A stretch of 64,000 bases of DNA from Phycisphaerales bacterium (GTDB taxonomy: Bacteria > Planctomycetota > Phycisphaerae > Phycisphaerales > UBA1924), in NCBI GenBank assembly GCA_016741915.1, contig JACVCS010000004.1, positions 1-64,000 of the forward strand, written 5' to 3'. A program made the translations under genes and the position numbers. Positions 1 to 64,000 of this stretch are shown here, piece by piece. The notes under the pieces were generated by a model. It was not told the origin of the DNA, did not search any database, and was given only the letters and a program-made list of their open reading frames with translations. Position 1 is the first letter of the stretch; each line of letters opens with the position of its first letter.

Positions 1-2
1 CC

Positions 3-686
3 CTCAACCAAGGTCGCAGCATCGCCTGCGCCTCGCCCGAGCTCTTCTTCCGCCTTGAGCCCGACGCCACCAACCCAACGCTCATGCGCCTGACCACCCG
101 CCCCATGAAGGGCACCCGCACCACCCATACGCACGCCCACACCATCAACCCTATCACCGACCCCGCACGCGACCTGCTCAGCAGCGCCAAAGACCACGCC
201 GAGCTGACGATGATCATCGACCTGATGCGCAACGACCTCGGGCGCGTCTGCCTCCCCGGATCCGTCCGCGTCACCGCCCCGCGGAGCCTCGAACACCACG
301 CCCAGGGCAGCGCCTCCATTCTCCAAACCACCGGCACCGTCACAGGCCTGCTCGATCCGCAGCGCTCCACCCTCGACATCCTCCGCGCACTCTTCCCCGG
401 CGGCTCCATCACCGGTGCACCAAAGATCGCCGCCGTCAAAGCCATCCGCTCGCTCGAGAACTTCGCCCGAGGCCCATACTGCGGCTGCTTGGGCTTCCTC
501 TCCACCTCCGGGCACGCCTGCTTCAACATCACCATCCGCACCGCCCTCATCGACCAGACAACCCTCACCTGGCCCGTCGGCGCAGGCATCGTCGCCGACA
601 GCAACCCCGACACCGAATGGCAAGAAACGCTCGACAAAGCGCGAGCGATCTTGACGCTGTGCGACAACAACGCGGTGCACGCGTGA
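3..686 (+). CDS. pabB: Aminodeoxychorismate synthase component I (3' part)
   Basis: The gene enters from the left edge; the reading frame is open from base 3 and stops at 684-686, so only the C-terminal ~227 residues are seen. It belongs to the chorismate-binding family (PabB/TrpE/isochorismate synthase). Visible motifs are ASPELFF, the TTRPMKGTR block, GSITGAPK and the closing GAGIVADSNPDTEW. In this family a lysine in the P-x-KGT block is typical of aminodeoxychorismate synthase, while anthranilate synthases carry P-I-A-G-T, so PabB is preferred. It would convert chorismate plus ammonia to 4-amino-4-deoxychorismate for folate synthesis, with a glutaminase partner not seen here. The cytoplasmic location is inferred. 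The missing N-terminus prevents excluding a fusion to a glutaminase domain. Confidence 0.85.
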   Translation, partial: LNQGRSIACASPELFFRLEPDATNPTLMRLTTRPMKGTRTTHTHAHTINPITDPARDLLSSAKDHAELTMIIDLMRNDLGRVCLPGSVRVTAPRSLEHHAQGSASILQTTGTVTGLLDPQRSTLDILRALFPGGSITGAPKIAAVKAIRSLENFARGPYCGCLGFLSTSGHACFNITIRTALIDQTTLTWPVGAGIVADSNPDTEWQETLDKARAILTLCDNNAVHA

Positions 687-703
687 TTCGCGAATGTGAA
701 AAA

Positions 704-738
704 CTCAGAGCTCAGAGCTCAAATCTCAAAGCTCAAAC
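704..738. repeat. Five tandem 7-bp repeats
   Basis: Immediately after the pabB stop there are five back-to-back heptamers of the form CTCA(A/G)A(G/T/C), starting at 704, 711, 718, 725 and 732. The first two copies are identical; the last three differ at one or two positions. No gene covers them. They look like a short-sequence tandem repeat of the slippage-prone type. Confidence 0.8.
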
Positions 739-776
739 AAGCCAATCACCCAACGCGCAACCCAATCCCCCATCCT

Positions 777-862
777 TTCCCCGCCTTCCTTCGCGCCTTC
801 GCGTCTTCGTGCTCAACCCCGCTCGGTCTTCCTCTGCGTACTCCGCGTTCTCCGCGTTGAAT
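777..862. repeat. Degenerate 9-11 bp periodic intergenic repeat element
   Basis: Read on the minus strand, this stretch has two periodic halves: a CGCGGAGAA/CGCGGAGTA/CGCAGAGGA unit (about 830-862) and a GAAGACGC/GAAGGCGC/GAAGG unit (about 780-812). It lies between convergent pabB and the Nudix gene and has no convincing coding potential. Similar purine-biased intergenic elements occur in many environmental bacterial genomes and are often mistranslated as small hypothetical proteins; that comparison is from memory, not from a search. Confidence 0.55.
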
Positions 863-884
863 CTGCCTCGCTTGATCAAACAAC

Positions 885-1469
885 TCATCGCAGGGCGATC
901 TTCGTCCAAGCCATCGCCAAGCTCGTCCCCCGCACGATCGCCTCCACCTCGCGCACGCTCTCGTGCTGACCGGGCCAGGTGAACGTCCCCTCCGCCTCGT
1001 GCGATTTCACCCACCGCGCCGCGTCGTGCTCCGCGTTCAGCTTCGCCTCCCAGTCGCCCCCCACCGTCACCACAAACCGCGGCGACAAAACAATGCACTC
1101 GATCGCCGCGATGTAAAACGGCCTCACCTGCTCCAACGCCCACATCCCCGTACACCGACCATCACGCCGAACATCCAGCCCCACCTCCTCCATCAACTCC
1201 CGCTGCGCCGCCTCCACGGCCGACTCCCCCGCTTCAATATGCCCAAGCACCGGTTGCCACGACCCGCGCAGCGGGTCCTTCGCCCGCCTGATCTGCAAAA
1301 GTTCAACCTCGACCGGCAACACAATGTCCTCCCCGTCGTCGCGCTCCACACGCTTCGCAGGACCACCCCGCCGAGCCACGTACACCTCAACCACATCCGT
1401 CCGCACCCGCGGCCCGGCCCCCGGCTCAACCCGGTACCCGCGCGCGTCACGGTCTCCCGCTGCACTCAT
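885..1469 (-). CDS. Nudix hydrolase
   Basis: A 194-residue protein with a complete Nudix box at residues about 76-98: G-x5-E-x7-RELMEEVGL, which binds the metal and hydrolyses a nucleoside-diphosphate-linked substrate. The residues before the box (VEVELLQIRR, GSWQPVLGH) are typical of the core fold. The substrate cannot be read from sequence; dinucleoside polyphosphates or oxidised NTPs are typical of the family. The ATG at 1469 lies 17 nt after the GGDEF gene stop on the same strand, so it is probably the last gene of the murG run. Its 3' end is followed by the periodic repeat element. Confidence 0.85.
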   Translation of the reverse strand: MSAAGDRDARGYRVEPGAGPRVRTDVVEVYVARRGGPAKRVERDDGEDIVLPVEVELLQIRRAKDPLRGSWQPVLGHIEAGESAVEAAQRELMEEVGLDVRRDGRCTGMWALEQVRPFYIAAIECIVLSPRFVVTVGGDWEAKLNAEHDAARWVKSHEAEGTFTWPGQHESVREVEAIVRGTSLAMAWTKIALR

Positions 1470-1486
1470 CGGCGCCTCTCTGCTGT

Positions 1487-2947
1487 TTACTGCGACTCGC
1501 CCTCACGCCCCAGACCCATGATGATCCGGTCCTTGCCCTGACGCTTCGCCTCCAGCAGACGATCGTCCGCCGCCTTCAGCAGCTCCGCGTGCGTCAAACC
1601 GTCCCAGGGGTACGTCGCCAAACCGCCCGAAACACTCAGCCGCCCCGGCGCACGCTCCAGCAGTTTCGGGAAGCGGTGGTCGTAGACCTGCTGCTGGAAC
1701 CGCTTGGCGATCTGCCAGGCGTTCTGCAGCGGCGCACTCGCCCGGTCGCGCGGGCCGTCCGGATCGAAGAGGATCACCGCCAGTTCATCGCCACCGATTC
1801 GGCACACGCGATCATTCGGCCTGATGGTGCTCTTCAGCAGCTTCACCATCTCAACAAGAATCTCATCCCCCGCCCCGTGCCCGAACTTGTCGTTGAAGTA
1901 CTTGAAGTTGTCCACGTCCAGCAGCAGCACGCTGAAGCTCGACCGCGTCCGCTTGCCGTGCTCGACCGCCTTGTCCGCGTACCGCTCGAAGTACCTTCGG
2001 TTGTACGCGCCGGTCAGGTCGTCCATCACGCTGAGCGTGCGCAGTTCGTTCTGCTGGTGCGCCAGTGCCATCCACGCGCCCAGCCACGCCGCCGCTTCGC
2101 GGAGTGTTGATTCACTCACGCCGCGTGCGCTCAGGAAGCCGAACAACCGCCCGTTGTGCTCAACGCCCGCGCAGTCGCCCGAGGCCAGGCCCTTCGCCGC
2201 GATCGCTTCGCCCGCCTCCGAGCCCATCGGCACAAAGTGCACCGAGGGCGAAAGCTCGCGCCGCAGCGTCGTCATCGCCACCGCCTCGATCTGCCGCCCT
2301 TCCATCACCGCGGCCGCGAGCGCCGCCTGCGAGGCAAAGCCCGTCAATCCTTCGCCGACCTTCGCGGTTTCCGTTGCGCTCGTCATCACCGAAGACGCCG
2401 GTGCCGCCGTTGAGCGCTGCTCAGGCTTCGCCGTCACGGGCGTCACGGGCGTGTGCGCCGCAGCCACCGCCGCCACCGACGACTTCGCCGCCGCCGCGGG
2501 CACGGACGTCTGCGCCATCGGCTTCACGTCGATCCCCAGCACCGCCGCCAAGAGCGCTTCCCCACCCTGATCCACCCGCACCTGCGCGTCGTACACACCC
2601 GCGGGCACCGCATCAGCCGCGTCCGTCACCACCCGCACCAGTTTCACCCGCGGCTCAACCTCGCGCAGCGCCGCCGCCCACGCGTGCACGCCCGCCTGCT
2701 CACTCCGCGGCTCCGCATCAACCCCCACCACCACCGCCGCCGATCGAGGCGACAGATCATCGATTGGATCGCTCAACTCGCCGATGGCATCCACCGCGCC
2801 GCGCGCCCGCACAAGTTCAACCCGCGCATCACGCCGAAGCGCCTGCTCGATGGGCCCGATGCGCCCGGCAACCACCACGCGCACGCGATCCGCCGCACCG
2901 GCTGCACCCGCTCCGCCCATGTTCGACATGCCACCCGCGGCGCTCAT
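1487..2947 (-). CDS. GGDEF-domain protein (probable diguanylate cyclase)
   Basis: A 486-residue protein. Residues about 20-140 resemble a receiver-type alpha/beta fold (RVRVVVAG start, AAVVVGVD strand) without an obvious phosphoacceptor set; about 190-300 looks GAF-like. The C-terminal GGDEF domain starts at SVMDDLTGAYNRRYF. The signature is GGDEL (residues 385-389) instead of GGDEF, and an RxxD product-inhibition site (RPND, 376-379) sits exactly five residues upstream. In this family the domain makes c-di-GMP from two GTP; the F-to-L change at the fifth position may lower activity or turn it into a GTP/c-di-GMP sensor. The ATG overlaps the preceding gene by 4 nt (ATGA), implying translational coupling to it and, through it, to murG. 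Confidence 0.88.
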   Translation of the reverse strand: MSAAGGMSNMGGAGAAGAADRVRVVVAGRIGPIEQALRRDARVELVRARGAVDAIGELSDPIDDLSPRSAAVVVGVDAEPRSEQAGVHAWAAALREVEPRVKLVRVVTDAADAVPAGVYDAQVRVDQGGEALLAAVLGIDVKPMAQTSVPAAAAKSSVAAVAAAHTPVTPVTAKPEQRSTAAPASSVMTSATETAKVGEGLTGFASQAALAAAVMEGRQIEAVAMTTLRRELSPSVHFVPMGSEAGEAIAAKGLASGDCAGVEHNGRLFGFLSARGVSESTLREAAAWLGAWMALAHQQNELRTLSVMDDLTGAYNRRYFERYADKAVEHGKRTRSSFSVLLLDVDNFKYFNDKFGHGAGDEILVEMVKLLKSTIRPNDRVCRIGGDELAVILFDPDGPRDRASAPLQNAWQIAKRFQQQVYDHRFPKLLERAPGRLSVSGGLATYPWDGLTHAELLKAADDRLLEAKRQGKDRIIMGLGREGESQ

Positions 2948-3885
2948 CGAGCACCACCCTTCGGCCCACCACCCGGGCCCGTCGGCGGCTGCTCGCGATC
3001 ATCGTCCGGATTCTCACGCAGCAGCATCGCCAGTTCCTCCGCCGAGAGGATATCGCTCCGCCCAACCCCACCCTCTTCACCCAACCCCGCCCCCGCGCCG
3101 ACCGATCCACCGCCGCCGCCGACCGGCGGGATCAGATCTTCCAGCATCTCCTGCTCAGCCGTCAGCCGAAGCCGCGGCTGCGAAACACTCCCCGACTCAC
3201 CCCGCGGGTGTGCCGTCGAGCCCGGCCCCGCGACCGGCTTCGGTTCGACACGCTCGTCCAGCGTCGTCCAGCCGCGCACATCCTCCGCCGAGACCGAGCG
3301 GACCATCCCCTCCCCGCCCGCGCCGCCCGCGTTGACCCCGTACCACCAGCAGTTCGCCCGCGGCACACACCGCTGCAGCGCCTCATACACCTCCGGCGCG
3401 CCGCTCAACCGCTCCGGATGAGCAAAGATCACGATGAACGGCTCGTCCCGGGCCGTGCGCTTCGCCAGCACGCACGCCCCGCTCATCGCGCTGAAAGCAT
3501 CGCGGCGAACCTCCACCCGCACGCCCCGCTTGGACAGGCTCTCAACCAGTTCAACCGGCGCACGATCCGTCGGCGGCACCCACACCACGCACCACGCCCC
3601 ACGCGTCAGCACTTCCCCCGAGCCCGAAGAATCCCCGGCCCGACCACGCCGCGCATGCGACCGCGCAGATCCTGCACCGCCTTCGGAAGAGGCAGAATCC
3701 CCAGGGCGCGGGCTGTCGCCGGGACGATCGTCCCCTCCAAGGCCTTTCATGCTTGGATCGAGTCTACCACGGGGTACGGAAGAACCCCCGGGTGGCATCG
3801 CAATTTCATCGTGAAATGGCTTTGTTTCAAGCACGTGCATCGCCCTCGGCTCCGCCGTCAACGCGTTATCCAGACCTTCCTTCAC
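2944..3885 (-). CDS. Hypothetical protein between murG and the GGDEF gene
   Basis: A 313-residue protein of unknown family. The N-terminal ~85 residues are low-complexity. Residues about 95-190 have alternating hydrophobic strands (WCVVWVP, VRVEVRR, FIVIFAHPE) resembling a degenerate receiver-like fold, as in its downstream GGDEF neighbour. The C-terminus is Gly/Pro-rich and contains an ILSAEELAMLLRE helix. The chosen GTG start at 3885 overlaps the murG stop by 4 nt (GTGA); its own stop overlaps the next start (ATGA). An alternative ATG at about 3750 would remove the low-complexity leader but lose the coupling. No signal peptide or membrane segment is visible. The role is not known. Confidence 0.65.
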   Translation of the reverse strand: MKEGLDNALTAEPRAMHVLETKPFHDEIAMPPGGSSVPRGRLDPSMKGLGGDDRPGDSPRPGDSASSEGGAGSARSHARRGRAGDSSGSGEVLTRGAWCVVWVPPTDRAPVELVESLSKRGVRVEVRRDAFSAMSGACVLAKRTARDEPFIVIFAHPERLSGAPEVYEALQRCVPRANCWWYGVNAGGAGGEGMVRSVSAEDVRGWTTLDERVEPKPVAGPGSTAHPRGESGSVSQPRLRLTAEQEMLEDLIPPVGGGGGSVGAGAGLGEEGGVGRSDILSAEELAMLLRENPDDDREQPPTGPGGGPKGGAR

Positions 3886-5132
3886 CGCCGCCCCCCGTTC
3901 CTCGCCCCCGAATCGGCCATCCTCAGCCCCTCAAGCGCCGCCGCCCCCGCCCCGTCCGCCGGGCCGAGCCGCTCCAGGGCCGATCGCATCTCCGTTCTAC
4001 GACCCGCGTTCGCCATCAGTTCCCCAAGAATCGGACCAATATCCCGCACGTTCGCCTCGGGTTCGATCAAATCCATCGCCACCACCGCCCCCTCACCCAG
4101 CCGCTGGGCGTTCAACTTCTGGTGCTGATCCTTGTGGTACGGATAGGGAAGAAAGACCGTCGGCACGCGGTTGGCCCACGCCTCCGCCACCGCGCCCGCC
4201 CCCGCCCGGCTCAGGGCCAGTTCGGCGCTCCCCCACCACAGGCCCATCTCTTTTACGAGCGGTTCCACCCGGGCCGGGACCCCCGCGAGTTTGTACGCCC
4301 GCCGAAGATCGTCAACGCCCAGAACCGCATCCCCCGAGCCACCACGGTCGTTGGTTTCGCCGCACTGGTGCAGCACCTGCCAGGCGTGCGTGCGGAGGCA
4401 CGACGTCGAATCCTTCAGCAGCGTCTGCATCAGACGGTTGATCGAGCCGGCGCCGAGGCTTCCCCCGGTGATCATGAGCACGGGTCTTTCAGGGTCGAGC
4501 CCGAGCCGACGTTTGCACTCGCGGGGGTCGAGGTTGAGCGCCGCCCCGCTGCGGACGATCGGGGGCACAACGCGCCACCCGCGCGCGTAGCCGTGCTGGA
4601 CCGGGAAGACGCTCAGGGCCCTTTGGCACCGACCGGCGATCCAGCGGTTGGCCTTCCCTGGCTCGGCGTCGAGGTTCACCATCAGCACCGGCAAACCCTC
4701 GGCACGCGCCGCCTGCACCGCCGGGGCCGCCACAAAGCCGCCCATCGCCACCACCACCAACCGCGCGCCATTGGTCTTGCCCAACTCGCGGTACAACGCC
4801 CGGCACGCACGAACGCTCGGGCCCCACGACCTGAGAAAGTTCACCAAACCGCGAGGCCTCAAGACCACGGGCCTGGCACCGATGGGCACAAAGTCCGACT
4901 CGTTCACCCCGGCACCGGTCAAGACCGCTTTGTCGACCGCGCGGTCCGAGCAAACGAAAACGCAGCGCGTGCCGGGGTGGTGTTCGTGCAGCCGCTCGGC
5001 GATCGCGATCCCGGGATAGAGATGACCGCCCGTGCCGCCGCCGACGAAGACCGCGATGACGGGCCTTTCCGGCGCGACGGGTCGGTCGGCTGGGGCAGCG
5101 GACGCGGGATGGTCGGTGTGCAATGCGGGCAT
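3882..5132 (-). CDS. murG: UDP-GlcNAc:undecaprenyl-PP-MurNAc-pentapeptide GlcNAc transferase MurG
   Basis: A 416-residue GT28-family enzyme that adds GlcNAc to lipid I to make lipid II on the inner face of the cytoplasmic membrane. The N-terminal nucleotide-sugar loop GGGTGGHLYP is at residues 31-40, the second glycine loop is TGGSLGAGSIN, and the donor-binding stretch SRAGAGAVAEAW precedes a PYPYHKDQHQKLNA block, all characteristic of MurG. It is about 60 residues longer than the E. coli enzyme, partly from a 23-residue leader. It is not in a division/cell-wall cluster here; instead it heads a run with a hypothetical and a GGDEF gene. Upstream, 5133-5339 carries a palindrome and a long hairpin shared with the divergent tRNA-Leu. 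Confidence 0.93.
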   Translation of the reverse strand: MPALHTDHPASAAPADRPVAPERPVIAVFVGGGTGGHLYPGIAIAERLHEHHPGTRCVFVCSDRAVDKAVLTGAGVNESDFVPIGARPVVLRPRGLVNFLRSWGPSVRACRALYRELGKTNGARLVVVAMGGFVAAPAVQAARAEGLPVLMVNLDAEPGKANRWIAGRCQRALSVFPVQHGYARGWRVVPPIVRSGAALNLDPRECKRRLGLDPERPVLMITGGSLGAGSINRLMQTLLKDSTSCLRTHAWQVLHQCGETNDRGGSGDAVLGVDDLRRAYKLAGVPARVEPLVKEMGLWWGSAELALSRAGAGAVAEAWANRVPTVFLPYPYHKDQHQKLNAQRLGEGAVVAMDLIEPEANVRDIGPILGELMANAGRRTEMRSALERLGPADGAGAAALEGLRMADSGARNGGRR

Positions 5133-5217
5133 ACGTCTTCAGGGGGAGCATGTATATCCGCCAACTGGGCGGTTGGGCTTTGAGGAACAGGTTTTCACCA
5201 TGATTTTCGCGCCCGCC

Positions 5218-5229
5218 GCGTGATCACGC
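5218..5229. promoter_or_regulatory. Perfect 12-bp palindrome upstream of murG
   Basis: GCGTGATCACGC is self-complementary over 12 bp and lies about 86 nt upstream of the murG start, in the divergent spacer to tRNA-Leu. It could be a dimeric regulator site. Only the symmetry is seen; the binding protein is unknown. Confidence 0.35.
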
Positions 5230-5251
5230 AGAAAATGCCCGCGGCGGTGGG

Positions 5252-5292
5252 GCGATCGTGGCGGTTTGCCCGCTTCGTCACGCTACGATCGC
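5252..5292. other. 12-bp stem-loop in the murG / tRNA-Leu spacer
   Basis: Arms at 5252-5263 and 5281-5292 pair over 12 positions with one G-T pair, around a 17-nt loop. There is no T-tract and the flanking genes diverge, so a terminator is unlikely. It may be part of a leader RNA, a small RNA, or a cruciform/binding site. Confidence 0.45.
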
Positions 5293-5339
5293 GTGAATCA
5301 GCGCGTGAGCGTGTCGCGGCGAGGTCCGCGTGACGCCCC

Positions 5340-5423
5340 GCGGGCGTGGCGGAACTGGCAGACGCGCGGGACTTAGGATCCCGTGGGCTCACCCCCGTGC
5401 AGGTTCGATTCCTGTCGCCCGCA
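5340..5423 (+). tRNA. tRNA-Leu (anticodon UAG)
   Basis: An 84-nt cloverleaf with a long variable arm, as expected for leucine. The acceptor stem GCGGGCG pairs with CGCCCGC, followed by discriminator A. The anticodon stem CGGGA/TCCCG encloses loop CTTAGGA, giving anticodon TAG, which reads CUN leucine codons. The T-arm has the usual GGTTCGATTCC. The 3' CCA is not encoded and must be added after transcription. Confidence 0.95.
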
Positions 5424-5736
5424 TTTCAGCCGGGATCGCACGCGCCGCTGAGGTGAAGGTTCAAGCACCTTCACCGACCCGGAACGTACCGAACCGCATG
5501 AACCGCACAGAACCTCCAGTCGTCACAATCGTCACAAACGTCTCGGTCGCGTCTTCCCGGCTGATCGTGGCGATCGATCCGCGAAGGAGCCCGGGCACGC
5601 GAGAAACCGAGGGGTTCCTCGGTGGTCGGCTTCAGAGAGTGATGACACCGGTCGAAGTTGGTGAAACCCCTCGGTCGCACCGTCTCTCGCGGCGTGGTGA
5701 TCGAGTGGAAAGCCTTCGCACAACCGGAGACCGGAG
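5424..5736 (+). other. Spacer with a perfect 9-bp stem-loop after tRNA-Leu
   Basis: This 313-nt stretch between tRNA-Leu and the porin gene has no convincing gene. At 5452-5475 there is a perfect 9-bp inverted repeat, GGTGAAGGT / ACCTTCACC, with a 6-nt loop and no T-tract, 29 nt past the tRNA. It could be a tRNA 3' processing or termination structure. The remaining ~260 nt presumably hold the porin promoter; no confident -35/-10 pair was found. Confidence 0.4.
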
Positions 5737-7161
5737 ATGATGTGTTCCTGGCAATCGATCGGCTCGATATCAACCCGCGCGCTCGCACTCGCGGTCTTCG
5801 CGGGACTGATGACCCCCGCGGCCGTGCGCGCGGGGGATGAACCCGCGATACTCGACCTGCCGGCGGGCTCGCTGGACCTTGTCACCGTCCCGCTGGATAT
5901 CCCCGGTGAGAACCTCGGTCCGCGCACGCGTGCGCCCGAGACCCCCAAAATCGACAAGCCAGAAGCCATCAAACCCGAAGAGCGTGAGTGGATCGGCGGC
6001 AAGCCCTTCCTGGAATGGTCGCGCCTGACGGGCGATTGGGGCGGCGTGCGGACCGAACTGGAGAACGCCGGGCTCACCCTCACCGCCTCGTACACCCTCG
6101 ACTGGGCGGGCGTCTGGTCCGGCGGCGTCACGCGCCGGGCTTCGACCCGGCACATGATCGACGTCAACCTCGACGCCGATCTCGAGAAACTCGCGGGCAT
6201 CAAGGGCGGGCGCGTCTTCGCCTGGTTTCAATCCGTCGATTCGCGCGACCAGATCCTCTTCGTGGGCAGTGCGCAGAGCACCACCACGGCCGAGACCGGG
6301 CGGAACATCCATCAGCTCTCCGAACTGTGGTGGGAACAGAACTGGTTCGACGGGTTGATCCGCACCAAGGTCGGCAAGATCGACAACGCCACCGAGTTCG
6401 GGACGATCCGTGCGGCGGACCTGTTCACCCACTCGGGTGGATCGGCGGCCCGCACGCTGCTCTTCCAGCCCACGTACCCCGATCCCTCGCTCGGCGCGGT
6501 GGTCTTCGTCTATCCGTGCAAGAACTTCTACGCCGGTGCGGGGCTGTTCGACGGCTCGCTGAGCGCCGGGGTTTTGACCGGTGGGCAAGGCCCCAAGTCG
6601 GCGTTCGAAGGCTCAGAGAACTACTGGATCAGCGAAGTGGGCCTGACCTGGGACGGCACCGAGTGCGAGATGCTCAAGCCCTTCGGCTCGGGGCGGATCG
6701 CCGGCGGGTTCTGGTATCTCTCGGGCGAACTCACCCGGTTCGACGGCACGCCCAGCAGCAACGCCGAGGGAGGCTTTGTGCTCTTCGAGCAGCAGATCTT
6801 CCGGCGCGATGCGAAAGCCGAGACGGACGAACGCGGGCTCTTCATCTTCGTGCACGGCGGGCTGGTGACGCCTTCGGTCTCGGCGATCGATTACTCCATC
6901 GCGGGCGGGTTGACGCTGCGCGGCACGTTCGAAGGCCGCGACGATGACGCGGCGGGGTGCATGTTCTCGCACGCGCACCTGAGCAACGCAACGGGCTCAA
7001 CGGTCTCAGGGAGCGAAACCGCGTACGAGGTCTTCTATCAGGTGCAGGTGACGCCGGCGCTGACGGTCCGCCCGTACTTGCAGTACATCTACGAGCCGTC
7101 GGGGAACGCGCCGACGGGCAACGCGACGATCGGCGGGCTGCGCGTGCAGGTCTCGTTCTGA
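5737..7161 (+). CDS. Carbohydrate-selective porin, OprB family
   Basis: A 474-residue outer-membrane beta-barrel. The N-terminus is a signal peptide (hydrophobic ALALAVFAGLMTPAAVRA, cleavage after ARA). The mature part opens with the family pattern LTGDWGGVRTELENAG, then SYTLDWAGVWSGG, and later WWEQNWFDGLIRTKVGKID and FQPTYPDPSLGAVVFVYP, all characteristic of OprB. The last residues (GGLRVQVSF) form an amphipathic strand ending in F, as expected for a barrel inserted by the Bam machinery. In the family these channels pass sugars. ATG codons at 5737 and 5740 are both possible. It stands alone; the following 3' region is rich in inverted repeats. Confidence 0.88.
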   Translation: MMCSWQSIGSISTRALALAVFAGLMTPAAVRAGDEPAILDLPAGSLDLVTVPLDIPGENLGPRTRAPETPKIDKPEAIKPEEREWIGGKPFLEWSRLTGDWGGVRTELENAGLTLTASYTLDWAGVWSGGVTRRASTRHMIDVNLDADLEKLAGIKGGRVFAWFQSVDSRDQILFVGSAQSTTTAETGRNIHQLSELWWEQNWFDGLIRTKVGKIDNATEFGTIRAADLFTHSGGSAARTLLFQPTYPDPSLGAVVFVYPCKNFYAGAGLFDGSLSAGVLTGGQGPKSAFEGSENYWISEVGLTWDGTECEMLKPFGSGRIAGGFWYLSGELTRFDGTPSSNAEGGFVLFEQQIFRRDAKAETDERGLFIFVHGGLVTPSVSAIDYSIAGGLTLRGTFEGRDDDAAGCMFSHAHLSNATGSTVSGSETAYEVFYQVQVTPALTVRPYLQYIYEPSGNAPTGNATIGGLRVQVSF

Positions 7162-7230
7162 GGCTGAGATGGCTTGGGCGTGCGTCGGTGTGACGAAGGG
7201 CGGCCCGCAACGACCCGACAGAACCAGGCG

Positions 7231-7330
7231 CGGGGCCAAGACCCCGAGGTGTCGCCGCGGCTGATCAACCAAGCCTTGATCGTGAAGGGTTTACGAACCC
7301 TGATTGAGGGGGGAGGCAACCCAGGGTTGC
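7231..7330. other. Cluster of four inverted repeats downstream of the porin
   Basis: Within the 478-nt gene-free spacer 7162-7639 four inverted repeats follow one another: CGGGG/CCCCG (7231-7246), GATCAA/TTGATC (7263-7281), AGGGTT/AACCCT around a TACG loop (7286-7301) and GCAACCC-A-GGGTTGC (7316-7330). The first three can form RNA hairpins, the third with a stable UNCG-type loop; the last has a 1-nt centre and looks more like a DNA operator. The final T-tract of an intrinsic terminator is absent. The stretch could be a structured 3' UTR or small RNA. From 7331 to 7639 I see no gene or clear promoter. Confidence 0.45.
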
Positions 7331-7639
7331 GGTTTCGCGTGACATTGCCGGGTCAATCCATCTGATGACCCGACGATGTGGGTGCGCGAGGGGTGCGGAA
7401 CTGTGTAAACGACAAACGAATTTTGAGCCATTTTTGCCCAACAGGCTTGCTCACGCGCAAGGCTGGCATTACATTGACCCATACCAAGGTGAGGGAGAGA
7501 GATATTCCTTCACACTTGGTCTTCCCACTTGGCACCGCGTGCTTACTCGGCACGCGTTTGGTTGTGACATGCGAGGAGAGCGGGCAGAATCCCGTTGGGA
7601 GGCTGTACCTCGTTCTGTTCTCGTTGGGGTCCTCGCTCC

Positions 7640-8773
7640 ATGTCACGCGTCAACCGGACAAACAACTCGGGAATGAATGCCGCGGGCGGTTCGACCCCGG
7701 GCATGGCGGCCGTTCCATCCGCAGGGCAATACGGCGAACGGGGCGAAGGGGTTGCCTCGGGGGCCGAAGGTTCTGCATTTTCGTCGGGCGGGGTTGGTGG
7801 GGCGGGGCGTTTGGTGGGTGAGAGTCCGGCGATGGGGCGGCTGCGGAAGCTGGTCAAGGCCGTGGCGATGAAGGATTGCACGGTGCTGGTGCGGGGTGAG
7901 TCGGGGACGGGTAAGGAACTGATCGCGCGGACGGTGCACGAGGAGAGTCGGCGTGCGACGGGGCCGTTTGTTGCGGTGGACTGCACGGGTCTGCGCGACA
8001 CGCTGCTGGAGAGCCAGCTCTTCGGGCATGTGAAGGGGGCCTTCACGGGTGCGGAGCAGAACACGCTGGGCTTTATTCGCGCCGCCGACGGCGGGACGCT
8101 GTTCCTCGATGAGATCGGGGAGCTTGAGCCCAAGACGCAGGCGAAGCTGCTGCGGGTGATTCAGGAGCGGAGTGTTGTGCCCTTGGGTTCGGTGAAGCCG
8201 ATCCCGGTGAACGTGCGGATCCTTGCCGCGACGCACCGCGACCTGAAGAAGATGGTCACGCACGGGCAGTTCCGCGAGGACTTGTACTTCCGCCTTGACG
8301 TGGTGACGGTGCACGCGCCGACGCTCGGCGAGCGGAAGACGGACATCGTTCTGCTGGCGGAGCATTTCCTCAAGCAGGTGGCGGAGTTGTACGAGGAGCC
8401 TGTGAAGAGCATCTCGCCCGAGGCGCGGAAGGTGTTGGAGGCGTACGCCTGGCCGGGCAATGTGCGTGAGCTGGCGAACGCCATCGAGCACGCGGTGGTC
8501 TTCTGCAAGGGCAGCAGCATCGACGTGCTGGACCTGCCCGAGCGGGTGCGGGGGATCGGCGCGGGGAACGCGGGGGCGGCGTTGGATCTGGCCGACGGGC
8601 CGATCATCACGCTGGAGGCGGCGGAGAAGGGGCTGATCGTGCGGGCGCTGAAGGCGAGCAACGGGAATCAGAGCCGGGCGGCGGCGCTGCTGTCGATCGA
8701 TCGGCGGCGGCTGTACCGCAAGGTTCGCCTGTACGGGCTGAACCACCTGGTCTCGGCTTCGAGCGAGGATTGA
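7640..8773 (+). CDS. Sigma-54-dependent transcriptional activator without input domain
   Basis: A 377-residue bacterial enhancer-binding protein. The AAA+ core has Walker A GESGTGKE, the sigma-54-contacting GAFTGA loop, Walker B LFLDEIGEL, the sensor stretch VRILAATHRDLK and WPGNVRELAN. The C-terminus is a Fis-type helix-turn-helix (NGNQSRAAALLSIDRRRLYRK). It remodels sigma-54 RNA polymerase at -24/-12 promoters. Only ~60 Gly/Ser/Ala-rich residues precede the AAA+ domain, so there is no receiver, GAF or PAS module; control must come from expression level or a partner. ATG 7640 is preferred; 7673 is an alternative. No promoter fitting GG-N10-GC was found nearby. Confidence 0.9.
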   Translation: MSRVNRTNNSGMNAAGGSTPGMAAVPSAGQYGERGEGVASGAEGSAFSSGGVGGAGRLVGESPAMGRLRKLVKAVAMKDCTVLVRGESGTGKELIARTVHEESRRATGPFVAVDCTGLRDTLLESQLFGHVKGAFTGAEQNTLGFIRAADGGTLFLDEIGELEPKTQAKLLRVIQERSVVPLGSVKPIPVNVRILAATHRDLKKMVTHGQFREDLYFRLDVVTVHAPTLGERKTDIVLLAEHFLKQVAELYEEPVKSISPEARKVLEAYAWPGNVRELANAIEHAVVFCKGSSIDVLDLPERVRGIGAGNAGAALDLADGPIITLEAAEKGLIVRALKASNGNQSRAAALLSIDRRRLYRKVRLYGLNHLVSASSED

Positions 8774-8988
8774 ACCGTTCGAGCAACGATTGAACCTTCG
8801 GAGCCCGGCGTTTGTGGGGGCGGGACGGGTTGTGCGCTGGGTGGTTCTGGGTAAACACGCGGCGGTGATGCGCGGCGGCTGGCGTGAGTTGGCCTACGCT
8901 CGTCTTCGTGTCCACGCTCGGCCTTTCTGTGGGGCTGGGCGGTGGGTGTGTGTCGGTTTGTGGTGACGGCTTTGCCCTTTTCTGACTT

Positions 8989-10707
8989 ATGCTGAAGTTC
9001 GCGGTCTTTGACAACGATCAGCCGGCCCGCGCGTGGCCGCTCGCGCACGCGCACCTGATCGGGCCTGAGCGGCTGGTGCTGCCGGGCGAGGTGAACTTCG
9101 AGAACGGGCAGATTGTGTGCGTGAAGAAGACCGACGGGGGCGCGGGTGCGGCGGGGCTTGCGCTGCTGTGGCCCATCACGCCCTTGGAGGGCATCGGCGG
9201 GATGGGCGGCGGGGTGGCGGTGCTGCAGACGTGTCTGCTGCCTCAGCGGACGGAGCCGTATCTGCTGAGTCTTGAACTGGCGCGTCAGAAGGTGATGACG
9301 CTGTTCAACAAGCTCGAAGAGTGGGCGCTGTTTGACATGCAGGCGGGCGAGCCCGTGATGGCGATGATCGAGAAGGCCCGCGTGGCCTTCACGGCGGCGC
9401 TGCTGGCCTCGCGGCGTCGCGGCTCGGGGGGCAACGCATACACCGCGGAGGCGGACGTGCTGGCGCGGAAAGCGCTGGGCGTGGCGATCGCCGCGGGCGA
9501 GGCGCTGAGCCTGGTGAACGCGAAGGTGCAGCACGCCCGGCGTTGTAGCGGCGAGATGCGCGAGCTGGCGCAGGTGAAGGTGCCCAGCTCGGCCCTGACC
9601 GACGACGAAGCGCGGGAAGCGCGCGGGGCGATGGTGGGCAGCGCGGGGGTGGTGCTTCCGGAGATGCCCAAGATCGGCGTGCGGGTGCAGCCGGCGGTCT
9701 TCAACCCGGCGATCTGCGACCAGATCGCGGCGAACTTTGATTTCGTGTCGATCCCGATGCGCTGGGTGGAGATGGAGCCCAGCGAGGGGAAGTACGCCTT
9801 TGCGAAGTTCGACAAGTGGATCGAGTGGGCGGTGACGAAGGCGAAGATGCCGGTGCACGCGGGGGCGGTGATCGATCTGCACCCGCGGGCGGTGCCGGAC
9901 TGGCTGAGCATCTGGGAGCACGATTACGAGACGCTGCGGGACGTGATCTTCGATCACGTGAAGAACATTGTGACGCGGTATCGTCGGACGGTGAACGTGT
10001 GGACGATCTGCAGCTCGCTGAACGTGGGCGGGACGTTCAAGCTGACGTACGAGCAGGCGATCGACCTGACGCGTTCGTGCGTGGCGATCGTGCGGAAGCT
10101 TCAGCCCGGGGCGAAGGTGCACGTGGAGATCGCGCAGGCCTTCGGCGAGCACGTCGCCGGGCCGCGCGGGGGCAAGTCGATCCCGCCGGCGTTGTACTGC
10201 GAGCTGATGAACCAGACGCAGACGGGGGCCGACGCGTACGCGGTTCGGCTGCAGCTCGGTCAGCACGAGACCGGGCGCGCCATGCGCACGATCGTGGGGA
10301 TCAGCAACGTGCTCGATCGGCTCGCGGCGGCGGATAAGCCCATCGCCGTGTCGGTCTTTGGTTGTCCGAGCCGGGCGGCGACGGTCGAAGAACTCCCTTT
10401 GGTAGCGGCGGACGGCTCGCTCACGCCCGGGTACTGGCGCACCACCGCCGGCGGCTGGACCCCCGAGAGCCAGGCGGACTTTGCCACGCACCTGGCGAGC
10501 GTCATCGCGGGCAAGCCGTACGTGCAGAGCCTGTGCTGGCATGAGATCATCGACGCGCCGATGGCCGGCGGGGTCGGGCTGGGCGAGATGCCCGGCGGCG
10601 GGCTCTTCACCCAGCAAGGCCAACCCAAGCCCGTGCTCAAGGCCCTCGCGAACGTGCGGGCGGCACTGAAAGAGGGCAAGCCGTTGCCCGGCACGCTGCG
10701 CGTGTAA
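8989..10707 (+). CDS. GH10 (endo-xylanase)-like protein, probably non-catalytic
   Basis: A 572-residue protein. Residues about 1-215 are a family-unassigned N-terminal region. From about 220 the sequence follows the glycoside hydrolase family 10 barrel: FDFVSIPMRWVEMEPSEGKY matches the strand before the first catalytic region, then a PDWL segment. Where GH10 enzymes have W-D-V-V-N-E with the acid/base glutamate, this protein reads WTICSSLN; where the nucleophile lies in T-E-L-D it reads SVFGCPS. Both glutamates are therefore absent by my alignment. There is no signal peptide, so it is probably cytoplasmic. It may be a carbohydrate-binding or regulatory pseudo-enzyme. Automated annotation would likely call it endo-1,4-beta-xylanase, which I would not trust. 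Confidence 0.7.
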   Translation: MLKFAVFDNDQPARAWPLAHAHLIGPERLVLPGEVNFENGQIVCVKKTDGGAGAAGLALLWPITPLEGIGGMGGGVAVLQTCLLPQRTEPYLLSLELARQKVMTLFNKLEEWALFDMQAGEPVMAMIEKARVAFTAALLASRRRGSGGNAYTAEADVLARKALGVAIAAGEALSLVNAKVQHARRCSGEMRELAQVKVPSSALTDDEAREARGAMVGSAGVVLPEMPKIGVRVQPAVFNPAICDQIAANFDFVSIPMRWVEMEPSEGKYAFAKFDKWIEWAVTKAKMPVHAGAVIDLHPRAVPDWLSIWEHDYETLRDVIFDHVKNIVTRYRRTVNVWTICSSLNVGGTFKLTYEQAIDLTRSCVAIVRKLQPGAKVHVEIAQAFGEHVAGPRGGKSIPPALYCELMNQTQTGADAYAVRLQLGQHETGRAMRTIVGISNVLDRLAAADKPIAVSVFGCPSRAATVEELPLVAADGSLTPGYWRTTAGGWTPESQADFATHLASVIAGKPYVQSLCWHEIIDAPMAGGVGLGEMPGGGLFTQQGQPKPVLKALANVRAALKEGKPLPGTLRV

Positions 10708-10719
10708 GCCTGCAAAGGC

Positions 10720-11412
10720 GTGGTAGACTGCGACGCTGTGGAGAAACGCGTCGCTCCGGATATGGATGCTTGGCCACGGGCTTCGGTGACGACCGACTCG
10801 CTGGATATGGACTTGCCCTCGCACGCCTCGGCGATGGAACGCGCCGAAAGGGAGCAGAGCACACCCAAGGAAACCTTCGACGACTCGATCAGCGGACCGG
10901 CGAAGTGGTTTGCGGTGGTGGTGCTGGGATTGATCGCGCTGGGCGCGGTGGTGTGGTCGGCGCTCATAAGGCCTCAGACGGTGGTCTTTGTTGAGCGGCG
11001 CGGGGCGGGTGAAACGGGATTGGCCGCGGCGGCGAGCGGTGACGAGGATTCAACGCGCAAGGCCCAAGCTTCGCCCGCGCGATCGGCGTCGAACACCGTT
11101 GGCCCCGCAACAACCAAGAAGACCACCAGCAAAGCCGGTGCGCTGATGGGCACGGTGAACATCAACACCGCCAGCGAGGCGGAACTGCAACTGCTGCCGG
11201 GGATCGGGCCCGCGCTGGCGCAGCGGATCATCGCGGATCGGCAGAAGAACGGCGTGTACACGAGCGTCGAACAGCTCGACCGTGTCTCGGGCATCGGGGG
11301 GAAGAAGCTCGAACAACTCCGCCCGCACGTCCGTGTGAGCGATGAGGAGCCGAGCGTGACGGGACCCGGCGCTGGTGGCGGCGAAGGCGACCAACCGCCC
11401 GCGAAGCCGTGA
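10720..11412 (+). CDS. Membrane-anchored helix-hairpin-helix (ComEA-type) protein
   Basis: A protein of up to 230 residues with one transmembrane segment (WFAVVVLGLIALGAVVWSALI, roughly residues 65-85), a ~55-residue polar linker, and a C-terminal ComEA-type domain: VNINTASEAELQLLPGIGP followed by VSGIGGKKLEQLRPHV, i.e. two HhH motifs that bind double-stranded DNA without sequence specificity. In competent bacteria such proteins hold DNA at the outer face of the membrane during uptake; in many others the role is unknown. The GTG at 10720 gives the longest form; the ATG at 10762 is a reasonable alternative. It lies 12 nt after the GH10-like gene, so the two may share a transcript. Confidence 0.8.
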   Translation: MVDCDAVEKRVAPDMDAWPRASVTTDSLDMDLPSHASAMERAEREQSTPKETFDDSISGPAKWFAVVVLGLIALGAVVWSALIRPQTVVFVERRGAGETGLAAAASGDEDSTRKAQASPARSASNTVGPATTKKTTSKAGALMGTVNINTASEAELQLLPGIGPALAQRIIADRQKNGVYTSVEQLDRVSGIGGKKLEQLRPHVRVSDEEPSVTGPGAGGGEGDQPPAKP

Positions 11413-11659
11413 TTTCGCCTGAAAGTCGATGCAGATGCTGATCCGCGGTTGAGCCGATACACTTGAGCGGACATTCCTGTTTTCCCCGAAGGCCGGGCGG
11501 CTCGCGGGAGAAGAACACTCCCCGTGGGCTTCAGGCTCAAGGGGTTGATGCTACGCCGTCGGCGAATCAGCACGTTGACGTGCGGAGTGCGTCCCGTCCA
11601 CGGATTCGCCTGGTTCGTGTTGTTCGCTGATTCTCGCGTCCCACCCGTTCACCACACCG

Positions 11660-11687
11660 CCCCCCACCCCCCCCACCCCCCACTCCC
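11660..11687 (-). other. G-quadruplex-forming tract before mfd
   Basis: On the minus strand there are four G-runs of 3, 6, 8 and 6 separated by loops of 1-3 nt, 24 nt upstream of the mfd start. The G-rich strand is the mfd template strand. The rest of the ~300-nt spacer 11413-11710 shows no gene. Confidence 0.6.
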
Positions 11688-11710
11688 ACCACTCCCAACC
11701 CGTACCACCC

Positions 11711-14700
11711 GTGAGCACCACTGCACCAACCTTCGACCCCGTGGACCTGCTGGCGAAGTCCGGCGCGGTGCACCGTTTGAGTTCGCTCATCGAGCGGACC
11801 CGGCGCGTGGTTGTCCGCGGCGGGGCGGGGTCCAGCACTTCGCTGCTCACCGGGGCCCTCTCACGCACCAGCAAACGCACGGTGCTGTTGGTCACGGCCC
11901 ACGTCGACGACGCGGACAACGCGGAGGACGAACTCCGCGGGTTCGGTGTGGCGGCGGTGCGATTCCCGGCTCTCGAAGTTCTGCCGGGCGAGTCGAGCGC
12001 GAGCGTTGATCTGCTCGCCCAGCGGCTGAGCGTGATCGAGCAACTCCGCGCGTGGTCGAGCGGAATCGACAAAGCCGCCGAGCGCGGGCGCGTGGTGATC
12101 GCGCCGATCCAGGCGCTGATGCAGAGCGTGCCTTCGCAGAACCGCTTGAGCAGCGCGATGCTCACGCTGCGCAAGGGCGAGTCGCCGGGCATCAAGCGCG
12201 TGGTCGATTGGCTTGCTACCGCGGGGTACACCCGCACCGACGCGGTGCAAGAGCCGGGCGATTACGCCCTTCGCGGCGGGATCCTCGACATCTTCCCGCC
12301 GGGCGACCCCGGCGCGGGCGATGCCAGCGAGCCGGGCCTACTCAGCGGCGGCGCGCCGGTGCGACTGGACTTCTTCGGCTCCGAGATCGAACGCATCACC
12401 GAGATCGACCCCGACACGATGGGGGCCGACCGCACGCTCACCGGCGTGCGCCTTGTCTGCGCCAGCGTCAACACGGTGCTCGAGAAACAAGCCACCGACC
12501 CGGGTGTGAGTCTGGCGGAACTGCTCCCAACCGGAACCGTCGCGGTGCTCAGCGAGGTGATGGAGATCACCGAGCAGGCCCGCGGGTACTTTGAGCGCGC
12601 CACCGACGCGCGCGGGATCTTTTCTCCGCCCGCGGTCTTTCAATCGCTGCAGAAGCACTGCGCCGGCGTGATCGAAGTGACGGCCATCGGGCAGTACGCC
12701 GCGGGCGAGCGCGACGCGGTGATCGAACTGCCGGTGAGTCAGCCGCCGGTGCTGGACGACGACGCGGCAAAGGCCGTGGGACAACTCACGAGCCTCGCCT
12801 CGACCGGTGCGGCTGGGAGCGACGAGGTGGCGATGGGCCCGCCTCTGCGCGTCATGGTCTTCTGCCAGAACCCCGCGGAAGAATCGCGGCTGCACGAACT
12901 GCTCCGCGAGCAGACGGGCGGTGCGGGCACGAACGACCGAGGCGCGCAGGGCCACACGGTCGAATCGGTCGTGGCGTTCCTATCGGGTGGGTTCGTCTTC
13001 GACGAGTCCGCGGATCGCTCGAACGTCGGCGGCACTTCGGGCATGCCACCGACGCTATTGATTCCCTACGGCGAACTGCTGCACCGCTTCACGGTTCGGC
13101 GTCGCGCCAGCGGCGGGCGGCACTCAGCGCGCCTGCGCGCCGGGCGCGCGATGGACACCTTCCTCGACCTGCAGATCGGCGATTACGTCGTGCACAACGA
13201 GCACGGCATCGCCCTCTTCACAGGTCTGAAGTTCATGAAGGTCCGCCAGGCGCAGCGCACGCTCGAAGAACGCCTTCGCGATCCGGGGCAGCAACCTTCA
13301 CGCCGCACCGCGCGCGACAGCGACATCACCAGCGAGCCCGACCCGAACGCCGACGACGTGGCGGAGTTCATCTCGCTGGAGTTCGACGGCGGCGCGAAGC
13401 TGCACGTGCCGTGCATGAACGCCGACCAGGTGCAGAAGTACATCGGCGGGTTCCGAGGAAAGCCGCAGCTCAGCACACTGGGCGGGCAGCGCTGGCAGAA
13501 TCAAAAAGACCGCGTCAAGGAGAGCGTGAAGGACCTCGCCGCGGCGTTGCTGCGCGTGCGCGCGGGGCGCGAGGCGATGCCGGGGATCAAGTTCCCCGTC
13601 GATACGCCCTGGCAGAAGGCCTTCGAGGACGAGTTCCCGTACGAAGAGACGGAGGACCAGCTCGCCGCGCTGCAAGAGATCAAGAAGGACATGACCTCGC
13701 CGCGTCCGATGGACCGTCTGCTCTGCGGCGATGTGGGCTACGGCAAAACCGAACTGGCGATCCGGGCGGCGTTCAAAGCCGTGGAGTACGGCAAACAGGT
13801 CGCGGTGCTGGTGCCCACGACGGTGCTGGCTGAGCAGCACGAACGCACCTTCGCCTCGCGCATGAAGGACTACCCCTTCCGCGTGGCGAGCCTTTCGCGG
13901 TTCAAGACCGACAAAGAGATCCGCGAAACGCTCGAACTCGTGCAGACCGGCGACATCGACGTCATCGTCGGCACGCACCGCCTGCTGAGCAAGGACGTGC
14001 GCTTCGCCGACCTGGGGCTGGTGATCATCGACGAAGAACAACGCTTCGGCGTCGAGCACAAAGAGAAACTGCTGGCCCTGCGCATGACCGTCGACGTGCT
14101 GACGCTCAGCGCCACGCCCATCCCGCGCACGCTGCACATGAGCATGCTGGGCCTGCGCGATATCTCGTCGCTGGCAACCGCACCCGCCGACCGGCGCGCG
14201 GTGGTGACGGAGGTGGCGCCGTTCAACGAGATCCGCCTGAAGCAGATCATCGCGCGCGAGCTGGCCCGCGACGGGCAGGTCTTTTTCGTCCATAACCGCG
14301 TGCACAACATCCAGTCCTTCGCCAGCGACGTGCAACGACTGGCCCCGAACGCGCGGATCGTCATCGGGCACGGGCAGATGCCCGACGGCGAGCTTGAGAA
14401 GGTCATGCTGACGTTCATGCGCCGGCAGGCGGACATCCTGGTCTGCACGACGATCATCGAGAGCGGGATCGATATCCCCACCGCGAACACGATCATCATC
14501 AACGACGCCGACCGGTTCGGATTGGCGGAACTGCACCAGCTCCGCGGGCGCGTCGGTCGTGGCAAGCACCGCGGGTACTGCTATCTGCTGCTGCCCAAGG
14601 AACGACCGGTGCGCGAGCCGGCGAAGAAACGCCTGAAGGCCATCGAGGAATACTCGATGCTCGGCGCGGGGTTCAAGATCGCGATGCGCGACCTGGAGAT

Positions 14701-15682
14701 CCGCGGCGCGGGGAACATCCTGGGCCCCGAACAGAGCGGGCACATCCACGCGGTGGGCTACGACATGTACTGCCAACTCCTCGACCGCGCGGTGAAGGAG
14801 CTGCGCAACGAGGTCACCACCACACCCAGCGAAACAAGCATCGAGATCGGCGTGGTGGGCTGCATCCCCAAGCCCTACATCCCCTCGGACATCCGAAGGC
14901 TCGAGGCGTACCGGCGCATCGCGCTGGCGAGCAACCCCGACGAACTCCAACGCGTCCGCGCCGACCTCAGCAGCGCCTACGGCGAGATCCCCCCGCCGTG
15001 CGAACGACTTCTGCAACTGGCGGAAGTGCGGATCGGTGCGCGTTTGCTGGGCGTGCGGACGGTGACGGTGAAGGAGCGCGACCTGATCGTGCGGACCATC
15101 GACCAGCCGGCGGTGGTGGCGCGGTTCCACGGCGCCGCGGGGCGGGTCAGTGCTCTGCCCACGCGCGCACCGAGCGAACTGCCCGAGGTCTACTTCCGAC
15201 CCGACAACCCGCAGACGCTGGCACCCACGACGTTGCTGGCCGTGCTTCGCAAACGCCTGGGCTTTCCGCAGACGGCCTCAGTGCCGGGGCGCTCCACGCC
15301 GACATCACCGGGGATTATCAAGCCGACCATGCCATCGCCCCCGGCGGATGGCCGCCCGCTGATGAAAGGACCAGCGAGCACCGCCCCCCGCGTTGCTGGC
15401 GCGGTTTCCAGCGCTGCTCAAAGTGATCCCTCGACGGGCGCAAGCCAAGAAGGAGGTTCGGTGCCTGATGTTTCACAGACGCCGACCATGCCGAAGGCAC
15501 GCGGAGTGCCCCGCGCGCCGGGCCTGATCGATTCGGGCGGGACCGGAATCAAGCCCGTGATCGGTCCACCCGGGGTCAATCCCACGCCGGCCAAACCCCC
15601 GGGCAAGGGGCAGAAAGCGGGCTTGGCGAAGCTGCGGGGGATGATGAAACAGATTCGGGGTCAAAACCGGGGTTCTCCCTAA
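11711..15682 (+). CDS. mfd: Transcription-repair coupling factor Mfd
   Basis: A 1323-residue DNA translocase that removes RNA polymerase stalled at lesions and recruits UvrA. The N-terminal UvrB-like region (about 1-350) is followed by the RNA-polymerase interaction domain (VVHNEHGIALFTGL) and the RecG-like motor with Walker A GDVGYGKTELA, the DEEQRFGVEHK box, SATPIPRTLHMS and the TRG-type stretch IRGAGNILGPEQSGHIHAVG. The domain-7 region near 1050-1160 closes the protein in most homologues. Here a ~150-residue Pro/Ser/Thr-rich, low-complexity extension follows, making it longer than the ~1150-residue E. coli protein. The start is a GTG at 11711, just past a C-rich tract. Much of the motor is shared with recG at 37.5 kb. 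Confidence 0.95.
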   Translation: MSTTAPTFDPVDLLAKSGAVHRLSSLIERTRRVVVRGGAGSSTSLLTGALSRTSKRTVLLVTAHVDDADNAEDELRGFGVAAVRFPALEVLPGESSASVDLLAQRLSVIEQLRAWSSGIDKAAERGRVVIAPIQALMQSVPSQNRLSSAMLTLRKGESPGIKRVVDWLATAGYTRTDAVQEPGDYALRGGILDIFPPGDPGAGDASEPGLLSGGAPVRLDFFGSEIERITEIDPDTMGADRTLTGVRLVCASVNTVLEKQATDPGVSLAELLPTGTVAVLSEVMEITEQARGYFERATDARGIFSPPAVFQSLQKHCAGVIEVTAIGQYAAGERDAVIELPVSQPPVLDDDAAKAVGQLTSLASTGAAGSDEVAMGPPLRVMVFCQNPAEESRLHELLREQTGGAGTNDRGAQGHTVESVVAFLSGGFVFDESADRSNVGGTSGMPPTLLIPYGELLHRFTVRRRASGGRHSARLRAGRAMDTFLDLQIGDYVVHNEHGIALFTGLKFMKVRQAQRTLEERLRDPGQQPSRRTARDSDITSEPDPNADDVAEFISLEFDGGAKLHVPCMNADQVQKYIGGFRGKPQLSTLGGQRWQNQKDRVKESVKDLAAALLRVRAGREAMPGIKFPVDTPWQKAFEDEFPYEETEDQLAALQEIKKDMTSPRPMDRLLCGDVGYGKTELAIRAAFKAVEYGKQVAVLVPTTVLAEQHERTFASRMKDYPFRVASLSRFKTDKEIRETLELVQTGDIDVIVGTHRLLSKDVRFADLGLVIIDEEQRFGVEHKEKLLALRMTVDVLTLSATPIPRTLHMSMLGLRDISSLATAPADRRAVVTEVAPFNEIRLKQIIARELARDGQVFFVHNRVHNIQSFASDVQRLAPNARIVIGHGQMPDGELEKVMLTFMRRQADILVCTTIIESGIDIPTANTIIINDADRFGLAELHQLRGRVGRGKHRGYCYLLLPKERPVREPAKKRLKAIEEYSMLGAGFKIAMRDLEIRGAGNILGPEQSGHIHAVGYDMYCQLLDRAVKELRNEVTTTPSETSIEIGVVGCIPKPYIPSDIRRLEAYRRIALASNPDELQRVRADLSSAYGEIPPPCERLLQLAEVRIGARLLGVRTVTVKERDLIVRTIDQPAVVARFHGAAGRVSALPTRAPSELPEVYFRPDNPQTLAPTTLLAVLRKRLGFPQTASVPGRSTPTSPGIIKPTMPSPPADGRPLMKGPASTAPRVAGAVSSAAQSDPSTGASQEGGSVPDVSQTPTMPKARGVPRAPGLIDSGGTGIKPVIGPPGVNPTPAKPPGKGQKAGLAKLRGMMKQIRGQNRGSP

Positions 15683-15849
15683 TTTCGATTCGGGGATGCG
15701 GTTCGATACGAAATTTGCCGCAATTGTGGCTTGTTTTCATGGTGAGTCGAACTGACTGCACGTTGTTACGTGGAAAATAATCGGATTCTGTGCGCATCAA
15801 TACGCTTGTTTGAAACCGGGGGAAACTCCGTACGTACCTAGGCTTTATT

Positions 15850-16557
15850 GTGGCAAGGATAAACACGGGTTCGAACATTGTGTCGGATGAACCATCAACT
15901 CGTGAACGGCTGATCGCCGCCGCGGGAGAAGTTTTTTCTCAGCGTGGTTACGACGGCGCGACGGTTCGCGAGATTGTGCAGAAGGCCGGGGCGAACCTGG
16001 CGGCGATCAACTACCACTTCGGGGATAAGGCCTCGCTCTACCGCGAGGCGTTGATTTACGCGCACCGGGAGACGAACGCGCGGTACCCGCTGGCGACCGC
16101 GGGCGAGGGGTTGGAACTGCCCGAAGATCAACTGCGTGAATACGTGCGGATGTGGCTGCTGCGGCTGCTGGAGGATTCGTCGCGGCCGATGTGGCCCATG
16201 CGGCTGCTGGCGCGGGAGTTGCTCGAGCCTTCGCCCGTGCTGGATTCCACGATCCTTTCGGGGATCTCGGTGAACTTCCGGAGGTTGGTGGAGATCTGTC
16301 GTGGGATTCTTGGTCCCTCGGCGAACGAGGATGAGTTGACGCACTGCACGCTGTGCATTCTGGCGCAGGGGCTTGGGTATCTGAACCATCACCAGATCAT
16401 CTTGAAACTGATGCCGCAGATGAAGTATGACCGCGACGCGCTGGTGGGTGTGGCGGCGTACATCGCCGAGACACAGATCGCGGGCCTGAAGCACATTCGC
16501 GGGAAGCTGGAGCGTGGGGAGAGCCTGCCCTGGCGCGAGCAGATGTCGCGGCGGTGA
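15850..16557 (+). CDS. TetR-family regulator (CecR/DUF1956-like)
   Basis: A 235-residue one-component regulator. The N-terminal helix-turn-helix (TRERLIAAAGEVFSQRGYD to ANLAAINYHFGDKASLYREA) is typical of TetR. The ligand domain (MRLLARELLEPSPVLDS, THCTLCILAQGLGYLNH) resembles the DUF1956 type found in CecR/YbiH, which in E. coli controls an HlyD/ABC exporter. The next gene is an ABC permease on the same strand, so repression of this exporter, relieved by its substrate, is the likely job. The start is GTG 15850, with GTG 15880 also possible. A small inverted repeat, CACGT-N4-ACGTG at 15759-15772, lies upstream and could be an operator, but it is weak. Confidence 0.85.
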   Translation: MARINTGSNIVSDEPSTRERLIAAAGEVFSQRGYDGATVREIVQKAGANLAAINYHFGDKASLYREALIYAHRETNARYPLATAGEGLELPEDQLREYVRMWLLRLLEDSSRPMWPMRLLARELLEPSPVLDSTILSGISVNFRRLVEICRGILGPSANEDELTHCTLCILAQGLGYLNHHQIILKLMPQMKYDRDALVGVAAYIAETQIAGLKHIRGKLERGESLPWREQMSRR

Positions 16558-16736
16558 TCTTTCCAACGGCTTCCCCGGGTAGGGTGAGATCCTCAGAGCG
16601 CGGGAAAGTACGAACCGCGCGTGTTCAGCGTGGCGTAGGGGTGCAAGAATCGTCATCGCCGACGTCGGGCGGGGTGGGTGCATCCGGTCCCGGGTGTTTC
16701 TGGTCGGTGCGGAGGGGTGGCGGAAGGTGTGCGTGC

Positions 16737-17915
16737 ATGAACTCGGTGGCGCTCAAAATGCTGATGGGGGACCGGGCGAAGTACTTCGGGATCATTTTTG
16801 GGATCACCTTCGCGGCGATGCTCATCACGCAGCAGGCATCAATCTTTGTGGGGATCATGACGCGGACGTTCGGGTTCATCAGCGATACGACGCAACCCGA
16901 CATCTGGGCGATGGACTACAAGGTGCAGTTCATCGACGACATCAAACCCCTGCAGGACACCATGCTGCTGCGGGTGCGCGGGGTGGAGGGTGTGCAGTGG
17001 GCGATGCCGCTGTACAAGGGGCTGATCAAGGCGCGGCTGGAGAACGGTCAGTTCCAGACGTGCAACGTCATCGGGATCGACGACGCGACGCTCATCGGCG
17101 GGCCGGCGGAGATGGTGCAGGGTTCGCTGGCGGATCTGCGAAAGAGTGAAGGGGTGATCGTCGACGAGGTGGGCGCCGCCACACGGCTGGCGCGGCGTCC
17201 TGTGGATGAGAACGGCGTGCCGATCCCCGGGGCGAAACCGGAGCCGCTGAAGATCGGCGACACGCTGGAACTCAACGACCGGCGCGCGGTGGTGGTGGGG
17301 ATCTGCAAAGTCAGCAGGACGTTCCAGAGCCAGCCGGTGATTTACACAACGTACACGCGGGCGACGCAGTACGCCCCGCGCGAGCGGAAGCTGCTGAGCT
17401 TTATTCTCGTGAAGGCAGAAGAGGGGCAGAACGTCGATCAGTTGGCCTCGCGGATCAAGGCCGAGACCGGGCTGGAGGCGCTGGGGAGTTGGGCCTTTGC
17501 CGAGAAGACGTACTGGTACTTCATCCGGTACACGGGGATCCCGATCAACTTCGGGATTTCGGTGTTGCTTGGGTTTATCGTCGGGACGGCCGTGGCTGGG
17601 CAGACGTTCTACAACTTCACACTGGACAACCTTCGGCACTTCGGTGCGCTGAAAGCCATGGGTGCCAGCAACGTGCGACTGCTGGGGATGATCGTGCTGC
17701 AGGCGATGGTCGTGGGTGTGATCGGCTATGGCCTGGGCGTGGGGATCGCCTCGACGTTCGCGATCATCAGCAAGAACTCGGAACTGGCGTTCAGGCTGCT
17801 GCCCGAGACGCTGGTGATCACCGGGTGCGCCATCGTGGTGATCTGCATTCTGGCGAGCCTTCTGAGCATCATCAAGGTGATCAGGCTTGAGCCGGCGATC
17901 GTGTTTAAGGGTTGA
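16737..17915 (+). CDS. ABC transporter permease 1 (DevC/FtsX type)
   Basis: A 392-residue inner-membrane protein with the MacB/FtsX/DevC layout: one transmembrane helix near the N-terminus (YFGIIFGITFAAMLITQQA), a ~230-residue periplasmic domain beginning TTQPDIWAMDYKVQF, then three helices at the C-terminus (FGISVLLGFIVGTAVAG, MIVLQAMVVGVIGYGLGVG, VITGCAIVVICILASLL). ATG 16737 is chosen because upstream in-frame codons encode a low-complexity, non-membrane leader. It is clearly paralogous to the permease at 18961-20109 (shared [34 protein letters not shown] blocks), so the two may form a heterodimer driven by the single ATPase downstream. Confidence 0.88.
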   Translation: MNSVALKMLMGDRAKYFGIIFGITFAAMLITQQASIFVGIMTRTFGFISDTTQPDIWAMDYKVQFIDDIKPLQDTMLLRVRGVEGVQWAMPLYKGLIKARLENGQFQTCNVIGIDDATLIGGPAEMVQGSLADLRKSEGVIVDEVGAATRLARRPVDENGVPIPGAKPEPLKIGDTLELNDRRAVVVGICKVSRTFQSQPVIYTTYTRATQYAPRERKLLSFILVKAEEGQNVDQLASRIKAETGLEALGSWAFAEKTYWYFIRYTGIPINFGISVLLGFIVGTAVAGQTFYNFTLDNLRHFGALKAMGASNVRLLGMIVLQAMVVGVIGYGLGVGIASTFAIISKNSELAFRLLPETLVITGCAIVVICILASLLSIIKVIRLEPAIVFKG

Positions 17916-18057
17916 TTGAGCGATCGACGGCTCGCAAAATCACCTATCTTTTTACGAACTTGCATCCCACGGAACGGTTTGATCCGGTGCCGATGGTCGT
18001 TTTTCACCCTATTTGGGTGGTTTGTGAGAGCGGTTGTCGGGTTTAACACGTTTTCGT

Positions 18058-18085
18058 TTGACCAGCGATCAATGTGCGGTAGGCT
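18058..18085 (+). promoter_or_regulatory. Candidate sigma-70-type promoter before the second TetR gene
   Basis: TTGACC at 18058-18063 and TAGGCT at 18080-18085 are separated by 16 nt. This places a start site near 18092, just ahead of the inverted-repeat operator. The match to -10 is only partial. The spacer 17916-18280 (365 nt) contains this promoter and the operator but no gene. Confidence 0.4.
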
Positions 18086-18102
18086 TACGCCGTTCTTTGA
18101 GT

Positions 18103-18131
18103 GAATGGTGTTTAGTGTCTAAACATCATTC
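18103..18131. promoter_or_regulatory. Strong inverted-repeat operator (probable TetR site)
   Basis: Two 13-bp arms, 18103-18115 and 18119-18131, are inverted copies with one mismatch around a TGT centre; the core reads TGTTTAG-TGT-CTAAACA. Size and symmetry suit a TetR-family dimer. It sits about 18 nt past the candidate -10 box and 150 nt before the second tetR start, so a bound repressor would block transcription of tetR2 and the exporter genes that follow. Confidence 0.65.
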
Positions 18132-18280
18132 CGAACAACCGTTTGATTCAACGGACCGACGGCTGATTGAACGGCTGACTGGGCTGGTTGAGTGGGCGGG
18201 ATGAATGGCTGGATGTCGGGTTTGGGTGTTGGCGGTTGATCGAACGAGTTATCACGTACGCACGCACGCACGAGTGACGC

Positions 18281-18964
18281 ATGCCTCCAGAGGATCGGCG
18301 AGCACGGGAGAAGATGGAAGTTCAGGAGTTGATCCTGAGCGCGGCTCGCGATCTGTTTGTGCGTGAGGGGTACGAGGCGGTGTCGATGCGGAAGATTGCG
18401 GAGGCGATCGACTACACCCCGGCGGCGTTGTATGTGCACTTCCGCGACAAGGCGGAGTTGATGCAGGAGATCTGCCGACGGGACTTTGGCGCGCTGACGG
18501 CGGAGACGCTGAAGCTGGCGAATGTGGAGGATCCGCTGGCGCGGATCTACATGATGGGGGCGACGTACATCCGGTTCGGGATTGAGCACACGAACCAGTA
18601 TCGGCTGATGTTCATGACGCCGCACCCGGTGGAGGTGCCGATCCCGGAGGAAGAGCTGAAGAAGATGAACGACCCGGACCAGGACGGGTACGCGTTCTTC
18701 CGGGCGACGGTGCAGCAGGCGCTGGAGCGGGGGATGATGCGGATGAGCGTGGAGGATTTGGAGCTGGTCACGCAGACGTTCTGGGCGGCGGTGCACGGGG
18801 TGACGGCGATTGAGATCACGCACAGCAACGACCCGTGGCTGAATCTGGCGCCGCGGGAGAGGCGGATCGAGACGATGCTGGACGTGGCGCTGCGGGGGAT
18901 GCTGAAGGACCCCGGGCATTTGGAGACGGTGAAGGCCCGATTGCGAGAGGAGGGGCTTCTGTGA
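18281..18964 (+). CDS. TetR-family regulator 2 of the exporter locus
   Basis: A 227-residue TetR-type repressor. The DNA-binding part runs [20 protein letters not shown] to [20 protein letters not shown]; the C-terminal ligand domain ([31 protein letters not shown]) resembles the WHG-type TetR_C families. It differs from the TetR at 15850, so the locus has two independent regulators. Its TGA overlaps the GTG start of the second permease (GTGA), coupling their translation. A strong inverted-repeat operator 150 nt upstream suggests autorepression and control of the downstream permease, ATPase, fusion protein and outer-membrane genes. Confidence 0.88.
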
Positions 18965-20109
18965 TTCGTACAGCGATGAAGATGCTCATGGGGGATCGGC
19001 TGAAGTACACGGGGCTGCTGCTGGGGATCGCCTTTGCGGCGCTGTTGATCGTGCAGCAGGCGTCGATCCTGGTGGGGCTTGCGCACCAGACGGGGTCGTT
19101 CATCCGCGATACGGGGGTTGCGGATCTGTGGGTGATGGACGATCAGGTGCGGTTCAGCCAGGACAGCCTGCCGATCAGCGACAACACGCTGCTGCGTGTG
19201 CGCGGGATCAGCGGGGTGGACTGGGCGGTGCCGATGTACCAGGGGTTTTTGAAGTCGCGGCTGCCGGACGGGACGCGGAAGGTGGTGATCCTGGTTGGGA
19301 TTGATGACGCGACGCTGATTGGTGGGCCGCCGGGGATGGTGACGGGAAGCCTGAAGGATCTGCGGATCGACAAGGCGGTGATCGTCAAGGACGATGAACT
19401 GGAGACGAAGTTCAAGATGAAGCGTGGCGGGGATCGCGGGCTTCGGGTGGGCGATGTGATGAGCATCAACGATCAGGACGCGGTGATCGTGGGGACGTAT
19501 AGCGCGGAGAAGAGCTTTTTCTGGGAGCCGGTGGTGTATACGACGTACACGCGGGGCTTGCAGTACGCCCCGCGTGAGCGGAAACTGATGAACTATGTGA
19601 TGGTGAAGCTCAAGCCGGGGACGGACCTGGAGGAAGCGCGGGCGCAGATTGAGAAGGCCACGGGCCTGCGGGCGCGGACGGGGGATGAGTTCGAGCAGAT
19701 CACGGCGGACTACATCCTCAACGAGACGGGCATCCTGGTGAACTTCGGGTTGGCGGTCTTCCTTGGGTTTGTGGTCGGGACGCTGGTGGCGGGGCAGATG
19801 CTGTACAACTTCACGCTGGACAACCTGCGGTACTACGGCACGCTGAAGGCGATGGGGGCGGGGAACATGAAACTGGTGGGGATGGTGCTGGCGCAGGCGA
19901 TGGTGGTGGCGGTGCTTGGGTATGGGCTTGGGCTTGGGGCGGGGAGTTACCTGGGCAAACTTGTGGGTGATGCGGGGCTGGCGTTCCGGATGCCTTGGCA
20001 GGTGCCGGTCTTTGCGGGGTTGGCGATTGTGGTCTGCTGTCTGATCGCGGCGCTGATCAGCATCCGGCGGGTGATCCAGCTTGAGCCGGCGGTGGTCTTC
20101 CGATCGTGA
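18961..20109 (+). CDS. ABC transporter permease 2 (DevC/FtsX type)
   Basis: A 382-residue paralogue of the permease at 16737. Topology is the same: an N-terminal helix ([20 protein letters not shown]), a large periplasmic domain starting [14 protein letters not shown], and three C-terminal helices ([55 protein letters not shown]). The GTG at 18961 overlaps the tetR2 stop by 4 nt; ATG 18976 is an alternative. In DevBCA/MacAB systems the permease works as a homodimer with an ATPase and passes substrate through a fusion protein to an outer-membrane channel. Here two different permeases with one ATPase suggests a heterodimer (as in LolCE) or alternative exporters. Confidence 0.88.
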
Positions 20110-20209
20110 GTAATCGGTGCTGCGGGTGATTGAGCCTTGAGTTGGTTTGGGTGTGTGCGTGCGTTGGTGGTTTGGTTGTGAAGACGCTCTTGAAACGGTG
20201 GGTTGAACC

Positions 20210-20974
<765 letters not shown>

Positions 20975-21056
20975 TGAAGGCGGGAGGGGGCGGGTGTGTG
21001 TTGATGTGTGGTTCGGGAGCGGGTTGACCAGGAACTTTCAGAAGAAGGAGCGTGGC

Positions 21057-22271
21057 ATGTTTCGATCGATGATTGTGCCGTTGCTTGCGGTGGCGGGGTT
21101 TGCGTTCGCGGTGCAGACGGTGATGAGCCAGTCGCAGGAGAAGCCCAGGCCCAAGCCGATCGCGGAGCCTGCGCGGTCGCCTTACGCGGATTCGGTTGCG
21201 GGGTCGGGGATTATCGAGGCGAGCACGCGGAACATCGCGGTGGGGACGAACATCGCGGGGATTGTCAGCGAGGTCTTTGTTGAGCCCGGGGCGAAGGTGA
21301 AGGCGGGCGACGCGTTGATGCGGATCGACGATCGGACGCTGCGGAGCGAACTGGCGACGCGGAAGGCGGCGCTGGAGATTGCGCGGTCGCAGGCGCAGAT
21401 CGCGCAGGCGCAGGTGGATCGGCTGAAGCAGCAGCCAAGGAAAGAGGACGTGCCGCCGGCGAAGGCGCGGGTGGACGTTGCGAAGGCGCAGCTCGAGGAC
21501 GCGAAGGAAGTTCTGGCGTTGATGGACGCGGTGACGGACAAGCGGGCGATCGTGAAGGAAGATCTGACGCGTCGGCAGAACGCGGTTCTGACCGCGAATG
21601 CACGCTTGGAAGAGGCGCAGGCGAGCTTTGAGCAGCTCCTCGCGGGCGCGTGGTCGCAGGACATCGCGGTCGCGGAGGCGCAGCTTGCGCAGGCGAGGGC
21701 GGGTGTGACGCAGGCGGAAGCGAACGTGGCGGCGACGCAGACGGAGCTTGACCGCCTGGTGGTGCGGAGCCCGATCAACGGCGAGGTGTTGCAGGTGAAT
21801 ACGCGCGTGGGCGAGTATGCGCAGGCGGGGGCACTGAGCACGCCGCTGATGCTGGTGGGGAACACGGATGTGCTGCACGTGCGGATCGACGTGGACGAGA
21901 ACGACGCGTGGCGGGTGCGTTCGGGTGCGAAGGCGCGGGTCTCGCTGCGTGGCAACCCGCAGATCGCCACGGACAACACGAGCTTCGTGCGGATCGAGCC
22001 GTTCGTGATCCCCAAGCGGTCGCTGACGGGCGACAGCACCGAGCGCGTGGATACGCGCGTGCTGCAGGTGGTCTACAGCTTCCCGAAGTCGGCGCTGAAT
22101 GCGTATGTCGGGCAGCAGGTGGACGTGCGGATCGACGCGACGGGCGTGAGCGCCACCACCGGCACGGGGGCTTCCAGCGGCTCGAACGGGACTTCCGGCC
22201 CGAACGAGCGCGAGGGCGGCGTGAAGAAGTCCGAAGCGGGCGAGAAAATCGTCTCTACTCCGGTTGGATGA
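21057..22271 (+). CDS. HlyD/DevB-type membrane-fusion (periplasmic adaptor) protein
   Basis: A 404-residue adaptor joining the inner-membrane ABC exporter to the outer-membrane channel. A strong Shine-Dalgarno (AAGGAG at about 21045-21050) 6 nt upstream fixes the ATG at 21057. An N-terminal anchor (MIVPLLAVAGFAFAVQ) is followed by the first half of the lipoyl domain (GTNIAGIVSEVFVEPGAKVKAG), a long Ala/Gln/Lys-rich alpha-helical hairpin with coiled-coil character (about residues 100-240), then the second lipoyl half and beta-barrel (LDRLVVRSPINGEVLQVN, VRIDVDENDAWRV). The C-terminal ~35 residues are Ser/Gly/Thr-rich. The order ATPase, fusion protein, NodT channel supports a complete tripartite efflux pump. 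Confidence 0.92.
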   Translation: MFRSMIVPLLAVAGFAFAVQTVMSQSQEKPRPKPIAEPARSPYADSVAGSGIIEASTRNIAVGTNIAGIVSEVFVEPGAKVKAGDALMRIDDRTLRSELATRKAALEIARSQAQIAQAQVDRLKQQPRKEDVPPAKARVDVAKAQLEDAKEVLALMDAVTDKRAIVKEDLTRRQNAVLTANARLEEAQASFEQLLAGAWSQDIAVAEAQLAQARAGVTQAEANVAATQTELDRLVVRSPINGEVLQVNTRVGEYAQAGALSTPLMLVGNTDVLHVRIDVDENDAWRVRSGAKARVSLRGNPQIATDNTSFVRIEPFVIPKRSLTGDSTERVDTRVLQVVYSFPKSALNAYVGQQVDVRIDATGVSATTGTGASSGSNGTSGPNEREGGVKKSEAGEKIVSTPVG

Positions 22272-22378
22272 TGAAGATTCCGGTTGGCTGAGGCCGTGAG
22301 GATTCGCGAAGTCTTTGATTGTGTGTGCGTGTGTTGGTTGGTCCGGTTGATGTCTGGTGGTCAATAAAGGTGCAAACC

Positions 22379-23965
22379 ATGCGGCGTGGAAACATGGATC
22401 GGCGTGTGCGGTCGTTGACGGTTGTTGCCGGCGGGCTCTCGGCTGGCGTGCTCATGGTGCTGGCAGGGTGTACGGTTGGCCCGAACTATCAGGAGCCGAC
22501 GATCAACGCGCCGGAGAAATGGATCGACGCGCAGGGTGAGGCGAAGAAGACTTCGGAGGCGGCCAGCACGGCCCTGAGCACGTGGTGGAAGCAGCTCAAC
22601 GACGCCCAGCTTGACAAGGTGATGGATCTGGCCCTGCGCGGGAACCTGGATTTGAAGCTGGCCGAGGCGCGGGTGAAGCAGGTGCGGGCGCTGCGGCAAG
22701 GGGCGGCGAGCGGGCTGCTGCCGACGATCGACGCGACGAGCGGGTATCAGCGGCGCGAAGACTCGCCCAATGTCGGCGCGGGGCTTGGCAACGCGGGCGG
22801 GTTCGGGCGCTCGGGCGACGCGTACAACTCGTGGAGCGCGGGGTTCGAGTCGTCGTGGGAGCTGGACTTCTTCGGACGCGTGCGGCGCGGGGTTGAGGCG
22901 GCGGAGGGCGATCTGCAGAGCGCCGAGTTTGAAGCCCGCGACGTGCTGGTGGTGCTGACAGGCGAGGTTGCACGCAACTATGCGGAGCTTCGCACGAACC
23001 AGCAGCGCCTGGAGATCACGCTGGGGAACCTCAAGACGCAGGAAGAGACGCTGGCGCTGAGCAAGTCGCGCTTCGACGCGGGGCTGACGAGCGAACTGGA
23101 CGTTGTTCGTGCTCGCGCGAACGTCGAGACCACGCGCTCGGCGATCCCCTCGCTGCAGAGCGCGGTGCGGGCGTCGATCCACCGTCTGGGCCTGCTGACG
23201 GGGCAGGCGCCCGGGGCGCTGATCAGCGAACTCTCAACGCCCGGGATGATCCCCACGCCCAGCGGAACGGTCGACGCGGGCGTGCCCAGCGAACTGCTCA
23301 AGCGGCGCCCTGATCTGCGGTCGATCGAGCGGCAGCTCGCGGCTCAGACGGCACGCATCGGCGTTGCGACCGGCGACCTGTACCCGCGGATCACCCTCGG
23401 CGGCAGCGTGGGCTGGAACGCCAGCAAGATCGCCACGCTCTTCGACGCGAGCAGCGTGACGTACGGCGTCGGGCCCTCGGTCTCGTGGAACATCTTTGAC
23501 TACGGACGCATCCGCTCGAACATCACCGCGCAGGGAGCGGCGGCTGAGCAGATCCTCGTTCGGTACGAGCGCGCGGTGCTGTCGGCGTTTGTCGAGGTTG
23601 AGAATGCGCTGGTCTCGTATACAAACGAGAAGGTTCGGCGCGGGTCGCTGAAGGACGCCGTGACGGCGGGGCTGCGGTCGGTGGAACTGTCCACCGAGCT
23701 CTACAAGCAGGGCCTGACGGACTTCAACGCGGTGCTCGACGCACAGCGCCAGTTGTTCCTGCTGCAGGACTCGCTCATGCAGAGCGAGGGGACCGTGGCG
23801 GCGAACTTCATCACGCTCAACACCGCCCTCGGCGGCGGGTGGGATCCGCAGGGTGACCTGCGTTCAGCGGTGATTCAGCCCGCGCAGCCCAAGGAGAAGG
23901 GCGACCAGTCGTGGCAGCCCGCGGGCGTGGTGCCCGGGACCAAGGGCGAGCCGACGGCGAAGTGA
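22379..23965 (+). CDS. Outer-membrane efflux lipoprotein, NodT/TolC family
   Basis: A 528-residue outer-membrane factor. The signal sequence ends in lipobox LAGC followed by TVGPNYQEP, the hallmark of the NodT/OprM branch, so the N-terminal cysteine is probably lipidated. Two OEP repeats follow: the first around WWKQLNDAQLDKVMDLALRG to LDVVRARANVETT, the second from ELLKRRPDLRSIERQLAAQT to LYKQGLTDFNAVLDAQRQL. As a trimer it forms the trans-periplasmic tunnel for the exporter encoded just upstream. ATG 22379 has an AAAGG about 8 nt upstream. The last ~40 residues are a polar extension rich in Pro, Gln and Lys. It ends the exporter operon; the next gene is convergent. Confidence 0.93.
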   Translation: MRRGNMDRRVRSLTVVAGGLSAGVLMVLAGCTVGPNYQEPTINAPEKWIDAQGEAKKTSEAASTALSTWWKQLNDAQLDKVMDLALRGNLDLKLAEARVKQVRALRQGAASGLLPTIDATSGYQRREDSPNVGAGLGNAGGFGRSGDAYNSWSAGFESSWELDFFGRVRRGVEAAEGDLQSAEFEARDVLVVLTGEVARNYAELRTNQQRLEITLGNLKTQEETLALSKSRFDAGLTSELDVVRARANVETTRSAIPSLQSAVRASIHRLGLLTGQAPGALISELSTPGMIPTPSGTVDAGVPSELLKRRPDLRSIERQLAAQTARIGVATGDLYPRITLGGSVGWNASKIATLFDASSVTYGVGPSVSWNIFDYGRIRSNITAQGAAAEQILVRYERAVLSAFVEVENALVSYTNEKVRRGSLKDAVTAGLRSVELSTELYKQGLTDFNAVLDAQRQLFLLQDSLMQSEGTVAANFITLNTALGGGWDPQGDLRSAVIQPAQPKEKGDQSWQPAGVVPGTKGEPTAK

Positions 23966-24015
23966 TGCACGCGCGGTTGGCTCGGCGTTGATGCGTGCGA
24001 CGGCGGCGCGTGCCT

Positions 24016-24594
24016 TCAGCGCGTCCAGCGGTATTCGTGTCGCTGGATGAAGTCGTCGCTGCCGGCGAACTTCACACGCTTGACGATTGAGAACGCCTTG
24101 GCGGCGATGCGGTAGGTCTTGCGGATCGTCGCGGGCCTTTGGTCGTCTGTGCCGGCGTGCTCGGTGACGATCTCGATGGCGTCGGGGGATTGCGAGCGGG
24201 AGATCACGCGCTCGGTGGTATCGCCGTTTTTGATCGCGGTGCCGGCGTCGATGAGGCGGAGTTCGCTGGCGGCGTTGGCGTGGGGCTCGTCGTCGTAGCC
24301 GATGGCGATGGTCCAGATGCCGCTGGCGGGCTGGGCGGTGCGGACGCGGAGTGTCGAGCGGATGGTGGTGTTCTTGGCCGAGGTGTAATCGAGGTACGTC
24401 AGCGTGCCCGACCAGCGGTGATCGACGAGGGTGTCGAAGTCGGTGGATTGGACGGCGGGTGTGGAGTTGACGAGCGAATCACGGCTGGATGCGGCGGCTT
24501 TCTCGCATAGCTGTGAACACGCCGGGAGGGCGGCGGCGAAGAGCAGGCACGAAACAGCAAGCAGCCGGGCGTACGGATTGGCTGGGGTGCACAT
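24016..24594 (-). CDS. Hypothetical lipoprotein
   Basis: A 192-residue exported protein of unknown family. The N-terminus LLAVSCLLFAAALPACSQ has a hydrophobic core and a possible lipobox (LPAC), so it may be a lipoprotein. The body is predicted mostly beta (WSGTLTYLDYTS, TIRSTLRVRTAQ, GIWTIAIGYDDE, IEIVTEHAGTDD), suggesting a small beta-sandwich or lipocalin-like fold, but I recognise no family. It is convergent with the NodT gene (50 nt apart) and on the same strand as nuoI, 116 nt downstream of it. Confidence 0.65.
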   Translation of the reverse strand: MCTPANPYARLLAVSCLLFAAALPACSQLCEKAAASSRDSLVNSTPAVQSTDFDTLVDHRWSGTLTYLDYTSAKNTTIRSTLRVRTAQPASGIWTIAIGYDDEPHANAASELRLIDAGTAIKNGDTTERVISRSQSPDAIEIVTEHAGTDDQRPATIRKTYRIAAKAFSIVKRVKFAGSDDFIQRHEYRWTR

Positions 24595-24710
24595 GTACGC
24601 AGTGTACTGAACGGCGAAGTCTCGTGGCTCAGCGCGTGAAAACGATCGCTTGAAATGTGCTCACGGTTGATCGGCCCGCCGCTCGGGGCTGGTCGCTGTC
24701 GGCCTGACGT

Positions 24711-25256
24711 TCACATCGGTTTCTTGCTGATGGTCACGTCGTAGACGTGCAGGAGCTTTTCTTTGTCAAAGATCATTTCCTGGCGCGTGAGGCCGACGAT
24801 GTCGTACTCGGGGGTGAGTTCGATGGCGTCGACGGGGCAGGCCTCTTCGCACATGCCGCAGTAGATGCAGCGGAGCTCGTCGATCTCGAACTTGACGGGG
24901 TACTTCTCGCGGTCGTCCCAGGGGGACTCGCCCGCGGTGATATGGATGCACTTGGCGGGGCAGATGGTCGGGCACATCATGCACGCGACGCACTTGACCC
25001 GGCCTTTTTCGTCGCGGTTGAGACGGTGCACGCCGCGGAAGTTCTTGGCTTCGAGCCCGCCCTTCTCAACCGGGAGGTGCTCGCGGCGCTGCTCGGGGTA
25101 TTGCATGGTGCGGCTGGTTTTGCCGCCGCCGAAGCTGGTGAAGAAGTGACGCATCGTGGTCCCGAAGCCTTTGAAGACTTCAGGGAGGTAGACGGACTCG
25201 CGCCGGTTCATGTCCGGGGCCTTGACGAGCAGAACATCTTCACGACGGATGGCCAT
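24711..25256 (-). CDS. nuoI: NADH-quinone oxidoreductase subunit I
   Basis: A 181-residue iron-sulfur protein of complex I. Two [4Fe-4S] motifs are intact: CVACMMCPTICP and CIYCGMCEEACP, the N2-proximal clusters that relay electrons toward quinone on the cytoplasmic side of the membrane. The N-terminal region (VFKGFGTTMRHFFTS) and YPEQRREHLP are typical NuoI. In most bacteria nuoI sits in a nuo operon between nuoH and nuoJ; here both neighbours are unrelated, so the subunit is encoded apart from the rest or is an additional copy. The ATG is at 25256. Confidence 0.93.
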   Translation of the reverse strand: MAIRREDVLLVKAPDMNRRESVYLPEVFKGFGTTMRHFFTSFGGGKTSRTMQYPEQRREHLPVEKGGLEAKNFRGVHRLNRDEKGRVKCVACMMCPTICPAKCIHITAGESPWDDREKYPVKFEIDELRCIYCGMCEEACPVDAIELTPEYDIVGLTRQEMIFDKEKLLHVYDVTISKKPM

Positions 25257-25567
25257 AGGACCAGAGGGTAGCTGGGTCAGGGCGGGTTGGGAACTGGGTT
25301 CGGACGATGGCTGGGGAGAGGGGATGGGCTGTCGGGCGGATGGGTGCGGGCGGTCCGAGAGCCTGATCCACGGAGGTGATGGGTGGTGGGTCTTGAGTGG
25401 GTGTCGAGCGGATCAATGGTGGTAAGAGGGGCAGTTTTGCCTCGGATTCAGCGGAGTCTTCGATCGGATCGTGGTGCAGCGTGACCAGCGGCGTGTACAG
25501 TTTACGGGCGTCGGCGGGCCGATCCGTCGGCTTGGTAAGCGTGGGATTTGTGTAGAGGGTGCGATTC
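25257..25567 (+). other. Divergent spacer between nuoI and the collar genes, with a UNCG hairpin
   Basis: This 311-nt stretch separates divergent nuoI and collar gene 1 and should contain both promoters, though no clear -35/-10 pair was found. At 25518-25531 GCCGA-TCCG-TCGGC forms a 5-bp stem with a UCCG tetraloop, 37 nt before the collar start, probably in its 5' leader. Short G-rich stretches occur around 25380-25410. No credible gene is seen. Confidence 0.35.
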
Positions 25568-27277
25568 ATGGAAACACAGCGTTCTGTCGGTTTGGAAAAG
25601 TCTCTTGCTTTGCTCGTCTGCGGTCTGGTGATCAGCGCGGGCTTTGCACGGTCCGCGGCGGGGCAGTTTGTCACCAACGCCAACGGCATTTCGGATGCGC
25701 GGTTTGATTCAAGCGAGCCGTATCTCGCCCTGAACTTCGCGTTGCAGGTGGACGGGCCGACGGGGCTGGGCGTGCCGGTACGGATGTTCGCCTTCGGGCC
25801 TACGAACGGCACGTGGCGGTACAACCTTCCGGGCTCTGCGGAGCCTTTCGCCGCGTGGATGCCGCCGGATGGGCGGACGCTGAGCTCGCAAACGCACCCC
25901 GTGCTCTTTCAACAGCTCAACGCCACGTTCGGGAGCCCCGGCGCCGGGCAGTTCAGAATCCCCGATCTTCGCGGGAAGTCGATCGTCGGTGAGGGTGGCG
26001 GGCCCGGGCTTGAGATCACCGGCCGCGGCGACACCCTCGGGGCTGAGTATGTCACGCTGACGGAGGCGAACCTGCCCGCGCACACGCACACGCTGGGGCA
26101 GCAGACATCGACCAGCAGCGGCGGCGGGCAACCGTTCAACAACCGCTCGCCGAACTATGGCTTGAACGTCGTGGTGATGAACACGGGGGCGTATCCGACG
26201 CAGTCGGGGCTGCCGAACCCGACGTTGGCGACTCCGGCGCAGCCGCTGATCGGTCAGATCCAGTTTCTGTGCGTGAGCGCGCCGAACGCGGGGTATCTGC
26301 CGGCGCGTGGGACGGAGTTGAACATCAACTCGAACACGGCGTTGTATTCGATCATCGGGACGTTGTACGGGGTGCCCAGTTCTCCTCAGACGCGGTTTAT
26401 CATTCCCGAAGCGCGTGGGCGTTCGCTGGCGGGTCAGTCGTTCAATACGGCGGTGCCCGCGGGCCTGACGCCGCGGGCGCTGGGCTCGCGGTACGGGGCG
26501 GAGTCGATCACGCTGACGCCCGCGAACTTGCCGCCGCACCGCCACGCGATGCCGACCAATATGTCGACATCGTCGGTGGGGTCGGCGGTTCCGATCGAGA
26601 ACGTCGGGCCGCAGACGGCCGTTACGTACTGCATCGCGTACACGGGCACGTACCCCGCGTCTGGATCTTCGATGAGTGCGAGCACGGCGTACATCGGCGA
26701 GGTGATCGCCTTTGCGGGGAACTATGCGCCCGACGGGTACTTCCCGTGTGACGGACGATCACTGCCGATCGCTCAGTACGAATCGCTGTTCACCTTGATC
26801 GGCTTTTTCTACGGCGGTGACGGAGAGACGACGTTCGCGATTCCTGACCTGCGGTCTCGGGTGCCGGTGATGGCCACCTCGACAAAGCCAATGAGCACGG
26901 CCGACGGTCGAGAGCAGGTCACGCTGGGGATCTTGTCGATGCCCCGGCACACGCACGAGTTCGCAAGGGCGGGGTGCCAGGCGGCGGATATCGCGTGCGA
27001 CAGCGGCTCGTTGTTTGACCCGGCGTTTTTCTTCTCGTGCACGAACAACGGGGTGAACGAGGGCGACTACAACGGCTTCTTCTCTTTCAACGGGTTCTTC
27101 AATCAAGCCGGACGAGGATCGGCGGCGATCGGCACTGTGTGGGATATCGCCTATGACTCGGGCGATCCGTTGCCGCCGTTCGGGGCGGTCATCCCCAACG
27201 CCGTGAACAACGGGGTGAACGAAGGGGATTACAACTGCTTCTTCAATAACTTCTTCCTCGGGTGCACGCTCAACTGA
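25568..27277 (+). CDS. Secreted triple tail-collar protein 1 with dockerin-like C-terminal repeats
   Basis: A 569-residue exported protein. An AGAGGG 8 nt upstream supports ATG 25568. The signal peptide is ALLVCGLVISAGFARSAAG. Three phage-tail-collar-type domains follow, each with the core PDGR/ARGT/CDGR ... F(R/I)IPD/EARG(R/K): MPPDGRTLSSQ to RIPDLRGKSIVGEG (~100-145), LPARGTELNI to IIPEARGRSLAGQ (~240-295), FPCDGRSLPIAQ to AIPDLRSRVPVMA (~395-440). Each is followed by an LPxHxH-type segment. From Cys470 two repeats of the DIA-x-D-x-G ... NNGVNEGDYN-x-FF type end the protein. There are no phage genes nearby. In bacteria, collar proteins without phage genes are annotated as tail-fibre or MdpB-like; their function is unknown. 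It is paralogous to the next gene. Confidence 0.85.
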   Translation: METQRSVGLEKSLALLVCGLVISAGFARSAAGQFVTNANGISDARFDSSEPYLALNFALQVDGPTGLGVPVRMFAFGPTNGTWRYNLPGSAEPFAAWMPPDGRTLSSQTHPVLFQQLNATFGSPGAGQFRIPDLRGKSIVGEGGGPGLEITGRGDTLGAEYVTLTEANLPAHTHTLGQQTSTSSGGGQPFNNRSPNYGLNVVVMNTGAYPTQSGLPNPTLATPAQPLIGQIQFLCVSAPNAGYLPARGTELNINSNTALYSIIGTLYGVPSSPQTRFIIPEARGRSLAGQSFNTAVPAGLTPRALGSRYGAESITLTPANLPPHRHAMPTNMSTSSVGSAVPIENVGPQTAVTYCIAYTGTYPASGSSMSASTAYIGEVIAFAGNYAPDGYFPCDGRSLPIAQYESLFTLIGFFYGGDGETTFAIPDLRSRVPVMATSTKPMSTADGREQVTLGILSMPRHTHEFARAGCQAADIACDSGSLFDPAFFFSCTNNGVNEGDYNGFFSFNGFFNQAGRGSAAIGTVWDIAYDSGDPLPPFGAVIPNAVNNGVNEGDYNCFFNNFFLGCTLN

Positions 27278-27309
27278 ACGGGATTTCAAAGTTCTGATTT
27301 GTTTGGCGG

Positions 27310-27339
27310 GTTCAGTTACTCGCGACGATTGAACTGAAC
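27310..27339. repeat. 8-bp inverted repeat between the two collar genes
   Basis: GTTCAGTT (27310-27317) and AACTGAAC (27332-27339) are perfect inverted copies with a 14-nt loop, 33 nt after the first collar stop. There is no T-tract. It may slow transcription between the paralogues or be a binding site. Confidence 0.35.
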
Positions 27340-27528
27340 TCCGTTCATCTGTTGGGGGTTTGGGGGATTCTTCGTACATACTTTGCGGTACGCAAGGGCG
27401 TCGTTCGACGTGATTCTTCGGGCTTTGGTCGCTGGGTTGTGGCTTTTCAAGGGCCGGTCATTACACTGGACTGACCCGCGCAGATACCGGCGCGGTGTCC
27501 CCAAAGCGGCTTGACCTCGGAGAAATGC

Positions 27529-29229
27529 ATGCGGCAAATAAAAGCACACGCGATGGGCCGTTCGTATCACGGGTCCCGCTTTCATGCCGGAGATCGTCAC
27601 TTCGGGTGGGCGGCTGTACTCTCGACGTGTGTTGGGTTGACGGCGGCGGCACCCGCCTATGCGCAGTTCACCGGTAGCGCGGGTACGGTGAATCCGCTGC
27701 CGATCCAGAACATGCAGCCGTCTCAAGCGGTGCAGTTCGCGGTGGAGAACTTTGGCATTTTCGGACTCGGAGCACCGATCCGCATGTTCGCGTATAGCCA
27801 AGGGACGTGGAACATTCTGGCCTCCGAGGGTTGGATGCCGCCGGATGGTCGAAGCATTCCGATCGCGAATAACGAGTTCCTCTTCGTTCAGATCGGTACG
27901 ACGTACGGCGGAGACGGGAACACCTTTTTCAACATTCCCGATCTGCGCGGGCGGAGCCCAATCGGCGAAGGGCAGGCACCGAGCCTCAGCTCTTTCACTC
28001 GCGGTGAAGTTGTGGGCAACAGTTCGCCCGTACTGAGCACCAGCAACATGCCATCGCATGCGCACGGGTTCGGCAGCATCTCGACCGGTCCCGTCGGGTT
28101 TGGATCACCGTTCACCAACCGTCAGAACTCACTGGTCACACCGATCCGCATCGCCAAGACGGGAATCTTCCCGTCGCGCGGCGGCGGAGTCGGGTCCGCT
28201 GTGAGTCCGGGGCAGCCGTGGATCGGCCAGATCTTTGTCATGTGTGTGCAGCCGAACAACACCAACCAGTTCATCCCAACGGATGGGGCGATTCTGCCGA
28301 TTTCGTCAAACCAGGCGTTCTTCTCGATCCTCGCAACGTTTTATGGCGGTACGGGCGTGCAGAACTTTGCGGTGCCCGATGCCCGCGGTCGCGCGTTGAC
28401 CGGGTACACAATCACCGAGCCGCTGAACGGGCGAGCCCCGCGAGTCATCGGCGAGCGATACGGATCCGAGAATGTCACTCTGCTGACCGCGAATCTGCCT
28501 CTGCACCGTCACGCTGTTGCTGGGAATCAGTTCACAGACTTCACCGGCAGCGGTCAGGTGTTCGATAACAACCAACCGACACTGACCATCACTTATTGCC
28601 TGTGCGTCAATGGCGTCTTTCCCAACGGTGCCGGGATAACGAGCGAAGAAGGATATCTGGGCGAGATCGTGGCCTTCGCGGGCAACTTCGCGCCCGAGGG
28701 GTACGTTCCTTGCGATGGGCGACTGCTCGACAAGAGCGTCTACTCGGCGCTGTTTTCACTGATGGGAACCACCTTTGGCGGCAATGGAGTGACAACATTC
28801 GGCGTTCCGGATCTGCGTTCTCGTCTTCCGATCATGGCTTCCGCGCAGATTCCTGTCGGTACCGTGATCGGTTCGGAAGGCGCCAGCATCGAGAGCACCC
28901 AGATGCCCGCGCACGTGCACGCGCTTTTCGCGCCGCCGCGGTGCCAAGTCGCCGACATCGCCTGTGACAACGGTGTGCCGCTGAGCCCGACCTCGGGCTG
29001 CACCAACACGGGCGTGAACGAGGGCGACTACAACGCGTTCTTCGCAGCCGACGGCTTCTTCTTCCAGGCCGGTCTGGGCACCGCGGCGATCGGCGCTTCG
29101 TGCGATATCTCGTACGACAACGGCGAACCCCGCCCGCCTTTCGGGCCCGTCGTTCCCAACGCCGTGAACAACGGGGTGAACGAGGGCGATTACAACTGCT
29201 TCTTCAACTTCTTCTTTCTGGGCTGCTGA
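27529..29229 (+). CDS. Secreted triple tail-collar protein 2 with dockerin-like C-terminal repeats
   Basis: A 566-residue paralogue of collar protein 1, 251 nt downstream on the same strand. GGAG 6 nt upstream supports ATG 27529. The signal peptide includes AAVLSTCVGLTAAAPAYAQ. Again three collar domains: MPPDGRSIPIANNEFLF to NIPDLRGRSPIGEGQ, IPTDGAILPISSNQAFF to AVPDARGRALTGY, and VPCDGRLLDKSVYSALF to GVPDLRSRLPIMASA. The C-terminus from Cys472 carries the same two dockerin-like repeats (DIACDNG ... NTGVNEGDYNAFF and DISYDNG ... NNGVNEGDYNCFF), ending FFLGC. The last ~30 residues are nearly identical to those of collar protein 1. A bidirectional terminator follows. The exported location is supported; the role is unknown. 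Confidence 0.85.
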   Translation: MRQIKAHAMGRSYHGSRFHAGDRHFGWAAVLSTCVGLTAAAPAYAQFTGSAGTVNPLPIQNMQPSQAVQFAVENFGIFGLGAPIRMFAYSQGTWNILASEGWMPPDGRSIPIANNEFLFVQIGTTYGGDGNTFFNIPDLRGRSPIGEGQAPSLSSFTRGEVVGNSSPVLSTSNMPSHAHGFGSISTGPVGFGSPFTNRQNSLVTPIRIAKTGIFPSRGGGVGSAVSPGQPWIGQIFVMCVQPNNTNQFIPTDGAILPISSNQAFFSILATFYGGTGVQNFAVPDARGRALTGYTITEPLNGRAPRVIGERYGSENVTLLTANLPLHRHAVAGNQFTDFTGSGQVFDNNQPTLTITYCLCVNGVFPNGAGITSEEGYLGEIVAFAGNFAPEGYVPCDGRLLDKSVYSALFSLMGTTFGGNGVTTFGVPDLRSRLPIMASAQIPVGTVIGSEGASIESTQMPAHVHALFAPPRCQVADIACDNGVPLSPTSGCTNTGVNEGDYNAFFAADGFFFQAGLGTAAIGASCDISYDNGEPRPPFGPVVPNAVNNGVNEGDYNCFFNFFFLGC

Positions 29230-29273
29230 GTCCGCACCGGATCAACGATCCACGCAAAAAACCAACGCAACGA

Positions 29274-29310
29274 AAAGCCCCGACACCCTTTGAACAGGTG
29301 CCGGGGCTTT
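29274..29310. terminator. Bidirectional intrinsic terminator
   Basis: A 14-bp stem with one mismatch (AAAGCCCCGACACC / GGTGCCGGGGCTTT) and a 9-nt loop, followed by GTATTT on the plus side and preceded by an A-rich stretch that gives Us on the minus side. It lies between convergent collar gene 2 and the tricorn-like protease gene, serving both. Confidence 0.8.
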
Positions 29311-29354
29311 GTATTTGCGTTGCGTTCGCTCTGCGGCGTCTGACGAAGCCCGGT

Positions 29355-32300
29355 TTACTTGGCGTTCTTGCCCGGGCCGGTCTTGACGGACTTGTCGGGC
29401 AGTGCGGGCGTGACGACCGGCGGGACGGGCTTCTCCTTCATGAGCTTCTTCAGGTGCTCGACGGCGGCCTTGAGCTGCGCGTCCTCGCCCTTGAAGGCCG
29501 CGTGAGGCGGGTTATCGACGACGATGTCGGGGTCGACGCCGTGACCTTCAACGAGCCAGATGCCGTCGAGGTTGTAGACGCCGAACTCACCGGCGCTGGC
29601 GAGCCCGCCGTCGGAGAGGTCGTTGCTGCTGCTGAGCCAGACCTCGCCGCCCCAGGTGCGGGTACCGATGACTTTGCCGATGCCCAATCGGCGGAAACCG
29701 TCGGAGAAGGCCTCGCCGTCGGAGGCGGTGAAGCTGTCGCAGATGACCACGACGTGCCCGCGGAAGGCGTACTGCATGTTCCAGTTGGGCGCGACGCCCA
29801 CGCGCTGGTTCCAGTACATCCAAGCCTTGCGGAGGAGTTGACCGAGGATCCACGAGTCGATGTTGCCGCCGTTGTTCCGGCGGACGTCGATGATGAGCCC
29901 TTCGCGGTTGTAGACGGGGAAGTACCCGCGCGCCCACTCGCTGATGTTCTCGGTGCCCATCGCGCGGAGGTGGACGTAACCGATCTTGCCCTCGCTGAGT
30001 TTCTCAACTTCGCGCCGGCGTGAGAACTCCCAATCGGTGTAGCGCAGGTCGGCCTGCACGCCGCCGCTGACCGGGCGGACGATGAAGTCCTTCACCTCGC
30101 CCGCGTTGCGCTTGACGGTGATGAGGACCTGCTGGTTAGCCTTGGCTCGCAGCAGTGCCGCAGGGTGCGGCACGTCGAGCGTCGAGCGCCCGTTGATCGC
30201 GGTAAGGACGTCGCCTTCCTTCACGTCGATGCCCGGACGCATCAGCGGGCCGGCCTTGTTGGGCTCGTCGGGGTCGTGCTTGTAGATGCGCGAGATAACC
30301 CAGCCGCCCTGCTTCTCGTCGCGGGTGAACTCGCACCCCAGGTAGGAGATGGCGACGTTGTCCGGACCGTCACGGAAGTCGCCGCCGCGGACGAAGTGGT
30401 GCAGAGTCGAGAGCTCGCCTGTGAGCTGGGCGAGGATGTCGTTCAGCTCGGCGCGGGAGCGGATGCGTTCCACGAGCGGGGCGTACTTGGTGCGCATGGC
30501 GTTCCAGTCCACGCCGTGCATGTTCGTGGCGTAGAAATAGTCACGCAGCAATCGCCACGCGTCGGTGTAGAGCTGGCGGTACTCCGCCATGGGTGAATAG
30601 CTCATGCTCCACGCATCGAGGCTGACCCGGCCCTTCTCGACTTCCGCCGGCGCCGGGGCGGCGTCGACGATCGAGATCGAATCGCCCGTGTACAGCATGA
30701 TCTTCTTCTTGTCGGCGCTGAGCTCGTACGCCCGCAGGCCCGAGGCGACGTTCTTCACCTCGACCTTGTCGTTGCTGATGGCAACGCCCTTGAGTGTGAA
30801 GCCGCCGTCGCCGCGCTCGCTGACGCCGTCGGTTGCGCCGAAGTAGAGCGCACCCTCGGTGACGCTGAGGCGTGAGTAGTTGCCCGGGGCGATGGGGACC
30901 TCGATCAACCGGTCGGCGAGGCCCTCCATTTCGATCACCACGGGGGTGGTCTTCTTGGAATCCTTACCATCTTTGCTGGCGTCTTTGCCTTCCTTTGACT
31001 CCTTCGCGTCCTTGCCGTCTTTGGCCTTGTCGGCTTCTTCGGGCTTGGTGGGTTCCTTGGACGGTTCCTTTGCGGGCTCCTTCGCCGGCTCGGTCGGGGG
31101 CTGTTTGACGTCCTTGCCCTCCGCGGGCTCGGGCTTTTTGTCCTTCTCTTTGTCCTTGTCCTTGTCTTTCTCTTTGTCCTTCTCTTTGCTCGCGTCGAAG
31201 AGCTCGTCCTTCGCCTGCCACGGGGACCGCTCGCCCGCCTTCAGCGCCAACGCGTACACCTTCGTCCGCTCATCGAAGTACGGCTGGGGCGCCATCGGGC
31301 CCCACGGGCTCGGCACCGTCGAGCGGATGTTCCGATCCGACAGGAAGTACAGCCACTTCCCATCCGGGCTGAACGCCGGGCTGAAGCCCTCGAAGCGGTC
31401 GCTGCTGATCGGCGTGACCGTCTTGTCCTTCAGCGAATAGAGCTGGATCTGCTGGGCCATGTTCGAGGCCTGCGCCTGGAAGACCAGCCACTGCGAATCC
31501 GGGCTCCACGAATACTCCGACGGACGATCCACCGGCGAGTCAAAGACCTTCGTCGTCTGACCCGTCGAGATCTCGGTGATGTAGAGCTTCTGGTTCTTGT
31601 CGCTGTGGGCCATCAGCTTGCCGTCGGGGCTGATGACGGCCTCCCAGCGGAGGATCTCGCCGTCGCTGGTGATCATCTTCTCGTCGCCGGCCTCGCGCGC
31701 GCCGCGCGCCGGGAGCGACCAATACTCAACCTCGCCCGAGCGGTCGCTGGCGAAGACCACACGCTGCCCGTCGGGGGTGAAGATCGCCGAGCGCCCGCGG
31801 ACGCCCGGGGTGGTCATGAGTTCAACAAACCGCCCGTGCCGGGCCTTCGCCGGCGCGACGAAGACACGCCCGCGCGAAACGATCGCCACGCGGTCGCCGT
31901 TCGGAGAGACGCTGACGCTCGAAATCGCCCGCACCGGCTCCTTCACCCAGCGCTCGCGGAGCTGGTCCAGATCGCTCGTCAGCGTGATGTTCACCACGCG
32001 GTCGGCGTTGGTCTTCACGTCCACCACGTGCACGTCGCCCTTGTGCGAATAGACCACGCGCCCAGCGTCCATCTCCGGGTTCGCCGCGTCGAACTCCTTG
32101 TGGAAGGTGTGCTGCTTGAGGTCCTTGCCATCCTCGTTCATCGACCAGAGGTTCATCACCCCGTCGCGATCGCTCAGGAAATACACCCGGCCCTCAAACC
32201 ACATCGCGTCCTTGCTCGTGCCCGCGTAATCCGTCGTCAGCGGCGTCGCATCGCCCGCGCCCGGGACAAACTTCCACAACTGCTGAATGAACCCGCCCTT

Positions 32301-33050
32301 GTACCGCTTGGTGTACGAACCCTGGAACGGCAAGCGCGTGAAGAAGAACGTCTTGCCGTCGCCCGAGAAGCTGCCCTGGTCCGCCTCGTAGAGCTCGACG
32401 ATCGACGTGGCGCCGGTGTTCAGATCCAGCACCACCGTCTGCGAGCTGGGGAGCGTGGCGAACTGCCGCGTGGAGTAGAGCAGTTTGTTGTCGGGGGTCC
32501 AGCCGATGAACCCGCCGCGCTGCCAGCCCCAGGTCCGCCGAACCGGCAAGCCGCCCTCCATGGGCATGGTGTAGACCTCAGCGGGGCCTTCATAACTGGC
32601 GACAAAGGCGAGGGTCTTGCCGTCGGGGCTGATGGCGGGCATCGACTCTTCACCCGCGTGGGCGGTCAGACGCGTGGCGGTGCCGCCGGCGGTACTGACC
32701 TTCCAGATGTCGCCCTCACTGACGAAGACGATGGTGTCGCCGCGGAGCGCCGGGTGGCGGTAATAGCCGAGGGTTTGGTTCTGCTGCACCCCGCCGTCAA
32801 GGATCGACGCGGGGCTCGCGGCGGGTCGGGCGTTGCCCTCGCTCAGCCTCATCCCACCCGCGGGGGCGGTGCTACCGCTGCCACCCTCGGGCGGCTGCGC
32901 GATCGCGCACGCCGACAGACTCAAACCCGCGGCCAAGGCAACAGCGAACGCGGCGCCCGCCGCCCTGCCGATCGACCTGCCCGCAAGCCAACGACGCTCA
33001 AAACGACCCCGCGACTTCTGCTGCATGGATGCCTCCAAGAGAGTTTTCAA
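29355..33050 (-). CDS. Tricorn-like S41 protease with beta-propellers and PDZ domain
   Basis: A 1231-residue exported protein. The leader AFAVALAAGLSLSACAIA could be cleaved by either signal peptidase (possible lipobox LSAC). Residues about 80-600 contain TolB/tricorn-type propeller repeats (FVSEGDIWKVSTAGG, SPDGKTLAFVAS, SPNGDRVAIVS). A strongly charged Lys/Asp/Glu/Pro linker (about 615-700) interrupts the propeller region. A tricorn-core helical region, a PDZ domain (GDVLTAINGRSTLDVPHPAALL) and the S41 domain follow: LIIDVRRNNGGN, then CDSFTASDGEAFSDGF with the predicted nucleophile Ser1110, and TRTWGGEVW. In the archaeal tricorn protease these parts degrade oligopeptides; here it probably acts in the periplasm. 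ATG 33026 is an alternative start. Confidence 0.9.
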   Translation of the reverse strand: MKTLLEASMQQKSRGRFERRWLAGRSIGRAAGAAFAVALAAGLSLSACAIAQPPEGGSGSTAPAGGMRLSEGNARPAASPASILDGGVQQNQTLGYYRHPALRGDTIVFVSEGDIWKVSTAGGTATRLTAHAGEESMPAISPDGKTLAFVASYEGPAEVYTMPMEGGLPVRRTWGWQRGGFIGWTPDNKLLYSTRQFATLPSSQTVVLDLNTGATSIVELYEADQGSFSGDGKTFFFTRLPFQGSYTKRYKGGFIQQLWKFVPGAGDATPLTTDYAGTSKDAMWFEGRVYFLSDRDGVMNLWSMNEDGKDLKQHTFHKEFDAANPEMDAGRVVYSHKGDVHVVDVKTNADRVVNITLTSDLDQLRERWVKEPVRAISSVSVSPNGDRVAIVSRGRVFVAPAKARHGRFVELMTTPGVRGRSAIFTPDGQRVVFASDRSGEVEYWSLPARGAREAGDEKMITSDGEILRWEAVISPDGKLMAHSDKNQKLYITEISTGQTTKVFDSPVDRPSEYSWSPDSQWLVFQAQASNMAQQIQLYSLKDKTVTPISSDRFEGFSPAFSPDGKWLYFLSDRNIRSTVPSPWGPMAPQPYFDERTKVYALALKAGERSPWQAKDELFDASKEKDKEKDKDKDKEKDKKPEPAEGKDVKQPPTEPAKEPAKEPSKEPTKPEEADKAKDGKDAKESKEGKDASKDGKDSKKTTPVVIEMEGLADRLIEVPIAPGNYSRLSVTEGALYFGATDGVSERGDGGFTLKGVAISNDKVEVKNVASGLRAYELSADKKKIMLYTGDSISIVDAAPAPAEVEKGRVSLDAWSMSYSPMAEYRQLYTDAWRLLRDYFYATNMHGVDWNAMRTKYAPLVERIRSRAELNDILAQLTGELSTLHHFVRGGDFRDGPDNVAISYLGCEFTRDEKQGGWVISRIYKHDPDEPNKAGPLMRPGIDVKEGDVLTAINGRSTLDVPHPAALLRAKANQQVLITVKRNAGEVKDFIVRPVSGGVQADLRYTDWEFSRRREVEKLSEGKIGYVHLRAMGTENISEWARGYFPVYNREGLIIDVRRNNGGNIDSWILGQLLRKAWMYWNQRVGVAPNWNMQYAFRGHVVVICDSFTASDGEAFSDGFRRLGIGKVIGTRTWGGEVWLSSSNDLSDGGLASAGEFGVYNLDGIWLVEGHGVDPDIVVDNPPHAAFKGEDAQLKAAVEHLKKLMKEKPVPPVVTPALPDKSVKTGPGKNAK

Positions 33051-33119
33051 CCCGCGCCGCTCGGCTGAAGGCCGAAGGGCTCACCTCCCCTCCACTCCCC
33101 CACTGACGCTGATTCCAGC

Positions 33120-34658
33120 CTACTTGCGCTTCTTGAACCGGTCTTTGATGCTGGGGGTATAGCTCGTGCCCTTGTTCCGCAAGAACGACGAACCCATACT
33201 GGGGAGCATCGGGCCCTGACCCGCCGCCCCGAGCTGCTTCACCGCCTTCATCTTGTCCAGCGCCGACATCCCCGCCATCTGCTTCGAGATCTGGCTGATG
33301 GTGGTGAACTGCTTCACCAGCGCCGCCACTTCGTTCTCGCTCGTCCCCGAGCCCTTGGCGATGCGCCGCCGGCGCGAGCTGTTCAGCAGCTCGGGCTTTC
33401 GGCGTTCGTCCTTCGTCATCGAGTGGATGATCCCCTCGACGCGGTCGAGCTTTTCGTCCTCGATGTTGATGTTCTTCAGCGCCGAGCCGATCCCCGGCAG
33501 CAGCCCCAGCAACTGCTTCATCGGGCCCATGCGGCGCAGCGAGCGGAGCTGGTTGAGAAAGTCCTCCAGCGTCATCTCGCCCTTGGCGAGCTTCTCTTCC
33601 AGCGCTTTCGCATCCTCTTCGCTGACCTGCTCGCGGGCCTTCTGCACCAGCGAGACCACGTCGCCCATGCCCAGGATCCGCCCCGCCACACGCACGGGGT
33701 GGAACTCTTCGATCGCGTCGAGCTTCTCACCGACACCGACGAAGCGGATCTTCGCCCCGGTGATGCTCTTGACGGAGAGGGCCGCACCGCCGCGGGTGTC
33801 GCTGTCGAACTTGGTGAAGATCAGCCCGTCGACTTCGAGCTTCTCGTGGAAGCTCTTCGCCGATCGAACCGCGTCCTGACCCGTCATCGCATCAACCACC
33901 AGGAAGATCTGGTGCGGCTTCAGCCGCAGGTTCACCTGCTTCAGCTCGTCCATCAACTGGTCGTTGACGTGCAAGCGACCGGCGGTATCGAGGATCACCG
34001 TGTCCACGCCCATCGACCGCGCCTTCGCCACGGCTCGCTCGCACACACCCACCGCAACGCCCACCGCTTTGCCATACTCCGCCGTCTTCTCGGGCTCGCT
34101 GTAGAACGTCACCGTCGCGCCGCCCGGCAGATCGCGCTGCACCTGCTCCGCCACGGTCTGAAGCTGATCCACCGCCGCGGGACGCTGCAGGTCCGCCGCC
34201 ACCAGCATGACGCTGCGCCCGCGCTTCTTCAGCCATCCCGCGAGCTTGCCGCAGGTGGTGGTCTTACCACTGCCCTGCAAGCCGCACATCATCACGATCG
34301 TCGGCCCGGGCTCGGCCGCCGCCACCCCCGGTCCGTCGGCCATCATCATCTTGGCGATGTCTTCCTGGCTCGCCCCCGCGGGCACCTCGGGCAGATCGCC
34401 CAAGAGCTGCACGAGCCGGTCGTAGACGATGCCGATCATCTCCTGACCGGGGTTGAGGCTCTTGGTCACCTCGCGACCGAGCGCGTCCTTCAGCACGCCC
34501 TCGGTGAACGAGTTGACCACCTCCAGCGCCACGTCCGCCTCGAGCAGCGCGGTGCGCACCTGCTCCATCGCCTCACGGACGTTGGACTCGCTGATCGCCC
34601 CCTTGCCGGAGAGTTTGCGCAGGACCGAAGAAAACCCGTCGGAAAGCCGGTCAAACAT
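33120..34658 (-). CDS. ffh: Signal recognition particle protein Ffh
   Basis: A 512-residue SRP GTPase that, with 4.5S RNA, targets nascent membrane and exported proteins to FtsY and the Sec translocon. The start is ATG 34658 because family members begin M-F-D-x-L-S-x-x-F; a GTG 21 nt upstream is disregarded. The N domain (about 1-90) is followed by the G domain with MMCGLQGSGKTTTCGKLA, the DTAGRLHVND box and TKFDSDTRGGAALSV, then the Met-rich M domain (MGPMKQLLGLLPG, SRRRRIAKGSG, KQMAGMSALDKMK) that binds signal peptides and RNA. The SRP RNA gene was not found in this window. The serine hydrolase gene ends 36 nt upstream on the same strand. Confidence 0.95.
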   Translation of the reverse strand: MFDRLSDGFSSVLRKLSGKGAISESNVREAMEQVRTALLEADVALEVVNSFTEGVLKDALGREVTKSLNPGQEMIGIVYDRLVQLLGDLPEVPAGASQEDIAKMMMADGPGVAAAEPGPTIVMMCGLQGSGKTTTCGKLAGWLKKRGRSVMLVAADLQRPAAVDQLQTVAEQVQRDLPGGATVTFYSEPEKTAEYGKAVGVAVGVCERAVAKARSMGVDTVILDTAGRLHVNDQLMDELKQVNLRLKPHQIFLVVDAMTGQDAVRSAKSFHEKLEVDGLIFTKFDSDTRGGAALSVKSITGAKIRFVGVGEKLDAIEEFHPVRVAGRILGMGDVVSLVQKAREQVSEEDAKALEEKLAKGEMTLEDFLNQLRSLRRMGPMKQLLGLLPGIGSALKNINIEDEKLDRVEGIIHSMTKDERRKPELLNSSRRRRIAKGSGTSENEVAALVKQFTTISQISKQMAGMSALDKMKAVKQLGAAGQGPMLPSMGSSFLRNKGTSYTPSIKDRFKKRK

Positions 34659-34694
34659 GGTCGTCGAGGATAGGGGCACTGCCCCCGCCCCGTC

Positions 34695-36029
34695 TTACGG
34701 GCAGGCAAGGAAGAAGTTGTTGAAGAAGCAGTTGTAATCGCCCTCGTTGACCCCGTTGTTCACGCCCGCGTCGGGCGTTTCGCCAAACGGCGGCAGCGGA
34801 TCACCATTATCAAAGGCGATATCGCTCCAGTTCGCCCTGATAAAGAACCCGTTGATGAACGCGTTGTAGTCGCCCTCGTTCACACCGGTGTTGCTGCGGA
34901 AGCTCGCACACGGGCCCATCGGATCGCCCGCGTCGTCACCCACGTCCGCGGGTGAACACGGCGCATTGCGAACCTCACGCTCCGCCGCCGGTCGCATGAG
35001 GTTGACCATCGTGATCACGTCGGCGCTGGCGGAAAGGTCCGTCGCCACGCAGCCGACGATCTCGTCGTCGAAGTCGATCCAGCAGCTAAACCCGCGAGCC
35101 CCGGCCGCCAGCGCCCCGATCAGCCGCCCCTGTTCGTCGCGCTGGTCGAGCCACACCCCTACGCCGTAGTCGCTCACCCCGGGATAGGGCGTGCTCAACA
35201 CCGGCACACCCACCGGGCTCTGCCGCGTGAACATTGCGTTCACCGCGGATTCAGAGAGCACGCGCACGCCGTTGTGCACCCCGCCCTTGCGCAGCATCTC
35301 CATGAACCGTGCGAACTCCTCGGCGTTGCTCTCGCACCCGCCGGCGATCCGCGGGTTCGTCGCGCTGGAGATCACGTACCGCGTCTGCGTCATGCCCAGC
35401 GGGCCGGCGATCCGCTGCGCGTACAGATCGTTCCAGAGCAGACCCGAGGCGACCTCCGCCGCCGCCCCCGCCGCGTGCATCGATGCCCCGCCGTAGAGGA
35501 ACCCCTGCCCCGGTGCATACTGCAATGGCTGCCCCGCAATTTGGTTCGCCGCCTGCTGAAGCGTCAGGTTCGGGATGTTCACCGCCAGCGCGTTGGCGGG
35601 CAGGCCCGAGCTGTGCGAAAAGGCCTGCCCGACCGTGATACCCGCCTTGTCGCCCGTGAACGAAGGCAGATACACACTCAACGGCCGGTTCAATGAGAAC
35701 AAGCCCGCCGTGCTGTCGACCACCGACATGATCACCGCGCCGGAGATCGTTTTTGTCGCCGAGTCCGCCGCACCCACCCGTCCGACACTCCACGCGCCGA
35801 AGGCCCGCTGATAGACCACCCGCCCCTTGTGGATCAGCAGCAGCTCAAACCCCGGGATCGGAGCGCCGACCCCCTGCCCCTGCACCGCGGCATTCGCGAT
35901 CTGCGTCACCTCACAGAACGTCGGCTGGGCCGGCGCCGCCATCGTCGTGCCGCAGATGCACAGCAGAGCCGCACCCGCCGTCATCATCAGTCGACCACCA
36001 CACCTCCGACCGTTCGTTGTACCGATCAC
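34695..36029 (-). CDS. Secreted serine hydrolase (beta-lactamase class C fold) with dockerin-like repeats
   Basis: A 444-residue exported protein. GTG 36029 is chosen: GGAG (36037-36040) lies 7 nt upstream, and the product starts with a clean signal peptide (GRRCGGRLMMTAGAALLCICGTTMA, cleavage near APA). Longer forms from a TTG at 36116 lack this logic. The catalytic domain resembles the beta-lactamase/DD-peptidase/esterase family: SATK (S-x-x-K nucleophile motif), a FLYGGASMH segment at the Y-x-N position, and HSSGLPANAL. The usual Y-x-N is Y-G-G, so esterase or peptidase activity is more likely than drug hydrolysis. From Cys358 two dockerin-like repeats (SNTGVNEGDYNAFI, NNGVNEGDYNCFF) end in FFLACP, matching the collar proteins 6-9 kb away. 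Confidence 0.85.
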   Translation of the reverse strand: MIGTTNGRRCGGRLMMTAGAALLCICGTTMAAPAQPTFCEVTQIANAAVQGQGVGAPIPGFELLLIHKGRVVYQRAFGAWSVGRVGAADSATKTISGAVIMSVVDSTAGLFSLNRPLSVYLPSFTGDKAGITVGQAFSHSSGLPANALAVNIPNLTLQQAANQIAGQPLQYAPGQGFLYGGASMHAAGAAAEVASGLLWNDLYAQRIAGPLGMTQTRYVISSATNPRIAGGCESNAEEFARFMEMLRKGGVHNGVRVLSESAVNAMFTRQSPVGVPVLSTPYPGVSDYGVGVWLDQRDEQGRLIGALAAGARGFSCWIDFDDEIVGCVATDLSASADVITMVNLMRPAAEREVRNAPCSPADVGDDAGDPMGPCASFRSNTGVNEGDYNAFINGFFIRANWSDIAFDNGDPLPPFGETPDAGVNNGVNEGDYNCFFNNFFLACP

Positions 36030-36200
36030 GTCCGCTCTCCATTCGTCCGCCCGCGCCCGTGCGGCAATCAAACCGTTCACGCCCGTCGCACGATTCAACG
36101 GGACATGCCCGCCCAACGATTGACCAGTGAACGCATTGCAATCAATGAAACCGACCTCTTCAGGCCCGCGGGCGGCGTTTCTCGCCGGGCTTACCCAGAT

Positions 36201-37109
36201 TCAACCGAGCCCCACCACCTCGCGCAGCTCCTCGGTCATCTTCACCGCCGCGAGCGTCACCGCCTCGGTCCAGTGCTTGCCCGCGTGATCGCTCTGCCAA
36301 GCTTGGTCGTCATAGGCATAGATAATCGCCCGGCTCGAAGTCACCAGCACCCCCGAAGTCCCCGCTCGCTCGCCGTCCTTCATCCCCGAGCGCAGCATGA
36401 CGCGGATGTCGTCCTTGGTCCCGCCCTGCGCGCCGTACCCCGGGATCAGAAACACCTGGTCCTTCATCCGCGCCCGCAGTTCCGCCGCCTCGCTCGCTTG
36501 CGTCGCACCAACCACAGCGCCCACATCCGAGATTCCCCGGCTCGAAATCCACCCCGCGCCCAGCCGCGCCGTTTCATCCGCCATCATCTGCGCAACCGTC
36601 CGCCCGTCCTCCAGCATGGCCCGCTGGATGCGATCACCCTCCGGGTTGCTCGTCCGCACGAGCAAAAAGACCCCCATCCCCTGCTTCAAGAACGGCTCCG
36701 CAACCTCCACCCCCATGTACCCGCTCAGCGTTACCGCGTGCGCGCCGCTCTGCTTCGCCGCCGCGGCGTAATGCCCCGCCGTCAGCGCGATGTCCCCGCG
36801 TTTGGCATCCAGGATCACCGCCAGCCCCACATTCGCCGCGTGCGCCATCCGCGCGTGCATGATCTCCAGCCCGAGGGTCCCCAGCCGCTCAAAGCACGCC
36901 GACTGAAACTTTACCGCCGCCACCCGTCCCGCCACCGCGTTGATCACCCCGTGGCAGAACTCATCGACCGCGCTGACCGTCTCGCCCATCCGCTCCTTGA
37001 TCCCGCTCGGCAGTTTCTCCACCACCGGGTCAAGCCCAACGCACACCACCGAGCCCGTCGACTCCATCGCGCAGTGCAACCGCTCGGCAAAACGTATCTC
37101 GTGGACCAT
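36201..37109 (-). CDS. pyrF: Orotidine 5'-phosphate decarboxylase (type 2)
   Basis: A 302-residue enzyme for the last step of UMP synthesis. VCVGLDPVVEKLP opens the barrel, VKFQSACFE carries a substrate-binding lysine and VILDAKRGDIA is the catalytic D-x-K-R-x-D motif, in the arrangement of the longer type-2 enzymes. Near the C-terminus PGYGAQGGTKDD and SSRAIIYAY form the phosphate-binding region. ATG 37109 is chosen; a GTG at 37115, directly after AGGA, is also possible. It is divergent from the DUF971 gene with a 37-nt spacer, and no other pyrimidine gene is nearby. Confidence 0.93.
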   Translation of the reverse strand: MVHEIRFAERLHCAMESTGSVVCVGLDPVVEKLPSGIKERMGETVSAVDEFCHGVINAVAGRVAAVKFQSACFERLGTLGLEIMHARMAHAANVGLAVILDAKRGDIALTAGHYAAAAKQSGAHAVTLSGYMGVEVAEPFLKQGMGVFLLVRTSNPEGDRIQRAMLEDGRTVAQMMADETARLGAGWISSRGISDVGAVVGATQASEAAELRARMKDQVFLIPGYGAQGGTKDDIRVMLRSGMKDGERAGTSGVLVTSSRAIIYAYDDQAWQSDHAGKHWTEAVTLAAVKMTEELREVVGLG

Positions 37110-37146
37110 GTTCACGCCATCCTACGCCCCATACCCTTGCGGGCTC

Positions 37147-37518
37147 ATGCTCACCCCCTCCCACATCGACCTGAAAAAGGACCGTGGCTTAACCATCCAA
37201 TGGTCCGACGGCTCCACCAGTTACTACTCCATCGCCTACCTCCGCAAGATGTCCCCTTCAGCCGACGCCCGCGAGCTGCGCCAGCAAATGACCAAAAACC
37301 CGCTCACCGTCCTCCCCGCCTCCGCCTTCAAAAACGCCGGCCCGATCGTCGCCACCACCGCCGAACTCGTCGGCAACTACGCCCTCCGCATCACCTTCAG
37401 CGACGGACACTCCACCGGCATTTACTCCTGGGAGTACCTTCGGCAGATCGACCCGCGCAACGACGAACTCCGCGCCGAAGGCGGCCCGCCCGCCTCAGAA
37501 ACCACGAAGACACCCTGA
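37147..37518 (+). CDS. DUF971 domain protein
   Basis: A 123-residue protein with the DUF971 (GBBH-like N-terminal) fold: LTIQWSDGSTSYYSIAYLRKMSPSA, VGNYALRITFSDGHSTGIYSWEYLR. In gamma-butyrobetaine hydroxylases this domain binds zinc; stand-alone versions are widespread, occasionally fused to or beside Mrp-type Fe-S proteins, and their role is not settled. No cysteine cluster is visible here. The ATG at 37147 is 29 nt before recG, so cotranscription with recG is likely. Confidence 0.85.
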   Translation: MLTPSHIDLKKDRGLTIQWSDGSTSYYSIAYLRKMSPSADARELRQQMTKNPLTVLPASAFKNAGPIVATTAELVGNYALRITFSDGHSTGIYSWEYLRQIDPRNDELRAEGGPPASETTKTP

Positions 37519-37547
37519 CAAACCGCTCTCAGCCCTCACACTTTCCC

Positions 37548-39821
37548 GTGCCCAGCAAGCGACCAACGCCCGATGAGCCCCGCACGCCCGCTCAGGCACC
37601 GCATCTGCCTCTGAGCGCGCCGCTGACCGAACTCAAAGGTGTCGGCCCGCGCCTCGCCTCCGCCCTGAACAAGCTCGGGGTGAAGAACATCGCCCAGCTC
37701 GTCGCCTACCTCCCCATGCGCCACGAGCGCCAAGAGGCCGAGGCGCCGATCGATCAACTCAAGCCCGAGAGCATCGTCTGCACCCGCGGGCTCGTCAGCG
37801 CCACACGCATCGCCGCCCGAGGTTCACGCCCGCGCTTCGAGGCCGTGCTCGTCGACGACACCGGTCGGCTCGATCTCATCTGGTTCAACGGGCTCTACCT
37901 CCGCGACAAGATCCACGTGGGCATGAAGCTCCGCGTGCAGGGCAAGGCCAAGCGTTTCGGGCCCGGCGGCTCATCCCTCCAGATCGTCAACCCACGCCAC
38001 GAGTTCATCGCCGACACCGCCGAGTCCGAGCCCGCGCCGCGCACCGCGCGCCTCCGCCCGGTCTACCCCGCCAGCGAGGACATCTCGACACTGCAGATCG
38101 AGAAGGCCGTGATCGCCGCCCTTGACCCTGCGCTGGCGCAGATCACCGACCACCTCAGCGACGACTACCGCGCCAAGCGCGAACTCATCGAGCTCACCAG
38201 CGCCTACCGCGCCATCCACACGCCCGCGACGCAGGAGCAGGCCGACGAAGGCCGCCGCCGTCTGGCGTACGACGAACTGCTGCTGCTGCTGCTCGCGGTT
38301 CGCCTGAAGCGTGCCCAGCGATTGGCACGCAGCGAGTCCCCGACACTCAAGCTCACCCCCGCCATCGACAAGGCCATCCGCGCCCGCCTGCCCTTCACGC
38401 TCACCGGCGCGCAAGACTCCGCCATCGCCCAGATCGTCAGCGACCTTGCCCGCGCGCAACCCATGAACCGACTCGTGCAGGGCGACGTGGGCTCGGGCAA
38501 AACCGCCGTGGCGGTCTACGCGATGCTCCTGGCGGTTGCCAACAAGCACCAATCCGCCTTGATGGCCCCCACCGAGCTCCTCGCCGAGCAGCACTTCGCC
38601 TCCATCTCGCGCATGCTCGCCTCCGCGAATGTGCGCACGCTCCTGCTCACCGGCTCGCTCTCCGCGCCGCAGCGCGCCGAGGCGCTCCGCGCCATCGCCG
38701 CGGGCGAGGTCGACATCGTCGTCGGCACCCACGCCCTGCTCACCCACCGCGTCCGCTTCAACTCCCTCGCGCTCGCCATCGTGGACGAACAGCACCGCTT
38801 CGGCGTCCACCAGCGCGCAACCCTCCGCACCAAGGGCACCGACGACGCGGACAACGACACGCCCCTCAAGCCCGGCGAAAAAGCCCTCACCCCGCACACC
38901 CTCGTCATGACCGCCACGCCCATCCCCCGCACGCTGGCGATGACCATCTTCGGCGATCTCGACGTCTCCACCATCGATCAGCTCCCGCCGGGACGCAAGA
39001 AAGTCACCACCCGCGTCGTCGCCCCGCCGTTACGCCAAGAGGTCTACGACTTCATCGCCCAGCGCGTTGCCAAAGGCGAACAGGCCTTCATCGTCGCGCC
39101 CGCCATCGACGCGAAAAACCCCGATCCAGACGCCGACCTCTTCGACCCGCGGAGCGAACTCGAGCACGACGCCCCCGAGAAATCCACCGCCACTCCCGCC
39201 GCACCGCCCGTGCCGATCCGCTCCGTCGCGCAGATCGCCAGCGACCTGAAACACTCCGCCCTCAAATCCGCCCGCATCGGCATCGTCCACGGCCAGCTCC
39301 ACCCCGCCGACCGCGCCCGCATCATGGACGACTTCCGCCAGCACCGCCTCGACGTCCTCATCGCCACCACCGTCATCGAAGTGGGTGTCGATATCCCCAA
39401 TGCCACCGTCATGGTCGTCGAAGATGCCGAACGCTTCGGACTCGCGCAGCTCCACCAGCTCCGCGGCCGGGTCGGTCGCGGCACCAAGCCCGGCGTCTGC
39501 GTCCTCATCGGCGCACCCGTCACCGACACCGCCGACCAACGCCTCCGCGCCATCGCCAAACTCGCCGACGGCTTCAAACTCGCCGAGCGCGATCTCGAAA
39601 TCCGCGGCTTCGGCGACGTCGTGGGCATCCGCCAATCGGGCATGCCCCCTTTTCGAGTGGTCAACCTCGCCTCCGACCTCGACCTGCTCAACCTCGCGCG
39701 CCGAGATGCCATCGACCTCATCGATCATGACCCGCCTCTCGATAACCCCCAGCACGCACTGCTCAAACGCCGCCTGCTGAAAGCCCACGCCAAGTGGCTG
39801 GGCATCGCCGACGTGAGCTGA
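37548..39821 (+). CDS. recG: ATP-dependent DNA helicase RecG
   Basis: A 757-residue branched-DNA translocase that reverses stalled forks and processes recombination intermediates. GTG 37548 is the first start before the conserved region, whose wedge domain begins LTELKGVGPRLASALNKLGV and contains an OB fold (VLVDDTGRLDLIWFNGLYL). Helicase motifs: GDVGSGKTAVA (Walker A), PTELLAEQHF, VDEQHRFGVHQR (motif II), MTATPIPRTLAMT, IATTVIEVGVDIPNATV and HQLRGRVGRG. A stretch near residues 515-570 (PDADLFDPRSELEHDAPEK) is a low-complexity insert between motifs IV and V. Cotranscription with the DUF971 gene is likely. The open frame continues upstream for 1.7 kb without start logic and is ignored. Confidence 0.94.
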   Translation: MPSKRPTPDEPRTPAQAPHLPLSAPLTELKGVGPRLASALNKLGVKNIAQLVAYLPMRHERQEAEAPIDQLKPESIVCTRGLVSATRIAARGSRPRFEAVLVDDTGRLDLIWFNGLYLRDKIHVGMKLRVQGKAKRFGPGGSSLQIVNPRHEFIADTAESEPAPRTARLRPVYPASEDISTLQIEKAVIAALDPALAQITDHLSDDYRAKRELIELTSAYRAIHTPATQEQADEGRRRLAYDELLLLLLAVRLKRAQRLARSESPTLKLTPAIDKAIRARLPFTLTGAQDSAIAQIVSDLARAQPMNRLVQGDVGSGKTAVAVYAMLLAVANKHQSALMAPTELLAEQHFASISRMLASANVRTLLLTGSLSAPQRAEALRAIAAGEVDIVVGTHALLTHRVRFNSLALAIVDEQHRFGVHQRATLRTKGTDDADNDTPLKPGEKALTPHTLVMTATPIPRTLAMTIFGDLDVSTIDQLPPGRKKVTTRVVAPPLRQEVYDFIAQRVAKGEQAFIVAPAIDAKNPDPDADLFDPRSELEHDAPEKSTATPAAPPVPIRSVAQIASDLKHSALKSARIGIVHGQLHPADRARIMDDFRQHRLDVLIATTVIEVGVDIPNATVMVVEDAERFGLAQLHQLRGRVGRGTKPGVCVLIGAPVTDTADQRLRAIAKLADGFKLAERDLEIRGFGDVVGIRQSGMPPFRVVNLASDLDLLNLARRDAIDLIDHDPPLDNPQHALLKRRLLKAHAKWLGIADVS

Positions 39822-39838
39822 TCTCCGTCCCACCCGCG

Positions 39839-39882
39839 CTCGGCCCACACTCGGCCCACATTCGGCAACCACTCGGCCCACC
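39839..39882. repeat. Four tandem 11-bp repeats after recG
   Basis: CTCGGCCCACA is repeated at 39839 and 39850, then TTCGGCAACCA at 39861 and CTCGGCCCACC at 39872, head to tail with period 11. The array starts 18 nt after the recG stop and precedes the amidohydrolase start at 39965. Confidence 0.75.
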
Positions 39883-39964
39883 GCCGCGAACCATCCCGCA
39901 CACCTCCCGCACTCCAGCACGGGTTTCCCCGATCCGACCACGCACTTTTCGGTACACTGCCCGG

Positions 39965-42900
39965 ATGCTCGACGCATCCGCTCGTCGTACCCCGCGCCGC
40001 ACCTTCCGTGGGCTGCTGGGTCTTCCGCTTTCCGTCCTTTCCCTGGCCCTGCTCACCGGTCTGCTGGTGACCAGTCTGCCCCGCGCGCTGCGTGCGCAGC
40101 CCGCTTCGCAGCAGAGCCTGCCGCCGGCCAACCGCGTGGGCCTGAACAGCAGCGTGGACTTTGCCGCGATCACCAACGCCACCGTCCACACCGCCCCGGG
40201 CAAGACGCTCAAGCGCGCAACCGTGGTGGTCAAAGACGGCAAGATCCTCTCCGTCCTCTCCACCAAGGACGGCGAGCTCGACCCGCCCGCACCCCCCGCG
40301 GGCGCACGCGTCTATGACGCCGAGGGCTTGCACGTCTACGCGGGGTTCATCGATCCGTGCGTCGAGGTTGATTCGCCCCGTCCGGATCCGGACCTGAAGG
40401 GTTCGCACTGGTCGGCGAAGGTCATGCCGCAGCGCCGCGCTCTCGACGGCCGCGGCATCGACGAAGGCACCGCCAAGCAGCTTCGCGCTCAGGGCTTCAC
40501 AACCGCGGTGATCTCGCCCCGAGGCGGGATCTTCAAGGGCCGATCCGCGGCCGTCTCGCTCGCCAGCCCCGCAACCGACCCCGCTCTGCCACGCCCCGAG
40601 GCGTACCGCGACAACGTCTATCACAGCGTAGAGATGGAAGTCGGCGGTGCCCAGGGCGCGCAAGGCCGCTGGCCCAGCTACCCCGACTCACAGATGGGCG
40701 CCATCGCGCTGATCCGCCAGACGCTCATCGACGCCGACTGGCTCGCCTCGGGCGCTAGCACCACGGAGCGCGCCGCACAGACCGGCGGCAGCAACCCCAA
40801 CGAATCCCCCGCCGTCGCCGTCGCCTCGCTGAACATCGCCGGCCCGCTGATGCTCAGCGCCGACGACGAGCTGGAAGTCCTCCGCGTGGTCAAGATCGCC
40901 CGCGAGTTCAACCGATCGGCCATCGTGCTGGGATCGGGGCTGGAGTTCCGCCGCCTCAACGCGGTTGTCGAATCGCTGAAGCCGATCGTGCGGAAGAACC
41001 CGAGCGAAGGCGTCGATCAACCGGCTATCCCGCTCGTGCTGCCCTTGAACTTCCCCGAGAAGCCGCGTGCGAACACCATCGGCGAAGCCGAGGACCTCTC
41101 GCTGCGCGACCTGATGACTTGGGAGCAGGCGCCGACGAACCCGCGCCGCCTGCACGCGATGGGCGTGAACATCAGCCTCACCACCGCGAAGCTCAAGGAC
41201 CGCTCACGCTTCCTGAGCAACCTGCGCGAAGCCGTGCGCCACGGCCTGCCCGAAGAGGCCGCCCTCGCGATGATCACCACCAACCCCGCGGCCCTGACGG
41301 GCCTCTCGAATCAACTCGCCACCATCGAGCCCGGCAAGCGCGCCAGCCTCACCATCACCGACGGGCCTCTATTCAGCAAGAAGACCAAGCTCCGCGAGGT
41401 GTGGGTGGACGGGCAGCGCAGCGAGCTTTCGCCCGCACCTTCAAAGCTGGAGGGCACGTACGACCTGACCATCACCCCCGCGCCGAGCGAGTCCGGGCCT
41501 TACACGATGGTCATCGACAAGGACAACGCCATCACGATCCGCCGACCGGCACCGGTCAAGGCCGACGAAGCCAAGCCCGACGCGAAGGAAGCAGACGCGA
41601 AGGACAAGCCCGCCGAGCCCGCGAAGCCCGAAGAACCGGCCAAGCCCGAAGCGCCCGCGAAGCCTGATGCGCCAAAGTTCCTCAGTGCCAAGGCCCGCAA
41701 TGTGCAGCTCTTCGATAACCGCGTCTCGTTCATCTTCGACAGCGAGCCGCTGGGCAACGCGGCGATCGTGACGATGTCGGGGTTGATCGACCTGCCCGCG
41801 GGCGCGACGACGATCAACACGAAGCAGCAGCGCAATCTCCGCATGTCAGGTCAGGGGACGCGTGACGCTTCGCAGCGGTTCACATGGGTCGCGGTGCGGA
41901 CGGGCGATGTCCCCAAGCCCGAGAAATCGCCAGCAGCCAAGCCCGCGAAGGCCGAAGCGAAAGCCGACGCCAAGCCCGAAGCCGCCGCCGAAGCCAAACC
42001 GGAAGCCAAGCCCGAAGCCAAAGCCGACATCGTCACCGGCACCTGGTCGTGCACTGCGGAGGTGCCCGGGCTCGGTCAGCCCATCAACGCCACGCTCAAA
42101 CTCAAGCTCGATGGCACCAGCGTCACGGGCTCCGCAACCGCGCCCGACGGCACACACCCGATCACCGCGGGCACGTTCGACCCCGCGAACAAAGCCTTGG
42201 TGCTGACCATCACCCCCGCTGACGGCCGGCCGCAGGCACGGGCCGAGCTAACCATCGATGGCGACAGCATCACCGGCACAGTCGCCGCGGCGGAGATGAA
42301 GTTCGCCCTCAAGGGCGAGCGCGACACAAGCACCGAAACCGCCAAGACCAGCGACGAGGACAAGGACGAAGCGCCGGAGGTTCCCGAAACGCTGCCGGGG
42401 CTGCCATTCGGACCTTTCGCGATCACCGCGGAGGCCCGCGCAAAGGCGACCCCGACGGTGCTGGTGATCACCAACGCCACCATCTGGACCAGCGCGGGCG
42501 ACGGCATCATCGAGAACGCCACCCTCATCGCCCGCAACGGGCGCATCGAGATGGTCGGCAAGGCCATCACCCCGCCCACACCCCCCAAGGGTGAAGAAGC
42601 CTCATGGCTCATCATCGACGCCAAGGGCAAGCATGTCACGCCGGGGCTTATCGACGCCCACTCGCACACGGGCATCTCACGCGGCGTCAACGAGGGCGGG
42701 CAGGCTGTCACGGCCGAGGTTCGCATCCAGGACGTCACCAACCCCGATACCGTCAACTGGTACCGCCAGCTCGCCGGCGGCATCACGTGCGTGCTCAACC
42801 TGCACGGCTCGGCAAACTCCATCGGCGGTCAGTCGCAGGTCAACAAGCTCCGCTGGGGTTGTGCGCACCCAGACGACATGCACGTGAAAGAAGCGCCCCC

Positions 42901-44155
42901 GGGGATCAAGTTCGCGCTGGGCGAGAACCCCAAGAGCGCCAACTGGTCGGGCGAAGGCACCAACTACCCGCAGACCCGCATGGGCGTCGAGGCGCAGATC
43001 CGCGACCGCTTCATCGCCGCTCGTGAATACGCCCGTTCATTCGCGGCGTACGACGAAGCGATCGCCCGCATCAACATGCTCAAGATCGCCCCCGACGAAC
43101 AGCAGCGCCGCATCCGCGAGTTGAACAGGCCGCACCGCGATCTGGAGCTCGACGCGCTGGTGGAGATCCTGCAGGGCAAGCGGCTGATCCACTGCCACTC
43201 GTACCGCCAGGACGAGATCCTCATGCTCGCGCGGCTCTCCGCGGAGTTTGGCTTCAAGCTGGGCACCTATCAGCACATTCTCGAAGGGTACAAAGTCGCT
43301 GATATCGTGCGTGATTCGTCCATCGGGGCCAGCGGCTTCTCCGACTGGTGGGGGTACAAGGTCGAGGTGCAGGACGCCATCCCGCAGGCCTTCCCGATCA
43401 TGCACGAGCAGGGCGTGGTCGTCAGCTACAACAGCGACTCGGACGAAATGGCCCGGCGCATGAACGCGGAGGCCGCCAAGGGCGTGAAGTACGCGCTCCT
43501 GCCCGACGGCAAGCGCACGGTCACGCCCGCGCAGGCGCTGCAGTGGGTTACCATCAACCCCGCGAAGCAACTGAAGATCGACCACCTCACCGGCAGCCTG
43601 GAAGTCGGCAAGCAGGCGGACATCGTCATCTGGTCCGCCGACCCGCTGTCGGCCTTTGCCCACGCGGAGCAGACCTTTGTCGAAGGTGTTCGGCTCTTCT
43701 CCATCGACGACGACAAGGCCCTTCAGGAAGAGAACGCCCGCACGCGTGCGCGGATCCTCAAGAAGATCCTGAAGGACGGGCCGACGAAGAAGCCCGCCGC
43801 GAAGGACGCAAAGGACTCGAAGGACAGCAAGGACGCAAAGCCCGCAACGCCGGGCGCGCCGGCAACCGAGCCCAAGAAGCCGACGAACCAGATGCTCGCC
43901 AGCGAACTTGAAGCAGAGATGCGTGCGGAGGGCTTGCTGAACGATCGCGGCGAGGCGATGTCGCTGGGCGATTCCGCGATCGACTCGCCACGTGCGGGCG
44001 GGCGTCGGCCGCTGCTGAGCACGATGCTGAAGGACGCGGAGGTCGTTGCCCGCCGCGAGCATTACCTCGAACTGATCCGCCGGGGCATCGACCCGGAGAA
44101 CTCGCGCGGGGGCCAATGCGGGTGCGAGATCTACAACCTCATTCATCGGCGGTGA
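39965..44155 (+). CDS. Large exported protein with two amidohydrolase domains
   Basis: A 1396-residue protein. The leader PRRTFRGLLGLPLSVLSLALLTGLL has RR-x-F ahead of a hydrophobic core, compatible with Tat export. Domain 1 (about 55-500; ITNATVHTAPGKTLKRATVVVKDGKI) has the amidohydrolase frame, but the metal site reads GFIDPCVEVDS instead of D-x-H-x-H. Lys/Ala/Pro/Glu-rich linkers (~530-570, 655-690) flank a beta-rich middle region. Domain 2 (about 833-1250; ITNATIWTSAGDGIIENATLI) keeps the ligands: GLIDAHSHTG, IHCHSYRQDE, TYQHILEG and YNSDSDEMARRMN. It resembles imidazolonepropionase-like amidohydrolases of unknown substrate. Another amidohydrolase-like gene follows 130 nt later. Cofactor loading before Tat export would fit a metalloenzyme. 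Confidence 0.85.
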   Translation: MLDASARRTPRRTFRGLLGLPLSVLSLALLTGLLVTSLPRALRAQPASQQSLPPANRVGLNSSVDFAAITNATVHTAPGKTLKRATVVVKDGKILSVLSTKDGELDPPAPPAGARVYDAEGLHVYAGFIDPCVEVDSPRPDPDLKGSHWSAKVMPQRRALDGRGIDEGTAKQLRAQGFTTAVISPRGGIFKGRSAAVSLASPATDPALPRPEAYRDNVYHSVEMEVGGAQGAQGRWPSYPDSQMGAIALIRQTLIDADWLASGASTTERAAQTGGSNPNESPAVAVASLNIAGPLMLSADDELEVLRVVKIAREFNRSAIVLGSGLEFRRLNAVVESLKPIVRKNPSEGVDQPAIPLVLPLNFPEKPRANTIGEAEDLSLRDLMTWEQAPTNPRRLHAMGVNISLTTAKLKDRSRFLSNLREAVRHGLPEEAALAMITTNPAALTGLSNQLATIEPGKRASLTITDGPLFSKKTKLREVWVDGQRSELSPAPSKLEGTYDLTITPAPSESGPYTMVIDKDNAITIRRPAPVKADEAKPDAKEADAKDKPAEPAKPEEPAKPEAPAKPDAPKFLSAKARNVQLFDNRVSFIFDSEPLGNAAIVTMSGLIDLPAGATTINTKQQRNLRMSGQGTRDASQRFTWVAVRTGDVPKPEKSPAAKPAKAEAKADAKPEAAAEAKPEAKPEAKADIVTGTWSCTAEVPGLGQPINATLKLKLDGTSVTGSATAPDGTHPITAGTFDPANKALVLTITPADGRPQARAELTIDGDSITGTVAAAEMKFALKGERDTSTETAKTSDEDKDEAPEVPETLPGLPFGPFAITAEARAKATPTVLVITNATIWTSAGDGIIENATLIARNGRIEMVGKAITPPTPPKGEEASWLIIDAKGKHVTPGLIDAHSHTGISRGVNEGGQAVTAEVRIQDVTNPDTVNWYRQLAGGITCVLNLHGSANSIGGQSQVNKLRWGCAHPDDMHVKEAPPGIKFALGENPKSANWSGEGTNYPQTRMGVEAQIRDRFIAAREYARSFAAYDEAIARINMLKIAPDEQQRRIRELNRPHRDLELDALVEILQGKRLIHCHSYRQDEILMLARLSAEFGFKLGTYQHILEGYKVADIVRDSSIGASGFSDWWGYKVEVQDAIPQAFPIMHEQGVVVSYNSDSDEMARRMNAEAAKGVKYALLPDGKRTVTPAQALQWVTINPAKQLKIDHLTGSLEVGKQADIVIWSADPLSAFAHAEQTFVEGVRLFSIDDDKALQEENARTRARILKKILKDGPTKKPAAKDAKDSKDSKDAKPATPGAPATEPKKPTNQMLASELEAEMRAEGLLNDRGEAMSLGDSAIDSPRAGGRRPLLSTMLKDAEVVARREHYLELIRRGIDPENSRGGQCGCEIYNLIHRR

Positions 44156-44285
44156 TGGCTGATCTGGTGGCTCGGCTTTCCAGAGCCGTGCTCCGACCTT
44201 TGACTTCACATTCATCAAAAACCCGTCCGTTTCGATCCGTCCTCTCGATCCTGAACCTGATGACCGTGCCTTGCTGAGACTTGCC

Positions 44286-45764
44286 ATGTTCAACCATCGA
44301 TCCGCGATTGCTTCGTTGCTTCTTGCCGCCGCTCCGTTCGCCGGCGCGATTGTGCCGACGCTTCTTTCCGGCTCTGCGCACGCGCAGGACCTCACACCGC
44401 GCGCCGGGCCTCAGACGCAGGACATCGCGCTGGTGGGGATCGACGCGTACCCGGTGGATCGCGAGGTGATCACCGACGCGTGCGTGGTCTTCTCGAAGGG
44501 CAAGATCACGCGCATCGGTGCGCGGGCGCAGGTTCAGCCGCCGCAGGGTGCGAAGGTGATCAACCTCGCACAGCCCGACGGCACACGACTGCGTGCATAC
44601 CCCGGTCTCTTCGCGCCGTTCACGACGATGGGGCTGGAGGAGATTCAGGCGATCAAGCCCAGCCGCGACACGTCCGAAACCGGTTCGATCTCGCCCGAGG
44701 CGCTCGCCTCTGTCGCGGTGAACCCGGATACGTGGTTCCTGCCTGTTGCACGGAGCAACGGCGTGCTGCTTTTCGGGACGTTTCCCAGCGGCAACTCGAT
44801 CCCCGGGCGTGCGTCGGTGATCTCGGCCGACGGATGGACGAACGAGGACCTGGCGCTGAAGCCCGAGGCGGGGCTGGTGGTGCAGTGGCCCAACGTGCGC
44901 GTGGTGCGTGCGCGGTGGATGGATCTTTCCGACGAAGAGCAGCAGAAGCGCATCACCGATTCGCAGGACCGCATCAACGGTGCGTTCCGTCAGGCGCAGG
45001 CGTATCTCGCGGCGAAGGCCGCCGACCCGGCTTCGGTGAAGACCGACCTGCGGTGGGAAGCGATGCGGAAGGTCTTTCCCGAGTTCCTCCCCCCCACCGC
45101 GCCCGCGACGCAGAAGCCCAAGCCGCCCGAGCTGCCCACGTTCATCACCGCGCAGGAGTATGACCAGATCCTCTCGGCGCTCGCCTTCGCGAAGCACTTT
45201 GGCTTGCGCCCGGTGATCGTCGGCGGGCGTGATGCGCACCTGGCGGCGGAGCAACTGAAAGCCGCGGGCGCCGCGGTGATCATCGACACGGTGAAGGAGA
45301 TCCCGCGGCGTGACGACGCGCCGTACAACGCGAACTTCAACCTGCCCGCGCGGCTGAAGGAACTGGGCGTTGCGTTCACCATCGCCAGCGGCGAAGAGAC
45401 CGCCCACGAGCGGAACCTGCCGTACATGGCCGCGTTGGCCGTGGCGCACGGGCTTTCGGAGCCTGATGCGCTGCGCGCCGTGACGCTCTCAGCGGCGGAG
45501 ATCCTGGGCGTTGCCGATCGCGTTGGCTCGCTGAGCGAAGGCAAAGACGCCACGCTCATCATCACCGACGGCTCACCGCTGGAGATCCGCACACGCACGC
45601 TCGCGGCGTACATCAACGGGCGTCCGATCGACCTGACGAACAAGCAGACGGTCCTTGCCGAGCGGTACCGTGAGAAGTACCGCCAGATGAACGAGCAGAA
45701 GAACCAGCCGAAGCAGGACGGCGCCGGTGCGGGCGCCGCCCCGGCGCGTGAGATGCCCCGATGA
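44286..45764 (+). CDS. Exported amidohydrolase-like protein, metal site degenerate
   Basis: A 492-residue protein with signal peptide (IASLLLAAAPFAGAIVPTLL ... GSAHAQ). The frame of an amidohydrolase is clear: IALVGIDAYPVDREVITDACVVFSKGKITRIGA at the start, and the C-terminal MAALAVAHGLSEPDALRAVTLSAAEILGVADRVGSLSEGKDATLIITDG. The positions that normally bind metal are altered: YPGLFAPFTTMG replaces the G-x-x-D-x-H-x-H region, and IASGEETAHERNLPY replaces the S/T-D aspartate block. It is probably non-catalytic or needs the intact domain 2 of the preceding protein, with which it may form a complex. Its last codons overlap the HAD phosphatase start (ATGA). Confidence 0.8.
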   Translation: MFNHRSAIASLLLAAAPFAGAIVPTLLSGSAHAQDLTPRAGPQTQDIALVGIDAYPVDREVITDACVVFSKGKITRIGARAQVQPPQGAKVINLAQPDGTRLRAYPGLFAPFTTMGLEEIQAIKPSRDTSETGSISPEALASVAVNPDTWFLPVARSNGVLLFGTFPSGNSIPGRASVISADGWTNEDLALKPEAGLVVQWPNVRVVRARWMDLSDEEQQKRITDSQDRINGAFRQAQAYLAAKAADPASVKTDLRWEAMRKVFPEFLPPTAPATQKPKPPELPTFITAQEYDQILSALAFAKHFGLRPVIVGGRDAHLAAEQLKAAGAAVIIDTVKEIPRRDDAPYNANFNLPARLKELGVAFTIASGEETAHERNLPYMAALAVAHGLSEPDALRAVTLSAAEILGVADRVGSLSEGKDATLIITDGSPLEIRTRTLAAYINGRPIDLTNKQTVLAERYREKYRQMNEQKNQPKQDGAGAGAAPAREMPR

Positions 45765-46390
45765 CCGAATCGAAGCCCGCGGTCTTTCTCGACCGCGACG
45801 ACACGATCACCAACTCGCACCCCCGCACGGCCCACCTGCCCCGTCCGGGCGATCTGCTCGATCCTGATCTGGTGGAACTGCTCCCCGGCGCGGGTGAGGC
45901 GATCGCGAAGCTGAACCGCGCGGGTTGGCCTGTGGTGGTCTTTACGAGCCAGGGGGGCATCGCGCGGGGCGACATGCCGCCGCCGTTCGATCGCCCGCGG
46001 GCGACACTGTCGCAGGTTGAGTTGGTCAACGACCGGATGCGGTCGCTGCTGGCGGGTGTGGGTGCGCGGGTGGATGCGATCTACTACTGCCCGTTTCATC
46101 CCAGCGGCACGGTGGCGCGGTTCACGCGTGAGCACGAGTGGCGCAAGCCGCGCCCCGGAATGCTCCGCACGGCGGCGGTTGAACTGGGTTTGGATCTGAC
46201 GAAGTCGTGGGCGGTGGGGGATATGCCGCGGGATACGGAGGCGGCCCGGAACGCGGGAATCCCCGCGGATCAGGCGGTGTTGCTGGTCGCAGGAAAACCC
46301 TTATCCGCGTCGAATGTGAACGCGAACGGGCCGACGGCGCCCGACCTTGCTCGCGCGGTGGAGATGATCTTGCATCGAAACGGTCGATAA
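45761..46390 (+). CDS. HAD-superfamily phosphatase, GmhB-like
   Basis: A 209-residue HAD-IIIA phosphatase resembling D-glycero-D-manno-heptose bisphosphate phosphatase. Motif I is VFLDRDDTITN (D-x-D-x-T), motif II VFTSQGGIARGDM, motif III RKPRPGML and motif IV VGDMPRDTEAA. GmhB enzymes bind structural zinc through C-x-H ... C-x-C; here CPFH is kept, but the second half reads TREHEW with no cysteines, so zinc may be absent or held differently. It starts within the stop of the preceding gene and is followed 35 nt later by a heptosyltransferase-type GT9, which supports a role in heptose/LPS-type sugar supply. Confidence 0.8.
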   Translation: MTESKPAVFLDRDDTITNSHPRTAHLPRPGDLLDPDLVELLPGAGEAIAKLNRAGWPVVVFTSQGGIARGDMPPPFDRPRATLSQVELVNDRMRSLLAGVGARVDAIYYCPFHPSGTVARFTREHEWRKPRPGMLRTAAVELGLDLTKSWAVGDMPRDTEAARNAGIPADQAVLLVAGKPLSASNVNANGPTAPDLARAVEMILHRNGR

Positions 46391-46425
46391 GCTCTCCGCT
46401 CACGATTGAATCGCCGACCGACCCG

Positions 46426-47592
46426 ATGATCACCGACATGCCCGACGCACCCAAGCCAGCCCGTGTCCTTGTCTTCCTGCCGAGCTGGCTGGGCGATACG
46501 GTCATGGCGACGCCGACGCTTCGGCTTCTGCGCGAGGCGATGCCGCGGTCGATCATCGTGGGGCTGGTGCGTCCGGGGCTTGACGATCTGCTGGCGGGGA
46601 GCGACCTGCTCGACGACATCCGCGTTGCCGACGGGCGCTCGGTGACGGGCCCGGCCCGCATCGCCAGCAAGCTCATCCCGCTGCGTCTGGACGCCGCGTT
46701 GCTGCTGCCCAACTCGTTTTCCAGTGCGATGACGGTTCGACTCGCGGGGATTCCGATTCGGCTTGGCTATGACCGCGACGGGCGCGGGTTGCTTCTGACC
46801 GATCGACTGCTTGCGCCCAAGCGACCGGCACCGTTCAAAGGTTGGGAGCCGGTCAGCGCGGTGCAGTACTACCTCGCGGCGGGTCGGGCGCTGTTGCAGG
46901 TTCTGGCGTCGCGGAACTATGCCGTGGACTTGGCGCCCCGGCTCGACGGCTCCAGCAGTTTGACGTGGACGCCGATGCTGGAACTTTCCAGCACGCCCAT
47001 GCAGGACGCGCAGGCGCGGGAGTTGCTCGAGCGCGCGAAGATCGATCCGCTCAACGAGCCGTTCGTGCTCTTGAACCCTGGGGGCAACAACCCCGCTAAG
47101 CGCTGGCCGGTCGAGCGGTTCGCGGCGGTGGCTCACCACCTGATCCAGCGTCACCGTGTCAAGCTCGTCATCAACGGCTCACCGGCCGAGGCGCCGCTGG
47201 TGGCGCTCATCCGCGATGCGATCGCGCTGAACCACCCGGAAGACGCGGACCTGGTCTCGTGCCTGCCCGAGCTGGGTGTGACCGTTGGTTCGCTGAAGGG
47301 TGTTGTCGCGCGAGCCAAACTCGTGGTAACGAACGACACAGGCCCGCGGCACCTTGCTGCGGCGTTCAACGTGCCGTGCGTTTCACTCTTCGGGCCCACC
47401 GACCCGCGGTGGACGATCCTGCCCGAGCGCGATGCCGCCCACCCGCGCGAGATCATCCTGACGGCTGATCCGACGCTGCCGGTGGAAGAACTCGCCGACG
47501 ATCACCCCGAGCGCTGCCGGATCGACAAGATCGCCACCGACGACGTGATCGCCGCGGTCGATCGGCTGATGCTCTCGGCACACTCACGCTAA
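46426..47592 (+). CDS. Glycosyltransferase family 9 (ADP-heptose:LPS heptosyltransferase-like)
   Basis: A 388-residue GT-B enzyme. The N-terminus RVLVFLPSWLGDTVMATPTLRLLRE is the acceptor-side signature of WaaC/WaaF/WaaQ-type transferases; FVLLNPGGNNPAKRWPVERF and VTNDTGPRHLAAAFNVP are donor-binding motifs (the D-T/S-G-P/S-x-H block). It would transfer heptose, or a related sugar, to a lipid-linked core at the cytoplasmic membrane. ATG 46426 and ATG 46438 are both plausible. Downstream of the GmhB-like HAD gene, so probably one transcript. Whether this organism makes a heptose-containing LPS cannot be read here. Confidence 0.88.
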   Translation: MITDMPDAPKPARVLVFLPSWLGDTVMATPTLRLLREAMPRSIIVGLVRPGLDDLLAGSDLLDDIRVADGRSVTGPARIASKLIPLRLDAALLLPNSFSSAMTVRLAGIPIRLGYDRDGRGLLLTDRLLAPKRPAPFKGWEPVSAVQYYLAAGRALLQVLASRNYAVDLAPRLDGSSSLTWTPMLELSSTPMQDAQARELLERAKIDPLNEPFVLLNPGGNNPAKRWPVERFAAVAHHLIQRHRVKLVINGSPAEAPLVALIRDAIALNHPEDADLVSCLPELGVTVGSLKGVVARAKLVVTNDTGPRHLAAAFNVPCVSLFGPTDPRWTILPERDAAHPREIILTADPTLPVEELADDHPERCRIDKIATDDVIAAVDRLMLSAHSR

Positions 47593-47624
47593 GCCGCGTG
47601 GAACCCCGCACTATGCGGGCGGCG

Positions 47625-48776
47625 TCAACCCAGATCGGCTGCGCCTTCGACCTTCAAGGGGTAACGTGCTTTGTGGCTGAGTGCCGCGGCGCCGACGATG
47701 TCGATCTCGATGGTCCACTCCACGCGCGGGTAACTCACACCGTCGCCCGAGCCCGGCAGCTCGCTCGGCAGAATCACGTTCAGAGTCAGCGACGCGGGCT
47801 CCTGCCCCGGCTGGTTCAGGGTGATCGCCGGGACACCCCACGCGCCGAGCTCATCGCGTACTTCGACCGAGGATTTACCGCGACGCTCGCGGCGTACCCG
47901 CGCGCACACCAGATTCAGCTTGAGTGTTGAAACCGAGGCCTTGAACGATTCCACCTCGGCCACGATGAGCACCTCGCCGCCGGTGATCACGGGCGTGGGA
48001 GCGACCAGCACCGTCGGCTCGCCGATCCACGCGCACCGACGCCAGGCTTGCAGCGTTTGCACGCCGACGATGAAGAGGACGACGCCGCTGATCGCAACGG
48101 TGATCCAGAAGAGCCAGCCGATGGCGTCGGCCCCGCCGAGGATTGCATAAAGCCCCGGCGCGACGGGCAGCAGGCACGAAGCACTGAAACACATCAGCCA
48201 GCGGCGGCGGATCTGCGCCAGCGTCTCTTTGGGCCCGATCAACCGCAGCCCGCCCTCGCGGAGGGTCGACGAGGCTTCCTTCCCGTTGATGCCGATCTTC
48301 ATCAGCGCGCTGAGCCAGAAGACCAGCGCCAGAATGCCCGCGTTGATGATCCCGATCGGCCAGCTCTGATATTGCCGCAAGATGAACGCGTCGTTCGGAT
48401 CTTCCGGGTTCACCCAGACTTTGGGTTTGCTGCCGACGCTGAAGGCGCTGGTGCGTGTGATCGCCTCGCTCTGGCCCGACGAAGTCCATTCCCAGATCGG
48501 CAGCACCTGCGTCGACCGTCGCGCCCACGTTCCCGCGACCTTCGAGCCCGGCTCGTCATAGCGATACTGAATCTGTGCGGCGTAGTTCGTGCTGTTCCGC
48601 CGCCCGCGGCTCGTCACCACGCGTGAAGTCACCACCTCACCCTGGACCTCCGTCCACGACGTCATCGCCTGATGCTGACGCCAGGCCATGAAACCGCCCA
48701 GATAAAACAGGGCGGCGATGCCCGCCAAGCCCAGCAGCATCGCAATCCACGTCAGCGTTGCCTTGATGAATCCCAC
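47625..48776 (-). CDS. DUF3592 domain membrane protein
   Basis: A 383-residue inner-membrane protein. AGGAG 9 nt upstream supports GTG 48776, after which the first transmembrane helix (LTWIAMLLGLAGIAALFYLGGF) starts almost at once. A beta-rich extracytoplasmic domain (TSWTEVQGEVVTSRVVTS ... AAQIQYRYDEPG), which is the DUF3592 pattern, is followed by a second helix (WPIGIINAGILALVFWLSAL) and a further helix pair (ASCLLPVAPGLYAILGG, WLFWITVAISGVVLFIVG), then a ~130-residue C-terminal beta-domain. Function unknown; convergent with the GT9 gene and divergent from tRNA-Ala. Confidence 0.8.
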   Translation of the reverse strand: MGFIKATLTWIAMLLGLAGIAALFYLGGFMAWRQHQAMTSWTEVQGEVVTSRVVTSRGRRNSTNYAAQIQYRYDEPGSKVAGTWARRSTQVLPIWEWTSSGQSEAITRTSAFSVGSKPKVWVNPEDPNDAFILRQYQSWPIGIINAGILALVFWLSALMKIGINGKEASSTLREGGLRLIGPKETLAQIRRRWLMCFSASCLLPVAPGLYAILGGADAIGWLFWITVAISGVVLFIVGVQTLQAWRRCAWIGEPTVLVAPTPVITGGEVLIVAEVESFKASVSTLKLNLVCARVRRERRGKSSVEVRDELGAWGVPAITLNQPGQEPASLTLNVILPSELPGSGDGVSYPRVEWTIEIDIVGAAALSHKARYPLKVEGAADLG

Positions 48777-48936
48777 GCGGTTTCGCTCCTCCCCGACTTT
48801 GGACCGGAAGGTCCGAGAAGTCCGGTCTTTGTCAGCATCGCCAAGGCCCTTCAAGCGGCACTTGGCTTACGCCGACAAGGGGCTAGAATATCGACCTTGC
48901 CGGAATGCCACCGGCCGGGTTGGGGAGCGGGTGATC

Positions 48937-48956
48937 GGGTGGGGGTGGGCGGGGGG
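48937..48956 (+). other. G-quadruplex-forming tract upstream of tRNA-Ala
   Basis: GGG-T-GGGGG-T-GGG-C-GGGGGG: four G-runs joined by single-base loops, the most stable class of intramolecular G-quadruplex. It lies 42 nt before tRNA-Ala on its non-template strand. Confidence 0.7.
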
Positions 48957-48998
48957 TAGACAATCTGGCCGTGGTTGACTGGTACCAAGGTCGATCAT

Positions 48999-49073
48999 GG
49001 GGGCATAGCTCAGTTTTGGTAGAGCGCATCCATGGCATGGATGAGGTCAGGGGTTCGAGTCCCCTTGCCTCCA
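48999..49073 (+). tRNA. tRNA-Ala (anticodon GGC)
   Basis: A 75-nt cloverleaf. The acceptor GGGGGCA pairs with TGCCTCC (one G-T pair), discriminator A. D-arm AGCTCAGTTTTGGTAGAGC; anticodon stem CATCC/GGATG around ATGGCAT, giving GGC; T-arm AGGGGTTCGAGTCCCCT. The 3' CCA is not encoded. An intrinsic terminator follows 10 nt later. Confidence 0.95.
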
Positions 49074-49083
49074 CTTCAGACTT

Positions 49084-49118
49084 CGCGAGGATCCACCCGG
49101 GTCCTCGCGTTTGTTTTT
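49084..49118 (+). terminator. Intrinsic terminator of tRNA-Ala
   Basis: A perfect 8-bp stem CGCGAGGA / TCCTCGCG (49084-49091, 49102-49109) with a 10-nt loop is followed by TTTGTTTTT. The remaining 49119-49396 before the next gene has no credible gene or recognised signal. Confidence 0.85.
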
Positions 49119-49396
49119 GCCCCGATGAGTTTCTCGTGTGGCTCTCGCCGCTCAGGCTCTGTTGCCAACGGAGCATCGCTGTTGCCGGGGTGCAACAACG
49201 CCAATGGGCGGTGCGTCCGGGGATCTCCCCGATTCTGCTCGCGGCGCGAACTTTCGCCCCCTGGGGCCCATAAAACCATTGAGCCAAGGCCGGCACGCAC
49301 GCCCGCCCATCCCGAGCCTTTCACGGTTGAAGATGGGACCCATCGGCGTGCACACGGGCACGGAGTTTGCCCCTCAAAGGATCGGAGATCCGAGAG

Positions 49397-49846
49397 ATGA
49401 AGACCGCCGCGCCGTCAACTTGCCCAGGTTCGCAGATCCACGCCTTGCGTCAGAGGCTGCTCGTTGGCGTGCTGTGCGCCGGCGCACTGCTCGCTTCGGG
49501 GTGCTCAACCAGCATCCCGCGCGTGGCCCAGATGCGTGACAGCTTGACGCCCTCTGGCGGGCTCTCGCAATCCAACGAAATGGTCTTTGCCACCGAGCCC
49601 ACGCACGCCGAACTCGCCGGGCTCGAGGACGCTTCGTTCCCGGAGTTTGCCCGCAGCGACGCCCGCCTGGGCAGTCTGCCCCCGGGCCCGTTGCTGGCGA
49701 CCAGCCAGTGGCCCACGCCGCCGCAGCCTTCGATCGAGCGGTACCGGTTCATCTCGCTGCCGCGGAGCGCCTCGGCCACGCTGATCTTCCTGCCGCAACG
49801 CGAGTACAACCACCGCGAGTTCAACACCAACTCGTCGTGGCGTTGA
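49397..49846 (+). CDS. Small hypothetical lipoprotein
   Basis: A 149-residue protein. GGAG 9 nt upstream supports ATG 49397. The signal LLVGVLCAGALLASGC has lipobox LASGC, so it is probably lipidated at that cysteine. The mature ~110 residues are Ser/Pro-rich and end in a short beta-rich, basic segment (SASATLIFLPQREYNHREFN). No family recognised. It is convergent with the two-gene TonB-like unit. Confidence 0.65.
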   Translation: MKTAAPSTCPGSQIHALRQRLLVGVLCAGALLASGCSTSIPRVAQMRDSLTPSGGLSQSNEMVFATEPTHAELAGLEDASFPEFARSDARLGSLPPGPLLATSQWPTPPQPSIERYRFISLPRSASATLIFLPQREYNHREFNTNSSWR

Positions 49847-49893
49847 TCGATGTGTTTCGTCGGCATGTTCGCCGACGAGCAACGCAACGATTT

Positions 49894-50778
49894 TCAACGC
49901 CGGCGCAGCATGATCTCGGCCAGCCGACGCTCCCGATACCGCGCGTCCTGCAGCATCTTCTCCGCGTTCACCTCGGGCCCGCGGCTGGTCTGGTCCGCAC
50001 CTGCGCCCGGGGCATCGATGGGCGTGTGCATCGCCGAGGTCTTCGATCGCTCACGGGCCTGCTCCGCGTCGAGCACGCGCGTGGAGATCGGCCCCTCGCC
50101 GATCGCGCCGCTGGGCAAGGCCGACGACGCGTCGGGACGCAGCGGCATCACGCCCGTGTTCACGCGTGAATCCTCCGGCGCGCCGCTCAGCTCGGGGACG
50201 TCCTGGTTCAAAGGCGTCGCGCCGGAGCGCCCGCCCAACGGAATCCCACCGAGAAAGAACTTCGTCCCCGGGGGCACCGGGATCGAGATCCCGTCGCGCG
50301 TCCGCTTGTACACCGACTGCGGAAAGACCGCCCACACCGACCCGCTGATCCGCACGAACCACCCCGCGTACGGCGTGTCCGCGTCCCGCGGCACCTGATA
50401 CACGCCCGCAAAGTTGTTCGGCACGCGCAGATCGTTCGGCATGCTCCGCAGCCCGCCGTCGAGCACGCCCACGTCCGACATCCCCGCATCCACACGGCGC
50501 AGATCCTTCAGCGTCAACCGATCGGCGCGCGGCTTGCGCGGTTCCGGGTTCGGCATCGGCGCTGCGGGCTCATCGGTCCGGCGAAGGTCCGCTCCCGCGT
50601 TGGTGTTCGACTTCGGCGCCACGGGTCGCTGATCATCCGCCGAGGCCGGCTGAGCAGGAACCGCGGGCGTCGCGGGCGTCGCGAGTGGCGGCGGTTCCGC
50701 CCGTGGCTCATCGCCTCTCACGCTCGGCGTGAGCAACCCGACGAAGGCCATTGCTTTGAAAAGGTCAGCCGTCTTCAC
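49894..50778 (-). CDS. Hypothetical secreted protein coupled to the TonB-like gene
   Basis: A 294-residue protein with a probable signal peptide (LFKAMAFVGLLTPSVRG), a Pro/Ala-rich region (about 25-80), a compact central region (NNFAGVYQVP, YAGWFVRISGSVWAVFPQSVYK, ISIPVPPGTKFFLGGIP) with beta character, and a charged helical C-terminus (AEKMLQDARYRERRLAEIMLRRR). No family recognised. Its start overlaps the TonB-like stop by 4 nt (ATGA), so the two are made together and may act together in the periplasm. Confidence 0.65.
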   Translation of the reverse strand: MKTADLFKAMAFVGLLTPSVRGDEPRAEPPPLATPATPAVPAQPASADDQRPVAPKSNTNAGADLRRTDEPAAPMPNPEPRKPRADRLTLKDLRRVDAGMSDVGVLDGGLRSMPNDLRVPNNFAGVYQVPRDADTPYAGWFVRISGSVWAVFPQSVYKRTRDGISIPVPPGTKFFLGGIPLGGRSGATPLNQDVPELSGAPEDSRVNTGVMPLRPDASSALPSGAIGEGPISTRVLDAEQARERSKTSAMHTPIDAPGAGADQTSRGPEVNAEKMLQDARYRERRLAEIMLRRR

Positions 50779-52418
50779 AGGTACACCCGCACTTTCAGAA
50801 CCACCTTCGACTCTTCACGGTCGGGCAGTTCGTCAAGGATCCGCCCGCTGGCCGTCCAGCGGTACAGGGCCGAGCGCACCGGCTCGTCGATCCCCGTCTC
50901 CGACCCGGAACTCTGCAGCACCGTGACGTTGGAGACGGTGCCGTCCTTGCGGAAGACGACCTCCATCAACGGCGGCGTGGGCGCGAGCGTCAAACTGTTC
51001 AGCAGCGTGAGCTTGGGACGCTCCGTGCGAACTTCCAGCCCTTCGCCAACTTCGATCTTGCCGTTGCGCGAGACGAAGACGCCCTCAACTTTCCGCGTGC
51101 TCGACGCGAGGCTCTCACGGTCGCTCGCCTCGCCCGGCTCGGCGTTGGGCGAGCCCGCCATCGTGCGGGGCCTGGGTGCGTTCTTGGCATCGGGCGACGG
51201 CGTGCCAAGGGCCGAGGGGTTCTGTCCAGCCGAGGCCTCCGACCCCTTGGGCTGCTGCTTGGCGTCGATGTTCGCGTCGGGCTTGATTACCGGCTGCTCA
51301 CGGGCCGTGGGTAGGGCCGGCGCGCCCGGCGCGTCCACCACGCCCGACCGTGCGCCGCCCTTGGCCTCTTGGGCTTCCCGCGGCAGGTTCTCCTTCTGCT
51401 CGCGGACTTCCTGCAGCTTGGGTGAAAGCACCATCGCCTCCTGAGGCGACGACGCGGGGTTCTTGGGGCGCTCGCCGGCGTTCGGGCCCAGGGCTTGCTT
51501 CGCTTCGCGGTTCTCATTGCCTTTCTTCGCGTCAGTCGAGGCAGGAATCGCGGGCTGCGGCGCGGGCTTGCTCGGGTCGATGACGACGAGCCCCGACGCC
51601 TCGCCCGGCGTGGCTTTTTCCGCCGGGTTCACCGGATTGGCAACGCCAAGCACCGCCTCGCGCGGGGTCGGATCGTCCGACTTCCCTGGGTTCTTCGGGT
51701 TCTTCAGACCCTCCACGGCCGGCGCGGGCATCTCCGACGGATTCTCCGTGCCCCGGACGCTCGTCGATGGCGAAAGGTCCGGCGCGTCGGGCTTCGTCAC
51801 ATCGCTAGGCAAGGGCTGGTTCTGCAGCGGCTTGGGCTGGCTTGTCGGTGCGCCCGGGTTTGTATCGCTGAGCGACCGCGTCGGGTTCCCCGTCATGGGG
51901 ATGCCGCCCGAGGCGGCGGTCGACGGCGGCGTCGGCTCACCCAGCACGCCCGCATTGCGCGTCAGCCCGGCCTGATCGACCTTGCTGGGCACGCCCATGT
52001 GCGGGCCGGTGGCGGTCTCGCTGACCAGCCAGTTGGGTGTCGGTGCCGCAGTTGAGTCCTTCTTCCCCAGTTGCACCTGATCGACCGGAACCTGTACGAC
52101 CATCGGAGGCGGCGGAGGTGGCGGCGCGGATGTTGGCGGCGGCGAAACTGGTGGTGTGGCGGCTGAAGGCAGCGCCAACGTCGGCGCAGGTTGAGGGATG
52201 GACCGTACGGGTCCGGCGACGTTCGCCGGTGGCTTGGGTTTGGGCTTGGGCTGTTCCAGCATCACGCGCTGATCGCTGACGACCTGCCGCTTGGGCGGGG
52301 CCATGTCGGGCGAGAAGACCTGAAAGTAGACCGCCGTTGCGACCAGCCCGGCGTGAATGAACAGGCTGAGCGCCAGAGCGGCGGGGATGGGCATGATGGA
52401 GAGGTTCTGCTGCTTCAC
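50775..52418 (-). CDS. TonB-like energy transducer with long Pro-rich spacer
   Basis: A 547-residue inner-membrane-anchored protein. One transmembrane helix near the N-terminus (PAALALSLFIHAGLVATAVYF), then a long Pro/Lys/Ala/Ser-rich periplasm-spanning region (about 50-460), and a C-terminal TonB-fold domain (PPLMEVVFRKDGTVSNVTVLQSSG ... DREESKVVLKVRVYL). TonB transmits proton-motive force via ExbB/ExbD to outer-membrane receptors. No exbB, exbD or receptor gene is in this window, and the spacer is much longer than in E. coli TonB (239 aa in total). A TolA-like or structural role is also possible. It overlaps the downstream secreted protein gene by 4 nt. Confidence 0.78.
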   Translation of the reverse strand: MKQQNLSIMPIPAALALSLFIHAGLVATAVYFQVFSPDMAPPKRQVVSDQRVMLEQPKPKPKPPANVAGPVRSIPQPAPTLALPSAATPPVSPPPTSAPPPPPPPMVVQVPVDQVQLGKKDSTAAPTPNWLVSETATGPHMGVPSKVDQAGLTRNAGVLGEPTPPSTAASGGIPMTGNPTRSLSDTNPGAPTSQPKPLQNQPLPSDVTKPDAPDLSPSTSVRGTENPSEMPAPAVEGLKNPKNPGKSDDPTPREAVLGVANPVNPAEKATPGEASGLVVIDPSKPAPQPAIPASTDAKKGNENREAKQALGPNAGERPKNPASSPQEAMVLSPKLQEVREQKENLPREAQEAKGGARSGVVDAPGAPALPTAREQPVIKPDANIDAKQQPKGSEASAGQNPSALGTPSPDAKNAPRPRTMAGSPNAEPGEASDRESLASSTRKVEGVFVSRNGKIEVGEGLEVRTERPKLTLLNSLTLAPTPPLMEVVFRKDGTVSNVTVLQSSGSETGIDEPVRSALYRWTASGRILDELPDREESKVVLKVRVYL

Positions 52419-52457
52419 CCGAAGAGAATCGTAGAACGATCAACGGGTCGGGAAGGT

Positions 52458-52994
52458 TCAGGCGGAGGCTCGACGTCGTACCGGTTTGGCGGTGTGCCCG
52501 GCTGCGGCAAGCGGTGCAAACCGCGCGACACTCGGGTCGGAGAGCGGGCCCAGCGTCACCCAGCCCGATCGGGCCCTTCCGCCAAGTTCGGGGCCGTGGT
52601 TGACGGCGCGAGGTTCGAGCAGTTCGATGAGGGTGGCGAACCGGGCGTGGCGTTTGCTCGCCCAATAGTCGTGCGTGGCGGCGATCCGCGGGCCGAAGCT
52701 CTCGCGAAGGTGCTTCAGCCCGGCGCGGGTGAGAAGTTCGTAGCTCCACACCTCCCCGACACGGACAATCAGGCGGTACGGCCCGCCGCGCTGTTTGATC
52801 AGGACAACATCGCCCGTTTCCACCCGGGCAAAGGGAACTGCCCGGTGCACGGAGAGCCGAGATTCCACCGTCTTTTGGCCCGTTTCGATCAGGTCGACGT
52901 ACCGCTCCAGCACAATCGCGGCGTGCACGAGCACCCCGCGCACAGTCGGCGAAACCACGCTCGGGCGGGGGAGTGCGGATCTGGACGTTGGCAT
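52458..52994 (-). CDS. ASCH/PUA-like domain protein
   Basis: A 178-residue cytoplasmic protein. The N-terminal half fits the ASCH fold: ERYVDLIETGQKTVESRLSVHR (the YxxxIxxGxKTxExR signature), followed by GDVVLIKQRGGPYRLIVRVGEV. ASCH domains are PUA-like and thought to bind RNA; some hydrolyse modified nucleosides. The C-terminal ~45 residues are less conserved. It is 39 nt downstream-side of the TonB-like gene (its stop lies just before that gene's start region is reached on the opposite side), so both are read on the minus strand and may be cotranscribed. Confidence 0.75.
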   Translation of the reverse strand: MPTSRSALPRPSVVSPTVRGVLVHAAIVLERYVDLIETGQKTVESRLSVHRAVPFARVETGDVVLIKQRGGPYRLIVRVGEVWSYELLTRAGLKHLRESFGPRIAATHDYWASKRHARFATLIELLEPRAVNHGPELGGRARSGWVTLGPLSDPSVARFAPLAAAGHTAKPVRRRASA

Positions 52995-53676
52995 GGTGAA
53001 TCGCCGCGTGAGGCCGGGATCGGGGCAAAGGGACAGGGGAGGGGGGGAGCGGGGGCTCGCGATCGGTCACTCGTCGGGGTTCGTATCGGGATACCACCGT
53101 TCGGCCTTGATTCCGGCACCCCTGCACGTGGGGGCTGGGTTCGTTCTCAATCCACGCCGGGGCATCCACGACGAGGTGCTTACGAACAAAATACCGAACA
53201 CATTGTCAAGAAATGATGAACGGAAAGCGATAGCGCACCCTGAGGGCCTTTTGTCAGCAACAATTTCCCTGCAAGAACGAATATGTGGTTGCGATGCGGG
53301 CCTCAGGTCAGGGTGAAGGGTGCGGGGGCTTGGGCGGGGTTGGGAAGGGTTGGCGGGTGTGAATCGGCGGGTGTGGCTGGTGTGTTCTTTCCGCGCGGCC
53401 TGAGCCCCGTTGCGATGGCTGTACATCGAGGGTTTTCACGGGCGCACCACCGAACGATACGGGTTTACCCGTATATCAACACAGAGCGAACGGAGAAGTT
53501 CCGACCTGTGGTCGCAACGGGCTGAAGTCTGTTTCCGATTTGTGACTCCACATTGCCCCCACTCGCGAAATCGATCGCGTCACTCGGCGAATCAATCGGT
53601 ACGCTGAAGTTCAGCACCGCGGGATCGAACACCATCCCCGATGCCGATCGACCGGGTGCGCACTGGAGGCCTTCTT
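52995..53676. other. 682-nt gene-free spacer with a five-run G-tract
   Basis: No credible gene. At 53022-53055 five plus-strand G-runs (4, 3, 4, 7, 5) with loops of 1-4 nt could form a G-quadruplex, 28 nt before the ASCH start, on its template strand. An imperfect inverted repeat joins CCTGAGGGCC (about 53241-53250) with GGGCCTCAGG (about 53298-53307). The spacer is divergent (ASCH minus, lipoprotein plus), less GC-rich near 53180-53280, and should hold two promoters; I could not fix them. Confidence 0.45.
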
Positions 53677-54138
53677 GTGGGAACACGCATGAACATCGTG
53701 CAGAGGCAGGTCCATCGGGCATCGCGCGCAGACCGGCGAACGCTTTTGGTCGCGGCGGCGTTGGGCGTGGCGTGTGCGGCGATCGTGCCGCTGGGCGGAT
53801 GCCTGGCAGGTGGGTCGTCGCGGACGGTGGAGAGCGGGACGTACGTGCATCCTTCGACGCTGCAATCGGTGAAGGTCGGGCAGAGCACGAAGGACAACGT
53901 GCTGATGATGCTGGGAGAGCCGAGCAGGAAGATCAAGACGGACAAGGGCGGGGAGATCTGGCGGTACTTCTATACGAAGACCAAGAAGAGCAACGGGTAC
54001 GTGCTGTTTGTCTTCGGCGGGTCGAACTCGGAGAGCACCACGCAGACGACGGCCGTGCGGTTCAACAGCGAGGGCGTGGTGGACGAGATCTGGCGCGACG
54101 ACAAGGGCGGGGCGGCGCTGCCTGATGTGGGTGACTGA
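53677..54138 (+). CDS. SmpA/OmlA (BamE)-like lipoprotein
   Basis: A 153-residue lipoprotein. GGAGG (53665-53669) 7 nt upstream supports GTG 53677; ATG 53689 is an alternative. Signal LLVAAALGVACAAIVPLGGC with lipobox LGGC. The mature domain has the SmpA/OmlA pattern: SVKVGQSTKDNVLMMLGEPSRK, then WRYFYTK and VRFNSEGVVDEIW. In proteobacteria BamE of this fold assists the outer-membrane barrel assembly machine; many paralogues have other envelope roles. A bidirectional terminator follows. Confidence 0.8.
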   Translation: MGTRMNIVQRQVHRASRADRRTLLVAAALGVACAAIVPLGGCLAGGSSRTVESGTYVHPSTLQSVKVGQSTKDNVLMMLGEPSRKIKTDKGGEIWRYFYTKTKKSNGYVLFVFGGSNSESTTQTTAVRFNSEGVVDEIWRDDKGGAALPDVGD

Positions 54139-54193
54139 ATCGGGTGCACGCGTTTGTCAACGTGAACGCGAACCTGAACGAGAATGAAAACAG

Positions 54194-54225
54194 AAAGGCC
54201 CGGGCCGGTTGGCTCGGGCTTTTTT
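54194..54225. terminator. Intrinsic terminator, probably bidirectional
   Basis: A 9-bp stem GCCCGGGCC / GGCTCGGGC (one G-T pair), 4-nt loop, then six Ts (54220-54225). On the minus side A-rich sequence gives a weaker U-tract. It separates convergent genes for the BamE-like lipoprotein and the five-gene LpoB-type cluster. Confidence 0.8.
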
Positions 54226-54291
54226 GATGTGTGCCGCGTGAGAGAGGTGTTGGAACTTGACCGCCACGCTCCGCTTGGCGGTACCCCGAAC

Positions 54292-56244
54292 TCAGCGACG
54301 GATGATCCGGTAGCGGAGTTCCTGAGGCGAAGAACGCAGCAGTTCCAGTCGGTAGGGCAGCGCGGGGCTCAGGCGGGCGAGTTCACTCACCGCTTCCTCC
54401 AGCGTGCAGGTGTACTGCAGCGTCGTGCTGGCGCTGGTTTCCTTGCTGGAGAGGTCGATCGTCGGCTCGCCCTGCAGGGTCAGGCCCAGCGCGGGGTTCG
54501 AAGCCGAGAGGGCGCTGCGGAGGGCGGCGAGGTCGGCTGGGTCGGTGATGTCCAGCAGCGCCAAACGCGCACTAGTGGGCTTGGACCATTCGGTCATCAC
54601 CTCGCAGAAGAGCTTGGCAAGGGCCTGATCCGCGAGCGGATCGAGCGATGCACCGGCCGGCAACCCCGGCGCCACCGCGGCGGCGAGGTCGGAGGCGGTT
54701 GCGAGCAATCGCCCGGAGGAATCCACCGCGCGGAAGACCCACCGCGTGCGGACGAGCCCGTCTTGCGTGGCGGAGGCGGAGCCGCGGGCGATGAGGTAGA
54801 GGTCCGCGAGGTTGCTGGCACGCAGGGCGGCTTCGACGTCCGCGGCCGTGACGACCTGGCCGGGGGCAGAGGCGGCGGAAGCGGCGGCGCGCACGCGCCC
54901 GGGGTCGGCGCTGCGCGTGAGGTTCAGCAATCGCGTGCCCAGACGGTCGTAGAGGCGGGTCTCCAGATCGAGGCTGACGCGGTCGAGTTCAGCCAGCGTG
55001 CGGAACTCTTCCCCCGAGCCGACGGGCGAGGCCGAGGGTGACGCGCCGGTCTGCACGACGACCACCGAGTCGGCGACCTTGCTCCCCGCGGCGGCGAGCT
55101 CCGCGGCGGTGTTCGGCGCGCGGTTGACCAGCACCGCCACGCGCGGCGAGCCCTTGCGCTGGTAGAGCTTGCTCAGCTCTGCACGAGCAGCAAGGCCCGC
55201 AGGGCTCGAAGGATCGGTCAGCGTAACGTCGCAGGGCTGAGCCGCGACGGGCTTGTCCGTCGGTGGGAGCATCGGTGTTGTACCGCGTGCGCGGATGCGC
55301 ATGTTCAGTGTGCCGCCTTCGCCCTTGAAGGGGATCGCCTCGAGCCCCGGCGCGAACGAGGAGAGGGCCTGTTGCACCGCTTCGCGGAAGTCGCCCGGCG
55401 AGCCCTTGAACCCGACCTCGAACTCGGCCATGCTGTCGGCGGCGCCGATGGAGACCGAGGCGTCCTGGAAGTTGTCGACACCCGTGATGGCCTTGAGCGA
55501 TCGGCGTGCAACGGGGAGCTGCTCGCTGCTGAGCCCGAAGACGCGGAGGGTGTAGTCGCGTGCGTCGGAGGCCTGGATCACCGAGCGTTCGTAGTCAGAG
55601 AAGAACGCGCGGGCGATGGTGTTCATGTTGTCGACGATGGTTTGGTCGTCAACCCCGAAGCCCTTGGGGGCCCAGTCCATCGGCGGCAGCGGCCGCATCC
55701 GCAGCCCCTGTGAGTAGTCGATGGGTTGCACGATCACGGTCTGCGGCGCCTGACCGCGCGTGCCGAGCAGTTTCACGAGGATGACCAGTTCCGCGTCGGC
55801 GGTGTTGGCGAGCAGGTCGATGCCTTCGCGCTCGTTGCGGGCGGAGAGGGCGGTGCCCAGGCGCTCCCGCGCGTCGGAGATCGCGATGGGATCAACCTCG
55901 CGGAAGCGCATCTCGGGCTGTGAGAGGACGCGCGAGAGCCCGACGCGGAAACGCTCGGCGACGCCGGCGGAATCGGGCTGGAGGAGTTCAAGCACCGACG
56001 CACGCCCCGGACGCACGGGCGAATCCCACCCGACGAGGATCAGGGTCTTCGGGCGGCCGGCGCGCTGGTAGGCCTTGGCCCACTTGGCGATGTCCTCGGG
56101 GCCGGCCATCGGGACCACCGGCGGCGGCAACGGCTCATTCTCCGCCTTCTGCGCCATCGCCAGAGGCGACGCGGTCGCGAGCGTCATGAGCGTCAGCGCA
56201 GAAGCCAGCGTGAATCGGCGAGAGTTCGTGCGGGGCGTGTTCAT
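54292..56244 (-). CDS. 650-aa secreted hypothetical protein of the LpoB-type cluster
   Basis: A 650-residue exported protein. ATG 56244 starts a clear signal peptide (RFTLASALTLMTLATASPLAMAQ); an upstream open frame lacks such logic. The mature protein seems to contain alternating alpha/beta domains: a first (about 45-190; PKTLILVGWDSPVR, AELVILVKLLGT), a beta-rich middle (DYTLRVFGLSSEQLPVARRSL, MAEFEVGFKG), and a second copy-like domain (about 380-540; SPRVAVLVNRAP, ADLYLIARGS) with VRTRWVFRAVDSSGRLLATAS, which echoes the LpoB/CsgG-type strand pattern. The C-terminus is another small alpha/beta domain. No catalytic motif. It is last in the minus-strand cluster, 113 nt after the YcfL-like gene. 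Confidence 0.7.
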   Translation of the reverse strand: MNTPRTNSRRFTLASALTLMTLATASPLAMAQKAENEPLPPPVVPMAGPEDIAKWAKAYQRAGRPKTLILVGWDSPVRPGRASVLELLQPDSAGVAERFRVGLSRVLSQPEMRFREVDPIAISDARERLGTALSARNEREGIDLLANTADAELVILVKLLGTRGQAPQTVIVQPIDYSQGLRMRPLPPMDWAPKGFGVDDQTIVDNMNTIARAFFSDYERSVIQASDARDYTLRVFGLSSEQLPVARRSLKAITGVDNFQDASVSIGAADSMAEFEVGFKGSPGDFREAVQQALSSFAPGLEAIPFKGEGGTLNMRIRARGTTPMLPPTDKPVAAQPCDVTLTDPSSPAGLAARAELSKLYQRKGSPRVAVLVNRAPNTAAELAAAGSKVADSVVVVQTGASPSASPVGSGEEFRTLAELDRVSLDLETRLYDRLGTRLLNLTRSADPGRVRAAASAASAPGQVVTAADVEAALRASNLADLYLIARGSASATQDGLVRTRWVFRAVDSSGRLLATASDLAAAVAPGLPAGASLDPLADQALAKLFCEVMTEWSKPTSARLALLDITDPADLAALRSALSASNPALGLTLQGEPTIDLSSKETSASTTLQYTCTLEEAVSELARLSPALPYRLELLRSSPQELRYRIIRR

Positions 56245-56357
56245 GGGTGACTCACTGTGAAACGGCGGGATGACTCTGCGCGGATGGAAGGAGTTTCGTT
56301 CGTCCTGCGCACGGCTCTGGAGAGCCGTGCCACCAAAGGCCGAACAACGGCAATCGC

Positions 56358-56807
56358 TCAGCGTCCACGCTGCACGTCGAGCAGCCACGCGGTGGCGGCG
56401 GAGTTCAGCGCGTTGGCCTTGAGCATCGCGTTGCGCCGAGCGGGCAGAACCTCGCGGCGCCACTCGCTCTGCCCGACCTGGCGGCCTTGCGCGTCGAACC
56501 AGCGGTACTGGTACATGATGACCTGGTCGTAATCCGCCCGGCTGCGCATCGGCACCGTCACCGACATCGGGCGGTCGGGCGTTGGCTGGTCATAGACGAT
56601 CGCGGGATAGTCCACCGCGGTGGTGTCGGCCAATGAGCCATCGACCGTCACCGCGGGGTACGTTGCTTTCGTCACCGCGTCGGGCGCGGCGCCGTACGGG
56701 GCCTTGGTCTTGTCGCAGGCAACGAGGCTCAGCGCGCTCAGCGAAAGCACGATCGCCATCGGAACGGTCAGTTGGCGGCGGCGTGCGTTGGAGCTTGTCA
56801 TCTTCAT
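56358..56807 (-). CDS. YcfL-like (DUF1425) lipoprotein
   Basis: A 149-residue lipoprotein. AAAGG 8 nt upstream supports ATG 56807. Signal TVPMAIVLSLSALSLVACD with lipobox LVAC. The mature part carries the DUF1425 pattern: RPMSVTVPMRSRADYDQVIMYQYRWFDAQGRQVG. In gammaproteobacteria ycfL lies beside lpoB (ycfM), the outer-membrane activator of PBP1b; here the LpoB-like gene is three positions upstream with a COG3014-like gene between, the same association. Confidence 0.82.
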   Translation of the reverse strand: MKMTSSNARRRQLTVPMAIVLSLSALSLVACDKTKAPYGAAPDAVTKATYPAVTVDGSLADTTAVDYPAIVYDQPTPDRPMSVTVPMRSRADYDQVIMYQYRWFDAQGRQVGQSEWRREVLPARRNAMLKANALNSAATAWLLDVQRGR

Positions 56808-56900
56808 GGGTGCGACCTTTCGGTTGGTCTGGTGGGTGTGGGAAAAAGCTTGGTAAGCGATCATCTGGGAGGTGTTCGGAACGTTCGGCATTGCCCGAGA

Positions 56901-58685
56901 TCAGTTTGATTTCGATTCGACAGGGGCGGCGGATTCGGGCGTGGGGCCTGCGCGATTGAATGCGGCAACCGTTTGGGCATATGCCGCGTGCAGTTCGCGA
57001 AGACGCGGGGACTTCGGGATGTACGCCACGTGGGGCTGTGCGAAGAGTCGCAGAGCACCGGCGGAGGCGGGAAGGGGTGAGAAGAGCCAGGTGCCGCGTT
57101 CGAAGATGTGCGCGCCGGGCTGGGCGTTGGGCCCGCCTTGGAGGATCTTGATGCCCTCGAGTTCGTAGAGCTCGCGGAGCTGCTGCACGCTGGTGATCTC
57201 ACGCAGCACGCCGGCGCGGTGGTACGAGTCGAGGACGCTGTCGGAGGGCGTGCGGACGCAGGTGCCGCCGAGGATGTAGGGGATGCTGGCGGCGGGCGGG
57301 TTGATCACCGCGTCGTGCAGATAGAACCAGCGCCCGGTGGTTGCCCAGTTTGTGCTGAGCATCGGAAGACGCAGGTAGTGCAAACGCGCGGGGCCGGGCA
57401 GCGATGGACCGGCGATCGGCGGCAGCACCAACCGGCTCTCGGGGAACCGCTCGACCTGCACCGTCAAACTCGAGCCCTCACCCGCGGGGAGGTTCAAGAG
57501 TGCGACGTAGACACGCTGCGGGAAGACCTCGACGTGGCGTGTATCGGCGTAACTCGTCGCCTTCATCAGCACGCCCGCGGCGATCGCACCCAGGCCCGCC
57601 CACTGCGCGTCGCGGTTGCGGTTGTGATTGCCGACCGCGGCGGCCGTGGCACCCGCGACGATCAACCCCGTGCCGATGGCGCTCTTGGCGCGGCGCATGG
57701 GCTCAAGGTTCGTCCACTTCGCGTCGCGGGCGAGGCGGTTGAGATCGGTGATCAGCGGAAACTCGCCGACCGACGAACCAGCAAGCACGCGGAGCTGGTC
57801 GTTGGTGCTGGGCGTTGTGGTGCGAAAGGCGGCGATGGTCGAATCGTCGCCGGTGGCGAACTTCTCCGGCGCGGTGCCGAAGTCAACGATCAGCACGGTG
57901 TTGTACGTGCCCTCGACGATGATCTGCGAAAACTCTTTCAGCGCGGGGTTGATCTGCGTGAGTTGGGCGGCGGCTTCCTTCGCCTCCTCAAGCTCGTTGA
58001 GCTGACGGGCGGCGATGGCTTTGAGTGTGTAACCGAGTTCGAAATCCGTCGGGACGGGCACGCCGCGGAGTGCGGGGTCGTTCGCCGCGGCTTCGTTCCG
58101 CTCGCTGGCGCTGGAGTTCTGCATCGAGCCTGCGCGGGGCTGCGCGACACCCGCGAACCCGCGCAGCGTGAAGAGTGAGTTGTTCACGCCCGCGCGGAGG
58201 TTGCCCCAATCGCCCGTGAGCCCGTCGAGGATGCCGACGTAGCAGTACGCCATCGCCTGCTCGAAGGGCTCGCCCTTGAAGGTGCGGGCGGAGTCTTCGG
58301 TGGTGAGGAACGCCGCGGGCGTGGTGCCTTCGTTGACGCCCGCGGTGCGGAGGGTCTGATAGATCTCGCGCGCCGGCCGCTCGCCCGCGGCGGGTGTGCC
58401 GTCGGCCAGGGCCGCCAGGAGCGCTTTCATCTGGTAGAGCGTGCGGTCGCGCTCGCCCACGGCTTGCGCTTGGTTGATCGCGGCGATGCGTGCGTCGGCG
58501 AACTCGCCGCGTGCGAAGTCGTTGATGATCGCGCGGTCGGCGCGATAAGGCGAACAGCCCGCGAGCACGCACAACGGAACCGCGCACGCCGCCGCTGCGA
58601 GAGTCAACGCACAGCGCCGACGACGCACCCGCGCCCGCGGGCAATCGGCGTGCATCGGGTTGGTGTGCTGAGACGTCATGGGCAT
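56901..58685 (-). CDS. COG3014-like lipoprotein
   Basis: A 594-residue lipoprotein. Signal CALTLAAAACAVPLCVLAGC with lipobox LAGC. An N-terminal TPR-like helical region (DFARGEFADARIAAINQAQAV, YQMKALLAALADG, AMAYCYVGILDGLTGDW) is followed by NTVLIVDFGTAPEKFA and a Gly/Ala-rich amphipathic stretch (GTGLIVAGATAAAVG ... GLGAIAAGVLMKAT), then WFYLHDAVINPP. This is the layout of the uncharacterised COG3014 group, which is found with ycfL and lpoB. ATG 58685 or 58679 may start. It is probably anchored in the outer membrane. The last ~110 residues are helical. Confidence 0.8.
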   Translation of the reverse strand: MPMTSQHTNPMHADCPRARVRRRRCALTLAAAACAVPLCVLAGCSPYRADRAIINDFARGEFADARIAAINQAQAVGERDRTLYQMKALLAALADGTPAAGERPAREIYQTLRTAGVNEGTTPAAFLTTEDSARTFKGEPFEQAMAYCYVGILDGLTGDWGNLRAGVNNSLFTLRGFAGVAQPRAGSMQNSSASERNEAAANDPALRGVPVPTDFELGYTLKAIAARQLNELEEAKEAAAQLTQINPALKEFSQIIVEGTYNTVLIVDFGTAPEKFATGDDSTIAAFRTTTPSTNDQLRVLAGSSVGEFPLITDLNRLARDAKWTNLEPMRRAKSAIGTGLIVAGATAAAVGNHNRNRDAQWAGLGAIAAGVLMKATSYADTRHVEVFPQRVYVALLNLPAGEGSSLTVQVERFPESRLVLPPIAGPSLPGPARLHYLRLPMLSTNWATTGRWFYLHDAVINPPAASIPYILGGTCVRTPSDSVLDSYHRAGVLREITSVQQLRELYELEGIKILQGGPNAQPGAHIFERGTWLFSPLPASAGALRLFAQPHVAYIPKSPRLRELHAAYAQTVAAFNRAGPTPESAAPVESKSN

Positions 58686-58703
58686 TCAGCGTATCAGCGT
58701 CGG

Positions 58704-59381
58704 TCAGTCGATCTGCAGGCCCTTGCTCGTTCTTCGGTACCGCGCCTGCCCCGACCAGGCCTGCGCGCCCGAAGCGTTGTCGACGATCGCAAAGGAAACC
58801 GTGAAGTCGTCGGTACGCCCGTCGGCGAGCTGCCCGGGCGCTGAAGACGAATCGCGCACCATCGAGAAGAACCGGGCGCTGAGCACGTGCGTGGGCTCTT
58901 GCGGGCTCGACCATTCGCGCCAGCTCGGCCCGATCACCGCGCCCAGGGCGTCGTCGCTACGTGGGGCGAAATAGACCTTCACGTTCCGCTGGCGGAGCAG
59001 TTCGAGCATGCCGTCGTCGCTGACCAGTGCCCACACCGCCGCGAGGCGATCGGTCACGCTCAAGCGGTCGCTGGAGAAGTTCTCAAGCCGATCGCAGAGC
59101 AATCGAATCTCCGGGCTCTGCGGCGTGCGTCCTTTCAAAAACTCGCTCGTCGCCAGCGATTGTCGCACCTGATCCGCCGCCGAGAGAATCGCCTGCGAGT
59201 CGGAGATGCTCGTGCGTCCGGTGAGCGAGTCGGCGGGCTCGCCGGGCTGACGGGCGGACCTGGCCGCGCAGCCGCCGAGCGATGTGAGTGCGCACGCCGA
59301 GAGCATCAGCATCGGCAGCAGTGTTGAGACGGGCTGGTCGGTCTTCGCGCTCACGGCGTTCTCCGGTTCAGCGGAGCTCAT
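58704..59381 (-). CDS. LpoB-related lipoprotein, second copy
   Basis: A 225-residue lipoprotein. ATG 59381 lies 14 nt inside the end of the preceding LpoB-like gene. Signal MLMLSACALTSLGGC with lipobox LGGC. The mature sequence follows an LpoB-like order: LRQRNVKVYFAPR, PTHVLSARFFSMVRD, FTVSFAIVDNASGAQAWSGQARYRRTSKG (quoted in parts), ending GLQID, similar to the C-terminus of LpoB-type proteins. Sequence similarity is weak, so a diverged paralogue or partner subunit is the best description. It is followed 18 nt later by the COG3014-like gene. Confidence 0.65.
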   Translation of the reverse strand: MSSAEPENAVSAKTDQPVSTLLPMLMLSACALTSLGGCAARSARQPGEPADSLTGRTSISDSQAILSAADQVRQSLATSEFLKGRTPQSPEIRLLCDRLENFSSDRLSVTDRLAAVWALVSDDGMLELLRQRNVKVYFAPRSDDALGAVIGPSWREWSSPQEPTHVLSARFFSMVRDSSSAPGQLADGRTDDFTVSFAIVDNASGAQAWSGQARYRRTSKGLQID

Positions 59382-60006
59382 CAGCGCGGAAGCCTTGCGA
59401 GAAGACTTCCTGCGCGGACTTGACGTGGGTGAGCGTGGCGCGGAAGAAGTAGTTGGAGTAGGTGGTGCCCCCGCGGGTGATCTCGCCGAAGAACCCGTCG
59501 AGGACGTAGACGTCGTTGGGGTCATAGGCGATGGCGTCGGAGGTGCGGTTTCCCGTCTCATCGGGGATGAGCCCGGGGCGCGACGAGCCGCCGCCGGAGA
59601 ACTCCGCTTTCAGACGCTCGAAGCGCTTGAGGTCCTTGATCAGCGTGGCCTGCTTGCGGAAGAAGTCGGAGTTGGTCAGTTGGTCCGCGAGATGCTCGCG
59701 GATGATGATGAAGTCGCTGGTGTCGGTCCCCTTGGTGCGGTTCTCGATCTGCCCCAACGCGACAATCACCTTTCGCGGCGAGTTCTTGATCCGCGGGTCC
59801 TGGGCGATGCGATCCGCGATCGCCTCAGCCACGCGCCCCGAGAAGTCATACAGCGAATCCACCCGCACAGCCGGCGGCGGCGGCGGGGCTTCGTACCCGC
59901 GGCTCTGACACCCCGAAAGCCCCATCGCCATCATCGGCAGCGCCGCCAAGGTCATCAGCAAGGTGGTACGGATCAGCCGGTTCTGCGTCGTTGCGCGGGT
60001 CTTCAT
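59368..60006 (-). CDS. LpoB-type penicillin-binding-protein activator
   Basis: A 212-residue lipoprotein. ATG 60006 is used. Signal TLLMTLAALPMMAMGLSGC with lipobox LSGC, then a Pro-rich linker. The mature domain has the LpoB pattern: RKVIVALGQIENRTKGTDTSDF, IREHLADQLTNSDFFRK and YVLDGFFGEITRG. LpoB reaches from the outer membrane to stimulate the bifunctional peptidoglycan synthase PBP1b in E. coli; the same role is inferred. First gene of a five-gene minus-strand cluster. Confidence 0.82.
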   Translation of the reverse strand: MKTRATTQNRLIRTTLLMTLAALPMMAMGLSGCQSRGYEAPPPPPAVRVDSLYDFSGRVAEAIADRIAQDPRIKNSPRKVIVALGQIENRTKGTDTSDFIIIREHLADQLTNSDFFRKQATLIKDLKRFERLKAEFSGGGSSRPGLIPDETGNRTSDAIAYDPNDVYVLDGFFGEITRGGTTYSNYFFRATLTHVKSAQEVFSQGFRADELR

Positions 60007-60135
60007 GGTGTTCTCGATGGTTGCGATACGTGCGATGTTCGCTCTACTCGCCCTATTCAATGCGGGGTTCGTGGTCTGGTTGCGTGCGTTCAGCAAACGC
60101 GGACAATCACCCAAAATGGTCGGTCCCCTGACCGC

Positions 60136-60753
60136 TCACCGCACCGTTGACTTCGCCTGCGCCGCCAGCATGGATTCGACCTTATCCCACGCGAGACCCG
60201 CCGCCGCCCCGGGCCCGGCCAGTTCGCTCTGATCGACGATCCAGGTCATCGTGGGGCCCGAACAATCAATGTGCACCGAGAAGAACGCCGGCCGAGGTGC
60301 CTTGCCCGCTTCATAGTCCGCCGCGTGCGTTCGAATCAAAGGCCAGATGATCCTGCGGTCCGTCTCGGGCAGGGGGAGCTTCTCGATCTCCTCCGGTCGG
60401 TGCCAATCCAGCCGCCCTTCGCGGGTGTCCTGAGGCTCCACCCATACCGAACCCAGCACCCGGTAATAGAAGATCAGCCAGTGCCCGCGACCCTCAAAGG
60501 CCTTCTCGCTGATCATCCCCGCCAGCGCCAGCCGGGACAGGGGCAGATCGATCCCCGCCTCTTCCATGATCTCACGCTTGGCGTTCTCTGTCGGCGATTC
60601 ACCCAGATGCATATCGAGCTTGCCGCCGATGGGCGAGCACAGATCAAAGTTCGGCGGCTTGACCCGGTGCAGCAGCAGCACCCGCCCCTGCTGATCACGC
60701 AGGTCGCACAGGCAGGCAATCTTGTACGGCAAGCTCGGCGCAGGATCACTCAT
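60136..60753 (-). CDS. Nudix hydrolase (variant box)
   Basis: A 205-residue protein. ATG 60753 is chosen over an upstream TTG. The Nudix helix is intact (ESPTENAKREIMEEAGI), giving the E-x7-RE-x2-EE-x-G half, but the preceding loop GGKLDMHLGE is two residues longer than the canonical G-x5-E. The rest (LCDLRDQQGRVLLLHR, GHWLIFYYRVLG) suits a dGTPase/NTP pyrophosphatase-type Nudix. It may sanitise oxidised nucleotides. The last ~50 residues (FFSVHIDCSGPTMTWIVDQSE) form a C-terminal extension. Confidence 0.85.
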   Translation of the reverse strand: MSDPAPSLPYKIACLCDLRDQQGRVLLLHRVKPPNFDLCSPIGGKLDMHLGESPTENAKREIMEEAGIDLPLSRLALAGMISEKAFEGRGHWLIFYYRVLGSVWVEPQDTREGRLDWHRPEEIEKLPLPETDRRIIWPLIRTHAADYEAGKAPRPAFFSVHIDCSGPTMTWIVDQSELAGPGAAAGLAWDKVESMLAAQAKSTVR

Positions 60754-60785
60754 GACCCGCGATGGTAGGGCCAACGCCCGACCGC

Positions 60786-61277
60786 TTACGACAACGCCCG
60801 CACGCGGAGCATCACGCCATCGACGATCGAAACCACCTTGACCTTCGACCCCGCGCGGATCAGCGTTCCCTCCGAGAGCGCGTCGTACTTCTCGCCGTTG
60901 ATCTTGATGATCCCCACCGGGCGCAGATCGCTGACGACCTCACCCTCCGCACCCAGCAGCTTTGCGTTCGCGTCCATCGCGGGCGGGGCGCGGTCCTGGT
61001 CGTCCTCATCCGCACCCAGCACCATCTTCCGGCCGATCGGCGTATAGGGCATGATCTGCAACCCCACAAACCCCAGCACGGGCCCACCGATCAACACAAG
61101 CCCCGTACCGATCAACCCAAACGTCGTGTTGTAGTTGAACAAGCAGATCACCCCCACCACCGCAACGACGATCGCTGACAGCGTCAAAACCCCCAGCGTG
61201 GGGATGAAGATATCGACAACCATGAGCAGCACGGCCGCCGCGATCAGCCCAAAGCCCCAAAACAACAGATAGTCCAT
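60786..61277 (-). CDS. NfeD-like membrane protein
   Basis: A 163-residue inner-membrane protein. AAGGA just upstream supports ATG 61277. Three transmembrane stretches (YLLFWGFGLIAAAVLLMVV, LTLSAIVVAVVGVICLF, GLIGTGLVLIGGPVLGFVG) precede a C-terminal OB-fold (LLGAEGEVVSDLRPVGIIKING, GSKVKVVSIVDGVMLRV), the layout of NfeD-C proteins. These usually pair with stomatin-like proteins or ClpP-type proteases in membrane microdomains. No such partner is adjacent. It reads divergently from the PIG-L gene and 32 nt ahead of the Nudix gene. Confidence 0.88.
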   Translation of the reverse strand: MDYLLFWGFGLIAAAVLLMVVDIFIPTLGVLTLSAIVVAVVGVICLFNYNTTFGLIGTGLVLIGGPVLGFVGLQIMPYTPIGRKMVLGADEDDQDRAPPAMDANAKLLGAEGEVVSDLRPVGIIKINGEKYDALSEGTLIRAGSKVKVVSIVDGVMLRVRALS

Positions 61278-61414
61278 CGTCATCCTTCTGGTCAAAGCCC
61301 CGCTCGGCACAATGGGTGGAACACCGACGCACGCACGAGGACAACCACCCTGATTATTCGCAGACCGACCCGCACGGGTTCGGCCCCCGATTCAACGCGA
61401 TACCCTCCCTCCCT

Positions 61415-62122
61415 ATGGCATCCGTGCTGATCATCGGCCCTCACCCCGACGACCAGGAACTGGGCATGGGCGGCACCCTCGCCCTGCTCGCGGCTCAGGG
61501 GCACCGCGTCACCATCCTCGACCTGACCAACGGCGAACCAACGCCCAAGGGCTCCCCAGAAATCCGCGCCCGCGAGGCCGCCGACGCCGCCGCCACCCTC
61601 AGCCCGCCCGACAACCCCATCACCCGCATCACCCTCGACCTGCCCAACCGCTCGGTCACGCACGACATCCCCTCCCGGCACAAAGTCGCGGGGGTCATCC
61701 GCGCCGTGCAGGCCGAGGTCGTCTTCGCACCCTACTTCGAGGACGCCCACCCCGACCACCTCGCCGGCACACGCATCATCGAGGACGCACGCTTCGACGC
61801 GAAACTCAGCAAAGTCTCGATGCCGGGCGATCGCGGCATGCCCCCCATCCACCCACGCCGCCTCATCTACTTCTTCGCCACGCACCTGCGCATCGTCCCC
61901 CAGCCCAGCTTCATCATCGACATCTCCACCACCCTCGAACTCAAGCACCGCGCCATCGCCTGCTACGCCAGTCAGCTCGGCCCAACCACCGCCAACGCCA
62001 CCCTGGGCGAACGCATCCTCGCCCAGGACCACTACTTCGGCTCGCGCATCAACACCAAGGCCGGCGAACCGTTCTTCGTTCGCGAGCCCCTGGGCCTCCG
62101 CGGGTTCGATGGCGTGATCTGA
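61415..62122 (+). CDS. PIG-L family deacetylase (BshB1-like)
   Basis: A 235-residue metal-dependent deacetylase. LIIGPHPDDQELGMGGTLALLA carries the family H-P-D-D metal/catalytic motif and EDAHPDHLAGTRI gives the third ligand. Together with PNRSVTHD and GEPFFVREPLGLRG it matches the BshB1 branch, which deacetylates GlcNAc-malate in bacillithiol synthesis. BshA and BshC genes are not in the window, so another N-acetylglucosamine substrate is possible. ATG 61415. Confidence 0.88.
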   Translation: MASVLIIGPHPDDQELGMGGTLALLAAQGHRVTILDLTNGEPTPKGSPEIRAREAADAAATLSPPDNPITRITLDLPNRSVTHDIPSRHKVAGVIRAVQAEVVFAPYFEDAHPDHLAGTRIIEDARFDAKLSKVSMPGDRGMPPIHPRRLIYFFATHLRIVPQPSFIIDISTTLELKHRAIACYASQLGPTTANATLGERILAQDHYFGSRINTKAGEPFFVREPLGLRGFDGVI

Positions 62123-62155
62123 CCTTCCTCAGGCCCCGCCGGGTATGCTCATCGC

Positions 62156-63400
62156 ATGACCGCCCCGACGAACCCAGCCGACATGCCCGCTCAGCCGATC
62201 AACCTCACCAGCCGCGCCCTGCGCCCCTTCGGCACCACCATCTTCACCACCATGACGCGCCTGGCTCAGCAGCACGGCGCCGTCAACCTCTCGCAGGGTT
62301 TCCCGGATTACGACGGCCCGTCGTTCATCAAAGACGCCGCGAAAAAAGCCCTCGACACCGAGCACAACCAATACGCACCGATGCCCGGCGTGCCCGCCCT
62401 CCGCAAAGCCATCGCCGATCGCTTCACCCGCGACACCTCCCTCCCCTGCGACCCCGATGCCCACGTCGTCGTCACCAGCGGCTGCACCGAGGCCATCGCC
62501 GCCGCCATGCTGGGCCTGCTGAACCCCGGTGACGAAGTCATCCTCTTCGAGCCGTTCTACGACTCATACCGCGCCTGCGTCGCGATGGCCGGCTGCACCG
62601 CGCGCTTCGTCTCACTCCGCCCGCCCGCACCCTCGCCGGGCAGCATCGTCGATCGGCCCTTCACCTTCGATCCGCAGCAACTCCGCGAGGCCATCACCCC
62701 GCGCACGCGGATGATCCTCATCAACACGCCGCACAACCCAACGGGCAAGGTCTTCTCGCGCGAAGAACTGACGCTCATCGCGGAACTGTGCGTGAAGCAC
62801 GACCTCATCGCCCTGTGCGACGAGGTCTACGAGCGTTTGCTGCTCAGCGACGAGCCGCACATCAACCTCGCCAGCCTGCCGGGGATGCAGCACCGCACGC
62901 TCACGCTCAGCAGTATCGGCAAGACCTTCAGTTTTACAGGCTGGAAGATCGGCTGGGCGGTGGGCCCAAGCAACCTCATCGCCGCCGTTCGCAGCGCCCA
63001 CCAGTTCCTCACCTTTGCCGTCGTGACGCCGCTGCAGCACGCCGCGGTCGTGGCGCTCAGCGACGAGGACCGCTGCGTCCGTCCGCTCGTTGCCGAACTG
63101 AAAGCCAACCGCGACAAGCTCGCCAGCGCCCTCGCCTCACTTGCTTTCACCGTCTATCAACCCCGCGGCACGTACTTCATCATGGCCGACCATTCAACCG
63201 TCTCGCCCAAACTCGGCGCGAAGGACGACCAAGACTTCTGCCTGAAACTCATCGAGCGCGTCGGTGTGGCGGCCATCCCGCCCAGCGTCTTCTACAACTC
63301 CCTCGAGCTGGGCAAGCCGCTGGTCCGTTTCGCTTTCTGCAAAAAGCCCGAGACCATCGACGAGGGAGTCCGCCGATTGCAGGCCCTGCGGTCGATGTGA
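62156..63400 (+). CDS. Pyridoxal-phosphate aminotransferase, class I/II
   Basis: A 414-residue fold-type-I aminotransferase. NLSQGFPDYDGPSFI and NQYAPMPGVPALRKAIA are typical of the methionine/kynurenine/glutamine aminotransferase branch (YbdL, KAT). LINTPHNPTGKVFS, CDEVYERLL and SIGKTFSFTGWKIGWAVG follow, with the PLP-binding lysine in S-I-G-K. RFAFCKKPETI near the end holds the substrate-carboxylate arginine. The exact amino acid is not determinable. ATG 62156, 33 nt after the PIG-L gene. Confidence 0.92.
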   Translation: MTAPTNPADMPAQPINLTSRALRPFGTTIFTTMTRLAQQHGAVNLSQGFPDYDGPSFIKDAAKKALDTEHNQYAPMPGVPALRKAIADRFTRDTSLPCDPDAHVVVTSGCTEAIAAAMLGLLNPGDEVILFEPFYDSYRACVAMAGCTARFVSLRPPAPSPGSIVDRPFTFDPQQLREAITPRTRMILINTPHNPTGKVFSREELTLIAELCVKHDLIALCDEVYERLLLSDEPHINLASLPGMQHRTLTLSSIGKTFSFTGWKIGWAVGPSNLIAAVRSAHQFLTFAVVTPLQHAAVVALSDEDRCVRPLVAELKANRDKLASALASLAFTVYQPRGTYFIMADHSTVSPKLGAKDDQDFCLKLIERVGVAAIPPSVFYNSLELGKPLVRFAFCKKPETIDEGVRRLQALRSM

Positions 63401-63421
63401 TGAACCAACCCGCCCGCGCGT

Positions 63422-64000
63422 TTACTTCGCGTACCCCTTTGGGTTCGCCTTGAACCACGCCCAGGCGCTGGCGACGATCTCGTCAACATTCGTGATCTTC
63501 GCCTTCCAGCCGATCTCGCGCGCGATCTTGCCCGGGTCGGCATAGAGCGTCGCGGGATCGCCCGCACGCCGTGGACCGATCTTCGTCTTGACCTTCATGC
63601 CCGTCACCCGTTCAACGCTCTGCACGATCTGTTTGACGCTCAGCCCATTGCCGATGCCCAGGTTATAGATCCGCCCGTCGCCGGGCTTCAGCGCATTCAT
63701 CACCGTCACGTGCGCGTCGACGAGATCCTCAACGTGCACATAATCCCGCACGCACGTGCCGTCGGGCGTGGGGTAGTCATCCCCGAAGATGCTCAGCGTG
63801 TTCTCCGCCTGAGGCCTCAGCCCAAGCAGGCACTGCAAAATAATCGGCACCAGATGCGTCTCGGGCTCGTGATGCTCACCCAGCGCGCCGCTGCGATCAC
63901 ACCCCGCAACGTTGAAATACCGCAGGCACGCGTACGCGAACGGCTTCCCCGCCGCCTTCTGCGCCGTGTTGAAATCCGACAGCAGCCGCTCGACCATCAG
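63422..64000 (-). CDS. galE: UDP-glucose 4-epimerase (3' part)
   Basis: The gene runs off the right edge; 193 codons of the C-terminal half are present. LRYFNVAGCD, a GDDYPTPDGTCVRDYVHVEDL block and YNLGIGNGLSVKQIV are the hallmark substrate-binding segments of GalE (short-chain dehydrogenase/reductase). It interconverts UDP-glucose and UDP-galactose for surface polysaccharide and galactose use. The NAD-binding Rossmann motif and YxxxK lie outside the window. It is convergent with the aminotransferase gene (21-nt gap). Confidence 0.93.
   Translation of the reverse strand: MMVERLLSDFNTAQKAAGKPFAYACLRYFNVAGCDRSGALGEHHEPETHLVPIILQCLLGLRPQAENTLSIFGDDYPTPDGTCVRDYVHVEDLVDAHVTVMNALKPGDGRIYNLGIGNGLSVKQIVQSVERVTGMKVKTKIGPRRAGDPATLYADPGKIAREIGWKAKITNVDEIVASAWAWFKANPKGYAK

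Follow-up and report, generated by a model that had tools for sequence, protein, structure and literature searches.

In a 64,000-nucleotide stretch of a Phycisphaerales draft genome (hereafter the window), three secreted-type proteins end in the same two-repeat module, which raises the question of what this C-terminal tag is, what it does for the proteins that carry it and how its copies are kept alike. The features concerned are as follows.

25559–27277, + strand: collar protein 1, with a signal-peptide-like N-terminus, three PF07484 domains and a C-terminal tag
26975–27265, + strand: tag of collar protein 1, first to last Cys (repeat 1, 26987–27100; repeat 2, 27143–27265)
27511–29229, + strand: collar protein 2, with a signal-peptide-like N-terminus, three PF07484 domains and a C-terminal tag
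28942–29226, + strand: tag of collar protein 2, modelled with AlphaFold2 (repeat 1, 28954–29061; repeat 2, 29104–29226)
29275–29310, + strand: terminator-like hairpin 3' of collar protein 2, AAGCCCCGACACC...GGTGCCGGGGCTTT, read by eye
34695–36116, − strand: secreted-type serine hydrolase of the PF00144 (Beta-lactamase) family, with a SATK motif and a C-terminal tag
34698–34958, − strand: tag of the hydrolase, short-linker form (repeat 1, 34842–34946; repeat 2, 34701–34823)

The tag in the window and across the genome

In translation, each tag opens with a Cys (codons at 26975 and 28942 on the + strand and at 34958 on the − strand), continues with two rounds of D-[IV]-x-x-D-x-G, an insert and N-x-G-V-N-E-G-D-Y-N-x-F, and closes in FFLGC or FFLACP. 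A sequence-only reading of the window had placed this module at the C-terminus of both collar proteins and the hydrolase, where the translations indeed show it, although the closing motif is not the very end of the collar 1 tag, which runs on to FFLGCTLN, three residues past the Cys. It had also given all three proteins signal peptides, in agreement with the signal-peptide-like N-termini seen when the translations were inspected by eye, and had called them unrelated. The last point holds for the hydrolase against the collar proteins but not for the collar pair, which share the same PF07484 domains at 41% identity and are paralogues, so that the window holds two tagged body types rather than three. 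Relative to the collar 1 tag, the collar 2 tag is 70% and the hydrolase tag 62% identical. The two collar genes are neighbours (25559–29229), each encoding three phage-tail collar domains, and the only comparable collar relative found in the family, a 412-aa protein of the relative G088 (locus L117), ends in that genome's own tag style, a single terminal repeat that nevertheless has a Cys on both sides.

A profile built from the three window tags matched 89 places in the genome under study (G000; 3.59 Mb, 160 contigs, 92% complete), about 80 of them with E < 1e-8. This is far above chance and extends the tag well beyond the window. By open reading frame analysis of this genome, the tag stands directly before the stop codon in 79 frames and is internal in about five. 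With the tag removed, BLASTP sorts the 79 bodies into 47 groups (largest group, 24 members), bodies being termed unrelated where there is no BLASTP match at E 1e-3. The 65 proteins scanned for domains included collar proteins, beta-lactamase-type hydrolases, subtilases, di-haem peroxidases, cyclophilins, phytase-like and Ig-domain proteins, HAF-repeat proteins and choice-of-anchor proteins, and some of the bodies are related to sortase- or T9SS-dependent proteins. A crude signal-peptide rule was passed by 52 of 74 tagged frames versus 11 of 77 untagged window frames, and by only 3 of the 74 when applied to the second halves of the tagged frames. The sequence-only reading had named internal occurrence in non-exported contexts as a sign against its interpretation; the internal copies are confined to large RHS-like proteins, set against 79 C-terminal copies, and so do not refute a tag function.

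RHS/YD-repeat proteins at L065 (C135:7500–22000) and L078 (C101:42500–52500) carry the internal tag without the bracketing Cys, shortly upstream of the RHS core motif PDPIGYAGGRNLYQY; adjacent RHS copies have a common core and differing C-terminal ends, as in polymorphic RHS proteins. Elsewhere, about ten tagged genes, almost all on the same strand, form an array at C100:32000–60500 (L048, L049) that is broken by a prepilin-like gene at about 52218–53289; inspection of the array showed no obvious untagged scaffold gene. One tagged protein at C100:49079–52300 (L015, L049) has canonical EF-hand/dockerin-like repeats, GDFDGNALRNVADTREMLLAF and GDFNCDGNFDRHDVRYF, upstream of its tag, so that both types coexist in one protein.

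A loop-expanded relative of GC-type dockerins

The sequence-only reading had left undecided whether the tag belongs to a dockerin variant known from Phycisphaerae or is distinct. The answer lies in between: it is best read as a lineage-specific, genus-level, loop-expanded derivative of the GC-type dockerin (NCBIfam NF041540, dockerin_GC), a named but uncharacterised family for which a literature search found no paper using the name. The curated cut-off of that model is 29 bits; two of the window tags gave no match and the third about 11–12 bits, the simplest copies in G000 scored 24–28 bits, with best values of 27.9–28.4 bits (E 2e-6), and tags of G088 exceeded the cut-off at 34–38 bits. A Pfam scan of the tag gave no dockerin match, PF00404 included. 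Profile–profile alignment with hhalign matched the tag to canonical GC dockerins at a probability of 90–93% and located the insert within the N-terminal half of the repeat 2 loop, the sole loop wholly spanned by the alignment. An RHS-like protein on contig C101 is a hybrid that combines a first repeat like those of the tag with a second in the form of a textbook EF-hand, DFDQDGDADTADYNRF. Such intermediates, together with the profile–profile alignment, indicate that the tag derives from GC-type dockerins, even though the current model formally excludes it. The NF041540 scores, hhalign result and hybrid also support the proposal, made from the window alone, that the tag is dockerin-like and has an insert splitting its calcium loop, and the loops probably bind calcium.

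The tag shares with NF041540 two tandem, homologous loop-plus-helix repeats, placement at the C-terminus of exported proteins, dozens to hundreds of copies per genome, the same site on orthologous hydrolases and a Cys before repeat 1 paired with one at the end (in 74 of 79 copies), although Pro, Ser or Ala often takes the place of Gly in the Gly-Cys terminus. It differs in its score below the cut-off, its NGVNEGDYNxFF signature, its intra-loop Cys pairs, the long linker, with an additional helix, seen in most copies, and inserts of 10–20 residues in both loops of nearly all copies, which therefore depart from the 12-residue D-x-D-x-D-G loop of an EF-hand; some GC-type dockerins of G036, G011 and G088 likewise have enlarged loops. 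The two-F-hand plan is also that of the type I dockerins of cellulosomes (PF00404), and type I dockerins such as 5lxv_B, 2y3n_B and 3ul4_B are among the PDB matches of the canonical GC profile, whereas the tag itself has no Pfam match, expanded loops, no accompanying cohesin and non-cellulase bodies.

Among 163 family genomes, the tag profile matched only three, in this genus and, more weakly, in G088, and in a set of 392 genomes from the phylum, which includes this genus and G088, it matched two. A tag exclusive to G000 was rejected on account of the variants in G033 and G088. The parent family is far more widespread, dockerin_GC being present in 160 of the 163 genomes; of six genomes counted more deeply, five carry between 100 and at least 151 copies. 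GC-type dockerins are thus among the most repeated domains in these bacteria. Hydrolase tails of the genus g2 (G003, G002 and G001; L156–L158) carry another dockerin loop version, DFNxDGxxPDDxD (DFNNDGSSFDPQD), which NF041540 mostly misses, so that genomes with few matches may still use the system.

An AlphaFold2 model of the collar 2 tag, built without calcium, is confident (pLDDT 93.6) and consists of two loops of about 30 residues, followed by helices at 32–39 and 86–96; a control model of a canonical GC dockerin has the same loop-helix-loop-helix order with short loops. A Foldseek search of the tag model against the PDB and viral models returned no match, a result that is uninformative because the canonical control was likewise matchless in the PDB.

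The cysteines of the 79 copies covary. Loop 2 has the Cys at D+3 together with a later Cys in 34 copies and neither of them in 45, with no copy having just one; for loop 1, 37 copies have both and 36 have neither, the other 6 having only the later Cys. At the ends, 74 copies have a Cys before repeat 1 as well as the terminal Cys, 3 lack both and 2 have one of the two. Fisher p-values are 1e-16 and 4e-23 for the loops and 2e-4 for the ends, figures that overstate significance as the copies are related by descent. Three sampled tags of G089 that lack the first Cys also lack the last. The pattern supports one putative disulfide inside the loop and another stapling the ends of the tag together.

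Genome-specific versions and a shared 3' cassette

The window hydrolase provides a body that can be followed between genomes. Relatives 33–62% identical to it occur in 36 of the 163 family genomes, G000 counted, and nearly all of the 30 tails read end in a two-repeat dockerin-like module, which almost always has the dockerin style of the genome in question. In five genomes compared, the hydrolase tag shows 56–67% identity to tags elsewhere in the same genome and 30–50% identity to the hydrolase tags from other genera; between G000 and G033, which form a genus pair, identity percentages do not separate own-genome from other-genome tags. A tree of about 90 tags groups them by genome, with those of G033 nested in or beside those of G000, with 17 of 21 G011 tags forming one clade, and with a genome-mate as nearest neighbour for all five hydrolase tags. 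Read from these alignments and the tree, tags evolve in concert within a genome.

Named hydrolase relatives are mostly from Phycisphaerales MAGs. In Pirellulales (Lacipirellula, Bythopirellula and Pirellula) the enzyme ends in dockerin-like repeats plus PEP-CTERM, and its counterpart in a Burkholderiales MAG has only PEP-CTERM at this end, which places the module at the position of an anchor; in Pirellulales, ahead of the PEP-CTERM anchor, it may act as a spacer or stabiliser. In the orthologue of Phycisphaerae bacterium IP29b_bin.25 (L199), the dockerin-like repeats are followed by a hydrophobic stretch and a short tail of charged residues, so that its anchor differs in layout from that of its relatives.

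At the DNA level, 17 genes of G000 from seven body groups (one contributing 10 genes) have in common a block of about 420 bp with sharp edges, comprising tag, 3' UTR and terminator. It spans from 15–30 nt upstream of the tag to about 130 nt beyond the last codon, its 3' edge being the T-run of the intrinsic terminator AAGCCCCGGATCGAAAGGTCCGGGGCTTTTT. Over 79 pairs with unrelated bodies, median nucleotide identity is 54% upstream (53% in random pairs), 82% in the tag, 77.5% in the UTR and terminator and 49% beyond. The most similar pair has 95.8% identity across 429 bp, while the bodies match over only 29 residues close to the N-terminus (E 0.006). When the genome was searched with one UTR, all matches longer than about 45 bp lay directly 3' of a tag in the same orientation, the remainder being short GGGCCGAGG-type repeats. 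The UTR is non-coding, so that selection on the protein cannot account for its identity. The simplest reading is that duplication or gene conversion copied the block, with both mechanism and direction presumed; a literature search on dockerins and gene conversion found nothing relevant. Short GGGCCGAGGGATGAGGGCCGAGG-type repeats (L295, L297–L299, L301–L305) occur away from tags and also within the cassette UTR, and could serve as recombination points.

The three window tags lie outside this recent set. The hairpin behind collar protein 2, which is absent from the output of a consensus terminator scan, resembles the cassette terminator in style and has no similarity to the UTR. Four relatives, sampled at 7–20 tags each, showed no UTR cassette, their tag DNA being similar up to near the tag edges; the cassette may therefore be special to G000 or to recent copies. 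The DNA-level comparison of tags took in three from G033 and none from G088. Tentatively, and at somewhat under even odds, we propose that ectopic copying of the cassette onto the 3' ends of unrelated genes spreads tags and keeps them uniform, driving the concerted evolution of a cohesin-independent docking system that co-evolves with its receptor. If true, the cassette would be a concrete way in which bacteria give new proteins sorting tags and keep dozens of them in step.

Proposed docking to a surface receptor and competing functions

The reading we favour, with a probability of roughly 55%, is that the tag docks or retains exported proteins at a common receptor of the cell surface or matrix other than a PF00963 cohesin. 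Two F-hand repeats, each made of a calcium loop and one helix, at the extreme C-terminus of exported proteins would be stapled closed by a disulfide from the Cys before repeat 1 to the Cys after repeat 2, a further disulfide would close the enlarged loop in many copies, and the common receptor would capture the tagged proteins, displaying them at the surface. At least part of the uniformity within a genome would come from tag, 3' UTR and terminator being copied together onto other genes. Counting against docking are the fact that no candidate receptor emerged, the departure of the expanded loops from the 12-residue EF-hand, the RHS-like copies, which are internal rather than C-terminal, the cassette unseen in the samples from four relatives and the Pirellulales dockerin standing ahead of a PEP-CTERM anchor as a possible spacer or stabiliser.

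The main competitor, which we regard as unlikely though by no means negligible, makes the tag a C-terminal cap or spacer that is stabilised by calcium and disulfides and has no receptor of its own; it would aid folding, resistance to proteases or outer-membrane passage and be uniform only through DNA copying. The disulfide pattern, the confident and compact model, the Pirellulales module preceding an anchor and the internal RHS-like copies all suit such a role, and cassette copying alone would suffice for uniformity. Specific recognition nevertheless fits better with clade-specific versions on dozens of unrelated bodies, even in relatives in which the UTR cassette was not seen, and the extreme C-terminal bias suits it better than a general stabiliser.

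Docking also seems far more probable than self-association, in which Phe-rich tags would bind one another and form a matrix without a separate receptor; the helices are very rich in Phe (NCFFNNLFL) and mutual recognition would need uniformity within a genome, but this is a proposal put forward by inference, and we give it little weight.

Slightly less weight still goes to a classical cohesin–dockerin assembly, of cellulosome or 'planctosome' type. The tag descends in sequence from dockerins, the PDB matches of the canonical GC profile are to type I dockerins, and a planctosome, with non-cellulosomal use of dockerins, has been proposed for the planctomycete Nemodlikiaceae (PMC6461901). That model needs cohesin, however, and no PF00963 candidate was detected in the 92%-complete draft of G000; across the family, PF00963 matched 15 of 163 genomes and went undetected in 148, versus 160 with dockerin_GC, which makes a classical cohesin an unlikely receptor. 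It was accordingly rejected for G000, and a cohesin as the partner, one of the options offered by the sequence-only reading beside a membrane receptor, is not supported. These bacteria thus have their abundant dockerins with the classical receptor missing, and the natural series of loop variants, the cohesin negative in most of the 163 genomes and the hydrolase orthologues with local tags offer handles on function.

Least probable is a cleaved sorting signal of the PEP-CTERM/exosortase kind, since, for all that G000 has an exosortase and the Burkholderiales enzyme bears PEP-CTERM at the tag position, the tag is modelled as a folded domain, its ends (e.g. FFLPCV, FFLGCP) lack the PEP motif, transmembrane helix and basic tail of that system, and exosortase is equally common across the family. 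This near-ubiquity cannot discriminate, and exosortase was rejected as the specific partner of the tag. The two systems are alike in setting one C-terminal tag on many unrelated exported proteins, and in ending the same hydrolase in different taxa, but differ in that the G000 tag is a Cys-bracketed domain. G000 also encodes about a dozen PEP-CTERM candidates, mostly weak, at loci separate from the tags, and the PEP-CTERM route therefore probably runs alongside the tag in this genome.
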